This document shows, piece after piece, positions 1 to 64,000 of a stretch of DNA of 64,000 nucleotides. The position numbers and the translations under genes were made by a program. This stretch comes from Syncephalastrum monosporum B8922 (lineage: Eukaryota; Mucoromycota; Mucoromycetes; Mucorales; Syncephalastraceae). Every line of letters starts with the position of its first letter. The stretch's first letter is position 1. Below the pieces are notes generated by a model. The model was not told the origin of the DNA. It ran no database searches and saw nothing but the letters and a program-made list of their open reading frames with translations. The stretch is taken from NCBI GenBank assembly GCA_000697355.1, contig JNEN01001251.1, positions 1-64,000 on the forward strand, given 5' to 3'.

Positions 1-648
1 TTGTACTCAAAGGTCGAAGATGAAAAGCGAAAAAGTGAACGGGGCGGACTTGGATAAACACGAGACAAAAAAAGGTCTGATAATAAGATTCCTTGTGTAT
101 ATCTCGCGGCGATCTCTGTCTTCTTTTTATCTACAGAACATTTTTTTCTGACATTTTCTGATCGAGGCTTTACTCTCATGACGATTTAGAAAAGAAAGAA
201 AAGCGAGAAAATAAGAATAATTATTCTGCAAATCAAAGCCGATGTCTATCCCAAGGACACACTCGTCCTTTTAGACTAAAAAGTAATCTCCATTTCAAAT
301 CGAGGCCTTTCCTTGAATGAATTGTTTAATTTACCTTTGTGTTTCCGCTCCTGAGGCACACTTTTATCTGACTTCTATACTATACTATGTTCTGCGTGTT
401 GTCTGATGCGTGAGATGTATCGTAGGTACGCTGCCTTTTTTTTTCTTTCCCTTTTTATCAAACGCATTCTTTCCCATCTTTCTCCACCTTTTTCTCACTT
501 CTTCTACACACTCACATCTCCTTCGGATTCCCCTTCTTTTTCGACTGTCGTGTCTTCTACCGCTCCTTCAAGAACGAAGCGATAGGACCTTCCCCATTAC
601 ACTCACTTTTATTCAATTCATCCCTTTCACTCTTGCTCATCTTTTGCT
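1..648. other. upstream region of the expansin-like gene
   Basis: No supportable gene. From about 430 to 640 the plus strand is strongly pyrimidine-rich (runs of T and CT), which looks like the promoter and leader of the gene starting at 649. Confidence 0.4.
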
Positions 649-1238
649 ATGAAGAAGACTTTCAACATCTGTCTCCTACTCGCCCTTGTGTGCCTTTGCG
701 TCTCGTCCGTCGTTGCTGATACCACTGTCAGACGTGGCATTGCTACCCTCAGCACCAAGTACAGTAACTCCACCGTCAGCATCACCAAGCGCGGTGGTGG
801 TGACAATGGCAGTGGTCGGGGTACCTGGTATGATAATGACGCTATGCACTTGAAATTGAATGGCTTTGGCTGACTCTACCGATTAGGTACTCGGGTGGAG
901 ACCTGAATGACGCCGCCTGCTACGACCGCGAGGGCCTTGACAGTTTCAGCGCTACGATTCACGACCTGATTGGCGCTATGGCTATGGACGACTTTGAGGA
1001 GTGCTACAAGTGCATGCAGATCACCAACAACAAGGACAAGAAGCTCTCTGTTGTGATCAAGATCGTTGACAAGTGCGCTGGCTGCAAGGTCGGCCAGGCT
1101 ATTGATTTGACTCCCGCCGCCTTCAAGAAGGTCGCTCCTGGTGGCGACCTTGACCTTGGTGTCCTGGATATCAGCTGGAAACCCGTCAAATGCCCCAAGT
1201 CTAAGCTGTTCCCTGCCAAGCCCATCATCAAGTTGTAA
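649..1238 (+). CDS. secreted expansin/barwin-like (RlpA-type double-psi beta-barrel) protein
   Basis: Exons 649-827 and 887-1238 give 176 residues. The 59-nt intron begins GTATGATAA and ends GATTAG; joining restores GTWYSGGDLNDAACYDREG. The first ~24 residues (MKK, then a Leu/Val/Cys-rich stretch ending SSVVAD) are a clear signal peptide, so the protein is probably secreted. The rest fits small fungal expansin-like proteins: GTWYSGG opening, AACYDRE, a central CYKCMQI, and IVDKCAGCKVGQAIDLTPAAF, the typical double-psi beta-barrel core. There is no cellulose-binding module and no C-terminal expansin domain, so it is a single-domain member. A role in loosening or binding cell-wall glycans is inferred from the family. 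Convergent with the ATP synthase subunit gene downstream. Confidence 0.85.
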
Positions 1239-1718
1239 AGAATTAAATGAAGAGACGTCCTATTACTGTTATCCCCGTGTCTTTTCTTTATTTCTTCCCT
1301 CTTTATCGTCCTCCCCTTCATTTTCACCTATCAGCTTTTCTCGTCTATTCCTTCCCAGCTGGAATGCTTTTCCGCCCATGTAATCTTTCTTTTTTGCCAA
1401 GTAGAAACTAATACACGCATAAAAGAAAGTGTACCAGTAATCGCCCTCTCTTTTCATCCTATTTTCATTGTGTATCTACTATGTACGTTTTCATCTACAA
1501 CAGCAGTACCCCCATTCCCTTCATCCACAAAAGAGTATATCAATTACCACTCCAATGCTAGCACATTTAAGACGAGAGAATGGCGATGATTCATTGGAAA
1601 AGCAAAAGAAAGGAGAGCGCAGACAAGACTACGGCGTATTTTTGACGTTTATGATACAAAACATGGACTCAAGCAAGGAGTCCTCTATTTTGACGAAAGA
1701 GAAAGAGTTGAAATGTAT
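1239..1718. other. intergenic between convergent genes
   Basis: Holds the 3' ends of the expansin-like gene (+) and the ATP synthase subunit k gene (-). Short open frames here have no recognisable content. Confidence 0.4.
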
Positions 1719-2019
1719 TTAGTGCTTCTCCTCGGTCTCGGCAGCCTTAAGGAACTCCTTGATGAACTGCTCCTCGTCAGCAGAGCTGGCCTTGATCGGG
1801 GGGGTGGCGGGCTGAGGAGCCTTGGGACGCATGCTGACCGCAACGCCGGCAAGAGCGTACGCGCTAATGAAGCCAATGGCAATCTAAATTTACAGCGATT
1901 GTATCATAATTGTCTTTAGCCATTCCGACGTGCAATGCAAGATGAAGCGTGTACGAAGACGAGATGCTTACGAGATGGTTAGGGACTTGCTTGCCAGCAA
2001 TAACGTAGTGACCAGCCAT
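1719..2019 (-). CDS. ATP19: mitochondrial F1Fo-ATP synthase subunit k (Atp19)
   Basis: Exons 2019-1972 and 1883-1719 encode 70 residues, the usual size of this small Fo subunit. The protein starts MAGHYVIAGKQVPNHL, continues after the intron as IAIGFISAYALAGVAVSM (the single membrane segment), and ends in an acidic/Lys tail EEQFIKEFLKAAETEEKH. The opening 'YxIAGKxVPNHxLA' pattern is diagnostic of fungal subunit k, which sits in the inner mitochondrial membrane and helps ATP synthase dimer assembly. The 88-nt intron has GTAAGC and TTTAG borders and falls exactly on a codon boundary. Too short to be obvious without splicing. Its upstream region contains a CACGTG overlapping a TGACGTAG at 2297-2308. 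Confidence 0.88.
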
Positions 2020-2296
2020 GACGGAATAGAATCAGTGAGTGGAAAAAATGTTTTTAACAGCGGCCCTGTCTGAAGCCAAAGGCACCCCGGGAAGCTATTC
2101 ATACCCCGCAGTCACTTTCTGCCCGCCACACTTTTGAAAAGAGATGTATCTGATGCTCTCAGAACCATTTGCCTTTTTTTTTCTTATTCATTCATCTCTC
2201 TCTTTCTTCTGACTTGCCCCTTAATAGACCCGGCAACATTACGAAAGAATACTTCGTAGTGGTTGCCATGGCGAATGATTATCCTGTACAGACATA

Positions 2297-2308
2297 CACG
2301 TGACGTAG
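2297..2308. promoter_or_regulatory. CACGTG / TGACGTAG overlapping motif
   Basis: CACGTG (2297-2302) overlaps TGACGTAG (2301-2308), about 280 bp upstream of the subunit k start. Such sites bind bHLH and CREB/ATF-type bZIP proteins respectively. Function is inferred only. Confidence 0.3.
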
Positions 2309-3625
2309 CTATGGATCGCCGCTCCGCTAAATAATATATACAAAAGCATCGTGGAGATAACCAGGACAACCTTACCCGAAAACCTCCTCCCCACAAGAAA
2401 CCACAGCTGTCCCTTCCAGTACTCGAATTGGGAGTATGGTACAAAGGCTGCTACTGCAATCGCTTGCCGCTTCCATATTTCTCGGACCTAATAACATGCA
2501 CAGATGCGAGGCACATTTGTTTTATTTCTTCCATACTAGAGACGCACTGCATATATGACATAGCACAACGAGACTTGTATTATCCGTAGGTGAGGCTTCA
2601 GAACTGTGAAAAAACTTTGCGGAAGCTCACCTACCTTCCGCACTAAAATAGTGTGCAGGGAAACCATTTCAATCCGACCCGTGTACTTACGACTGCACCA
2701 TGATGGGTCTATGTAGTCTTTGACCGGCAGTTACAATTTATAAGTCAAAGCGGAACCTTCTGCCATTTATATCAGTAATATACTGGCGCAACATCTATCA
2801 ACATGGGAAAACCATATGACTATACTGTCAAGGTGACAGCAACAACCACCACAAGCACAGGGCGGTTATTTCAGTCCGACGAAAAAAGTGAAGCAGACAA
2901 TAAACGTTCTGCGTAACGCATTGCTTTAACGTGCAGTTATGTTGACACGCAAAGTGTTTGTGTGAGATTTAAGCACATAAATATATGCACATGGAATGGT
3001 TTTGCTTTCAAGTCGCCGCTCTGGATACTTCTAGCTGTGCCAAACTTACTCTGCAGGATGTAAGAGCGTGTGAAAAGCCTAAGCCATATTTAAATTAACT
3101 ATTTCTGTCGGGTACCATGTCCCGATGTGTTTACATGTACATAGGTTTATGATGGAAAGGCAGCTTTCTCCAACGTTACATCCTTGCTGTGGCCGCACAA
3201 AGAAAAATTGCGCAATACAAAAAAGCTTGTGTACACATACACAGCTTATACAGCACCTACCATGCTCTGTTTGTTTTGTTGTTGCGCAATTTTGCGAAGA
3301 ACGACATAAACGAGCAGCATACCTGAGGGTGAAAGCTATCTCTTTGTGAAACCTTGACTGGATCGGGAAGCATAAAACTGGAACACACGTACACAAGTGC
3401 GTACAGTCAGCTACGGATTAGACATGGGATGAACAAACAAACAACAATAACGACAGATGGATGTCGCAGTCGAAAACAAAAATGTTGCAAATTGTTTAAA
3501 AAAGACAAAATGAACAGCTGTTACTATTGACGGGATGACACGCTTCATCACTGGATTTCTTATTTTGTCCTGAAGGTACTTGCTTGTTTCATAAATAAAA
3601 AGCGACATTCAATTCCGCACAAAGT

Positions 3626-3634
3626 TATATAAAA
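3626..3634 (+). promoter_or_regulatory. TATA box of the amino-acid transporter gene
   Basis: TATATAAAA lies 60-68 bp before the ATG at 3694, at a position plausible for a TATA element with a short leader. Confidence 0.45.
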
Positions 3635-3693
3635 CCGAGAGAAACTCTTTCCGACCATCCAGCTGCTCGACATCATAACTTGCATACCTTTCT

Positions 3694-5842
3694 ATGACGG
3701 CCTCTCCTAGTAATACAAGCGAGGACACTGTCGTGAGCATGAGCGAGCAACAGGCCCCGAGCTCACCTATCCGTGTGCCCAACAATGCCTATCCAAATTA
3801 TCAGTATGGAGCAACCGCAGCGACTGCCCATCCAACTCTGTCCTACGCAGAGACAATCTATTACAGCCCAGTCGAAGATTCATCTCTGCACTTACAACAT
3901 ATCGACAGCCAATCCTCCTTCCGCCAGACTTTGGGCTCACTTGCTAACTCTGTCTCACGGACATCCATGATCTATATTGCCGAGAACCTGACGGTCCCCT
4001 CTTCCAATATCCTGTCTCAGCACGGTAGTCATATCGCTAACTACTATCAGTCAAATGAAAACGGCCACCATGACCCAATAAATTGTGAGGAACAGCAGCC
4101 CATCGAGCAAAGCCACATGGGTGATTTAGACAAGTAAGTGATTAGCAGATACGTGTATCATATATTAACAATTACTCCATCAATCTTCATGTATGTGTCA
4201 AACAGTCGGTATCTCGGCGAGATGCTATGCAAGACCATGTCACAACGCACATCCGGTACCGGAGCATGCTCGTTTTTGCCCGAAAACATGGCTAAGCATA
4301 CGACGACTATTGCCTCCATCCAGCACCTTGAGGATGATAACCACGAAAAGTCAACCTTCGTGCAATCCGTCTTTAATGCCATGAACGTTCTCATTGGCGT
4401 GGGTATCCTTGCCTTTCCACTTGCATTTCGCTGTGCAGGCTGGCTTGTTGGCACCTTTACATTTATGTTTTGTGCGGTCGGTACCAACTACACAGCGAAG
4501 CTGCTTGCTCGGTGCATGGACGCATCTCTATCAGCAAAGACGTACGGTGATATAGGTCTCTCTGCTTTTGGCGAGCGCGGTCGTACGCTCATTGGTGGCA
4601 TTTTTGTAGTCGAACTATTTACCATGGCGTAAGTCGATTGCCTGTATGCTGACTGTCCACTCTAAATCTGTGATTTCATACATAGTGTCGCCATGGCTAC
4701 CTTGCTCGGAGACGGGCTCCAGGTGTTATGGGATGACCTCGATATCATTTCGGCACGCCTACTCTCTTTTGTCGTCTTGGTGCCGTTTTTGTTTCTGCCG
4801 ATACGACACTTGGCTTTGACAAGCTTAATCGGGATCATTAGCTGTGCCAGTCTTGTGATTATTGTCCTCTACGACGGCTTTTCCAAAAATACACGTCCCG
4901 GCAGCTTATGGGACCCCATGGTATGCAACATTTCTCTCTCTTCCTGTTCTATTTATTATGCGCATGTTTACTTATTTTAATATGCTTAAATTGTATGTAA
5001 CGCGGATTGCGCAATTCCTAAACAGACTACCGAAATGTGGCCGTCCGATCCCTCACGTATCCCACTCGCTTTTGGACTGATGATGGCTGGGTTCGCCGGT
5101 CATGCTGTATTCCCAACGTTGTACAGAGACATGAACGATCCGAAACGCTATGATCAAATGGTGGATATCACCTATGCATTGACAATCCTCGTGTACGTCG
5201 CTATGGCTGCAGCAGGGTATCTCATGTTTGGGTCAGAAACACTGCAGGAGGTAAGTGATAAAAAAAGGTCGAGACGCTTTATTTTACTTACGTATATCAA
5301 AGATAACGCAAAACCTTGCTATCACACCTGGCTTCTGCAAATGGCTCAATGACCTGGCATGTTGGCTGGTGGTTATTACCCCGATCGCCAAGTTCGCACT
5401 TATCATGAACCCGCTTAATATTACTTGTGAACTCTGGTTCCAGAATCTGTCATGCGTCGAGCCATGGCTCAAATTCCGTTGGGTTCCGGCAGCCCTGACC
5501 ACACTCATCCGTCCTTTGGTGTGCGCTTTCGTATTGTTTATAGCGACAATCTTTCCTGGCTTTGATAAAGTCATGGTAAGCGAATTTTTGATTCATTTTC
5601 CGGGACCACCCCGCGTGATTTGCTCATGTGCGCGTCAATTTTTTTCATTGTAGTCACTTTTGGGTGCACTGTTCAGTTTCAGTATTTCTGCTATTTTCCC
5701 CATACTTTGCTATCGGAGGTTATATCAAGGATCTCTCGCCCAACGAGAAATTGTAGGCAGTACATTGATGCTTATAGTTGCTTGCACCATGGCCGGACTA
5801 GGCACTGTGTGGAGTTTCCTGCCACTGGAGAAATTGCACTGA
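3694..5842 (+). CDS. AVT-type vacuolar amino-acid transporter (AAAP family)
   Basis: Six exons (3694-4133, 4206-4628, 4686-4920, 5026-5250, 5303-5575, 5654-5842) encode 594 residues. The first ~190 residues are hydrophilic, Ser/Gln/Asn-rich and probably cytosolic, as in yeast Avt proteins. From about residue 210 come roughly ten to eleven membrane segments. The first carries the family signature: FNAMNVLIGVGILAFPLAF, then CAGWLVG. Further family features are [24 protein letters not shown] and the later GFAGHAVFPTLYRDM block. This is the Aa_trans fold, which moves neutral amino acids across the vacuolar membrane with protons; the Avt1-like match is strongest, but substrate and direction are not readable. 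All introns are GT-AG and preserve frame. A TATA box precedes the start. Confidence 0.88.
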
Positions 5843-6432
5843 TGATCGGTGTCTATACAATCGTATACCCAACCACCAAACACTGCATTTCTGTAGATGC
5901 GCTTAAAAATGACTTCAGTGCATTTATATGTTTCTGATTGCCATAAAAAGGTCCAAATTAAAATGCCCAAATGTTATAAATATCTCGGATCATCTATAAG
6001 CATATATTCCAGGACCCACAAAAAGAAAAACCGATGGAAAAAAAAGGCATAAAAGCAGCCATTGAGGGTAGAGAAGCAGAAAATGAGGGTGGCTTTTGAA
6101 CCACGTGGAATTCCCAAAAAAGGTAAATGACGTAGTTGTGTGACAATTGACGTAGCTCGTTCGGCGCCTGTGTGGAGCTTTTGTTTTTCGGTTTTTCCTC
6201 TGGCAACCGTAAGATTGCGAATCTGTTGACCCCAATTGCACCTTCATCACTACTAGGTAAGCTATGAAGGTCGCTACAGCTCGGTAATAATGGAAGCACT
6301 GACAATGTCCGCTCTGTCTTCATTCCAGCAAGTGACGAGAAAAAGAAGAAAAACCAACCGTCGAAAACCGCTGAAGCCCCGTTTGATTTACAAACTCAAA
6401 GCAGGTACAGCACCCGCTTTTTTGTTCCCCTT
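5843..6432. other. intergenic / promoter of the bZIP gene
   Basis: 3' flank of the transporter gene and upstream region of the Atf1-like gene. Contains two TGACGTAG elements, annotated separately. No coding sequence recognised. Confidence 0.4.
6127..6155 (+). promoter_or_regulatory. paired CRE/M26-like sites upstream of the ATF/CREB gene
   Basis: ATGACGTAG (6127-6135) and TTGACGTAG (6147-6155) lie 20 bp apart in direct orientation, about 280-300 bp before the start codon. ATGACGT is the M26 heptamer bound by fission-yeast Atf1-Pcr1, and TGACGT is the CRE half-site of ATF/CREB proteins. Because the downstream gene encodes such a factor, autoregulation is a natural inference. Confidence 0.45.
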
Positions 6433-8192
6433 ATGACCTCATCGACTCAACCACCGGCTGTTTATAGCTTACACACAACCACTCTGACTATGACCGATAC
6501 AGTTCAACGAGAGAACGAGGCTTTGGATGCGAAGCCAGCGACTGAAGGTGAGCACGAAACCCTGATACAAAAAGAAACACATCGAAATTGGGGGAGAAAA
6601 AAATGAAAAAATGGGAAAAATGGGAAGATATACAAGGCGTAGCAGTAGTCTCCCTCTCTCTCTGCAGACGCAGACGCAGACGCCGTCGCAGTCGCAGCTA
6701 CAAGAAACCATATACACTTTTTGAGCGTAATACAATATAACTTTACTGATCATGACCGATTTGTAATCATAGGCCTTGGACTCAACGGTGCCAACAGCCC
6801 TCCGATGGCCGTCCTCCCACTCAACTCCAGTTCCAAGCTGGACCAGGAGCCCAACCCATTTGAGAAGAGTTTCTCAGGCATGGCTGCGACAAGCGAAGGT
6901 GGTGGCAGCAGCAGCAGCAGCTCCAAGAATGAATCAAAGGAGAACCATCCCCATCCTGAGACACCCAAACCAGTACTTCCTCCTGTAGCCTCTATCACGA
7001 GTCCAGCGCTGATTGGTGGTGGTGTTTTGCCCCGAGACGTTGCCAGCCAATTTACGTGGGATAGTCTCCGTAGCGGCCCACTCTCGCCTTCCATGCTGCA
7101 AGGTCCGAAGCAACAACAAAGCTACCAACAGTCATCACCACAGCAGCAGCAACAGCAACAGTACAGTGCGTTAGGCAAGGCATCTACCTCGCAGGGCGAC
7201 TTTGTGAGCCAGGAAAATGTCTTTGGTAAGGAAAAGAAAAAAAGTGAACACCGCCTGTTGACGCAATTATTAACGAATATCAACTAGCGTCAGAAATGCC
7301 CTATGCTGTTCCCACCAGCAGCGGTGCGAGCTATGCGCGACCTCAACCACAGCAGCCACCAACTCCTGATGAGAAGGGGAGCGAGGCCAGCGCACCTAAC
7401 AATAGCAATAAAGCAAACACAGCGACACGGCGCAAGGCATCCGCCGCCAGCAAGGAAGATGACAAGGAAGCCAGCAAAAAGAAGCAGCGCACACGGGAAA
7501 AGTCAACCGAAGACGATGAAAAACGGAAAAACTTTTTGGAACGCAACCGCATTGGTAAGGCGTGCACATTTGCTGATCATCCATAATTATGGAAATGTTT
7601 TTATTGACATTGTATATCTTTTGTTATGATAGCTGCGCTTAAATGCAGACAGCGCAAGAAACAATGGCTGAACAATCTGCAAAGCAAAGTGGAGATGCTG
7701 ACAAGCGAGAATGAGCAGCTGCAAGTGCAGACTGAGGCCATGCGCGAGGAGATAGTGAATCTGAAGACGCTGCTTCTTGCTCACAAGGATTGCCCTGTTG
7801 CCCAAAGCAACGGATTCACTGCCTCAGCTGTCCAGAAATCCATACCAACCGTGATGCCCCAGCATATGATGCACCCTCGAACCTCCACACAACCCTCTCA
7901 ACCACAGCCACCCACGCAAGCACAACAGCAGCAGCCATCTGCAGCACCACAGCCACCTGTGTTCTCCTATGCAAGGCAAGGCCAACCAGGGGATCGTCCA
8001 ACAGCAACGGCGCCGCCCACATCTGCGTCGTCTCGGCCTCCCACGGCAGGTGTTCCTTATACCTCGGGCATGTCCAATCCAGCCTTCCCCGTCAGCAATA
8101 TGATCGGCGTGCCCATGCAGGAGCAGAATGGGCCTCCCCACCCTCATCAGCAGGGCATGGTGGCTGGCTCGTCGGGCGTCATGCGCTTTTAA
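6433..8192 (+). CDS. Atf1/CREB-type bZIP transcription factor
   Basis: Exons 6433-6547, 6773-7225, 7288-7554 and 7633-8192 give 464 residues. A second in-frame ATG at 6490 could be the real start; the first is used because no stop separates them. The N-terminal half is disordered, with Ser, Gln and Pro runs and SP/TP sites. An acidic/basic linker (about residues 225-265) leads to the basic region KRKNFLERNRIAALKCRQRK, which contains the N-x3-A-x2-C/S-R contact signature. The zipper WLNNLQSKVEMLTSENEQLQ and its continuation run to about residue 330. The basic region is that of ATF2/Atf1, the stress factor phosphorylated by Sty1/Hog1-type MAP kinases. The intron between exons 3 and 4 splits the basic region at 'RI|AALK'. 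Intron 1 (225 nt) is long for this window and holds a GACGCA repeat. Confidence 0.9.
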
Positions 8193-9185
8193 CCTACTGA
8201 CATGTTATCTCTTTTTCTAAAAAAGAGCAAAGCTATGCCGGGGCTATTTACCACATACACACGCGTCTCTCTTTCTTGGTGTGGCACTTTGTCGCTGACT
8301 TGGTTATTCCCTCCCCAGCTTCCCTCCCTCCCCCCAAAACCCAATCCTACTGGACTCATCCCCCTCTTTTATTCTCTCTTTGATCTCTTTTTTCTCTTCG
8401 CATACCTTGCCCATGCTCAATCGGTCCGCCTTGTATAAAGCCAATTCGCTGTACGATATTCGATCTTTCTCTCTTTTTTTTTCTCCTATCAAATACAAAA
8501 ATGATTCCGTCTGTAGTGCGACAAATGTCATAAGAAGTCGTTCAATTGGCGATATTGCAACGTTGGAATTGGGATCTGGCCTAGGAAAAATTCGTTCTGC
8601 ATAGTTATTCGTTGATCCCAGAGGCTGCCTTCACGAAAAAGTAAAAGATGCCAAGAAAAAGAGGGCGCGTTGGGGGATGCATGAAAGGGCCCTTATCGAA
8701 AGGAAGAAGGAAAATTCGGAGTGTCATTACATTTACTTTATTGCTTGCGTCGATGTTGTGCTGTGAGTGGAATGCAGTCTAAAATCAGCTCTTCCATGCC
8801 TTTTTTCACTAAGGTGTACGTCTCTCTTTTCCTTTTTTTGTGCTGTATTACTGAAAGATATGCAATACACAGTTTTTTTTGTCAACAGAACATTCAACTC
8901 GTTCTTTGCTGCTGTATGATGTGCATATAGTTGCCAATGAAATCTCGAGATAGCTGAACGTTCAAGTAGATGCGGCGCAAAAAGAGGAGAGTCCCCCCAA
9001 AAAGAAGGGGGAACATTATGAAGTACAGATCGTACGTAGTAAGGGGAATCTTTGTTTCTCTATAGAAGCCAAAGAAGTTTATAAGTCAAGCATTTTTAAA
9101 AGGGGCCCCTTGTCTTCCTCTTATAAAAAGCCCGTATCACTGTGTTATCATAATCCTCTCTTTTTTTCCATCATAATACATATCT
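8193..9185. other. intergenic region, about 1 kb
   Basis: 3' flank of the bZIP gene (pyrimidine-rich) and promoter of the PDK-like gene. The last 200 bp hold C4-7/G5 runs, a palindrome of AGGGG/CCCCT and a TATA box. No gene seen. Confidence 0.4.
9100..9128 (+). promoter_or_regulatory. STRE-like palindrome and TATA box of the PDK-like gene
   Basis: AAGGGGCCCCTT (9100-9111) is a perfect palindrome that contains AGGGG and CCCCT, the core of fungal stress-response elements. TATAAAA follows at 9122-9128, about 60 bp before the start codon at 9186. Confidence 0.4.
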
Positions 9186-10748
9186 ATGCTACAGACCCAA
9201 ATCATAAACGTGCTTCCCAGACGCCTTCTTGCCACACTTTGGGCTTCCCAGGAGACTCGTGTATCTGTAAGTCGACATCAACATGCATTCCAAGCCTTTC
9301 TTTTCCTCTATGTCTTTGACCTGTACTGATTGTCAATTATTTTTCCCCAACTTTTTTTAGCTTTCGCATTTCCTTAAGCAGGATAAAGATAGCTCGCACG
9401 ATATAAAAACAGATACTGCAGCATACGATGATGCTGCACGGCCTGTGACGACAACTGCATCGTTCCTCACATCTGAGCTGCCCGTTCGCTATGCGCATCA
9501 ACTCCGCTTGCTGTCGACATTGACACCCGATGCACTCCAAACGCCCATTATCCGCCACGTAGCATACCGCTATCTGCATGATATATGCACGCTTCTTCAT
9601 CCTTCACTGCAGAACACTTCGCCGCGCGGCTTTACAGAGACCGTAAAGCGGATACGTTCACGCCAAGCCGCTAGCCTAGTGCGTCTGCGATATGTGCTAC
9701 GATCTGCAACGCCGTCAACAGTGGCCCTCATGGATAATATCAGCACCATCAGCCTTGGCATACAAATGCTGATTGGTATGTATATTCCAAGGAGAATTTA
9801 TTTCTGTATTCCAGATTGTCGATGTGATCAATTAATTTACGATTTGACCTATTTGCAGATCAACACCTGTCGTGGAGCTCGAATGAAACACAAAAAGTGC
9901 AAACAGTGTGCCCGGTTGCAGTAGCCAAACAAGCAGCAGATGATGCACGCAGTCTATGCAGTCATTCCCTGGGGCAGGATGCGCCGGTCATCCGAGTCGA
10001 ACGGTACGAGCGGCAGGTGCAGCAAGTGGAACTCACATACATGCCGGACGTGCTTTACCGTATCCTGTTTGAGTCCATGGTAGCCTCGCTTCGTGCTCGC
10101 ATGAGCGATAAAGTGTTTCATACTAAAAAGTCCTGGTTCTCCTGGCTTCGACGAGAACAAGAAGAGCCCCTCGTCGTGAACGTCTTTGGTGGCCCGACAA
10201 GCGTTGGATTTCGGATGCACTGCCCTTCGACGCTGAGCGCGCGCGAACTCAACACACTCGATATCCCGCGCGACCCGTTCCTGGGTATTCCCACATGCGC
10301 CAATGTGCTCAGCGCCACCCAGCCCGACCGACTAGACAATCACGACGAGAGCGAGGACATGGTGTGGCACGCATGGTCGGGTTATCGCTCAGCCAAGACG
10401 CTCGCAAGCCATTGGGGTGGCAACCTTGATGCTGTGTCGGTAGATGGCATTGGCTCGACCCTGTACCTCGCACTGGACCGGGATGCATCGCTTCTCGAGC
10501 GGTATCCGACCCGCCGATCTTTAGGAGCGGCTGCGTACCAGCTCTTCCGTCACCACCGTCGGTCTTCAGCGGCTGCCAATGCTTCTTCCAACCAGTTCCT
10601 GACCATTGCGGCGGCACAAGACCAGTTGGATGCGTTTCTCGAGGCGATTTCTGTGCCTGATCAGAACGGTCGACAGTACAGCCCTATGCGCAAGGACCAC
10701 TCGGTCTCCCTTCAAGCTGCCGTTGCAGCAGCTGCAGGCCATGTCTAA
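9186..10748 (+). CDS. mitochondrial PDK/BCKDK-family protein, probable pseudokinase
   Basis: Exons 9186-9266, 9361-9775 and 9859-10748 encode 461 residues. The start MLQTQIINVLPRRLLATLW looks like a mitochondrial presequence. The middle matches the four-helix bundle of pyruvate/branched-chain dehydrogenase kinases: ELPVRYAHQLRLL, SPRGF, and DNISTISLGIQMLIDQH, spliced across intron 2. The C-terminal GHKL half keeps YMPDVLYRILFE and the glycine box GYRSAKTLASHWGGNLDAVS followed by GIGSTLYL. However, the N-box reads LFESMVASLRA where active members have LFELFKNAMRA, so the Mg-binding Asn is Ala (about residue 241). The DxGxG motif expected after 'SVGFRM' is replaced by HCPSTLS. Active PDKs phosphorylate E1-alpha in the matrix; this one may bind without catalysis. 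Splice frame closes cleanly, so the losses are not sequencing frameshifts. Confidence 0.82.
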
Positions 10749-11200
10749 TTACCATCATATCTTTTTTTATATATCAATCATCATGGTTTTAATTTGTTCA
10801 AGCCCCCCCCCAACCCTCATCCATTCCAAACGCACACCCCCCATCACAAGGCACAACATTACCATATATACACATATGTCACTACGACTCCTTTGTAATA
10901 TAGCCATGCTTTCACACACACTCACACACACTCACACACACACTCACACTTCCTTCGAACACTTCCATTGAATGTTCGCCATGCTCTCTGTTGCTTTATC
11001 ATAATGGCCCCCGTACATTTTATTACACGCTCTTTTTTTTTTTGCGATACAACAATAAGCCTAATTTGTTTTTGTTTTTTTATACTGCCCAACAGCCAGG
11101 AATGATGATGGTGGTGGTGACGATATGAGACAGCGTAATCGCCGCAGCTGACACACTTGCAAAGTGACAGGTGCAGCTAGGCTGCTGGACAGTGGTATTA
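10749..11200. other. intergenic with CA-rich microsatellite
   Basis: Convergent 3' ends of the PDK-like gene (+) and the PHF5A gene (-). Contains an irregular ACACACTC repeat at 10913-10950 and homopolymer C and T runs. Confidence 0.5.
10913..10950. repeat. CACACT/CA microsatellite
   Basis: Irregular tandem of CACACACT units directly readable in the sequence, in 3' flanking DNA. Confidence 0.8.
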
Positions 11201-11703
11201 CTATGTCTTTTTGAACCCGTATTTTTTCCTCTCGTAAAATAGATCTAGCACTGTGGTTAGCACCCGATTGAACGGAAGACGAATGAACTTACCTGTTTTT
11301 GAGGATCCAAGGTTAATGATCTTCGGACACCCTTCGCGATCCTTTTCTAATCGCGTACAGCCTACGCAATAGTAGGCATCCGAGACACCGGGTCCACCGC
11401 AAATGACACAGCGACCTTGGAATGAGCCTGTAGAGATTCCTTTGTCAGTCAACGCTGCGAGAGGATATGTATATGTATATTATATTATATGTGACATACC
11501 AAAGTTGCACTCATCGCAAATGCGGACAAGAGTGGCGGGGCGTACGTAACTATGGAATGGGTCAGAAGGTGGCTGCAAGAAGTATGGAGGTGGACGTACC
11601 TATCACAAATGACGCATTTACCGTCGCATTTATCGCAGAGACGGCCAATGGCAATGCCTGGCTGCTTACGGCAAAAGATCAGATCAGGGTGATGCTTTGC
11701 CAT
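11201..11703 (-). CDS. RDS3: SF3b subunit PHF5A / Rds3 (SF3b14b), splicing factor
   Basis: Exons 11703-11600, 11549-11500, 11427-11293 and 11244-11201 give 110 residues, the same length as animal PHF5A. The protein starts [20 protein letters not shown] and has the full set of CxxC knuckles: [30 protein letters not shown] and [18 protein letters not shown]. It ends [11 protein letters not shown]. These cysteines form the three-zinc knotted fold. The protein is a core subunit of the U2 snRNP SF3b complex that holds the branch-point adenosine. Four exons for a 110-residue protein is typical of this genome. It diverges from the Ala/Pro-repeat gene with only 130 bp between the start codons, so the two share a promoter. 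Confidence 0.97.
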
Positions 11704-11833
11704 GAAGAAAAGCGCAGAAAAGAGCGGAGACGCAACGCATTGCTGCAATCCTATTCTTTGTATCTGTCATTGCGCTCTATCTGCTGACCCCGCTCCTCCT
11801 CTTTCCTTTTATTTCTTTCACCTTTTGCTACGA

Positions 11834-12586
11834 ATGGATCAGTCGACAGACGCTGCTCCTGCAGAGCCGGTAACAGAAGATCGCAATACCTTCAATGAGA
11901 ATACCCCCGCAACCATTACGACTACGGCCACGACAACGACAACGACACCGACACCGACGGTAGCAACAGCACCAGCACCAGCACCAGCACCAGCACCAGC
12001 ACCAGCACCGACAACAACCGCAACAAATACATTTACAAATGCAAGTACGAGCTTTGAAGAGATTCAGAAGCAACTCAAAGCAACCCTCGATCATGTCGAG
12101 CAGCGCAACATGGTTAGCGGATTTCAGACGTTGGGCAAAGCGACAAGCGCCGTCGTTGACCATTGTGAGCAGCTCGGTACTAAAATTATCCTCCCCCGCA
12201 GTATTTTGTCATTCTTTTGACCTCATATCTTCACCAACGTAGGTCTGACGACCGATAACCATCCTTACAATGCTATTGACCGAGAGCAGTTCTGGGCTGG
12301 ACTCAACAACTGTTGGCTTTACGCTCTTGCTCAGCGCCACGAGCCAAGCTCTGAGAAGGAGCGCCTGACCGATCAACACCTCTACGGACTGCGGGAGATG
12401 GTCGTTGGATGGGCTGATAAACTAGAGCGCTATGGCCTCGTCGATTATGAGATGGGCTGGTGGGAGGCCGATATCCTTGCTGCTATCGATGCCATCCTTG
12501 CCATGAACTTTGCAAGCGCACAGGCCGCTGCTCAAGCTGTCGTTGCCCAGGCAGCCGCTGCCTTGTTTGGCGACGTCAAGCAGTAG
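11834..12586 (+). CDS. unrecognised protein with Thr-rich and Ala-Pro repeat N terminus
   Basis: Exons 11834-12176 and 12243-12586 encode 228 residues. I do not recognise the family. Residues 30-65 are low complexity: a Thr run and then an (AP)n tract encoded by an AGCACC-type microsatellite (about 11966-12010). After residue 73 it becomes a folded-looking helical protein: FEEIQKQLKATLDHVEQRN, then FWAGLNNCWLYALAQR, GLREMVVGWADKLERYGL and DYEMGWWEADILAAIDAIL. It ends in an Ala-rich helix (AQAAAQAVVAQAAAAL). No signal peptide and no membrane segment. The intron preserves frame (QL|GLTTDN) and the Trp-rich C-terminal part has ordinary coding composition, so the gene is likely real. It shares a divergent promoter with PHF5A. 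Confidence 0.72.
11966..12010 (+). repeat. AGCACC hexanucleotide repeat encoding Ala-Pro
   Basis: Tandem AGCACC units inside the Ala/Pro-repeat gene. Length variation would keep the reading frame and change the number of AP dipeptides. Confidence 0.75.
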
Positions 12587-12697
12587 TTTCTTTATAAGAA
12601 ATATAATATATATATACATGTACATACTTTTTCGCCTCTTCCATTCTAGCTTGTCTCGATGTACTCTATCAGTCGTGCTCTATGCGTCTTTTCGCCA

Positions 12698-14388
12698 TTA
12701 CGCTGTTTCGCCCTTGCCAGTGCCTTGCTCCTCGCCTTCCTCTTCGTCCTCTTCAATGTCGACTTCCGGAATAGGGAAGTTGAGGATAGCTGCCACACCA
12801 CTTAGCAATTGAAGCTCTACATCGTTATACAGCCAAGTCCACATTAGCCTAGTCATTAGTATTTGCTAAAACTGCTTACGTTCGCCCGAAACATGCATGC
12901 TTGAAAATACGCGCACAGTGCCGCCCATGGCCCGCACTGTCTCGACGAGCGTCACATACTTTTTCCGCGTCGCGATGTCAGCTGATCTAATATATACTGT
13001 TATTATCGACTATCCGATTGTATAAGTGCGGGATTTACCTAAAGAGCTCATCTGTGACAAGCAAGGTACCCACAGCGCCTTGGTCATTGGCTTTGGCAAC
13101 GTGATCATAGCCATAGAATGCACGATCGGGGTCTGTGTTGAGCATCGTGTAGAATTGGTCCAGAGCCTGCACTTCGCGAGTGGCTTTCGTATCTGCCAGC
13201 TTGGTCTGGATGGATTGGTCTTGCATGACTTCGTTCAATGAGTGCTTGTGTCCGCTCGAACTGTGGATTAGCACAAACTTGGATTTGTTCTCCATCACCA
13301 GTTTGTTGTCCGTTTTCTAAAATGTACCTCCATCAGTAAAACTCCTTCCCCCCCCCCCAATTCCAAACTCTCCTTAAGACAGACTTACCACAGCTTGGTC
13401 AAATATGTATTGATAGACTTGATCCTGCAAGATGATGAAGGTGCATTAGATCCAAGTGTTGCATAAACAAGGGGCGTTACACATACCTTGACGAAACCGG
13501 GACTGGCGATTATGATGGCTTTGAGGATATCGAAATGAAACAATCGTAGGATCGCCTGGTAAATTTGCTCATAAAACTTCTGCAAGCCCTAGTTATGTGC
13601 AATCCAGTCAGAAGCTTGCGCCAAAAAGTCGCTCAACATCCACGATTCATTACCTTTTCATGGTTGGCAACAGAGCCTTTTCTTTTGCGAGGAATAGGGG
13701 TCTCTATCCGCTGCTTGACGATGGTCATATGCTCTGTGAGGAAGCAGATATTGGCGAGGCCCTCCTGGCAGACGACGGCGGCGACATCGGCCTGTTTGGT
13801 GACATCGCATGCATCTTCGATACGTTCAAGGGCAATGACGTCCCACTCACTCTTGGACAGCGTGAAGTTGCGGTTCAGTTCCAAGTCAATGGTATGATAA
13901 CTCCCCATCTAAAAAAAAAAAATAACATGTGTGTTTTGGTGTGTGAGCCATCCTATCATGGGTTCGGGTGCTGCTTTCGTTTACCTTGACATGCTGGTTC
14001 TCCTCTGCTACACGGCCATTGATCCGCAGCAGACCAACGTGAGGGTCAAAGTCAACGCTTTCGACAGTAACGGTGAGGTTTAAACGCACGCGTTGGCTAC
14101 TCGTAGATCCAGTCGAGCTCTCCGATTGAAGTTTTCTATGCAAAGATCAGTGATTGGTCGAGAGAATGAAACGCAGGGAAAAGTATACCGGAAGGTCGTT
14201 GCCTTGACGGTGTCGCCTTTGGCGATTAGGTTGTAGACATGCCACATATCCTCGAGTTCCTCGGGGTATAGCGTAATGAAACCAGACGCATCCTTCTCCA
14301 AGGATTTATTAATGAGCTGTAGCGTATATAATCATACTGTTGAGTGTCTGTGTGTTCTTTAGTACACCGATCGCGCACTTACCCTCAT
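12698..14388 (-). CDS. DOM34: Pelota/Dom34, ribosome rescue factor
   Basis: Nine exons (14388-14383, 14316-14189, 14135-13985, 13908-13654, 13588-13487, 13424-13389, 13316-13039, 12986-12880, 12816-12698) give 393 residues, the normal Pelota length. The first coding exon is only ATGAGG, and splicing gives [20 protein letters not shown], the conserved Pelota start. The N-terminal Sm-like domain (1-130) carries [13 protein letters not shown]. The central domain (about 135-265) and C-terminal eRF1-like domain (about 268-375) follow, ending [18 protein letters not shown] and then an acidic tail. It lacks the GGQ motif of eRF1, as expected. With Hbs1 it splits stalled ribosomes in no-go and non-stop decay. 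Confidence 0.95.
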
Positions 14389-14917
14389 GGCACAACTATA
14401 AAGGAAGAAACACAGAAAATAGAAGTGGCGGTGTATAAAAGCTAAAAATCTACAGGTGGGCCTTGCATGACGTGGTACATGTATTATTTGTGCTGTGCAC
14501 ACCTTATTCTCAACTGCTGCTATACTACAGTACAGTATAGCTGGCATAGCTGACTCGCTTGTGAGCTTGTATGCTGAGAGCTCCTACGTATGTTAGTAAT
14601 TGTTTGCAGTCTATGCTTGTCATCGAGACGTCGGCACTCCAGAAATTACGCTCAGAACACTTCAGCTCGCGTATTACATTAACCCACAATATCCAGTCGT
14701 AGATCTGGTCAAACAACACGACCCTCTGATGCTCTTTACAGCTGTCAGGAGTCAAAGTCTCGTCAATGTCATCGATCGTATTTGAGCTTGTGGCTGCATA
14801 GTGCTAATTTTTTATTCATGCAACGGCATAGTAGAGGAATGCAAATGCTATGTTTTAATGTGATACTTCAAGATAATGAAACAAGTTTGATCTAAAAATA
14901 AAAATAAATGGGTCCTT
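14389..14917. other. intergenic between DOM34 and the FKBP gene
   Basis: Both neighbours are on the minus strand, so this is promoter DNA for DOM34 and 3' flank beyond the FKBP stop. Short open frames on both strands at 14525-14785 have no family resemblance. Confidence 0.35.
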
Positions 14918-16341
14918 TCAGTCAGCATTCTCCGTCTTCACAAGGACAAGGATCTCAAAACTTACATCGAAAGTCAGGTTGACCTTGCCAGGGATTTTCG
15001 GCGGGTTGCCTTTCTTGCCATAGGCCAGGTTGGACGGGACAGTCAAGCGGCGTTCGCCGCCGAGCTTCATGCCAAGGATGCCTTGATCCCAACCCTTAAT
15101 GACCTCACCACGACCGAGCGTAAAGCGGAACGGATCACCCGAGACATTCTTGTCCACCACTTTGCCCTTGGCACGCACGATGTAGCGTACTGCCACCTTG
15201 CTGTTCTTCTTGGCCGTGGCACCCTCGCCCTCCTTGACCTCCTCGATTCCCAGGCCGTTCGGAAGGTACTTGACCTCGCCCTATACGTCACAATGGGTCA
15301 GTATCTGCTTCATATGTTAATCCATGCTGACTACCTTTTGGCGTTTCTCTGCTTTGGGTTTCCTGGAAGTCTTTTCTGCATCATCTTCATCCGAGGCGCG
15401 CTTCTTGGAGCCCATCTCAGTCACCTTGTCCTCCTTCTTGTTGGCCTTTTTCTCATCAGTCGTTTTGGCAGGTTTAGCCGGCTTTTCTTCCTGCTTCTCC
15501 TCGACCTCAGCGTCTGATGTGATCTCCTGTATGCGCGACTCGTCCAGAATTTCAACACCCTCCTCATCTTCATCTTCGTCCGAGGAGCCATACTGTTCGA
15601 CAATGATTTCTTCCGCATCGCTATCGCTGAGTTCTTCGTCATCATCAAGGGAATCTTCGTCAAAGTCATCATCGTCCTCAGAATCCTCGTCGCTGTCCAT
15701 GCCTGGCTGGAGAAGAGCCATATGAGGAGGAAGATCACCACTAGAAAAAAAAAGGAAGTGAGATGAGTGCTATTATTTTCGCTGAGCCGAATTATACATA
15801 CCCTTCGAGGGGCGGCGGGCCCATTTCATCGCCTTGGATGGAGACGTAGTTGCCCGTCAGGTGAACAGGGCTGAAATATCAGTCGTGCATTAGCATCGGG
15901 TGCAAATAGAGAGACCGATCCAACAACTTACTAGTCACCCTTCACCAGGAGAGAAACCTCCTCATCGACGATAAACAACGTGTCCAGTTGTTGTTGCTCC
16001 ACCTACGAAAAGAGATTAAGGGACACACGGTTAACTCGAGAAAACAGGCGGATCGGCGGGCTGTGCCAATACCTTGCCAGCAATCAACGAGCACAGCACA
16101 TACTCTTGGCTGTTCACAGAAACATAGACAGTGGATCGGCCTTTTTTTCCGGGATCATGAAGAGCAGCCTACAAAGCCAATGAGGGAGGACACGTTGAGC
16201 GATCGCGATTAAATAAATATAAAAGTTTTTATATGGCTCGTTCGTTACCATTGTGATGCGGAACTCTTGCGAAGGCTCTTGAGAGTAGATCTTGTTGGGC
16301 AGGAGCTTGAGGCCCCAGAAACCAACAGGCGTCGCTGACAT
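14918..16341 (-). CDS. nucleolar FKBP-type peptidyl-prolyl isomerase (Fpr3/Fpr4-like)
   Basis: Six exons (16341-16249, 16168-16073, 16002-15932, 15870-15802, 15740-15335, 15280-14918) encode 365 residues. The N-terminal ~120 residues form a nucleoplasmin-like domain: FWGLKLLPNKIYSQEPSQEF, then STVYVSVNSQEYVLCSL. Residues ~130-240 are long Asp/Glu/Ser tracts followed by Lys-rich basic stretches. The C-terminal FKBP domain (about 250-365) has the conserved RYIVRAKGKVVDKNVSGDPF, RFTLGRGEVIKGWDQGI and SNLAYGKKGNPPKIPGK blocks, so the active-site aromatic pocket is present. This order is that of Fpr3/Fpr4 and insect FKBP39: histone chaperones and prolyl isomerases of the nucleolus acting on rDNA chromatin. 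A GTAAGT occurs inside the last exon near the C terminus; I read it as coding. Confidence 0.92.
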
Positions 16342-16642
16342 TATGCAAAAAGAACGAGAGGGAGGAGCAAACCTTCACTTTTTTCTCAGCCACTTGCATT
16401 TGTAAAGCAGCTTCCCCGGGCGGTGTCTCAAGATTTCTCGAGCCTTCCTGATACCTCAGGCACCGAAACCAGAAAAGTCAGATAGTCGTTTTGCGTAAAA
16501 TATGATGAACATGAATGTCTTGTTTCTTTCAGCATAGATCGAGCGGAAAAGAAGAGAGTACGATGCGGATGGAATGGGGTTGGGTTGGGTGGGGGGGGGG
16601 GGGGGGGGGGGGGGGAAAAAAAAAAGAAATTGAGGATATGTA
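16342..16642. other. intergenic between FKBP and PMT genes with homopolymer tract
   Basis: About 300 bp between tandem minus-strand genes, serving as FKBP promoter and PMT 3' end. Holds the poly-G/poly-A block. Confidence 0.45.
16591..16625. repeat. poly-G (25) followed by poly-A (10) tract
   Basis: A run of 25 G is followed directly by 10 A on the plus strand, preceded by GGGGTTGGGTTGGGT. On the transcribed minus strand this reads T10 C25, just past the PMT stop codon. Exact length is unreliable in any assembly. Confidence 0.75.
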
Positions 16643-19425
16643 CTAGTCCAAGAGGTTCCAGCTCTTCAACCATCGTCTGCCGGCATACTGGGAGATGGGC
16701 CCCTGCATACCGTAAGCGACGGGTGCGAAATAGATAAACACCAAAATAACAGTAGTGTATGCTGCGCCGAAAATGATGGACTGTGTCCGGGGTGACAGGT
16801 TGCGAGTGAGGTGCTCAAGCATGAAGGGCACCATGAGAATGCTGAAATACAGCGCAGGGAAGTAGTGATGGAGGTACGTGACACGGCCCATGATGTAGAA
16901 CGGTATATAGTGCAAAAACCAGCCCAAAAACAGGGTCTTTCCAACAAAGAAAAAATGGTCCCATTGAGCTATGACACATGGGTGAGTTCATCAGAAGCCT
17001 TCCCCTTCCCCAGATACCAATCAGCTTACCAGACGGCAGATCAAAGATGCGGCGCTGCATTCGAATCATGTAGAAGCCGGCTGTGGCTGCAAACACCCCG
17101 AGCGAAGCGAAAGCGGTCCACCAGACAGCGGGGTTGCCGAGCAAATAGAATTTGATGATATCGTCGCCCCATCCACACATACGCAGGCCTACGGACGCCA
17201 AGGGCCACTCGGCAGGTTCGGACGAAAGAATATCTTCTTTGTCAGGGTCAGGGATCAGTGCATTGTTCGAGGTCCACATAGCGACATTGAGATGCCAAAA
17301 ATCATGCAAGAACTTGGACTTGTACGCATTCTTTGGAGCAGGCGGGACTAAGGGGACGCGCCTATGAGCATATTCCGTTCTTCACTTACTTTGTTCCACT
17401 TACGTTTATCATTGTAATGCTCCTCCACGTTCCACCAGGTATGCGGATCCTCAGGCCGATTACGCTTGTCACAGGTGACTTCGACTTGCTTGAAACCCCA
17501 CTGAGGCAGAACCACGTTGTTGGCAGCCAGAAGACAGTCTAGATTGGTGTGTCGCAGGCGGAAGCGCGTGGTGAGTGAACGCACGCGTTCCTTGTCGGTA
17601 TACGCCACATCATCCACAATTTCAACCTTCCAGTTATCCTGTACATCGCCGATCGTATCATTCCCGTAGCAGCTGACTTCCCACTGGTTTGAAGTAATGG
17701 GGGCGTTGATGGGGTGTGAATGGAGGTTGCGGCCTGTCGACGTGTGGAGCAGACGAATGATATCGCCGTCTTTGACAAAGCGGATATTGTTTTCGTCCTC
17801 ATACTCTTGTGGGTTGCCGACATTGCGCGGAGGACGTATAGTCCAGTGGTTGTTGTTGTCCTTGTAGTGGTAACAAGTCACTTGCTGCTGTTTGGATCCC
17901 TCAGGGAAGGTTTGGATATGTGAATGCAGCAGACCACCGCCGTAGCCGTAGTTTTTGATCGTCAATTTAGAGCCATATGCAAGTTCTGGTCGTCGAACAA
18001 AATGGTGTAAGAGCTTTAATTCACGTCTCTCCCGACTTCCAGACTTACCCAAAGGATTATTTTCAAACGAATTGCCTGATAAACGAGCTTGGAAGAGCGA
18101 GCTCATTTGCGCGTCACCAGGACCGCTCCGGTACAGAATAGCAAAATGGACAGCAAACGACAGGAGGTAGACAAAGATGGGCAGGACGATAAGACACGCG
18201 ATGCGGGCGAGCCAGTGAGCAGCATAGGTCTTTTTGGGCATCTGGATGTCACCCAGCATGGCCCACAGGTCCTCAATGGTGTAAATGCCAACCAGGGCAA
18301 CAGCAAAGAGTCCGACCCACTTGACGCTCGAGACACAGCCGAGAGAGAAACCTGTCAATGTAAGCCAGATCCACCAGTCATCCGAGAATGGCCTACCAAA
18401 GCATGGGGTGAATACATGAGAATACCATATCACCACGTGGATACTCACTCGTTGCGTTTGTTGTGGAAGACTGCGAGACAATACAAAGACAAGCAGGTGA
18501 AGAAGAGAAGCATGGAATCGAGCAGAATGAAACGGCTGATACACAAGTAGGCGGTATCTATGCATAGACATGAAGATGAATGAGCCATAGAGAGCGTTCA
18601 GAGACAACTCGGATGAACTTACCGAGAAGAACCATGGTAGCGGCCAAGATACTGGCTCTGTAGGACATATGGAGCTGACGCGCGGTAAGGTAGGCGAGCG
18701 GGACCAGCATCGCACCCCACACGGCATTGAATGCGCGCATGACGGTGTAGTTGAGATTGTCTGGATAGGCGTGACCAGACTCAAAGCCAAACGAGCCATC
18801 GTAGCCCGCGAGCCACCCAGACAAACCAACCAGCATCTTACCCAGGGGTGGATGTACGTCAAAATAGAACTCGTGCTTCAAGTAATGCGATCCAAACTAG
18901 TTGACATAGGGACATGAATGAGTGACCTGCCACTGGGGAAATGGAGATAGAAACGCGTATTGGGTGTGTCTCTTCTTTCTTACTTTGCCAAAGTGTGCCT
19001 AAACGAAAGAGGTGAATAACGAGAATGCTACCGAATCAGACAGGAGATAGAATTACCTCGTCCCAAACGACAATATTAGACCAACCAATTATGCGAAAAC
19101 GCGTCCACAGGGCCAGCAAGGTCAGCACGCCTGGAATGACCAGCCGGTGATGCTTTTGACAGAACGCAATGTACTGGTACGAAGCAGCCAGCTGAGTGAA
19201 CTTGCCGTAGAGTGTATCGTTGTATCTTTTACGATATGATAGATGTTATAGAAATACCTTATTCGAGGAGTATACGACGGGCGGTGGAGGAGGTTTGTAG
19301 GTCTTGTCTTTCTCGGCATAATAGGCTGGGGTGGAATGAAGAGGTGGCGAATGGTAGAGCGGAGGGGTGGCTTTGGCGTCGTCTGGTATGGACTGTGTCT
19401 GGTGTCTTCTTTTGAGGTTGTCCAT
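16643..19425 (-). CDS. PMT2: protein O-mannosyltransferase, PMT2 family
   Basis: Nine exons (19425-19258, 19191-19057, 18998-18984, 18896-18623, 18557-18449, 18392-18049, 17985-17404, 17347-17030, 16968-16643) give 756 residues, the usual PMT length. The catalytic loop reads [20 protein letters not shown], assembled across a 15-nt exon that encodes only AHFGK; the Asp-Glu pair is present. It continues with [20 protein letters not shown] and [13 protein letters not shown]. The luminal MIR region spans about 370-560 ([45 protein letters not shown]). The C-terminal membrane helices end [20 protein letters not shown]. The enzyme moves mannose from dolichol-P-mannose to Ser/Thr in the ER lumen, usually as a Pmt1-Pmt2 heterodimer. 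Exon 2 could alternatively begin nine bases earlier (an AAG acceptor). Confidence 0.93.
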
Positions 19426-22400
19426 GTCGCGAATGGACAGAGGAGAAAAGAGAGACGAGGAGAAAGAGGAGAAAGAAAAATGAAGCTACAGTATGTGGAA
19501 TAAAAGAGAAGCACCGGCTGGACCTGGAATAGGCAACGCTGATTGTCTATGAGTGAGGTGCTTTTTTTGTGTGTGGTGAACAAGGATTGGGTGCGCGGAG
19601 ATCCTAAATTGAAGAATGCTCAATGTTGCAATATGGACATTTACGCAAAGTATTGCTCTCTTGGCAGTGCGTTGCCACTGTATCCGTTAATTGCCAGCCC
19701 GCCCGCCCGTGCGTCTGTTGTAGAATTTGCCTACTGTCACTATCACTGGCATTGTCCCACTCTCACACTCAGTCACTCAGGGTCCAGGGTCCCGTTTCCG
19801 TTCTTCAGCCGCCGCGTTTCTGGTTTTTTTTATTGTTGCTTTCACGCTAGGCTCTTTTAGCATACGCACCCATGCACTTGCATGCTTTCTTTTCAAGGTC
19901 TGACTGAAATTGCATCCTACCTTTATTCTTTGCTGCGGTCGTCTACCATCCCGTTCCTTCTATCATTATTATAAGTGCCTTTGCAAGACAGCCGTTCAAT
20001 ATACTTCCACCACTTTTGTCTCCCGAAAGAGAAAAGGCGTGCCATGGCAGACATACAAACACAGACTCCACCACGTTTTCATTCCGCTTAAAAAGTAATT
20101 GGTCGTTCATTATGTCTGTGCTTCTTTGTTTTGCCATGGAAGCCACGGAAAGTCATTGTCCACTTCAATTACTAATGCTCATACGAGCGAGAGTATCTAC
20201 AGAAAACCATTGTGTGTCCGCAATAAGCCCAATTCTTTTGCTATTCATCTATAGGCAATAGTCTGCTGGTGCTGATGCCATGATGAACTGTGAGTCGGTT
20301 GCTGTTAATCTGGTTCATACCTTGTTTAACCATATACTTGTAAGCTTTTTTGATAAAGGTCGCCTGCTGCCGAATTACTAGGCTACTGCTGGGCTTTAAC
20401 AACAGTATGTCCACTTACGTGGTGCTTTGTAAGGGCGACATCCAACGGAGGAGAAATCTGGAAGCGAAATGTGTACGCATCCCGCGGGTCGGAAAAAACG
20501 CCCACGAGATTATTCATTTCTCCCTCCCTTGCGGATCAAAAACGTCGCCTTACATCCGATTGCTTACATAGACTTCGATATTGTAGGTCAGCGTTCTTCA
20601 TCTTTCATTTATGTAGCACAGTATGGAGTAGACACCCCGCATAATGAGCTACACGTTGTATCGCGCAGCGCCAACTTTATGTCTAAGGTGATTCATCAAC
20701 TGAATTGCCTCACTCTATGTTTTCAGAACCGAGATCATATGACTTGGAGGTTTTATCTGAATCTGTGAGCTCTATTACTATATCCGTCAAAGGTCATATA
20801 GCAGCTGCTTCGATTTAATTTTTGAAATGGGTCTTGTATAGAGCTGTGGCCTAGGAAAGTGGATGTCGCATCCGCATACCTAGTGGGATGGATGCTTATT
20901 GTTGACCGAGGAAACACCTTGTATGTACGATGCGAATGATTACACATGTCAACAAACATTGCATGACAAATGATAATTATATAAGTAGTTGTAAGCAATA
21001 ATAAACATTGAAATCGGGCTGTTTCTGCTCTCTTTGTGTTTCTCTGCTTGTCCAAATCCTGATGCCATATAATAATATCATGATGAAACCGTCGACATAG
21101 ATTTCCAATGGTTCAAAATAACCGATTCTTCAGCTGTTAGTACTAGTTAAATATACTAAATATATCAGGAAATGGAAAAGAACATGGATAGAAACTTAAA
21201 TCACAGTTAACCTTCACCATCCTTCTTTATGGTTTCACGCTGTTTTCATTGCTTTACATCATTGGACCTTCATGACACGGCAGGAGCGGGACGACCCTTT
21301 TTTTTGAAGAAAAAAAAAAAAAAGGTAGAATTCAGGCTTGTGTCGGACTGACGTTGGCAACATCCTTTTGGGGGGGGTATAAGCGTATAAGCGACCTTTT
21401 TACGTGCGGCCGCCATGTCACACATAGTTCATCTGACCCCCAACTCAGCTTCCATTTCTCCGCCTTTCCGTTGTCTTCTGGTTGGTCCTTTTCTTGTACC
21501 AACGAAATTCTGGTTCCCGAAATGAGGTTCAGAGATCTGGAAGACCCCTATCTGTTTGATTATACCATCACCATTATCAGCATCAGCATCATCTGATAAC
21601 ACGCACCCATTTGATCACCGAAATGAGCCTGTCAAAACTCGATGGAAAATGTGAAATCGAAAATATAACTATAAGGGTTTTGATACCAGCACAAGTGAAC
21701 CACGGCATGCTTAAAAAAAGAACAGAAAGTCCAACGAGCGAGACTCTTTTGGGCGCTTGTAGGTTGACTGCATAGCTTGTGTCACCCTTTGTACATAAAA
21801 CACACACAAAAAAAAGAAGGTTCATCCGGCAGCAATGGCACCAAAACGTCGGTGAGGGAATGTCAATGTGTGGACACACAAGATCGAGACGCAACGCGTC
21901 CATCACATTGCATGGCGGATGTAAAAACGCCCTGCTTCTTTTGCTTCTCCTGCTGCATACGGGGGCTGGAGGTGGAGACGCTTTTTTCTGAATTCAAATG
22001 AAGTTTAGTGTTGTGCGGTGATGTGAGAGGTGGCATTCCTCACTCGGTTTCGATGCCCTTCGACTCTTGCATTTCCATCTCCCACATATGACGTTGAAAC
22101 CAACTAAAAATTGTAAAAACCAAAAAATCAAAATGGAAAACATCGATCGGCCTTCAGCATGACATTGTTGATGCGAGAGAGTGCATGTCTGTTGTACATG
22201 GCAGGTAGAAAAAGCAAACAAAGATTCTGCTTTTTTTCCGCGGGATAGCCCCTGGGCAAAAAAAAAGGGCTGCATGGGCCGGACGGCTAAAAATTTCGCA
22301 GAGGGGGCCATATCCAAACGTGTCCGTCAGTTCCTCGGAAGCGGCACGCCCTAGTAATAACAACATAAAAAAAAGAATGTATGTTTGTGCGACGTGCCGA

Positions 22401-22874
22401 CGCGTTAAAGTTGATTACAAGTGGACAAAGGTCAAGTGCGAATGTGGGGGGTGGATATCAAAAGCGTGCAAGGCGAGCGGGAAACACGCAGAAAAAAGAG
22501 AAAAGGAATCACCATGATACAAAGCATCCAAAAAAGGACAAGGCAGTGCGAGAGGTTGCACCAATTGCTTTGCCGTAAGCGTCGATCCTTGGGTGCGGGA
22601 TGAAAGCGAAGCACCAATGAGGACTGTGTGTGACCCAGCAGGAGCGCAAAAAACGCAAAAATAATCATTTTTTTAGCATGTGAAGCGCCATACAATTACC
22701 CGCCCGTGCGTATTGCGCCTTTCTCCACGCTTCGCGCATCTCATTTTTTTTTCCTCTAAAAATCCCTATATAAATCTCCACAGCTTTCCCCAGCTTTCCC
22801 AGTTCTTTTTCGTTTTTACGTTTTCTTTTCCTCCCTCTTGCATCTTCCAACACCATTCCACCTATTCAGCATAT
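19426..22874. other. gene-poor region, 3.4 kb
   Basis: Divergent promoters of PMT2 (-) and the glycerol kinase gene (+) with about 3 kb between that yields no convincing exon chain. Composition is AT-richer than the genes. It has a T9/A15 near-inverted homopolymer pair at about 21298-21325 and many short open frames without family resemblance. One short Cys-rich frame (22378-22518) was considered and not accepted. Confidence 0.4.
22767..22774 (+). promoter_or_regulatory. TATA box of the glycerol kinase gene
   Basis: TATATAAA about 100 bp upstream of the start codon at 22875, followed by a CT-rich leader. Confidence 0.5.
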
Positions 22875-23765
22875 ATGCCGACCCCCTCTGCAGTTACTAG
22901 CAACAAACGACTTGTAGGTGCTATCGACCAAGGCACCACGTCGACTCGCTTCGTTGTGTTCGACGAGCGCGGCTCGATCGTCACCTACCACCAGATCCAA
23001 AGCGAGCAGCTCTACCCTCAGCCCGGTTGGGCCGAGCAGGACCCTTACGCTCTGCTCGACGCCGCACGTGCGTGTATCGAGCAAGCTGTCCGCAAAATGG
23101 ACATCTTGGGCTTGAGCGCGGCCGACATTGCCTCGATTGGCGTGACGAACCAGCGTGAGACCACCTTGGTATGGGACCGTCTTACTGGCGAACCGCTTTA
23201 CCCCGCCATCTTGTGGTCCGACGCGCGCACGGCTGACACCGTCCAAAAATACATTGACGCTTCCGACAAGGGCACCGACGCCCTCCGACACATTACCGGT
23301 CTTCCCCTCGCTGCCTACTTTTCGGCCATGAAGATCCGGTGGCTGCTCGATAACGTCCCTGAAGTCATGGAGGCCAAGGAGCAAGGTCGTCTCCAATACG
23401 GTACACTCGATACCTGGCTGATTTACGTAAGTTGAATATTTGTCCGGTGCGCCCTGTTTCTCCGAAACTAATCTCCGTTTTATTTTTACCAGAATCTGAC
23501 GGGTGGCCGAGACAACGGCGTCGTCGTGACCGATGTGACAAACGCATCCCGCACGATGCTCATGGATATCCATACCCTGCAATGGAGTGATGAGTGCCTC
23601 CAGTTCTTTGGTCTCGAAGATCTCCAGCTTCCTAAACTCGTCTCCTCCTCGCGCATCTATGGCAACATCAGCTCAGGCTCTCTGGCTGGTATTCCTATCG
23701 CAGGCTGCCTGGGTGACCAACAGGCTGCGATGGTTGGCCAAAAATGTTTCAACAAGGGCGATGCC

Positions 23766-23797
<32 letters not shown>

Positions 23798-24497
23798 CTT
23801 CAACACTGGCAACAAGCCTATCGTGTCTCAGCACGGTCTACTCTCTACCGTCGCTTTCCAATTTGGTGATCAGCCTGCGTCGTACGCTCTCGAAGGTTCC
23901 GTGGCTGTCGCTGGATCCTCCATTAACTGGCTCCGTGACAACCTCGGCGTTATCAACTCACCCGCACAATTGAATGAGCTCGCCGCCAAGGTCGATGATA
24001 CTGCTGGCGTTTACTTTGTCACCGCTTTCAACGGCCTCTTTGCTCCTTACTGGCGCGACGATGCCCGCGGTACTATCTGCGGTCTCACGCAATACACCAA
24101 CATTTCTCACCTGGCGCGTGCTACCCTCGAAGCTGTCTGCTATCAGTCACGAGCCATTCTTGAAGCCATGGATCGCGAAAGCAACACCCCTCTGCGCTCG
24201 CTCAAGGTGGATGGCGGTATCTCCAACTCAGACCTGTGCATGCAGATCCAGGCCGATGTTCTCGGTATCAACGTCGAGCGTCCGTCCATGCGTGAGATGA
24301 CCGCCCTCGGTGCTGCTATCGCCGCCGGTCTTGCCACTGGCGTCTGGGAGTCCATTGAGGACCTCAAAGATGTGAACCAGGAAGGCGTCTCCGTGTTCGA
24401 GCCTAAAATCGACGAGAAGAAGCGCGAGCGCATGTTCCACGGCTGGCAAGAAGCTGTCACCCGCTCCTTTGGCTGGTCAAAGCTCGCCTCGGCGTAA
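22875..24497 (+). CDS. GUT1: glycerol kinase
   Basis: Exons 22875-23426 and 23493-24497 encode 518 residues, close to bacterial and fungal glycerol kinases. The FGGY fold is complete: GAIDQGTTSTRFVVFDERG (phosphate-binding start), NQRETTLVWDRLTGEPLYPA, WSDARTADT, the QYGTLDTWLIY|NLTGG junction across the intron, NTYGTGCFMLFNTG, FAPYWRDDARGTICGL, and the C-terminal KVDGGISNSDLCMQIQADVL with PSMREMTALGAAIAAG. It makes glycerol-3-phosphate from glycerol and ATP in the cytosol and feeds lipid synthesis and glycolysis. The reading frame is rich in C-ending codons, suggesting good expression. The ATG at 22875 is chosen because it precedes the conserved start by ~10 residues and follows a TATA box at a normal distance. 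Confidence 0.96.
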
Positions 24498-25038
24498 ATA
24501 ACACTCCTCTTTAATGTTACCTTATCTACCTACCACACTTATCATTCCCCCATCCTCCACCTACTTGCATATCATCATCTTTGTAGCATAGCCCTCACCA
24601 CTGTCCTATCGCCTTGTACATTATGTCTCTTTATACCTCTGTATCTTATCCATAAGAGCGTTTTTTCTCTTCAAATATCAGATCATTTACATTCTAAACC
24701 TATTTTCCTGATTGTTCTATGTCTATCGTGCTTCACCTTCGTTTCTTTTTCTATTAGAGTCGATAAAAAGGGTTGTGAGAACGGTCATACCTGTCTTCCG
24801 TACGCGTTACCGTCCTTGATACAGATAGCAATGGAACTCTTTCGAACAAAGTCGGCAGCAACCCCTCCCACGAAACAACAGCCACGGTAATACAAGACAC
24901 CTAGACTTTCTTCCTTGTATTACAAATTTTTCTGCAATCATTCCCACCCCAGGCCATGAGAATCGCCCAACCCCGGATCTCTCACATAGATTGTCGAAGG
25001 TTTTTCTTTTATGTGTGCCGTGCGAATATACATACAGT
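24498..25038. other. intergenic between convergent genes
   Basis: 3' flanks of the glycerol kinase gene (+) and the mitochondrial Hsp70 gene (-). Pyrimidine-rich; no gene recognised. Confidence 0.4.
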
Positions 25039-27466
<2,428 letters not shown>

Positions 27467-28299
27467 GTTTAATCTTTTTTGCTTTGGCTTCTTTCAGCGG
27501 ATGAAAAGGACGGTAGCAAAAGTAGGTGTAGCCAAGGTAAGAGCGCAAAAACAGAAAGAAACGAAAAAGAGAAAAAAAAAGAGAGAAGGCTTTTGCGGGT
27601 TGTAAGCAGTGGCGTCCGGTGAAAAAATTCAAACATTCGCATGACGGAATTTAAGGCGGAGCTCAATAATGGGGTGTCGCGCCTCATGCAAATTTCACAT
27701 CCCGAACGAACAATCACGAAGAATAAAAGACTTCTTGCAGGTGTTATTAGGTTTCCATTGTCATAGCAAAGCATCCGGCGCCATATGTATGCGAATGTGT
27801 ACTAGGTAGATTTAGTGGGCGTAGAGTATGTGTGCAATATATATGTACTTCTTTCAATTACTACAACCAGCAACACCATTTACAGGCGGTCCCAACGCTA
27901 TACGTTGTGAAAAGAGTCTGTGCAGAGCTGACAAGCTGGGGAAGATGGTATACAATTATTACATATGATCAGAGTAGATCCACCATTGATGCTGCAAAAA
28001 TAATTTTTCACTTCAATTTCAAGCATGATACGTCGTAGGTAGGATGGGTCAGTCTGAATGAAGATGCACGACGGGAACCGAAGAGCACTATTTTTTTCTT
28101 TGCCGCAGTCAATTTAGTATACTTATTAAGTGTGAAATTCACCTCATAGTACTTTATCTATGAGTCAAGCAAATTCCATCATATCTGCTTCTCAAACATC
28201 CAAGTAAGAATTGAGCTCAAGACTATTTCAATGATGTTTCAAGCAAAGGAAATCAAGATGGATTGGATGGTGGTTATTTTTTTTTATTTCATCACCACG
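27467..28299. other. intergenic region, 0.8 kb
   Basis: Promoter of the mitochondrial Hsp70 gene and 3' flank of the ZUP1-like gene, both on the minus strand. GAA/TTC trinucleotides occur around 27625-27645 but not in a clean heat-shock-element array. Nothing else recognised. Confidence 0.35.
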
Positions 28300-29788
28300 C
28301 TAGAGACCCTGGAGGCTGGTGACGTCCTTCATGGCCAAGCGCTCATCTTCATCGAGTAGAAAGCCCTTGGATGGGTTCCACGTCAACTGGCCGCCTTGGG
28401 ATCGCTCGTCTGTGACCTGGCCCAACACGAGAAGCTGATACTGTTTGTTCTTTGCGATGGTTTTGGCATCCACCCGGAAGGGCCTCAAGAGATTAGCTGG
28501 CAGTGGGGCGTGGTTCGTCCAGCGTGCCAGTAGACGAGATGCGAACGAGTGATCATCTGTGGAAGGTTGTTCGTTCTCATTGTCCTGCGCCCCGTCCTGT
28601 GTGTCGGCTTCGTCGTCGTCATCATCATCGTCGCCCGTAGCTGAGGAAGACAGGCCAGATTCGTCCATGTCGTCCTCGGCGGTTGTTTTGGGAGGAGTGC
28701 TGTTGCGGTAAGAACGGAGCATGCGTCGGCCGGGGTCAAACATGATAAGGTTGCGTTTGCCGTCATTCAAGAGCTCGATGCCAATGACGGTACGGCTATG
28801 GCCCGAGTGCTGGAGATAGAGAGGAGGGCGGTCGGTGATGTGAACGACGTGGTTCTTTTTGGTGTGCGGTTTGCCGTCTTCAAAGTAGGACTGGATCCAG
28901 TCAAACATGGTATCGTGGGTGTTGTTCGGGGAGGGTCTGTGGAAGTCGAGGATGGTGCTTCGGATGCCAAGGTACGTGAGCATGCAGTAGACTTCGGTTG
29001 TGCCGATCCACTTGCGTGTCTTGTAGACGTGATGGTCGAGCTGTGCTGCACCCTGCGGGTCGAAGCCTTCGTGCCAAGCCCGTTCGAGCAGGAGCTGCAG
29101 ACCCGAGATATCCGCGACCTGCCTCAGAATCAAATCGCCTGCCTCGCGCTTGCGCTGCAGAAAAGTCATAAGCATCTGGCAGTTGCGGTAGCCACAGCCC
29201 CAGCCCAGGTCGAGGAATCCGGTGGCGATATGGTCAGTGAATGGACTGCAGAGGTAGGCGGCGACGGTATTTCCCTTTCGATTCAGCTTTGTAAAGTGCG
29301 GCTCGAGACGGGGTATCACGCCTATTATGCAAATACACAGTATGATATCATATAAATAAGAGCAGCGGGTGGATCAAAGGCACAGCCAGACGGACAGACA
29401 GACCTGCGGTTCGACTGTTCTCTTTGAGTGCAGTCAGGAGACTCCAAAGTTCCTGGTCTGCGTTGATCCTCGTGCGGGCATAGACCCGTGTTCCCTGGTG
29501 CCGTTTGTGCTCGTGCTGCTCTTCGCTCCCGTTCAAGCCTGGCTCCTTTCTCTGTCACACACGTTAGAGTTGGCAGTTCCAGAGTACACCGGTGTGCTAC
29601 AAAAGTAGACTGACCTTGAGTGACCGAGAAGGATCGTCGGCTGACGAACGACGGCGAGATGAAGTGTTGAAGGCAGGATCGGGCTGTTGTTTTATTGTGC
29701 CCGGGTGGTGCGGTGAATCGGGCGAGTCAGGGTAGTCAGGGTAGTGATGTGGGCGAGGCGTGTTTGGATCGCTGAGGGAATCTGTCAT
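28300..29788 (-). CDS. peptidase C78 family protease (ZUP1/ZUFSP/Mug105-like deubiquitinase)
   Basis: Exons 29788-29615, 29551-29404 and 29321-28300 encode 447 residues. After a disordered Pro/Asp/His-rich start, the protease domain begins near residue 108. It contains FLDLGWGCGYRNCQMLMTF, with the nucleophile at about Cys150. A later HSGHSRTVIGIELL supplies the histidine and MFDPGR the acid. GWGCGYRN is the form found in ZUP1/ZUFSP and fission-yeast Mug105, which cut K63-linked ubiquitin chains; UFM1-specific proteases usually read WGCAYRS. An acidic insertion (Asp run, residues ~320-360) follows and the zinc fingers of animal ZUP1 are absent. A role in genome-stability ubiquitin signalling is by homology only. 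Confidence 0.87.
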
Positions 29789-30357
29789 GGTAGCTGGTAG
29801 AAAGGCTTTATTAAAGGGTTTGCGTAGCCTGAGGAAGACGAGTCTTTCTCGCTTTCTTTTTCATACTCTGAGTTTGTCGGTGTCGAAACCACCTTTCACC
29901 CGCTCTATCATACTCGATATATCATGTCATACCAATATGCTCTGCAGTAATATTTGAAGCTTCGGATATAGCTTTGTTTAGCCCTTTCTTATGTCAGCCG
30001 CTTTTGCACCTTGCTCTATTCGATCCATGGGTCATGTATGCGAGGATTTCACTGATATCCTATGTATAAGAGGATCCTATACTATAGCCATGGGACCCCC
30101 TGGAATTTTCCTCACATCAAGTCTTTCGTCGTCTGTGTGATCTCCCCTGTTGTAACTCTAGCCCGACTTGACTACCGCATCGACCAAAACTTAAACTCTG
30201 TATCAAACGTCGCATACACAAACTACGTATACCTGTCCCCCCGTTGCTTTCTGCTTTCATTCAGGCCTTTTTTTTTTTTTTCTTTGGCTTGCATGTCCGT
30301 AAAAGCGGATGAAATTCAGGTGAGACCGTCTGATGCAGGTGTAGTCTGCCAGAAGGT
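29789..30357. other. intergenic between tandem minus-strand genes
   Basis: Promoter of the C78 protease gene and 3' flank of the iminopeptidase gene. T14 run near 30270. No gene recognised. Confidence 0.35.
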
Positions 30358-32266
30358 TTATTTGTTGTATGTCTGATCCCCAGAAGCCAAGTCCTTCAAA
30401 TAATTGAATACACGTTGGCCGTCGGCACGGACACCGCTGTAAATGCGTGCAATTCAGTATATCGCTCCCAACTCGGTTCCTCTCGACTTACTTGTGAGCA
30501 TATTCGTTGGTGATCCATTGCTGGAAACCCTGGATCTGGGAGGCTGTTTGCACGGACAAGTTGAGGTCGACATACCTGTTTGTCAAAAGATAAAAAATGA
30601 GAATGAGTAACTTGGCATGGTTGCTTTCAAAAACTTACATGTCATCATAATAGCTCACGCCCACCGCGGGGACTTGATTCTTTTGAAGCGTGTCCACGTC
30701 GTAGAGGTCACCCCAGCGAGTGGCGTTGGCGAGTTTCTCGGCTGCGCCTTTCAACGGTCGAAGCTCGGTGTAGTCCTCAAACATGAACGGGTATATGGTC
30801 TCTCCTGTGAAGTGGACCGGCTGGTCGGGTTGCAGGTTCTCAAGACGCCATTCGAACTGCGTCTTGAAAGGTTCCTCTTGCAAGACGCGTTCGGCCGACC
30901 ACGCGCTGGTGTGACCCTTTTGGCAATAGATAGACTCGTGCAGAATAGCATAGAGCACGTTTGTGTCCCAATCCTGGAGCTTTTGGATGGCCGTTAAACT
31001 GCGGGTGGTGAGTTTACCCAGCAGCTCGAGGTCATTGTCGCAATATAACACAGCCTGGTGTACGGTATCGTAGCCACCGCTCTGGCCAAACAACAAGCCG
31101 AGCTGGAGAAAGCGGCGGGGTGAGAGCGTGCCTCCATTTGGCAAGGAGACCTTGTTCTGCGACAGATGGGCGTGGATGCGCCGCACACGCTGCTGGTCGC
31201 GCGGGAACTTGCGATAGTAGAGTGCGTTGCGCTGAAGAATACGTGGGTAGAGCGCCCGATAGACAGAATCCGGGTTATCGACAAGAGGGGCAACGCCACC
31301 GGTGATAAAAACAGTGTCGAGTGACTCGGGGCTTTGAAGTTAAAAAGTAAATGGATGAGAACAAGGATTGTCTGTTGCGTTTCATGTCGTGCGCTGGACA
31401 TACAAATAGCTGAGGTACGATATGGCACAGAAACCGCCAAAGCTCTGGCCAAGGATGGACCACTTGGTGTTGGGCAGACCGTCGGTGAGAGCAGAGCGGA
31501 TATGCTCGCAGTCGCGCACGATGCTGTCTGCACGGAAATGAGCCAGATAGGCAGCTCTGGCGTCGTCGTCGGGAAGCGTCGAGAGGGACTGGGCGGTGAT
31601 AGCGCCAGATAAGCCAGTGCCACGCTGGTCCATGAGTAAAAGTTGATAGCCATGGCTGAAGGCGGCCTTGTGCCAGCCAGAGATGCTCTCAGGCAAACCA
31701 CATTCAAATCCAGGTCCACCCTATCAGAAAGGTTCACAATGTCAAGGGTCTATCTACCCTCCTTTTTCCTTTTTTTTTTTTTTTTTGGCATTTTCTGTAC
31801 CTGCAGATACAAGAGGAAAGGCAGCGTCTTGAGCTTGGCTACCTGATCCGAGGGCACCAAGTGCCTCACAAAGACCTTGATCGTCTCGCCTGCGGGGTCA
31901 CTGTAATCTGTATAAACCAAATGAAAGAGCATGAGAATAATACATGGGGAGTCATCTCTTCATGAGCTCACCGAGAGGGCAGTCAAAGAAGCGCTCATAG
32001 ACACGTGCGCCAGGGATCGTGAAGGACTCTACGTCAGGGTCGTCAAGGCAGGAAGGACCGGTTGTGATACGCATGCTTGAGAAAGAACGCTGCTGTAGAC
32101 CAGAAGACCTCCGGCTGAAATTTTCAACTTCTGTCGGCAAGTACCTGCCTTGCTTCCGCCTTGTCCCACCGCTGTGCACCCCATGCCGGTTACATCCTCT
32201 TAGAAAAAGAGTATAAATTGAGGGTACTCGTGCGCGTGTATGAAGCAAGCGTATCGTCATATTCAT
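30358..32266 (-). CDS. proline iminopeptidase-type alpha/beta hydrolase
   Basis: Six exons (32266-31972, 31907-31801, 31720-31404, 31331-30639, 30575-30492, 30436-30358) give 524 residues from the first ATG. Starting at the internal ATG at 32074 gives 460, which is the normal family length. The hydrolase core has the HGGPG-like oxyanion motif LYLQGGPGFECGLPES (first position Gln instead of His), LLLMDQRGTGLSG, and the nucleophile elbow WSILGQSFGGFCAISYL. The family TAP-like C-terminal half follows (FITGGVAPL, VHFTGETIYPFMFEDY). It removes N-terminal proline from peptides. The extra 64 residues upstream are Arg/Ser-rich and end QQRSFSSM, which looks like a mitochondrial presequence with a cleavage site. 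Which start is used is open. Confidence 0.86.
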
Positions 32267-32944
32267 ACGTAGTTACTTGAAAGAAGTGCAAGCCCTTGTC
32301 AAACTAGCGGGGCCTTTCAAAATTGCAAATCTATAAATAGAAGAGTACAACCACTTACTCGTCTTTGTATACTGTACGAACAAGATGCTCATATCTCTAG
32401 TGACAATGAAAGCACTACCAGACTGGTATTGCAAGAATGATATGCTCTCGCCATTTCGCGAGTGTTTACTGTGTCAATCGTTTTTCGGCCGAGTTTGCTC
32501 TATCATTCTTGACTGATGAATGACAATAACATTAACTAACTATCTTCAGAAGCCTAAATAACAGTACATCAGCAAGCTAGAGACGCCCATATCAGATCGT
32601 CTTCTCAGACATAGCAGAAAAGAGCTTTTATAGCTCTATACATAACATCTGCGCCGACTGACATGTAAAACGCGCTTTTGGTGCGTTGAAAGAGGAAATT
32701 TACTAAACATTTGGCTACAGTGTCTACTACTACCGGTGTAGCCTCTCTTGATGTTCAATGCGGACAGGAGATATGCAGGCCGTTCAGTATCCCACGATCA
32801 GTAAGAAGTATACATATATATATATAGTTGGATTCAGTAGATACAGTAGGTAGATACGAATATGTATTATAAGTTCGAGATGTCACCCACACCCACATAT
32901 TTATTGGCCGATGCGCGAGACCTGTGCGAGTCGGGCTTCTTCAA
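32267..32944. other. divergent promoter region of the iminopeptidase and VPS36 genes
   Basis: No gene seen. Contains a TA repeat (about 32812-32826) and a short upstream ORF that overlaps the VPS36 start. Confidence 0.4.
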
Positions 32945-32958
32945 ATGAGATACTTTGA
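32911..32958 (+). promoter_or_regulatory. upstream ORF overlapping the VPS36 start codon
   Basis: ATG at 32911 opens a 15-codon frame that ends TGA at 32956-32958, past the VPS36 ATG at 32945 and in a different frame. If it lies in the transcript it would reduce initiation at VPS36. Confidence 0.35.
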
Positions 32959-34804
32959 GAAAGCACAGCTGTCTTCGTCATGGCGCCCGCTGTTACAACC
33001 CAACGAATCACTCATAATTCAGCAAGGCTCAGTTGGCCTATATGAACGGTATATCGCGTGCACATGCTCCTATGCCTTCCTCACCCGAACGATTCAGGAA
33101 AACGAAGGCAGACCAATTTCAGAATGGTGTATGCTACCTGACCTCCCATCGCATAATCTATGTCGACAATACGTACCCCGCCGAGCGGGCGGTCGAACTC
33201 TCGCTGAGTCGTATCAGTGACATTCAGGGCTATGTATGTAAGCGAAGCGCTTGACGAAAGGCACGGGAAAGCACTAACTGGGCGCCAATAAAGAACGGAT
33301 TCCTGCGGGCGTCGCCGAAAATCATCGTGTATCTCCACAGCATGAGTTATAGTGGAAACGCTACCTCGCCTTTATCACCCTTAGCAGACCAATCCACCTC
33401 ATGGATATGTCCCATCTGCTCCTTCTCCAATCCACCTTCTTCTGCTTCGGGTCAGGAAAAATGCGAGCTGTGTGGTGTGAAACGCCCCAGCACCGTCTCA
33501 ACATCGTCGTCGTCTTCCTCTGTCTCGTCACCAACGCCTGACAACTCGGAAAACACCCAATCCTGTCCTACGTGCACCTTTATCAATCACCCCAGCATGC
33601 TGCAGTGTGAAATGTGCGGCACCGACTTGCGCACGCATAAGATACCCATCACGGAATCCACTACGCCTATCACTCCGCCCGATGAGCCTGATGCCCATGT
33701 GCGTATAGCTTTTCGAAACGGCGGACAGCCTAGTTTTCTCTCTGAGCTGCGCTCGGCTGTCAATGCCCGTGCCTGGGAAAAAGTTAGTAAACAATGTAGC
33801 TTTTATTTGGTCGGCTGCTGAGCTCACATATGCTAGCCTCGTTCGCCGATGGAGCCTCCCAAACCGGCCTCCACCCGTCGCGGCGTTGGTATTAGCGCAA
33901 TTCAAGACCGTATCGAGAAGACGACACTCGAAGCAAACGAGACAATGACGGATGCTTTTCAGGATCTTGACAGGCTGATGGCCAAGGCCACCGAAATGGT
34001 AAAATCGTGCGCCGAGACCTATTTGTTTGTGATGCGAAACTAATTTGCCATGAAGGTTCAACTGGCCGAGTCGATATCGACCAAAATGACCAAGGATCCA
34101 ACGATAGGCGGCGACGAGACATCGACCTTACGCACCTACTTTTTAGAACTCGGCATCTCGGACCCAGTGACGCGGTAATATATAAGCAGAATTAGAGTCA
34201 TACCCGCTGCTGTTCTCACACACAGTACGCATCAGGAATTCAGCAGGCTCCATATACCACCAAGAATTGGCAAGAGAGCTAGGCGATTTCCTGTCTAAAT
34301 TCCTCGATAGAGACAATGCCATGAAATCATTGACAGATCTCTATTGCGTGTTTAATCGCGCACGTGGCGTGGGTACGTCCTGCCCAAAGAGAAGGAGTTC
34401 CTCTGAACACTAATCTATCTGTAGCCCTGATCTCCCCGGAGGACTTGTACAAGGCGTGCCAGCAGTTTGAGCCACTCCAGATACCTTTTCGCCTGCGCCG
34501 CTTCCCAAGTGGTTTGCTGGTGGTTCACTCGCTCGACATGGACGACGAACGCGCGGCAAAGCGCGTGCTTCGTCTCGTCAAAGACCACAATGGCTGTCTT
34601 ACTGCGCTGCGCCTCTCCGAGCTGGAGGGCTTGGCATTGACAGTGGCTACAGAACAATTACTGGTACCAGTGGAACATGCACTTTTTTTTTATTATTTTG
34701 ACTGAATTGCTTCTTATCTTTAGATATCTGAGCAAAAGGGCTATTTGTGTCGTGATCAAGGACCTGCAGGACTAACCTTTTACGAAAACAAGTTTATATT
34801 TTAG
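32945..34804 (+). CDS. VPS36: ESCRT-II subunit Vps36 (GLUE domain with two NZF fingers)
   Basis: Eight exons (32945-33048, 33098-33233, 33294-33782, 33837-33998, 34056-34174, 34236-34372, 34425-34663, 34724-34804) encode 488 residues. The split GLUE domain starts WRPLLQPNESLIIQQGSVGL and continues FQNGVCYLTSHRIIYVD. Inserted are two NZF fingers: SWICPICSFSNPP then CELCGVKRP (about 115-145), and SCPTCTFINHPSMLQCEMCG (about 168-190). This is the arrangement of budding-yeast Vps36; animals lack the fingers. After GVGISAIQDRIEK come two winged helices (AGSIYHQELARELGDFLSKF; FPSGLLVVHSLDMDDERAAK), ending GLTFYENKFIF. The protein binds ubiquitin and PI3P on endosomes and nucleates ESCRT-III. The acceptor of exon 6 is the second of two AGs, chosen to keep frame. 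Confidence 0.95.
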
Positions 34805-35164
34805 TGACACATTTGCGCTCAATAGATCATCAAACGGGGCGGCATAGCTTCATGATTCAAGTTTGAATGGGCTTCACACTATTTCCAAACAAATCAAAAA
34901 CAATAGCTATGGTGAAAGTAAGGTTCTGAAGGACTTTTCAGAATATACATGGCAGTTTTCCTGCTGCCGATCGTAACTAAATAGGAAGCACTTTTTTATT
35001 CGAGCATGGCTGAATGTCGTCGGTTGGTTGGCGGCACGGGAGGTCCTAACGGCTCTATGTGTGTCAGCAATCATGCTGATAACGCTCAGAGGGAAAGCGC
35101 ATTGTGAAAGCAAGCAAGGCCTTTTGGCCTGATGCAGGATCCGTTAGAGTGTGGTACTATTAGA

Positions 35165-35207
35165 GATTAACCTGGGATTAACCTGGGATTAACCTGAGAT
35201 TAACCTC
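35165..35207. repeat. 12-bp tandem repeat (GATTAACCTGGG, about 3.5 copies)
   Basis: GATTAACCTGGG is repeated head to tail, with the third copy changed to GATTAACCTGAG and the last running into AACCTCTGG. Confidence 0.85.
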
Positions 35208-35244
35208 TGGTGAGCCTTTTTTTCCCTGCTCTCACCAGAGGTTA
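35201..35244. repeat. perfect 14-bp inverted repeat (hairpin)
   Basis: TAACCTCTGGTGAG (35201-35214) and its exact reverse complement (35231-35244) flank a 16-nt T/C-rich loop. It directly follows the tandem repeat. Confidence 0.85.
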
Positions 35245-35293
35245 TTCTAAAAAAAAAAGGCATCACTTTTCTTTTACCCACCCCTTTGTCGCT

Positions 35294-35589
35294 ATGGACC
35301 CGGAACCTGTTGTTTTGATAAAAAGGGCATGTCCATATTGTCCTAACAATTGTTTCTCATCATTAAAAATTGTCGAAACCACTTGTTCAAATTCCATAAC
35401 AAGATTGTACAACCTCGGCGAAAAGGCGACAAGATGAAATCCCACCAGCGCTCCTATAACGAAGCCAACGTGAAGGCATTTCCAGATGCACTCATTAAGT
35501 CGGCTTGCATCTCATGCACAGCACTCTTTGAAAACAAAGATCATTTGGCCCTCCATATTGATAACAATCATATCTCGTACGTTTCATGA
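35294..35589 (+). pseudogene. frameshifted two-finger C2H2-like zinc-finger ORF
   Basis: From ATG 35294 one frame reads MDPEPVVLIKRACPYCPNN and continues about seven codons. Near 35355-35375 the sense moves to the next frame, which reads NCRNHLFKFHNKIVQPRRKG and runs on to a TGA at 35587. Together these make a finger (CPYC ... H-x4-H). After a basic spacer comes a second one, CISC-x12-H-x4-H (CTALFENKDHLALHIDNNH). A single-base shift in an A/T-rich stretch separates the two parts, and no GT-AG intron repairs it. Fingers of this CPYC type recur in multicopy fungal ORFs, so this may be a mobile-element or duplicate relic. It sits just after a hairpin and tandem repeat. Confidence 0.5.
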
Positions 35590-36040
35590 TACCGTTGGGA
35601 CTTGCGGTCCGGTCCGCGCTTCCCCGGAATTTTTGGGCAGCGAACTTTATGTGTGTGGGCAGCCGTCTCTCCATACTTTTACTATCTATTAAAAGACCGA
35701 AGATTAAGTGGAGGTTGTGATGACCCGAAGCCGCAGGCGAAGGGGCTCACTCACACCCGGAACGCAATCGGAGTGTCAGCCATGGACGAAGCGAAGCGAG
35801 TTCCACGGCTCGTAAGCTCTTAAAAATATGTCCTGAAGTATTGATCACTCAGTCAATTGTTGAAGAATCCCCTATCCGTATGATTGTCACATGAAACCCA
35901 TGTCAGAAGCGCATCTGTCAGCCAGCTACATACATCCGTTCATTCATGGCTTGCTGGGATCAAGACAACCGACCAGAATCGCTCATTGGTATGCGTTGTA
36001 ACGTTAAAGACATATACATCCATTCTAACTTTTTTTGTAG

Positions 36041-36245
36041 CTCAAACCTTGTCCCAGACGAGCAAGACGTTGATCATACCAATCGACCCGATCATAAGGT
36101 GGATGTTTATGAATCTTAAGAATATGCGTACACAACCACATACGGTGAAGTGAAATCCAGCAAGAACATATCACCAACTCTTCTCGTCGAAGACTTTTAT
36201 CGGATTGCTATATTCTGCAAGGATGCACTGGACTGGACCTCCTAA
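36041..36245 (+). pseudogene. relic with a PD-(D/E)XK-like motif
   Basis: One frame reads SNLVPDEQDVDHTNRPDHKV, DVYES, then an in-frame TAA (36117-36119), then EYAYTTTYGEVKSSKNISPT, LLVEDFYRIAIFCKDALDWT and a stop. RPDHKVDVY followed at ~15 residues by GEVK has the spacing of a PD-(D/E)XK nuclease core, and the 'RIAIFCKDALD' helix resembles multicopy hypothetical proteins I associate with Mucoromycota. The single internal stop and lack of a clear start mark it as decayed. A TTTTTTTGTAG acceptor-like sequence precedes it, so it may be one exon of a longer lost gene. Identity is inference. Confidence 0.4.
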
Positions 36246-36268
36246 AAGGTGCGCAGCGCACAAAATCG

Positions 36269-36865
36269 GTGGCAAGTAGCTCAACAGCAGCAGCGATTGG
36301 AAACCAATCAAGGGAAGATCGGCAGCGTGCCTTGGACGCGATAAAAAATTACAAGGAGACCACAGTTAGCGCTGACAGTGCTAGAACTCAGCTGAATGGT
36401 GCTGAGAAGACAGCAAGATGGACGACTTTTACGTCAATCCTGCGGCACGAAGCCGAGATAAACTCCACTGTACCTTCAGTGGATGAAAATCCATTTTCCA
36501 GCAAGTCATTTACAGAAGGTTGTTCTACCTAACACACAATGATTTGAGTGTACAACATTCATTACTTACATCCAATCTCCACTCCTGACACCTATTGGTA
36601 TATATAGACAACATTCAGTTATATGTACAGAAGAACCGTTGCTCTGGAAATGAATAGCGAGGGCAAATTCGGCTGTCCTGCGGACGCTAGTTGCGAAATG
36701 GGACCGTGGAAGGAGAGGCGTCATGTGTGGGCGCATATCAAGAACAACCACCCTGGGTTGATGCAAGACCTGTCAGAAGAAGAGTGTCAAGAAAAGGTCA
36801 AACGCTATTACGCAGATTATCACGACTATCAAATTTCAGATATTGAAATCGGTTTCAAGAAATAA
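36269..36865 (+). CDS. possible small protein with C2H2-like finger
   Basis: Two open stretches are visible: 36269-36532 (no ATG at its start; polar, reading REDRQRALDAIKNYKETTV) and 36623-36865 (80 residues from ATG). The second has a finger-like FGCPADASCEMGPWKERRHV then WAHIKNNHPGL (C-x5-C-x13-H-x4-H) and an acidic tail ending DIEIGFKK. Its 'H-x4-H' ending resembles HIDNNH of the broken ORF at 35.5 kb, so both may come from one family. A donor at about 36470 (ACT|GTACC) and an acceptor at TATATAG (36601-36607) would join the two in frame, but this is not secure. It may be a real lineage-specific gene or another remnant. Confidence 0.35.
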
Positions 36866-37032
36866 AGTATAGACATATATCTATCTTTTAGGCAAAAGAA
36901 AACTGTCATAGCGATTCATACACAACATCACGTATAATTTTTGGGTTGCTAATATCATTTATACAAAAACCATTTCTTCCCAAATTAAGTTTAAAAACTG
37001 TTTTTATGGACATGCTGGCACGATTAACATTC

Positions 37033-38475
37033 TTATTTCTTGCCGGCCTTCTGGGCAGCCTTGGTGACCTTGCCACCCTTCTCGGTCTTCTCGACGGCCT
37101 TGATGACACCGACAGCGACGGTCTGACGCATGTCACGGACGGCGAAACGGCCAAGAGGGGGGTACTCAGTGTAGGCCTCAACGCACATGGGCTTGGAGGG
37201 AACCATCTTGACGATGGCGGAGTCACCCGACTTGACGAACTTGGGGGACTCTTCGAGCTTCTTGCCGGAACGACGGTCGATCTTCTCGAGGAGCTCAGCG
37301 AACTTGCAGGCAATGTGAGCGGTGTGGCAGTCAAGAACCGGGGCGTAACCGGCACCGATCTGACCGGGGTGGTTCAGGACGATGACCTGGGCGGTGAACG
37401 AGGCAGACTCCTTGGCGGGGTCGTTCTTGGAGTCAGAGCAGACGTTACCACGGCGGATATCCTTGACGGAAACGTTCTTGACGTTGAAACCGACGTTGTC
37501 ACCGGGGACACCCTCGACGAGCTGCTCGTGGTGCATCTCGACGGACTTGACTTCAGTGGTGACGTTGGCGGGGGCGAAGGTCACGACCATACCAGCCTTG
37601 ATGACACCAGTCTCGACACGACCGACGGGGACTGTGCCGATACCACCGATCTTGTAGACATCCTGGAGGGGAAGACGGAGGGGCTTGTCCGAGGGACGGA
37701 CCGGGGGGTCAATGTTGTCAATGGCCTCAAGGAGGGTCTTGCCGGACTTCTCGCCAGCCTTGGTCTCCTTCTTCCAGCCCTTGAACCAGGGCATGTTGGA
37801 GGACTCCTCCAACATGTTGTCACCGTTCCAGCCAGAGATGGGGACGAAGGGAACGGACTTGGGGTTGAAACCGATCTTCTTGATGAAGGTGGAGACCTCC
37901 TTGACGATTTCGTTGTAACGGGCCTCAGAGTACTTGGTCGAGTCCATCTTGTTGATGGCGACGATCAGCTGACGGACACCGAGGGTGAAGGCAAGCAGAG
38001 CGTGCTCACGGGTCTGGCCATCCTTGGAGATACCAGCCTCGAACTCACCAGTACCGGCGGCAATGATGAGGATACCGCAGTCAGCCTGCGAGGTACCAGT
38101 GATCATGTTCTTGATGAAATCACGATGGCCGGGGGCGTCAATGACGGTGACGTGGTACTTGGGGGTCTCGAACTTCCAGAGAGCGATATCGATGGTGATA
38201 CCACGCTCACGCTCGGCCTTGAGCTTGTCAAGAACCCAGGCGTACTTGAACGAACCCTTACCGAGCTCAGCAGCCTCCTTCTCGAACTTCTCGATGGTAC
38301 GCTTGTCGATACCACCGCACTTGTAGATCAAGTGACCAGTGGTGGTGGACTTGCCCTACAGCGACACCCCAATGCGTTAGGACTCCATTCTCATGTCATG
38401 CGTAGATCATTGACAACTTACGGAATCGACGTGACCAATGACGACGACGTTAACGTGAGTCTTCTCTTTACCCAT
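37033..38475 (-). CDS. TEF1: translation elongation factor 1-alpha
   Basis: Exons 38475-38422 and 38355-37033 encode 458 residues, the standard length. The G domain reads [33 protein letters not shown], with the intron inside the P-loop, then [20 protein letters not shown] and the NKMD of the guanine pocket. The C-terminal domains end in a Lys-rich [15 protein letters not shown]. The GTPase brings aminoacyl-tRNA to the ribosome and bundles actin. Codons are almost wholly C/G-ending (AAG, ATC, GTC), the strongest bias in the window, as expected for a very highly expressed gene. This bias also creates a long meaningless open frame on the opposite strand. A second intron lies in the 5' leader. 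Confidence 0.99.
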
Positions 38476-38477
38476 GG

Positions 38478-38558
38478 CTAATAGAGAGAGTGATGTGAGT
38501 AGAACGGTCAGACGGGATGGGTGGATGGATGGATGGATGGATGGGTATGGGCACGCAC
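38478..38558 (-). other. intron in the 5' untranslated leader of TEF1
   Basis: On the minus strand CACTTTAAG|GTGCGTGC opens and CTCTCTATTAG|CCATGG closes an 81-nt intron two bases before the start codon. A leader intron is common in TEF genes. An ATCC tetranucleotide repeat lies inside it. Confidence 0.6.
38523..38544. repeat. GGAT tetranucleotide microsatellite
   Basis: About five and a half GGAT units within the predicted leader intron of TEF1. Confidence 0.85.
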
Positions 38559-39151
38559 CTTAAAGTGAAAAAAGGGAGGATCTAGTGGGACGCGCCGCAG
38601 ACGCTCACTTGTTCTTCGGTCAGTACCAAATCGGGTATAGCTTGAGAATTTTTGTCATGCAAGAAATCGGCCCTCGATCTCTCTCTTGCACAGACGATCT
38701 ACAAACGATCTATCATCCATAGAGGAACTTATTCTCTCTCTCATATTATTCCACCATGGACGAAAAACAGCGAAGAACACGACGTTCGGCGAAAGGTATA
38801 TATCATTTGACTGCCGATGGAAATTTGTTCAAATTGATACGTCTGAACATCATACTCTATCCTATAAATTCACTTACGTAGCTAAAGCACAAAATGATGG
38901 CACGAGCTATATGAGGAGTATACACGACAGAAGATATCGGCAGATACGACTGACCATCTCCTTGTTTATGTAGACATAGTACATAACTCAAATGTCTACG
39001 GCTTGCCCTGGTATCATCTTTATATCCAACTAAATAAGCCGCCAATCGAGTATCGAGAATTGATAACTTCATCTTCTATGCAATGATGATATAATAGATA
39101 TATGTACACGATATGTTTGGGAAGGAGCAAAGGCATATAGTAACATCATGT
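38559..39151. other. intergenic, TEF1 promoter side
   Basis: TEF1 upstream region and 3' flank of the PP2C gene. No gene or clear TATA box found. Confidence 0.35.
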
Positions 39152-40717
39152 CTACCAGGACTGTCGAGCACTCATAGAAGCATTGGCAAGTCGGTACTCG
39201 CGTAAATCACGAGTAATATCGTGCATTCGACAACCAAAGTTCTTGAGGCGTACCACCTAAAAGTGTATGTAATTGTCAGCGATAGGGTGGATGTTCACGA
39301 TCTTCGTTCTTATAATGCTAATTTACCATTGCTGTCAAGTTGTCTTCAGATCCATACTGATCTGCAATGTCGACCAGTCTGTGAGCAGCAGCAGTAGGAT
39401 CACGCTCTTTCTTCACCTATTTAAAGAGAATAGAAGGAATTAGTATCTTTTACTCATACCATTTTGTCTTGCACGTACTATATCTACGATCTCTTGATCG
39501 GACATGACCGAGGTCAAGCCATCCGTTACCATGACCATGAACGCCGCAGGGTTTTGTGTATCTATGGTATAGCGCACCAAGTCGGGCTCAGCCGAGACAC
39601 CATACTTTTTAAGCTTGCTGTCGCCAAAAGCGCGGCTCGTGGCGAGCATGCCCATGATGCGGTCGTCACCCCAGGAATCGGTCGTCACAAAACCAGCGTA
39701 CTTGCGTAGACGATCCTGCTCGGCAGGGTTACCTGGGTGGTGATCGCCCGTGGTGAGCGTGATGACTTCGCCCGAGGTCGCGTCGCAGAGGAGGATGCGT
39801 GTATCACCGACATGTCCGACAACAATGTCGTAGTGCTCGCTGTCCCAAAAAGGTCGGTCATCGTGCGGCTCAATGATCGCGACGCTTCCGGTTGAACCTT
39901 CGTGGTAAGTATCTGGACCGTCATCTCTCAAAATATCCAAGCACTCCACATCGGCCTGAAGAAACGCCAGCTCGAGCCTTTCCTCGAGCGTGAGGTCATT
40001 CGCCTCCCGAACGCCCGTGCTGTGCCCTTGACTGTCTACAATTTCGGATAGCGGTGGAGGGACCTTGAGACGTTTAAAGTAGCCACCGTGCTTACGCAGA
40101 GCACCTAGTATGGGCGGGAAGGCATCCACGGTGATGGATTCGAGTCGCTGATGCAAGTGATCTGCGAGCCTATAATAAGACTTCATGTTGGCATGGAAGA
40201 ATGCACGGCATTATGATGGGAAACAGTACCATTCAGATATCAAAGGGCCACCATGTCTGCATAGACACATGAGTACAATCCTCTCCCTTTTCAGTTGCTG
40301 CCATACCCGTCGAATATACCAAGATAGATACGGTTCGCTTCGCGTGGCACGGCTCGCATGTGTTTTGAGGACGGCAGCTCGAGCGTGCATACTGAGTACC
40401 GGTCTTCGTTCTGGTCACGCGTACCGCGCGAACTCAAGACACCTGTATCTCCATTAATAGAGAGTATCACCTGTAGATAATGTAGACAACATACCTAGTA
40501 GCTGACGCGATTTGTTGAGATTGAGACGCAGTAGCTGACCTGTGAGGCGTGAGACAATGAGGACGACGAAGGATCCCGAGCGTTCCGGGTTTTTACCTCC
40601 AAGCGACCGAGTCAAATAGTAGCCTTGGAAGTACCGTGGAGAGCTGGTCGAGAATCGTCTTGCTGCAAGTCCGCTATGCGCGTTTAAATGGGTAAAGACT
40701 CGCCATCCTGCTAACAT
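39152..40717 (-). CDS. mitochondrial-type PP2C serine/threonine phosphatase
   Basis: Six exons (40717-40495, 40442-40307, 40256-40230, 40169-39479, 39416-39327, 39256-39152) give 423 residues. The N terminus MLAGWRVFTHLNAHSGLAAR then RFSTSSPRYFQGYYLTR is a strong mitochondrial presequence. PP2C motifs follow in order: SSRGTRDQNEDRYSV, GIFDGHGG (finished by a 27-nt exon), GSTGSVAII, VGHVGDTRILL, MATSRAFGDSKLK-like LATSRAFGDSKLKKYGV, VMVTDGLTSVMSDQEIV, and GSEDNLTAMVVR. All metal-binding aspartates are present. The layout resembles yeast Ptc6, a mitochondrial phosphatase linked to mitophagy and dehydrogenase control; that link is inference. The acceptor of exon 4 is TATTATAG, which restores SEWLADHLHQRL. 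The 27-nt exon is easily missed. Confidence 0.88.
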
Positions 40718-41383
40718 TGCACGACTCAAAGTACAATCGAATACTCCAAAGTTAATATTTAGAGCGGGAAAGACGGGTATTGTAGGAGCTTTGCGGGGCA
40801 CGCACGTGATCTCCAGAAATCTACAAACTCACTGTCGGCGGTTTGCATAATTTTTTTATGATCATAAAACTTCGCTGGCCATTCTCGACACGCACACGCA
40901 CACGCACACGCATGAAATTCCCTTTCCATGTTTGAGTGAGCTGCCTTTGTTGAAGCGCCAGATTTGCTGAGACGCGGGTGGATGAAAGTAGCGACAATGC
41001 ATATGAAATTTACTGTTCTATATTGTCAGATTGTAGCAGATAAGAAAAGGGTGAACGAATGCCATGAGAATGATCAGCGACGCGAAGGAGAGAGGAATTA
41101 CATTTATAGCTTGCGATGCGCCTCTGTTCAATTATCTGGAATGCGTAGTGCGCTTCAGCTTCCGTACCGATCGTTTGAACTGCTTGTGCTGGAGATACGA
41201 AGGCAGCGCTGCTGGTTTGACTGATTTCATGTGCGACTCGAAATTCAAATGCCGATAGAATTGACTGCGTGGGTGCTTTCTTCGTTTGCAGAAGCAGCAC
41301 AGGGATTCTTTAATCATCCATCCTCCTCATTTCTCCTTACTTAGCCTTTGTCTTTCGCTCTATTACTGCATTGACTGGAGATA
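40718..41383. other. divergent promoter region of PP2C and EDE1-like genes
   Basis: No gene recognised. Contains a CACACG microsatellite at 40888-40911. Confidence 0.4.
40888..40911. repeat. CACACG hexanucleotide repeat
   Basis: Four near-perfect ACACGC units between the divergent PP2C and EDE1-like genes. Confidence 0.8.
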
Positions 41384-44061
41384 ATGCTGAATCCTCAGGA
41401 AAAGAATGCTTTCACTGATTTATTCCGGGAAGCCGACGCAGAGCGCAAAGGTGTGCTCCTGAAAGATGAAGCTTTCGCGTTTTTCAAAAAGGCCGACATT
41501 CCGAACAACATTCTTTCAGAGGTGAGTCAACGACAAAGCACTGACTAATTCTAAGTAATTCTGGCTCATGCAGCAGAATTAGATTTGGGACGCTGCTGAC
41601 AAGGATCGCAAAGGCTTTCTGACCGAGGAAGAGTTTTATGTGGCTCTTAAGCTTATTGCGTGTGCTCAGCACGGTGTCATTCCTGCCAGCCCTGTCTTGA
41701 CCACGTCGGGTAGGGGTATTGAATTGTAGCATCTACAATGACTGACTTTCGTGAGATGTGTAGTGCCACTGCCACAGTTCGAAGGTGTCCATATCACGCC
41801 CGTGGCCCCGCCCAATCGAGGCGTGCAGCCCACTCACACCGGGTCCATCTCGTCTCCCGCGAGTCAGCCACGTGGTCTCGCTTCACCTTCGGCCGATTCC
41901 ATCAGACCAGACGAGCGTAACAGATATGTCGAGCTCTTCCGCTCTTCAAATCCTGTGGGAGGTGTGCTCTCAGGTACGATCTTACGATGCGCATAAGCGC
42001 ATGGTCAGGATATGGAAAAATCATGCAATTCGTCTTACATATAATTTCCATACCAAAGGCGAGCAAGCAAAAACAATCTTCCTGCGGTCCAATCTCACAC
42101 CTGCCCTTCTCGGGCGGATATGGGCTCTGGCTGACACGCGCAAATCAGGCACACTGAATCAAACCGAGTTCATTATCGCGATGCACTACATTTCCCGCGC
42201 CATGCAAAACGAGACTGTCCCTTCATCGCTCCCGGCCTCGATCTACGCCTCAGCTGCTTCTTCAAGCGGACTCAACTCACCCATTGTCGGCCACAAGACG
42301 GGCTCACCCACCCTCCGACGCCAGGGCACGCTTGCATCCAACTTTGGCTCCTTCCAATCACAACAGCCCGCTCCAGGCGACTTGAACGTACCACCAGATG
42401 AGTTTGTGCGGTATAAAGGCTTTTTCGAGCAGTTAGACACCAACCACACAGGGACCGTCTCGGGCCAAGACGCTGTCGTATTCTTCCGCCACTCAAAGCT
42501 ACCCGAACATGAACTGGCTCACATTTGGGACTTGGCCGACACGAGCCAGAACGGCCAGCTCAACCTGCAGCAATTCGCCTTCGCCATGCACCTGATCAAC
42601 AAGCGGATGCAAGGCGTATCACTGTCAGGAGTCCAGAGCCAAACTCCTCAAGATACCGGATTGCAGCCCCAGAGCAGTCTATTTGACCAAGGAGGATTCC
42701 AGTCACCCGCCCAACAGCAGCAGCCTCAGCAGCAACAGTCTCAACAGCAACAACAACAACAGCAACCACAGCAACAGGTCTTTACACAGCCCACTGGATC
42801 GATAGATCTTTTAGGGCTTGGGGGAGACTCGACGGCCGTCAAAACTGGGCCGATGCCTCCTGCAGGTCCTTCCGTCAGTGCTTTGGAGAGCAATCTGAGC
42901 ACACTGCGGAATGAAACACGCGAGCAAATGGAACGACGAGACCATCTTCGAGCGCAATACGAGTCCGAGAGTAAAGCTGTGCGTGACTTGGAGGAGTCGA
43001 TCGCACGCGAAAAGGAGACTCTCGATGCGTTTAAGCGTGCAGCAAACGATGCTGAGCGTGACCTGGAAGCTGCCAAGCGAAAAAAGGAGAAGCTCACCCA
43101 GGAACTGCAAATGTACCGCCAAGAGAGCAGACATTACAAGCAACGCGCTGAACACGCGCGAGAAGAAACACAGCAGGTGGAAACGGAGGCGGCCCAGATG
43201 CAGGCGCAAAGACCCACCGAAGCGTCATCCAATGATCTTTTCACCCTATCCAGCGCGCCCACCTCCTCAGGCCCCATGTTCAGTACGGCGTCGTCATCGT
43301 CGGTGTCGAGTATGTCACCCAAAAATACGTTTGATGCATTTGCAAATATCCGTAAGACAGAGTCCCCTGTGGCGTCCCCGACCGTGTCCCTGAACCATAT
43401 GCGGGATGAGGCCGAGGCCAAACAGCAACTGCGATCGGCCGCCACGATGCAGACAGACCTGAGCGACATCGAGCAAAAGTTCCCGGACCTCAGTACCATG
43501 GAGCAAAAGTTTCAGTCGCCCACCCGGACTGAATTTTCAAAGTCACCGACGCAACTGCCGTCAACTGTGAACCCTCGCTTGCCATCTTCTCCTTCGTTGT
43601 CGTCCAAGCTGGCCAGCCCGCCTCTGCAGGCCGCGCCCCTGATGAGTGGGAGCGATTCCCAGTCGTCACCCTTTACCTCCGTGCCCCAGACCTTCACAGG
43701 GAGCCCAAGGGCACAGGCATCCATGTCCTCAGGCACGCTTGCGAGCCCCAAGCCGCCACCGGCTGCATTGTCACCCTCGCAGGCCAAATCGGTCGCCAAG
43801 TACGGCATCGATCTGTCTGCATTTGAAGAGGATGACGCAGAGGCCAACAAGGGCCCGTCGTTCTCAAGCTCATCGGTGAAGAACGATCTCAGCTCGCTCA
43901 TAAGCAGTCCTCAGCAACAGACAGAGACGAAGCCAGCGACGAGTGGATCGAACAACTTTGATGATATCTTTGGTGCGCCTGCACCGGTGAAGAATGACGG
44001 AGACACGAGCGGCAAGGATACCCAAAAGAAGTCTGCGTTTGATGAGATGTTCTTTTCATAA
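41384..44061 (+). CDS. EH-domain endocytic scaffold (Ede1/Eps15-like)
   Basis: Exons 41384-41521, 41583-41709, 41764-41973 and 42059-44061 give 825 residues. Three EH domains are clear. EH1 spans ~5-90 ([40 protein letters not shown]), EH2 ~137-205 ([20 protein letters not shown]) and EH3 ~270-345 ([40 protein letters not shown]). A poly-Gln stretch follows (~377-400). A coiled coil begins [20 protein letters not shown] (~430-545), and the tail is long, Ser/Pro-rich and disordered, ending [11 protein letters not shown] domains bind NPF peptides and the protein marks early clathrin-coat sites. Yeast Ede1 carries a C-terminal UBA domain that I do not see here, so this is a shorter Eps15-like version. 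Confidence 0.92.
42714..42780 (+). repeat. CAG/CAA repeat encoding poly-Gln
   Basis: Mixed CAG and CAA codons inside the EDE1-like gene encode a Gln-rich run broken by Pro and Ser. Confidence 0.8.
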
Positions 44062-44464
44062 GCTAATATAGTACTATAGTTACGTTACTTTTAAATGATA
44101 AAGATGCTTCATTGACTTGGTTCCAATGACACACACACACACACATCTCTGTGAGTCTATTTCTGTCCATTTGATACACAAGGGCGTATAGGATTGAAAG
44201 TCCGTCAGGGTCCATAGGGCGAGTAGCGCGTATTTGGCGGATTCCACTGGTGCGGCTGGCTGGCTGGGATTGGCTTGAGTGTCTGTGAGGTTCGAGTTAG
44301 GCTCAAAAGTCTGCCGGGGCGGTGCCACTCGGGAATTCAAACCCGACATACACTTGGCTGCCTGGCCCTTTCCCGAGAAACGCACTTTTTTTTTGCGCTT
44401 TCTTCTTTCGTCTATAAAAACCAAGTTACAGCGAGAATAGACCTGACACACAACTTTTGACAAG
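44062..44464. other. intergenic between EDE1-like and ceramide synthase genes
   Basis: 3' flank and promoter between two plus-strand genes. Contains a short CA repeat (44128-44145). No gene recognised. Confidence 0.4.
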
Positions 44465-45979
44465 ATGACTGAAATCACGGCGCAACCTCCTCCGTCCAAG
44501 AAGCGCGTCGCTACCACGCCACGACAGCCGCCTCCAAAGACCTTCTCGGAACGCGTACTCGACTCGGAGCTGGGTAAGCCAACACGCAGACAGCCGACCT
44601 GTGCCTAACTTGTGTTGTCCTTGCGCCCCGTCCTTAGAAATCACCGGCATCTTGTGCGCCATTTGCTTTGCTGCATACTACGCCGGGTCGCCTATTGCCA
44701 GGAAGGCGTTGTTCCTCTCCTACCAGGCTGGTCCTGACGCGTACAACAAAGGCTGGGACGACGTCTACTTTGTGGCATTCTACGTCGTGGCGTTTACATT
44801 CCTGCGCGCCGTCATCATGAAATTCTTTTACCACCCCTTGGGCCTTGTAACGGGCATCCGGCCTTTCAGCAAGCGCCAGCGTTTTGCCGAGCAAGGCTTT
44901 ATGTTCACTATTTATACAGTCTCTTGGACTACCGGCATGGTAAGCTTCGTGGTTCATGGGTTCTCCCTTCATGGTCTATGGTGTATCAGGGTATACAGTA
45001 CGGCTTATCCTTACGCTTTTCTACATAGTACATCATCTATCACAGTCCATATTGGCTCAACACGTCGCAATTTTGGATCGACTACCCGCATATCCTCCTT
45101 CCGCGTCTCACAAAGTACTACTACTTGATGCAGATCTCTTTCTGGTTCCAGCAACTCTACACGATCCAGATGGAGAAGGCCCGCAAGGACCACCTCGCCA
45201 TGGTTTCGCACCATTTCATTACCATCACCCTGCTTGTCGCGAGTTACTATACCAACTTTACCCGCATCGGTAACGCCGTCTTGTGCTGTATGGATCTGGC
45301 CGATATTCTTTTAGCGGTAAGGGCCTCATCAGCTCCCTTTATTTTAAACTTTTTCTTTCTTTCTTCTCTCCTTGGGGACAACCGGGAAGATATACGCATC
45401 CGATACTCGATTCAAAAGATGGCTCATACCTCGTTTTGTTTCTTCTTGATCCTGACTTAGTTCGCCAAAATGCTGCGATATCTGCAGCTAACCACCCTCT
45501 GCGATTTTACCTTTGCCGCTTTTGCTCTCGCATGGCCTATCACTCGCCACGGTTTCTTTACTTGCATCATTTGGGCAACTGCATGTAAGTTTTTTTTTTC
45601 ACTTCCTTTCCCCTTGTTGCCCTTAGAAAAAGGATGCACTGACATGCAAATGCATCAAAACTTGCAGACGAGCCCCCGAAATATTTGAACATGGTCTGGG
45701 AACCCGAGAAGGGGCGCTACTTTACGCCGTTCACCCAAAAACTCTACCTCGGATTATTCGTACTTCTGGACGTCATTATGATCTACTGGTTCAGCATGAT
45801 TGTACGCGTCGTTGTGCGGGTCATTAGAGGCCAAAACGCAGAAGATACCCGGAGTGACGACGAGGATGAGGACGAGATCGAGTAAGTCAATTGAGGACAT
45901 CCTATCGGTAGATTATATTAATATCACTTTTTTTTTCTCCCTTTGTAGACAACCTGTAGATAGCAAAAAGAAAAACTAA
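44465..45979 (+). CDS. LAG1: ceramide synthase (Lag1/Lac1, TLC domain)
   Basis: Six exons (44465-44573, 44638-44939, 45029-45316, 45461-45584, 45668-45881, 45949-45979) encode 355 residues. A basic Pro-rich N terminus leads to several membrane segments. The Lag1 motif is intact: QMEKARKDHLAMVSHHFITI, with the two catalytic histidines, then NFTRIGNAVLCCMDLADILL and AKMLRYLQL. A conserved fungal opening is also visible (KFFYHPLGL; KRQRFAEQGFMFTIYTVSWT). The tail is acidic (DTRSDDEDEDEIE) and ends KKKN, an ER-retrieval-like dilysine pattern. It N-acylates sphingoid bases with acyl-CoA in the ER, needed for sphingolipids and GPI-protein export. The acidic exon suggests CK2 phosphorylation sites, as known for yeast Lag1. 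Confidence 0.95.
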
Positions 45980-47183
45980 AAAGGGACTGGCCGAGTGGCA
46001 TGTCTCTTTGCGCACCTCCCGCAACTATGTATACAACTTCTTTTCATATATAGGCAATTAAACATAGTCTGTAAACAAAATCTGTAAACAAACTCTGTTT
46101 GTGCCTTCAGAAACTTGGCTTACGTTCTCTACGTAAGGCTGCAAGGATCGGCGGAAAGACGTAATAGGAAAACTTGGCATAGATAATTAATTTTTATCCA
46201 TTTCAAGACTACAGTATCCATATTTGAGCGACATTCGAGCTTCAATCGGGCGACACCGATGACACTGCGAAGGGCTCACCATACTTTCTACTGTTTCCAT
46301 AACACTGCAGGCATTACGAGGGTGCTGTTATTGCGATCTTCATCTTCCGGAAATTCATGCTCTTCAATAAAGTATTACACGACCTTTTGAGCCTAAATAA
46401 GCACGCTCCAATTTCTCATCGATAGAACATTGCTTTAGAGTCATTGGAGGTTATTGGACAGAGGCTTTCCATCGCGATTTATCCAGCTCTGGAGCGAAAT
46501 AAAACCTCTGAAATATGTGAGCTCCTCCACACTGCTACAGGTTTTGTGATTCTTTTTGACAAGATATCTTTCTGTACAAATTGAAGGCATTTGAGCTAGT
46601 TTTTTGCCATTTGGATCGGGCTCGCCAGATTTCCGTATCGGTATTCAGAAGGCGCCATTGGATTCATGTCCGTATCACCCATACATACCAGTTTCTGCTG
46701 TCTCTTTACGGGTGGTCATTCATGCGTTTGTCATTGATGAACATACATATAGTGTGGACGTTTAGATTACTGTTCCTTGTTTGATGAGTAAACTGGACCA
46801 TAGAAGCATATTCTGTCCTGTGGAGAACGCTTGAGCTTGTTATTTGCTTTCGCGAGGAGTAAGCTGAATACCTGCGATACTGCTCATTGTCTGACACGCC
46901 TTCAAGAGTTTGAAGCATATAAAAGGTCTCCAGGTAGCTTGATATCACTCTCCGTAAGGTCAGGCATGCGTGATAAAGTACTGATGCACTTTAAAAAAAG
47001 CCTCGCCAAGCCAATTAACCTGGTCATCGATGTTTCTCGCGTACTTACGACTTCTGTACATATCAGAGTGCATCGTGGTAGTATACTTTCCTCCCGAGTG
47101 TGAAGATGAAACAATACTTAGTAAAACATGCTACGAGGAGCAGGCAGAATAGAGGAGGCATTATACAATCGAACTATAGCTGT
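45980..47183. other. intergenic region between convergent LAG1 and GET3
   Basis: 1.2 kb. On the minus strand between about 47110 and 46710 there are adjoining open frames that overlap and switch frame (for example a frame reading SYLETFYMLQTLEGVSDNEQ). They could be a decayed ORF, but I cannot assign a family. Confidence 0.3.
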
Positions 47184-48509
47184 TTATTTTTCACTGAAAG
47201 GCTCTACCAGCATCTTGCTGAAATCTTTGATATCCTCTGTACCGCGGACTTCTTTGGTAAGAAGCGGCATCCGCACGATATGGAAATCTTCATAAAGATC
47301 GTAAATCTGCTCGAGGTACTTTTGCTGCATCTTGTGTCTCACATTGCAGTGCTCGCAGTTAGATCCTACATCGCCATGTCAGCATAGGCTCTTTGCTTTT
47401 GTCGTATGAATCACTTACCATCCTTGGGAAATAGCAGCTGATTCACGACAATATTGTGGGTATCGATGTGGTAGGCCGTGAGTTCCTGGATCATGCGTTC
47501 GGTCTCGTAGAGCGACAAGAACTCGGAAATGCAAACGCAGATGAAGGTCGTGATGTTCTATGGTCGACGGACCATTGAGTTACCATGTTCTTTTTGACTG
47601 TTTTTCACTCCCCTCTCCATAAACCGACAATAGACTTACCGGATCCTTGAACTGGTTGTTTACTTCTGTGATCACCGAACGCATTTCCTCAAGCTTGGAG
47701 AACATGTCTTCTTGGTTGGCATTCAAACCCATCATGCCCGACACCTGCTGGAACATGGGGCCAAAGCGACCGCTCAGGCCGCTGATCTTGGCAAGAGCCT
47801 TCTCGAGCACGGTCGGGAAGGACAAGAAGCGCAGGGTATGGCCGGTCGGAGCAGTGTCGAAAACGACAACAGAGTATTTCATGGACTTGACCTGTTTCAT
47901 GACTTCAGCAAAACCCATGGCCTCATCGACACCAGGAATCGCGTAGGCCAGGTCTTGCACCATGCTGCCCATCGCATTGCCCTGATCCGCTATAGACGAA
48001 TCAGCACATGTTGGTATTGAGAGCCATCATCCCAACCACTTACACTGCTCAATCATCTCCTGAATGCTGGAGGTAGGGTCAATTTCCTAGTCACAAACAG
48101 ACGTGTCAGCAGGTCAAAGCGCCAGACAGAAGGGCACAGGCAGACAGACCATGGCATAGAGATTCTCAAAACCGTTGACAAGGGTGGCCTCTTTGGAGAA
48201 TTTTTGACCAAAGGCATCCGACAGATTGTGAGCAGGATCGGTCGAAATCAAGAGGACGGATTCGCGCACTTTGGAGAGTTGGACAGCCAAGGAGCAGGAG
48301 GTGGTGGTCTTGCCTATGGAGTGGAAGAACAGCAGAATGGGATGACGCGTGTTAGATGAGTGTAATAATAGGAACAGTAAAAGATGAAGAATATACATAC
48401 CGACACCACCCTTGCCACCCACGAAAATCCAGTGGAGCGAGTCCTGATCAAGGACGTTCTTGAGGGTGGGCTCAAGAGGCTGCATATCATCGTCAGACAG
48501 GTCAGACAT
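47184..48509 (-). CDS. GET3: Get3/TRC40 tail-anchored protein targeting ATPase
   Basis: Six exons (48509-48401, 48313-48150, 48086-48044, 47989-47640, 47557-47419, 47365-47184) give 328 residues. The deviant P-loop [20 protein letters not shown] is split by intron 1. Switch [17 protein letters not shown] follows, then the methionine/glycine-rich client-binding helices ([13 protein letters not shown]), [18 protein letters not shown], and VVNQLLFP. The zinc-binding CEHC (about residues 271-274) that bridges the homodimer is present. The protein ends in an acidic/aromatic region [20 protein letters not shown]. It carries tail-anchored proteins from Sgt2/Get4-Get5 to Get1-Get2 at the ER. Convergent with LAG1, another ER-membrane gene; no operon-like meaning in a fungus. 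Confidence 0.97.
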
Positions 48510-49044
48510 GGTGAGGAGAACAAGGAACGAGGAAAACAAGAATCGTCGCTGAGTTACAATGGTAGGAAGGGCGTGCTTCACATTCTGGAAACACCCACCA
48601 CCGAAAAGGAAATAGCGCCTTCTCCAGACTCTTTCTTCTTCTTTCAATGCACGACACCCACTTTACAGCGCCGTCCGGCTACTTTGCTATCTAGCTTGTG
48701 AACGTCCGAGCAGACGAATTTAAATGTCCCCTGACTATTTATGATTCTAAAAAAGATCACTTTTGTCCGGCAGACGCAAGTGGACCGAGACACCAAGTAA
48801 GAAAAAGGCATGCGACAAGTGTGACCAGAAAATGGTACACCCTATTGTACAAGAGAAAAAGAATACCTACTCGTGATGCCGAGGGGCTAGCTCAGTTATC
48901 TTCTCGTGCGTCTGTCACTGTACCTTGCCCTGGCTTCCAAATAAGCGTTGATCCGGCTATATTTATTACCCTCGTGAAAAAAGCGTGTTGTTTAAGAGTG
49001 ATCGATGACTGCACATATACTATATAGCGGCAAAGCAGGAAGGT
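48510..49044. other. intergenic between GET3 promoter and SUN gene end
   Basis: GET3 upstream sequence and 3' flank of the SUN-domain gene, both minus strand. No gene recognised. Confidence 0.35.
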
Positions 49045-50778
49045 TTATTCAAGGGTGGGTGTTCCGTGGATACGTACACGGTACAAGCAAGTATAGTCGG
49101 GGTTACCCCAGTTGTCTTCTATTTGTATCAGTACAGCTTCAAACGTTGAAACACGCAGCATCTCAAAATACGATGTTTGTATAGTATAATTGCTGTGGAT
49201 ATCGTATCTGACTTCGCCAAGACGAATCTTTTCGTACGTGTCGCGGAAAAGGCCTCGCCTACAGTTGAGCAGACCATAAATGATGATGTCTTTGGGTGCT
49301 GAGGTTCCGTTAACCAGGAGCTCCTTGCCAGCATGTTCAACCGTGACGCCTTGCACAAAAATCGGCTCGCTCAGGAAAATAGCGAGAGAACCTTGAGATC
49401 CTTTCATGGGCCAGCAGTTGCCAACGTGCGTGTCTGGATTCAGCACCATGTCCGGGGGATTGCTGGAGGGACCGAGATCGAAAAGATAGCGCAAGACATA
49501 TTGCATATAGTTATCACCAGGAATATAAGTTGCTGTTGTAAGGGATGCGATCACGACAGCACCACGACTGCCCAGGGCATAGTCGGGCTTCATGATCATG
49601 TCCAAAGACAACCGCCGTATCGTTTCTTGTACAATCGCCTCCATGTCTGTCGGGCTGAGACTCGGCGACTTTGCCTTTCCTTGCTGTTGCTGTTGGTGTC
49701 GCCTGGCAATTTCGGCCTTGATCCACGCTGACCAAACCTTGTGGTTTTTTTCAATCACCTGCATGACTTCCTTGCCGGTTTTTCTTAAAAACTGGTCCTC
49801 CATCGCTTGGTTGTCGTGCTGCACCATGTCATCCCAATCGTCTCCCAGTGAGTGAGTGCCAAGGAGATGTTGAGACACAGCATCTGCAATAGTGGCCGAT
49901 ATATCGTCATAAGAGGGAGTAGCAGCCACTGTCTCGTGAGCCTCGGGGGTGGCACCAGAGTCGGTGAAGCCAGCGGACACTGGGCCAATGTGCGATAGCA
50001 CTTGTGCAAAAGCTACCGAGGTGAACGGACCATGACTCGTGAAGGAGGGCATGCATGACTTGAACAGCTCGTATACCACACTAACATGAGTGTACCTCAG
50101 TACAATGGAGACATAGATGCAGAGCGCGACGATGAGGAACGGCACTAGAGGTGAGCGTGGTGGTTCATTATGAAAGCGCCATGGATGGAAAGGGTCGATA
50201 TATCGCCTATCAGGGAGGAAGCCTCCTTTCTTCATGACAAAGAGCACTGGATTGACAATGAGAATACCAACGGCCATGTCGAGGACATATATCATGGAGA
50301 AGACAACTTCCTTGATAGAGAAAGGAACGAGGAATATGACATAGAGTACCCAGATGTATGTTTTTTCGGCGTGGAGAAAGAGCTGTCGCCAAAGGATGCC
50401 TTCTTCGCCGTGCCGCTTCTCGGCATGTGTTCGGTCAGTGAGAGTGTTCACTTTATTTTGGCTAGAGGAGTCCTCCACAGAAACCCGACGAAGGCTGGGC
50501 GGTGTTGATACCGGGTGGGTTTGTTCTCGGGAAGGCAATGGAGGTGATGGTTGAGGTACTGACTTGACTTTTTTTTTGGTTATTGGTAAGCTAGTCAGTG
50601 TTGTGTTTTATATTCTTGATCTACCATGTAACTGCTGATGGATGAGGCCGGTCGATCTATTGGTCCTTCCAACAGCTTGAGGGAAGACTTTCTCAAATTC
50701 TTCACGGTTTTTCCTCGCCTTAGATACGCGATCCCACTGTTCTTCATCACCAGAGAGGCTTCCACCTGAAAAAAACAT
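49045..50778 (-). CDS. SUN-domain nuclear-envelope protein (Sad1/UNC-84 family)
   Basis: Exons 50778-50625 and 50558-49045 give 555 residues. The first exon encodes a polar N terminus (SGDEEQWDRVSKARKNREEF); joining yields LIHQQLHVPQPSPPLPSREQ. Upstream of residue 1 the sequence is also acceptor-like (TTTTTTTCAG|GTGG), so a further 5' exon is possible. Two or three membrane segments follow (VLYVIFLVPFSIKEVVFSMI; FLIVALCIYVSIVL), then a luminal linker with coiled-coil character and a Gln run. The SUN domain occupies ~365-555: PDYALGSRGAVVIASLTTAT, PDTHVGNCWPMKGSQGSLAI, FLSEPIFVQGVTVEHAG, and ending WGNPDYTCLYRVRIHG. It spans the inner nuclear membrane and pairs with KASH proteins. Confidence 0.92.
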
Positions 50779-51611
50779 GCTATGTATGAATAGCAAGAAG
50801 GGAGATGTAGAATAACAGCTCTTGTATGGTGTGATTAATACTCTCGATGTATTTCATTGTACGTGGATATAATGACAACCGTCTGCTAATGATATACCAT
50901 TCTCTGTGTATGTCCAAACATACTGCTATATATGTCTCATTAGGACAATAAGGACGTTGGGGTGAGTTTTTTGTATTGTAGCCACTTGTACGTATACGCA
51001 TAAAAAAAGCTCTATGTATGCCATGATCGCTGCTTCCAAAACAGCGAAAATACTGTACTAGACTCGCTATGCATGTGACAGACCCGGCCACAATAACATA
51101 CAGTAGTATAGTGCAAATCTCAGTATTGGTTTCGAGTAAACGAACTTTAATTGTACATGGTAAGCAAGATTGACAGTGAAATGCAGTATACTGTAGGGAA
51201 GAAAGACGAACGTAAAAAAAATGAGACCCTTATTTGGCGGAGGGCTGTCTGATTTGCATGCATACATGCTTGTGTCTGAAGGTTTTCCATTATAGCCACT
51301 ACTTTACATTTTGTGTCACCCATCTGAGTACGCCAGTGTATAGGTCCCCGTTGCGATCAAATTGAATGCAACGTCTGGCAAGGTCTACATTGGGGTAGTG
51401 GCATAGGAAGCAAGATCAGCTGGCGCGACATAGGATCGCAGTGAAGAATATGAGTCAATGCAGACTGTGGGTATACCGTGTATAAGCTGCGGGCGGAAGA
51501 CAGCCGTCCCACGGTCGCTGAATTTCTTTCTTTTTTTTTTTTTTTTTCTTCGGTTGATAAATGCCGGCGCTTCGATTTCCGCTCATGATCCCTTCTACTT
51601 CCACTTATACC
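50779..51611. other. divergent region between SUN and PNP genes
   Basis: No gene recognised. A T19 run lies at 51530-51548, just before the PNP start region. Confidence 0.35.
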
Positions 51612-52621
51612 ATGTCCGAAGCCCTGTACGCGTCAGCCGCAAAGTACCTCAAGGAACAGATCCCAGAACACTACCACGCCGTCCGCTTGGCGGTCATTTG
51701 CGGCTCCGGCCTCGGTGGCCTGGTCAACACGATTGAGCAATCCACCAAGATCGAGTTTGCGTATGCCGATATCCCTGGCTTCGTCGCCAGCACAGGTAAA
51801 ACAACGCTAGGGAGACGGGTTCGTCCTTTGCATTCGTTACTCACCCGCATGGTGCAGTGGCGGGCCATTCCGGCAAGCTTGTGTTTGGATTCCTGGGAGA
51901 TCAGCGCACGCCGACTGTCTTCATGGTGGGCCGCTTCCATCTGTACGAGGGCCACACCGTACAGGAGTGCACCTTCCCTGTCCGTGTCCTGAAACTTCTC
52001 GGGGTGGAGACGCTGGTGGTGACCAACGCATGCGGCGCATTGAACCCAGAGCACAAGGTGGGCGATATCATGGTCATCAACGACCACTTCTCGCTGGCAG
52101 GTATGGCAGGGGAGAGTCCTTTGCGCGGCAAGAACCTCGATGCGTTCGGCCCCCGTTTCCTGGCCATCTCGGAAGCATACAACTACCGTCTCCGTAAACT
52201 CGCATTCAAGGCGGCCCTGAAGATTGGTATTAGCAAGGATGATATCCGGGAAGGTGTCTATGCGCATGTGGCTGGCCCGTGCTATGAGTCTCGTACCGAG
52301 GCACGCTTTCTTCAAATGTGTGGCGCAGACGTCGTCGGTATGTCAACCGTACCTGAGGTGGTCATTGCCCGTCACTGTGGTATCAAGGTTCTCGGCTTGT
52401 CCCTGATCACCAACCCTGTGATCACCGCACGTGGCAAGGATGCCAAGAAGGAGGTCCTGACTGAGCTCGGCATCGAGACCGTCGTTGACGACGAGGTTGA
52501 TACTGAGCTGATGAAGGCTGACCATGAAGAGGTCTTGGAGACCAGTGCTCGTCGCGCAGACGACATGCAGTCCATGGTCAAGTGCTTTGCTGACCTTCTC
52601 GCCGAGAACCCGGTCGCATAA
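51612..52621 (+). CDS. PNP1: purine nucleoside phosphorylase
   Basis: Exons 51612-51795 and 51858-52621 encode 315 residues. Two upstream in-frame ATGs (51561, 51585) exist; 51612 is chosen because MSEALYASAAKYLKEQIPEH aligns with the short N terminus of trimeric PNPs. Family motifs are complete: RLAVICGSGLGGL, VAGHSGKLVFGFL (completed across the intron), GRFHLYEGH, TNACGALNPE, HVAGPCYESRTEARFLQMCG, GMSTVPEVVIARHCG and the base-binding SLITN. It is the low-molecular-mass trimeric type that cleaves inosine and guanosine with phosphate to base plus ribose-1-phosphate in purine salvage. Many C-ending codons suggest good expression. Convergent with the ABC transporter gene, 123 bp apart. Confidence 0.96.
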
Positions 52622-52744
52622 CTGCTTTTTTTTTGCCTTCTTTTTTTCTTCCTTCATTCTAGACATGTCTCTATTTAACACGCTTGCCATAAATGCAATC
52701 CTTTTTTCTAATGTGCCATTTTCTTTTTTATTTCATGCTCTGAA

Positions 52745-55700
52745 TTAGAATGTGGTTTTGCTCTTGCTCTTCTTCTTCTTTTTGCGGTTTTTCGGTGGAG
52801 ACTTTGCAGAGGAGGGCGCGGCTGTCGAGGTAGGAGTACCACTGGCTGCGGGCTGGCTGCTGTCGCCTTCTGTCGACCGCTCTACTTCTGTAGGCGACGA
52901 GACCAGATTCTCGTCCCGGGTAATAGGCGGCTGCGTGTCAATTCGGGTCACAGCAGGCGGCTCGGCAGGTTGCTCTGGTGCGCTGTTTGTGGCGGGCGCA
53001 AGCGCCTCTTCGGCCTTGCTGAGATTCTCTTCGGCCTTTCTGGCTTCTGCATCCTCAACTTCCGCCGCCGTAGGTACAGGTTCTTCCTTCTTGGTATTCT
53101 CGGTAACAGATCGCTCTTGATAAGGCGACACTTCCTGTCGCTTGGTATTTTCTGTGTCAGCGTTGGTGGATTTCTTTTGGGCCTGGCTTTCCTCCTGGGG
53201 GATGGCCGATGCAGGCGGCGCTGAGACTTCGTCCACCTTATTATCCTTGGAGTTTTCCTCAGAGTCATTCTGAGTAGTGCCTTCATCGTCGTCATGCAGT
53301 TGCTTCTGCCACATTTCATAGTAGATACCTAGACAGCGTATCAGTGCAGGTTTAGACACACATGCTTCCACGAACGTACCCTCGTTGCCATTGGCGACAG
53401 CTTGACGCATTAGTTCATCGTGGCTTCCAGATTCTACAACTTGACCATCCTTGATGCTGCTCAGACATTAGTAAAACATCGCTTTCAATACAGTCGTACT
53501 TACACAAGGATCAGGTCCGCGTTGACGATAGTGGACAGACGATGCGCAATTATCAAAGTTGTACGGTCATGTGTCATGGCCGAAAGGGCCTGCTGGATCT
53601 GTCGCTCGGTACCACTGGCAAAATAAATGAGCGAATGGTGTATAAAAAGCTATCGTCTGTACTCACGTATCCAAAGCGCTCGTTGCTTCGTCCAAAAGGA
53701 TGATCGGTGGATCCTTAAGAATCGTACGTGCAATAGCAACACGTTGCTAGGTGGACAAATGACCTCTTTTTAGCACACTTTCCATTCTACCCGTGTAGCT
53801 TTTTCCGCACTTACCTTTTCACCACCGCTCAAACGCAAGCCGCGTTCGCCAACTTTCGTCTCGTAACCTATCATCCCAAAATATTAGACGGTGGACATTG
53901 AGAACCTCGGCCACATGCTCCTACCATCAGGGAACTGGAGAATCTTGTCGTGAATCTGAGCAGCCTTAGCCGCCTTGAAAATGGCATCCTCGGGTGCGTG
54001 CACGTTGCCATAACCGATGTTGTACATAATCGTATCGTTGAATAGCACGGTATCCTGAGGCACGACACCAATATTTTGACGCAACGATTGCTGACGAATT
54101 TGGCGAATGTCTTGGCCATCAATGTATATATGGCCCGAGCTCGGATCGTAGAAGCGGAACAAAAGACGCAGGATCGTGGATTTGCTGCGATATATGTGCA
54201 TGAGAACAAAAGTAGGACAATGACTGGCTTCATGCTTACCCGCCACCAGAGGGACCCACAAGTGCGACCGTAGCCCCACGAGGGATAGAGAAGGAGATAC
54301 CATTGAGTGCGTTCTGACGGGGATCGTAGGCAAAGCTGACGTTGTCTGTAAACGTATGTTAGAGGTTGCTGCTGTGTGACGCTGTATCACCTACCGAATA
54401 CGACGTGGCCTTCTTTGACAACAAGGTCCTTGGCATTGGGAGCATCTTTGACCGTCTGCTTCTCCTCAAAGAGCGCCAACATCTTCTCCATGTCGATAAA
54501 GTTCTGCTGGATCATGCGATAGTACGTGCCAAAGAAGTGAAGCTGCATACATGAGCAGCAATCAGTATCGCTTATTCACATATACGCAGGACAACCACTT
54601 ACCGGCGTATAGAGCTGCATCATGTACATGTTGTAGGTGACAAAGTTACCCGCGGTAAGTCTGCCCTCTGAGACCTCCCACGCGAACAAGAGACAACCAG
54701 CGAGGAGACCAGAGGTAATAACAGCATTCTGCATCAGGTTGAGCACATTTAAAGAGGTAGAGCTCTTCCAGTCCGCCTTTTGGTATTCTCTTATCGCCTC
54801 CTGGTAGCGTCCGATTTCAAAGTCCTCGGCACCATAGTACTTGACGGTCTCAAAGTTCAGAAGAGAGTCGACAGCTTTTGTGCGGGCCGAATTGTCAAGC
54901 TCAATCATCTTGCGGCGGTACTTGGTTCGCCATTCGGTGAGTGAAATTGTAACAAACAAGTAGAGCGCCATGGTGACAAAAACAATCAAACCAAAGGGCG
55001 GAGAGAACTTGACGGTAAAGACAACGACGGCGACAAGGATATTGGCCAGGGCAGGGAGCACCTGAAACAATATTTGCGACAAGAGTTGCACAATACTGTT
55101 TGTGCCACGGTCCATCACTCGAAGCACTTCGCCTGTTTTGCGGTTGATATGGAACTGCAAGGACAGGCCATGCAAGTGGCTGAACATTTTGACCGAGATT
55201 TCGCGGGTCGTGTACTGTCCGATAGGAATCCAGAGCCAGTTTTGCAGTGACTGGATCAAGCCCGACTAAAGAAATACGGCGAAACATGACAGGAGTTGAG
55301 TGATTCCGTCAAAGAATGGATCCGAAAGGCAAAAAAAAATGCCAACTTACTCCACCCTGCAGAAATCTGAGACCGACGTAGGCAAGCACGGCAGCCCAAG
55401 CGAATCGTCCTGCAATAAGAAGCCAGAAAGAAACAGAAAAAGAAATGTCAGACGTCATGAATGACGCATTGGGTTGTACTATGTGTTACCTTTGCCATCG
55501 CCAAAGCTATCCACGACATAACCAATCTGCAGCGGCGTCAAGGCATTCACGGCCAAGCCGACCAGCATAAGACAGAAGCACGCCAAAACCAGCAGCTGGA
55601 GCCACACCGAGCGATGGGGCCAAATATATGGCATGAGCTTGCGCATTTTGATCATAAATTTGGAAAGGCCGCTGCCTTCGTCCTCCTTTGGTGGGGTAGA

Positions 55701-56501
55701 GATCCCCTCAGGCGACGTGCCATACGAGTTTCCGTTGCCGTTCGCGAGAAGAGGGGTCCGTTCAGCAGTAGGACGTGTAAACATGCTGATCACGCATAGC
55801 AGGACGGTGCCCAATTCGAGAATGTACCGCGTGACAAATATCCCGAGAAGCATGTAATCGTAAGCGCTGAACACGGTTCCTAGAAGAGGAGATATATGCA
55901 AGGAAACAGAGAGAGAGAGACAGAAACGGAGAGAAGCGTAATGTTAACATCTTGGTTTTCATGCATCCCGGGTGGCAGCCCGTTTACCTGGTCTAGGGCG
56001 CAGCATGCCGACAGCCCACAGCCAAGCGACCATGGTCTCGCCTAGGAAGGCGGCCATCCAAAAGGCGTATTGCACCCAGGTCCATTCGCCGTACTTGTAT
56101 GTTTCATCCGTAAGTGATACGAGACTGAGCACCCACGCGAGCCAGGACACGCCGATGTAGTAAGCAAAGACGCTGGAGGTCCACGACGACTCGAACAGAG
56201 CGCGTGCGACGACAACGCCAGCATCACCGAGAAAAGTGACGACAATCGTGAGGGCCAGAGCAACAATGAGTTTCGAGAGCGGGTCTAAGCGTCGACGAGA
56301 CGAGTGGTTCGGCTCCTGCCACGGGGGGGCGCGTGTCTGCAAGTAACGACCCAGGCCGAAAACAGCCGCTAGAACGAGCAGAGCGGTTGGCGTGGTAAAG
56401 AACGGGGTGGCCCACGTCAGCGGCCCGGGAGAGTAATACGGCGGAAAAGGGCTCGCCTGCTGCGAAGCTTCCTCGTCCGTCATGACGAAAGGAAGCTCCA
56501 T
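52745..56501 (-). CDS. HMT1: vacuolar half-size ABC transporter, Hmt1/ABCB6 type
   Basis: Twelve exons (56501-55988, 55879-55490, 55409-55351, 55265-54603, 54542-54395, 54345-54240, 54184-53925, 53867-53815, 53746-53667, 53614-53504, 53456-53380, 53328-52745) give 1014 residues. An extra N-terminal membrane domain of about five helices (1-190) precedes the six-helix ABC core (~235-560), as in fission-yeast Hmt1 and ABCB6. The nucleotide-binding domain has Walker A GPSGGGKST (about 620-628), Q-loop [14 protein letters not shown], signature [15 protein letters not shown], Walker [14 protein letters not shown] and the IIAHRLSTI histidine. The C-terminal ~185 residues are unusual: Glu/Ala/Pro-rich and ending in a Lys-rich [15 protein letters not shown]. 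Hmt1 relatives move thiol-peptide-metal complexes into the vacuole; substrate here is inferred. It shares a 152-bp divergent promoter with URM1. Confidence 0.94.
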
Positions 56502-56653
56502 TCCAGAAAGTTGAGAAGAAAAGAGAAAGGAATAGATAGAAAGGGAGCGGGTGGAGGGCAAAAAAAAAACTCTTACCATTCGGCATTTGTGTTCTTCCTT
56601 TGAATTCGAACCCAACCCACTTTTTCCTTCTTTTTTCCATACTCTTTCACGCC
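56502..56653. promoter_or_regulatory. bidirectional promoter between HMT1 and URM1
   Basis: Only 152 bp separate the two start codons, so the region must hold both promoters and both leaders. It is C/T-rich on the URM1 strand. Confidence 0.6.
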
Positions 56654-57073
56654 ATGGCAAGTGTGAATATCAAGGTCGAGTTCAGGTACTCGTCAGAAGG
56701 CAAGCACGATAGACAACTGACTGACTTTATATTTCCGTAGTGGTGGTATGGAACTGCTGTTCAACAATGTTCGGCAGCATGAGCTGTCAATACCGTCCGA
56801 TCCAGCCCAGCCCGCCAAGCTTCGCGATCTGATCTTTTATATTCGCGACAATCTCATGACGGATAAGAAGGATCTGTTTGTCGACAAAGACACGGTGTAA
56901 GTCACATTGACATAACTCTACTCCTCTGTATTCTGATCCCGTGATGTGATGGTAGTCGACCTGGGATCCTTGTGTTGATCAACGACACCGACTGGGAATT
57001 ATGTGACGAACTCGAATATGAGTTGCAGGACAAGGATGAGATTGTATTTATTAGCACTCTGCATGGTGGATAG
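56654..57073 (+). CDS. URM1: ubiquitin-related modifier Urm1
   Basis: Exons 56654-56685, 56741-56896 and 56956-57073 encode 101 residues, the usual Urm1 size. It starts [20 protein letters not shown], continues [13 protein letters not shown] and [20 protein letters not shown], and ends VFISTLHGG. The C-terminal Gly-Gly that becomes a thiocarboxylate is exactly at the end, so no processing is needed. Urm1 donates sulfur for the 2-thiolation of wobble uridine in tRNAs and can be conjugated to proteins under oxidative stress. The first exon is only 32 nt, which hides the gene from simple open-frame searches. The gene converges with the acidic-protein gene, with only 26 bp between stop codons. 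Confidence 0.97.
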
Positions 57074-57099
57074 AAATGAGAAATGTGATGTTATATTAT

Positions 57100-57774
57100 T
57101 TACAAAGCAAGCGGCAGAACCGGCCAGAGTACAACCTCGTGTTCTTGGTTGACACATTCATCAATGTAAGCTGCATTCAGCATATGCTCTCGTATCCGCA
57201 CCTCGTCTACGGAGCTCGGGGTCTCGTTGAGGACAAGCCGCGCTGCAGGTGCTTCCGCCCAATCGTGAAATGACTTGGATATCAGCTCATCGTCGTCCGT
57301 TTCGGAAGCCACACTTTGCTCTTCCTCTGCCAAACCTATTCACAGATATAGACATATATATGTTAGCGTATATGTAAGGATGATGTCGACGACAAATGAA
57401 TGTATTGAGATATTACGTTCTTTCCGGTAAGCTTCCGAGAAGCGAAATATTTCGATCTGCTCTTTGGTAAGTTGGCTCGCGTCGGGTTGCTCTTCTTCAA
57501 CATACTCTCCTTGATATGGCTCTTCCTGATAATAAGGTTCCTGGGTATCATAATATGCGTAATTATATGTGTCGCCGGAGTAGTCGTAGCCGTAGTGGTA
57601 GCTTTGATCATAAGTACCAGACTGATCAAGGTAGTGATCGCGAGTGTGATCATCGTGCTGCTGCTGGTGCTGTTGCTGAGTCTGAGTAAGGCCGAGTATG
57701 TCCTGCCATGCCTGAGTAGACTGTGCTCCGAAATGGCGAGCGTGGAAGGATCCAAAGTTGAGTGCGTTGCTCAT
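57100..57774 (-). CDS. unrecognised acidic, Tyr/Gln-rich protein
   Basis: Exons 57774-57417 and 57335-57100 encode 197 residues. I cannot name the family. It starts MSNALNFGSFHARHFGAQST, has a His/Gln and then Tyr/Asp/Gly-rich low-complexity middle (DYSGDTYNYAYYDTQEPYYQ), and then a conserved-looking helix SQLTKEQIEIFRFSEAYRKE. The second exon is acidic (ETDDDELISKSFHDW) and ends hydrophobic (VVLWPVLPLAL). The Tyr-rich tract is of the kind found in RNA-binding or condensate proteins. No signal peptide or membrane segment. Splicing preserves frame (KER|LAEEEQ). It diverges from SEC15 (148 bp between starts) and converges on URM1. Confidence 0.72.
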
Positions 57775-57922
57775 TGGCGTGAAGAAGAACAGAAGGAGAA
57801 GACGCGCTTCCCCGCTGCCGTGCTTCAACTGGGCAACTTTGGGTGTGTGTGTGCATAAAGTTTTAAATGCCGACGAAATGGGAAGGACAAGGACAACCGT
57901 GTCACTTTTTTCACGTTCAACC

Positions 57923-60900
57923 ATGTCAGTAGTGAGCAAAGGCGATCCAGAGCTGGGTCGACTTGCTGAAAACATGACCCAGCCAGGCGTGGCGGACATC
58001 AACATCTCGGCGAGTGGCCTCGAGCTCACCTTTTCAGCAGCACTAGATGACGCAGAGAACCTGGAGCAGCTGGGGCCCGTCATCAAGCAGATTACAGAGA
58101 CTGGCCGCCAAGAAGCCTTTGTTGATCAGCTCGATGCCCTCATTCGAAAGAAAGACGGTGAAATTGAACGCATGTGCAATGCCCATTATCAGGTACTTGG
58201 CTCGCTTGTGTACGTACAAGAAGGAGAACCTCCCGTTTATATTTTACTCTATTTGGGCAGGAATTCGTGCAAGCCGTCGATCAGCTTCTTAAAGTACGCA
58301 AAGGCTCAGTCGTCCTACGCCAGAAGCTGGCCGATGTCAATATTACTCTGCAAACAAGAGGCAACAAACTTGCTGAAAAAGTATACAGGATCATATCATA
58401 ATCTACAACGTGCCTGACCTTTTTGCTGTTAGCGTCGCGAACTCATTGAAGCTCGACGTGTCCAGCATAATGTCGAAGACGCGATTGAAGCTCTGCAAAA
58501 GAGCTTGGCTGTCTTGGACCTCGCTAATAAGGCCGAATTTCATTTGGAAGACAAGAAATATTATTCTGCCCTCAAGGTAAATATTTCTGACACTCTCTGG
58601 CTGTCTTTGTTGACTTTCTCCATGCAATAGACACTGGATAGCCTTGAAAATGAGCATCTGGTCGAGTTACCGCAATATAGTTTTGTTAAGCAACTCAGCC
58701 AAGGCGTACCGACCATGCAGAATATCATCAAAGATGATGTCACTGTGCAATTGAGAGAGTGGCTCGCTTCGTACGTATCAGCACAACACGCGAAAGCTCC
58801 CAACTGATCCCATGACTTGCAGCGTGCGAGGTGTCTCACGTGACATTGGTTCTCTTGCTATGCAGCGCATGCAGGAACGACAGGAACGCTGGCGCTCCAA
58901 GACTGCCGACAATCCAAAACTACGATACCTCCAACATCATAATGTGAATTCCGCCATTGAGATGGTCGTCAATGAAGGACTTGAATGTAAGACATACAAA
59001 GAGTTCTACTAAAGCGCGATCTCATGTGATAGGTTTTCCCGAATCTAGCGAGCATCGTAGATGAAGTTGATATCGATTTTGAGCCTCTCTTTCGATGCAT
59101 CCATGTCTATAATACCCTTAGAAAGCGACAAGAATTTAAAGCCTCCTACGAAGAAGATAGAAGGGTACATTCGGATACAGTATGAACGTCAATATGCTGA
59201 CAGGTTTCCATTTTCACATGTAGGCTCAAGCCAATCTTGCATTGTCAACACCAATTAGTTTGCGTGATGGCAACATGACGCCTTTCGAGACATTGTTACA
59301 AGACATCGTGGGCTTTTTTATTATTGAACACATTATTCTCCACAGTACCCAAGACTTTAGGAGCCAGTCGGAGGTAATCGATCACTGAGTAGAACCTATC
59401 CCTTCGACTCATGCCTGGTGGTTGTTAGGTGGATGCGCTCTGGGAGATGGTAACCGGAAAGGTCATTCTGATCGTCTCTGAGAGTCTAAAGGGTTGCCGA
59501 GACCCTGAATTATTTCTACGCATCAAGTTTTCCTTGTTGATCTTCATCCAAACACTCGAAGTACGTCATTTGCTACTCATTGATGGGCTGTGATTGAACC
59601 AAGCGAAAACCGACTAACTGTGATAACAGAGTTTCGACTACTCTGTCAAACCACTGCAAGAGACACTCCTCACTCTGTTTCAGCGCTACTCAGAGCTCCT
59701 GATCAGCCAATACAGCGAAGTATTTGAGAAGGTACGGGATTCCTTTTCAGATGCAGGGGTTCTGACTCACCCATTTTAAATAGATCGTCGAGGAAGATGA
59801 ATGCATGCCTATGACGGTAGAGAACGCGGATGAACTTCGAGAAGTCATGCAATATACCCGATTCCGTCCAGATAGAGAATTCCTGAAGCGGCATGGGTAA
59901 GTCAAGATTATGAAAGCCGATCTAGGATGCTTATAGCCTGTCTGGTACTAGTTTCCCTCTTCGCTTGCCGTTCTCCAAGGTGTTTCCCACTTGTTGTCGT
60001 GATGTCAGCGGGTTTGTACACCAGTTTTACCAGTTTGCGGAAGGTTTCTCGCAAACCCACGGCGAGATGGACGATATCCTTAAGAAGGTAAAAAAAAAAA
60101 GAAAAAGAAAGAAACATCTCCCTCTACGCGGTTAGACTGAAACACAAAACGCATCCTTGAACTTTAGGCAGTGGATAGTCTCCTGATCCAGAAAGTCAAC
60201 GCCATCCTACTCAAGAAGCTGCAGTCGACCAACTTGTCGCAGATTGTGCAGATCATCATCAATATCGAGTATTTTGAATCAACCTGCCCCGACTTTGAAA
60301 TGCTTTTGATGGAAACCCGCTCATTCCATCGCTCCGGACGCATCAACCTCAAGGCGACGTCCACGTTTGAGGAAACGCGTCGAAAAGCCGAAAAACGTAT
60401 CTTTGAGCTCGTGAATTCCAAGTTGGATGAGTTTTTGGAGCTATCCGATTTTGAGTGGTAAGCAAAAGAGACGGACCCGTATTTATGCTGAGGAAGAGAG
60501 AGAGAAAGAAGCACAAGACTCATGAGAATCGCTTATTTTTTTTCCTAAATAGGGACACTCGTACTCTCCAGCAGCAACCCAGTGCTCATCTACTCGACCT
60601 CGTCTCGTTCTTGACCAATGTGACAAATGCAGCCTTGCTCAATTTGCCTGAATCGATCAAAAGCTTGCTTTACTTTGATGCATTGGAACATCTCAGCCAG
60701 TCGATGAAGGTAAATGAAAATAGAAAATATTCTGGTGTAACTTGGTCGGACTGACCATGCATGGGGCAACAGAGTTTGTTGCTGGATCCAGATCTTCATT
60801 TTATCACAGAAGCGGCCTTGCGCAACTTTGATACCGATGTGCGGTTTCTGGAGGATTTTGTACGCCGGCAAGGAGATCCGACGGTTCAGGATACGTTCGT

Positions 60901-61307
60901 GGAACTCCGGCAGGTGAGCATGGGAAATCCCTATCGAGACTTGCTCACTCACTCAGCGTATCCAGCTCCTGGACCTCGCCATGAGCGAGAACCCAGAAGA
61001 ATATCTCTCTCCGCCGGCGAGGACACGGAAATACAGCCGAGTGCACAGTCGCGATGTAGTAAACCTGCTGGAAAAGTAAGTGTTGCATCACCTACTAGAA
61101 AGAGAGAGCTGCGCCAAGCTTAAAGTGCCCTCTTAAAAAAATTTTCTAGACTTTTGCGCGATCTCGGGGCAAGCGCGCACAACCCGCGGCAAAAAGCGCG
61201 ACGCAAGAACATGGAGAACGTCGCCAGGTAAAGGAACAAAGCTGTGATTCGATGTTGGTGTTGTTCGCTGATTAACTCTTTTATACAGGGTTTTACGATC
61301 CATGTAG
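57923..61307 (+). CDS. SEC15: exocyst complex subunit Sec15
   Basis: Seventeen exons give 793 residues: 57923-58192, 58261-58380, 58433-58576, 58631-58770, 58823-58986, 59049-59164, 59224-59373, 59429-59560, 59630-59731, 59784-59896, 59952-60087, 60168-60457, 60553-60709, 60773-60913, 60966-61075, 61150-61227, 61289-61307. Typical Sec15 blocks are DALIRKKDGEIERMCNAHYQ, EFVQAVDQLLKVRKGSVVLR, the RRELIEARRVQHNVEDAIEA coiled coil, SIVDEVDIDFEPLF, FPLRLPFSKVFPTCCRDV and SGFVHQFYQFAEGF. The helical C-terminal Rab-binding domain is followed by FLTNVTNAALLNLPESIKSL. Sec15 is the Sec4/Rab8/Rab11 effector that tethers secretory vesicles for polarised growth, important at hyphal tips. The last coding exon holds only 19 nt. 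For exon 6 the second AG is used because the first breaks the frame. Confidence 0.94.
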
Positions 61308-62106
61308 ACTTCTTGCAAAAATCGATAGAAAACGTTGGCTACCTCTTATACACCCGCAGGGGCATACTATGTGAACCTTTCGCTTTCCAGTTCCTTTTTT
61401 TTTTTTTTTTTTTTTGGTCTGTTTCTTTGGGATATAACTGGTATCGCGTATGGGACGTCCTTAGATGGGAAAACATATTGAGGCTGCTGGCCACGAATGA
61501 ATGGTGTAACATGCTGTTTATATCGAGATCGGCGGAAGTTAGAAAGGAAAGTGATGTGGACTTGAGTATGTACGCCCGCGACCCAGAGGGCGCATGACAC
61601 AGACATTACAACTTTTGTTTGGTGAGAAAAAGGAAGAAAAAAAAGCTAAAAACAAAAAGGCAAGACGAACGGAATCTTGACCTGTGCCATGCAATCGGTT
61701 TCATTGCTAAACATGATATCAATACAGATGACTTGTGCAATAAATTCTGCATCTTTTCATAATGCAGGTCCGATCTATTCAGACAGAAACCAAGAAAGTG
61801 GATCGTCATTCATCGTGGAGGTCAAAATAATATATTCTATTTTTTCTGCCCGACCAACAGGACGAAGGAAGTTTCAGGTGAAATATGGCATTCACCAAAG
61901 ATAAAAAAGATGTGGCGGCAGCCATGATTGGACAACGCAGATGAAACTTAGACTTTACCTCGTAAAGTAACTGTAAGTGACAAAAATCGGCGACAGAAAC
62001 ATTTTTTCTCTAATATACATTGCCAAATCCTGCATTTGGTATTTTCTTCTTCTTTGCTCCTTCCCCCGATTCCTACCCTCTTTGCCAACCACGCATAAAG
62101 GTCAAC
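61308..62106. other. intergenic between SEC15 and the channel gene
   Basis: SEC15 3' flank with a T21 run (61395-61415) and the upstream region of the MscS-family gene. No gene recognised. Confidence 0.35.
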
Positions 62107-64000
62107 ATGGGAGAAGGCGATTCGCATGGACTCGGAGGCTTCGGAGGCCATGATGCAGGCCATGATGGCCATCATGGTGCTTATGATGGTGCGCAAAAAG
62201 AAAAATAACAATGTCATGGCTGGATCAAAGTTGGATTTGTTTAACCTCCTCTTTTGTTTTTTTTTATTTATTTTTTTCTGCACAGCCGGCGGACGTCGAT
62301 CTTCGAGTGCAGCATCCTCTTCAAATGAAGAAAAAATGGAACAGGAGACAGAATACCAAGAAGACGCACAGAAAGAGGAGCAGCGGGCACGACGACCGCA
62401 GCTAATTTCACGAAACTCTGAAGCGGGGATATCGACTCGTAGTTCGACGGACGACGAAGGAACCCGAGTAGAACTTGTTGAAGGCCTGCCTGCCGAGATT
62501 CCCCTGGAAGCCCTGGCAGGTACGCGAGAAATCGAAAAAAAAAAAAAAAGTCTCAGTTCCAACAAAATTTTCACACACATAACGTCTATCAGGTCCGGGT
62601 CTGGTCACTACCACTCTCAATGACGAGGAGTTTGACTGGGCTGGAGGCGAGGATGACGAGGAAGACGATAAAGAAAAGAAGAAAGAGGCGAAAAGGTCGA
62701 CTGTACTCGTGTGTCTGACAAAGAACTCGTCGTATATTGCCTGGACCTGCATCGTCACCTTTGCGCTCATGCTCATTGCGGTCGATGTTGCGCTGTTTGT
62801 TGTCTACCGCGACCGCGTTTCCATGGTGTCGTACAACCTGGAGCTGTGGTTCACGTGGGCTGCTTTTATGTGGTGTATTGGTATGATTTTGCAAGTCATT
62901 GTCGAACTTGTCCCCTGGGCTATCAAACGCATCGTGGGCGTTTTGCGCCCGCAGTCTACCGAAGTATTGCGTATGCGCCTTGCGGTATGTAGCTTTCTTC
63001 TTATCGATCGACTCTATTTGTTTCTAAACTGAACTTTTATATTTTAGTACTACATGGCTCTGCGGACCTATGTCAAGCTGTTAGTCAATTCGGCATGGTG
63101 CTGGGGTTCGTGGGCACTTATCCGCAACTTGGTGCCTCTCCCATCGGGTGGATCCATCCCTAACTACGTTGGTGTACTATACAGCATCTGGGAATGCGTC
63201 TTCTTCGCCGCACTGCTTGTATTTATCGAGAAGTTCTTGCTGCAATTGATCGGTGAGTGCACTAGAAAATCGGGTTGCTTCTGCCAAAATTTACTTACGC
63301 TTTTCCCGGTATAGTCACATCCTTTCACAAGTAAGATTTCCGACGAGACGGACGAGACGGACGAAGGCGGGAGGTCCAGACCAATGATATTCATGCGCGC
63401 ATTATACTTTTTATAGGAAAGCCTACGGAGATCGAATCAAAGAAAACGATCGGACGCTCAAGATACTGGATCGTCTCAAAAAAGTCAAGCGAAAGACCCC
63501 TCAGGATTTCTTGCGAAAGCACATCCGCCGCCCCAACGTCAAGGGAGGTCGACCTTTATCGTCCGGCGTGCCGAGCCGCTCTGCCTCCACCGATGAAGGA
63601 GTGGCTACAGCGATCGGAGGTAGCACACCGCAAGCGCTCGCTGGAAACCCTCAAGAAAACGGACAGCCTACAACGCGCTCGATCATGCGCTCGGCAACGG
63701 ACGACGGTACCGGCCGCGCTAACGTCCGCTTCCCATCGACGAATATGGATACTCTGATTGCTATTCCACCTCTGGATGACCGCAACGATGACGGTCGCGA
63801 GTTGACCGACGCAGAGAAACGCGAGCTCGCCCTGCGCGAGATGGACGATGATAAAGAACAGTTCGAGACGACGACGCCGCCTCCGCGGGATGCGCCGCGT
63901 CGTAAGAGCGATGACTTTGTTACGAGCCTGACGCGCCGCTTGCGCGACGTGAAGCACAAGAAGCACAAGGGTGACGCGATCGACCAGGACACGCGCGACC
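62107..64000 (+). CDS. MscS-family mechanosensitive ion channel (Msy1/Msy2-like), 3' end outside window
   Basis: Exons 62107-62188, 62286-62519, 62593-62984, 63048-63252, 63315-63330 and 63417-64000 are visible; the gene continues past the window. The N terminus is Gly/His-rich and then acidic/Ser-rich (cytosolic). Membrane segments start at SSYIAWTCIVTFALMLIAVD, then WFTWAAFMWCIGMILQVIVE, LVNSAWCWGSWALIRNLVPL and YSIWECVFFAALLVFIEKFL. The linker LLQLIVTSFHKKAYGDRIKE is assembled through a 16-nt exon. The long basic/Ser region after it (LKKVKRKTPQDFLRKHIRRP) is typical of the fungal EF-hand MscS channels of ER and cell membranes that guard against hypo-osmotic shock. The MscS pore and EF-hand lie beyond the window, so the call rests on the conserved N-terminal half. 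Confidence 0.85.

Follow-up and report, generated by a model that had tools for sequence, protein, structure and literature searches.

Pyruvate dehydrogenase kinases (PDKs) control the flow of carbon into acetyl-CoA. PDKs build homo- and heterodimers and are recruited by the lipoyl domains of the dehydrogenase E2 component (PMC4059968), and the yeast members Pkp1 and Pkp2 are stated to function as a heterodimer (PMC10345312). The Mucorales and their kin include oil-producing and industrial moulds. Among the listed matches of open PubMed Central papers there was no study of a fungal PDK-family pseudokinase, none of divergent PDK-family members of Mucorales and no paper on a branch like the one described below, which the original prediction had expected to be undescribed if the loss proved to be conserved. 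A term search of two pseudoenzyme reviews gave 0 occurrences of pyruvate dehydrogenase, PDK, GHKL and BCKDK.

The stretch of DNA analysed here, hereafter the window, spans 64,000 nucleotides of the Syncephalastrum monosporum genome and contains a gene whose protein, judging from its sequence, is very probably a member of a conserved branch of PDK/BCKDK pseudoenzymes in Mucorales. What marks it as a pseudoenzyme is a conserved loss of catalytic motifs within a gene that is itself intact and conserved.

Structure of the gene and its surroundings

The gene had been predicted at 9186..10748 with an intact frame, and these coordinates were exact. It lies on the plus strand, from an ATG at 9186 to a stop codon ending at 10748, and its three exons give a coding sequence of 1386 nt (stop included) for 461 aa, with no internal stop.

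9186..9266, plus strand: exon 1, aa 1-27, with the conserved N-terminus MLQ(S/T)QIINVLPRR..LW...ETR.S
9267..9360, plus strand: intron 1, GT-AG (GTAAGT...TTTTAG), 94 nt
9361..9775, plus strand: exon 2, N-terminal four-helix (BCDHK_Adom3) domain, containing FLxxELPVR
9776..9858, plus strand: intron 2, GT-AG (GTATGT...TTGCAG), 83 nt
9859..10748, plus strand: exon 3, end of the helical domain, degenerate GHKL domain, C-terminal tail and stop

Exon 1 has no in-frame upstream extension: the start is fixed by an in-frame TAA at 9174-9176, as there is no AG acceptor between this TAA and the ATG. The homologues P0004 and P0002 (Rhizomucor pusillus) are near-copies, with 444/446 residues identical, and P0004 carries 32 additional residues precisely at the place of intron 1, as with intron read-through, and 26 at the place of intron 2. 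These insertions form the pattern expected if the P0004 gene had introns at the same positions.

Several neighbouring genes were recognised in the window. Two adjacent ORFs at 6721-8192 (plus strand) match the Aft1 HRA and OSA domains and bZIP_1, and together read like a single Atf1-type stress regulator. Directly downstream, on the opposite strand, 11201-11452 (minus strand) holds a partial PHF5-like gene, which covers positions 50-100 of the 104 in the profile, followed by an ORF for a protein O-mannosyltransferase, in which PMT and MIR domains are recognised, at 17348-18862 (minus strand), and by a glycerol-kinase-like carbohydrate kinase of the FGGY family at 22680-24497 (plus strand; the scan covered 22680-23435). 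Rfam and tRNA scans gave no matches.

Conserved loss of the nucleotide-binding motifs

The original prediction described a PDK/BCKDK-family protein that lacks the N-box Asn and the DxGxG motif and keeps the four-helix bundle, the N-box Glu and the C-terminal glycine box. The family assignment and the bundle are borne out by Pfam, which recognises BCDHK_Adom3 in the window protein (E 1.7e-11) and does not find HATPase_c. The same holds for alignment A1 (the window protein plus 35 homologues), where BCDHK_Adom3 is recognised in 36/36 members and HATPase_c in 0/36 at E≤1, whereas a paralogue from the same genome, C179, does match the latter. Sequence and structural model indicate that the whole PDK fold is retained, with both its helical domain and its C-terminal sheet, and the changes map to the following elements.

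10059..10097, plus strand: degenerate N-box RILFESMVASLRA, aa 233-245, with Glu237 retained and Asn replaced by Ala241
10185..10235, plus strand: FGGPTSVGFRM, a family signature, then HCPSTL at the place of DxGxG, aa 275-291
10374..10388, plus strand: lost ATP-lid GxGxP, now WSGYR, aa 338-342
10485..10745, plus strand: C-terminal tail after YLALDRD, 87 aa, with conserved LERYP, QLDAF and H.VSL.AAV

In the N-box, the window protein reads ILFESMVASLRA, as against ILTELLKNAQRA and ILFELLSNAIRF in its own paralogues C68 and C129, and around DxGxG it reads FRMHCPSTLSA, as against IRIRDQGGGVA and FRVSDQGGGIP in own paralogues. Motifs were counted over 50 aligned branch members, namely the window protein and 49 of 69 homology matches (at least 350 aa; P0001, a fragment of the window's own protein, was left out), rows that are not independent because near-copies such as P0004 and P0002 are included. 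None of the 50 retains the N-box Asn, which is Leu in 33, Ile in 8, Met in 4, Val in 3 and Thr in 1 of the 49 relatives, so that the Ala of the window protein is the only one in the set and atypical. DxGxG is absent throughout the whole protein in all members (0/50); an Asp without the glycines stands one column ahead of the expected place in 18/50, and the last Gly of the old motif has mostly become Leu. The N-box Glu persists in 50/50 members, as had been predicted. For the glycine box the prediction stood in part: the GG (352-353) and GxG (362-364) of the C-terminal sheet are kept in 50/50, but the lid GxGxP is intact in 0/50, with its second Gly in 50/50 and its first Gly and Pro in none.

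As a yardstick, we used 125 motif-bearing rows, four of them own paralogues and the other 121 taken from the database (P0078 plus 120 listed of 2185 matches). Asn and DxGxG, with its Asp and both glycines, occur in 125/125 of them, both lid glycines in 125/125 and the lid Pro in 124/125, figures to be read with the bias towards intact motifs of a set collected with motif-bearing queries, in which one gene accounts for two rows (2/404 residues separate P0079 from own C179). The loss common to the relatives, of which none keeps either Asn or DxGxG, excludes a chance loss in the window gene, and its conservation, on which the original prediction had made a regulatory branch depend, extends to 50/50 aligned members.

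Restoration of the motifs by alternative splicing or another frame, raised with the original prediction, is ruled out, since both motif regions lie within the single 890-nt exon 3, whose three forward frames carry no DxGxG, N-box or GxGxP and in which no strong splice donor was found by script.

A distinct branch in Mucorales

The branch homologues carry 28 named genera, which from their names we take to be Mucorales, and the closest named ones to the window protein belong to Rhizomucor pusillus and Fennellomyces (55-56% identity). In databases they are mostly 'hypothetical' or 'uncharacterized', and some bear an automatic 'Protein-serine/threonine kinase' label that is probably wrong for this branch. 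Across the 36 sequences of A1, each 42-60% identical to the window protein, 45 columns are invariant. Moreover, 74 positions are at least 95% conserved in 45 branch rows (P0004, P0021, P0053, P0058 and P0060 also left out) and differ or vary in the motif-bearing set of 125 rows. These branch-specific positions include an N-terminal LP.R, W19 and ETR, the FGGPTS.GFRL that runs up to the former DxGxG, a GW close to the lid, and ALDRD, LERYP, QLDAF and H.VSL.AAV. Residues L10, P11, W19, T24 and R25 are found in 48/48 rows with a letter there, and the tail residue F425 in 50/50. Motif-bearing relatives show mostly gaps from QLDAF onward. In the 50 branch rows the tail following YLALDRD is 32-102 aa long, with a median of 81, compared with a median of 9 aa in 101 motif-bearing rows, for which an adjacent landmark served as the starting point. 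The branch has gained new conserved surfaces and a tail.

A branch profile search gave 78 matches, 77 of them at E 9e-65 or better, and the named proteins among these 77 are presumably all from Mucorales; the remaining match, weak (E 1.8e-3), is the motif-bearing Mortierella protein P0078. As scoring was confined to the 7997 candidates with the most words in common, absence from other groups is unproven. Phycomyces, Backusella and Umbelopsis occur among the listed motif-bearing matches and not among the named branch matches. A tree of 71 hand-chosen rows and 312 columns, built by a quick method, unites the 26 branch rows in a single group (SH-aLRT 100). The stem of this group measures 4.13 changes per column and is too long for a sister to be assigned; the program also issued a warning that long branches meet. 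In some species the branch is duplicated into two subclades, and one copy was found in the window genome. Fennellomyces (P0003/P0011), Zychaea (P0022/P0015) and Dichotomocladium (P0028/P0027) each have two branch copies, placed well apart from each other in the tree.

The search for an active paralogue proposed with the original prediction turned up four other PDK/BCKDK-family members in the 27.5 Mb genome (198 contigs), C179, C129, C68 and C80, all of them motif-bearing; for C68 and C129 the exons were connected at script-located consensus splice sites, and the C80 model was joined by hand without some exon sequence. A genome search with the single window protein matched the three window exons only and revealed no further close copy of the gene; having also missed the known distant paralogues, this search is informative on close copies alone. 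Searches of the genome for dehydrogenase E1 yielded exon matches.

Paralogue C179 (gene around C179:49187-49627, minus strand) carries Gln in place of the N-box Glu, with its Asn, DxGxG and lid intact. For PDK2, the N-box Glu has been proposed as the general base. Gln occurs at this position in 24/125 motif-bearing rows, the C179 group, including the near-copy P0079, and from its sequences this group is a possible second branch, non-catalytic but ATP-binding. In P0121 (Chlamydoabsidia padenii), P-loop domains (PF10609, PF01656) are joined to a motif-bearing PDK, perhaps through a fusion in the gene model.

A putative mode of action through binding

With its nucleotide site lost, the branch protein would bind no Mg-ATP and phosphorylate nothing, and would instead work through binding. 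The family precedents of PDK dimers and lipoyl recruitment make a kinase subunit and the E2 lipoyl domains its natural targets. It could pair as a silent subunit with any one of the four motif-bearing paralogues in a heterodimer, or it could occupy the lipoyl domains of the dehydrogenase E2 in place of these paralogues. Either way, it would tune the degree to which pyruvate or branched-chain dehydrogenase is switched off. In this sense, the proposal of the original prediction, that the protein could partner or inhibit an active kinase without catalysis of its own, is a reasonable one. That the branch acts on dehydrogenase kinases or dehydrogenase complexes can be proposed tentatively, and the complete statement, of a pseudoenzyme branch that uses no ATP and adjusts dehydrogenase shut-off by binding, is equally tentative.

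Positions 26, 31 and 62 of the window protein match three of four lipoyl-pocket residues of PDK3, and they are hydrophobic across the branch rows with a letter there: Ile, Val, Leu or Met in 48/48 rows at aa 26, Leu, Phe or Ile in 47/47 at aa 31, and Phe in 49/49 at aa 62. The fourth such residue has no conserved counterpart in the branch. Canonical residues beyond the ATP site have also been lost (e.g. those corresponding to aa 129, 142, 158 and 162 of the window protein), so the branch may no longer have the surfaces on which the kinases rely. Also counting against the mechanism, it does not account for the retained N-box Glu, the protein has no separate presequence, and the branch changes faster than two paralogue groups.

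A wider scheme, in which Mucorales would possess a two-part non-catalytic control layer on dehydrogenase kinases made of the ATP-free and the C179 branches, appears unlikely. Within it, the two branches may pair mutually or with C68, C129 and C80, and the tail of about 80 aa on the ATP-free branch may dock in the defunct ATP cleft of its own protein or bring in a partner, in the manner of the Tribbles tail.

Alternative explanations

The branch protein could also be a pseudokinase with a job unrelated to dehydrogenases, in the cytosol or on another scaffold, acting through its own N-terminus and tail. The N-terminal residues of the model superpose on the start of mature PDKs (e.g. model residue 7 on PDK4 residue 20); since the protein begins about where the mature kinase fold begins, it has no separate presequence. 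From Met1 to ELPxR there is a median of 52 residues in the branch (47 rows) versus 87 in the others (122 rows), with own C80 likewise short at 36 in its hand-joined model lacking exon sequence. This missing presequence speaks for an unrelated job, as do the branch-specific N-terminus (L10, P11, W19, T24 and R25 in 48/48) and tail (F425 in 50/50) and the long stem of the branch in the tree. On the other hand, the N-terminus is basic and amphipathic, and its first 22 positions are free of acidic residues in 46/50 rows, features compatible with an internal matrix signal. The mitochondrial location assumed in the original prediction is conceivable on this mixed picture. Furthermore, the helical domain is the part that Pfam still recognises, and in the PDK family this domain docks on E2. 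Aspergillus nidulans offers a precedent for the unrelated job, as its PkpC is reported to be cytoplasmic in glucose and, under that condition, without interaction with PDH subunits (PMC6027865). We rate the dehydrogenase-directed mechanism and an unrelated binding role level, each conceivable and neither favoured.

A divergent enzyme that still uses ATP through migrated residues is improbable. Glu237 retained in 50/50 members and the Asp that in 18/50 precedes the former DxGxG position by one column would fit such an enzyme, and pseudoenzymes with migrated residues are on record (PMC10211241). Yet Asn, DxGxG and GxGxP are gone in 50/50 rows, Leu, Ile, Met or Val occupies the Asn position in 48/50, and HATPase_c is unmatched in 36/36.

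Decay of a paralogue under relaxed selection is very unlikely. The branch does change faster, with a mean pairwise identity over the same eight species of 56%, compared to 63% in the C179 group and 76% in the C68 group (a comparison that may mix two branch subclades), and the second copy of Chlamydoabsidia is short (P0053, 355 aa). However, the window gene shows neither the broken frame nor the drift at all sites of a pseudogene: its frame is intact, the 45 invariant columns of A1 persist at 42-60% identity to the window protein, and the branch is maintained in 28 named genera.

Finally, an artefact of gene model, splicing or sequencing is of negligible probability, as the N-box and DxGxG regions share one 890-nt exon without a strong donor, none of its three forward frames holds an N-box, DxGxG or GxGxP, and the motif losses are common to 49 relatives.

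Comparison with known systems

A branch kept intact across many bread-mould genera suggests a non-enzymatic regulator that has gone unstudied. A conserved, ATP-free branch of GHKL type would add a class of pseudoenzymes beyond the usual protein-kinase fold, and would offer a simple test of control by PDK heterodimers or by competition for lipoyl domains.

The motif-bearing fungal PDK/BCKDK proteins (C68, C129, C179 and C80, with BCDHK_Adom3 and HATPase_c) share with the branch the fold, the four-helix domain, ELPxR, the N-box Glu (Gln in C179) and the GG and GxG of the C-terminal sheet. Unlike these kin, the branch lacks the N-box Asn, DxGxG and GxGxP, and has its own N-terminus and a conserved tail, by median 81 aa long as against 9. 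Human PDK1-4 and BCKDK, with solved structures, are about 20% identical to the window protein, and the branch has not kept their ATP-site motifs. Yeast Pkp1 and Pkp2, as described above, provide a precedent for paired family members. As with the branch, Tribbles and other protein pseudokinases show catalytic motifs replaced within a conserved family, and they too have a conserved C-tail; that of Tribbles docks into the atypical nucleotide site (PMC7586955). The Tribbles fold is, however, unrelated to the GHKL/PDK fold of the branch, whose tail would dock only hypothetically.
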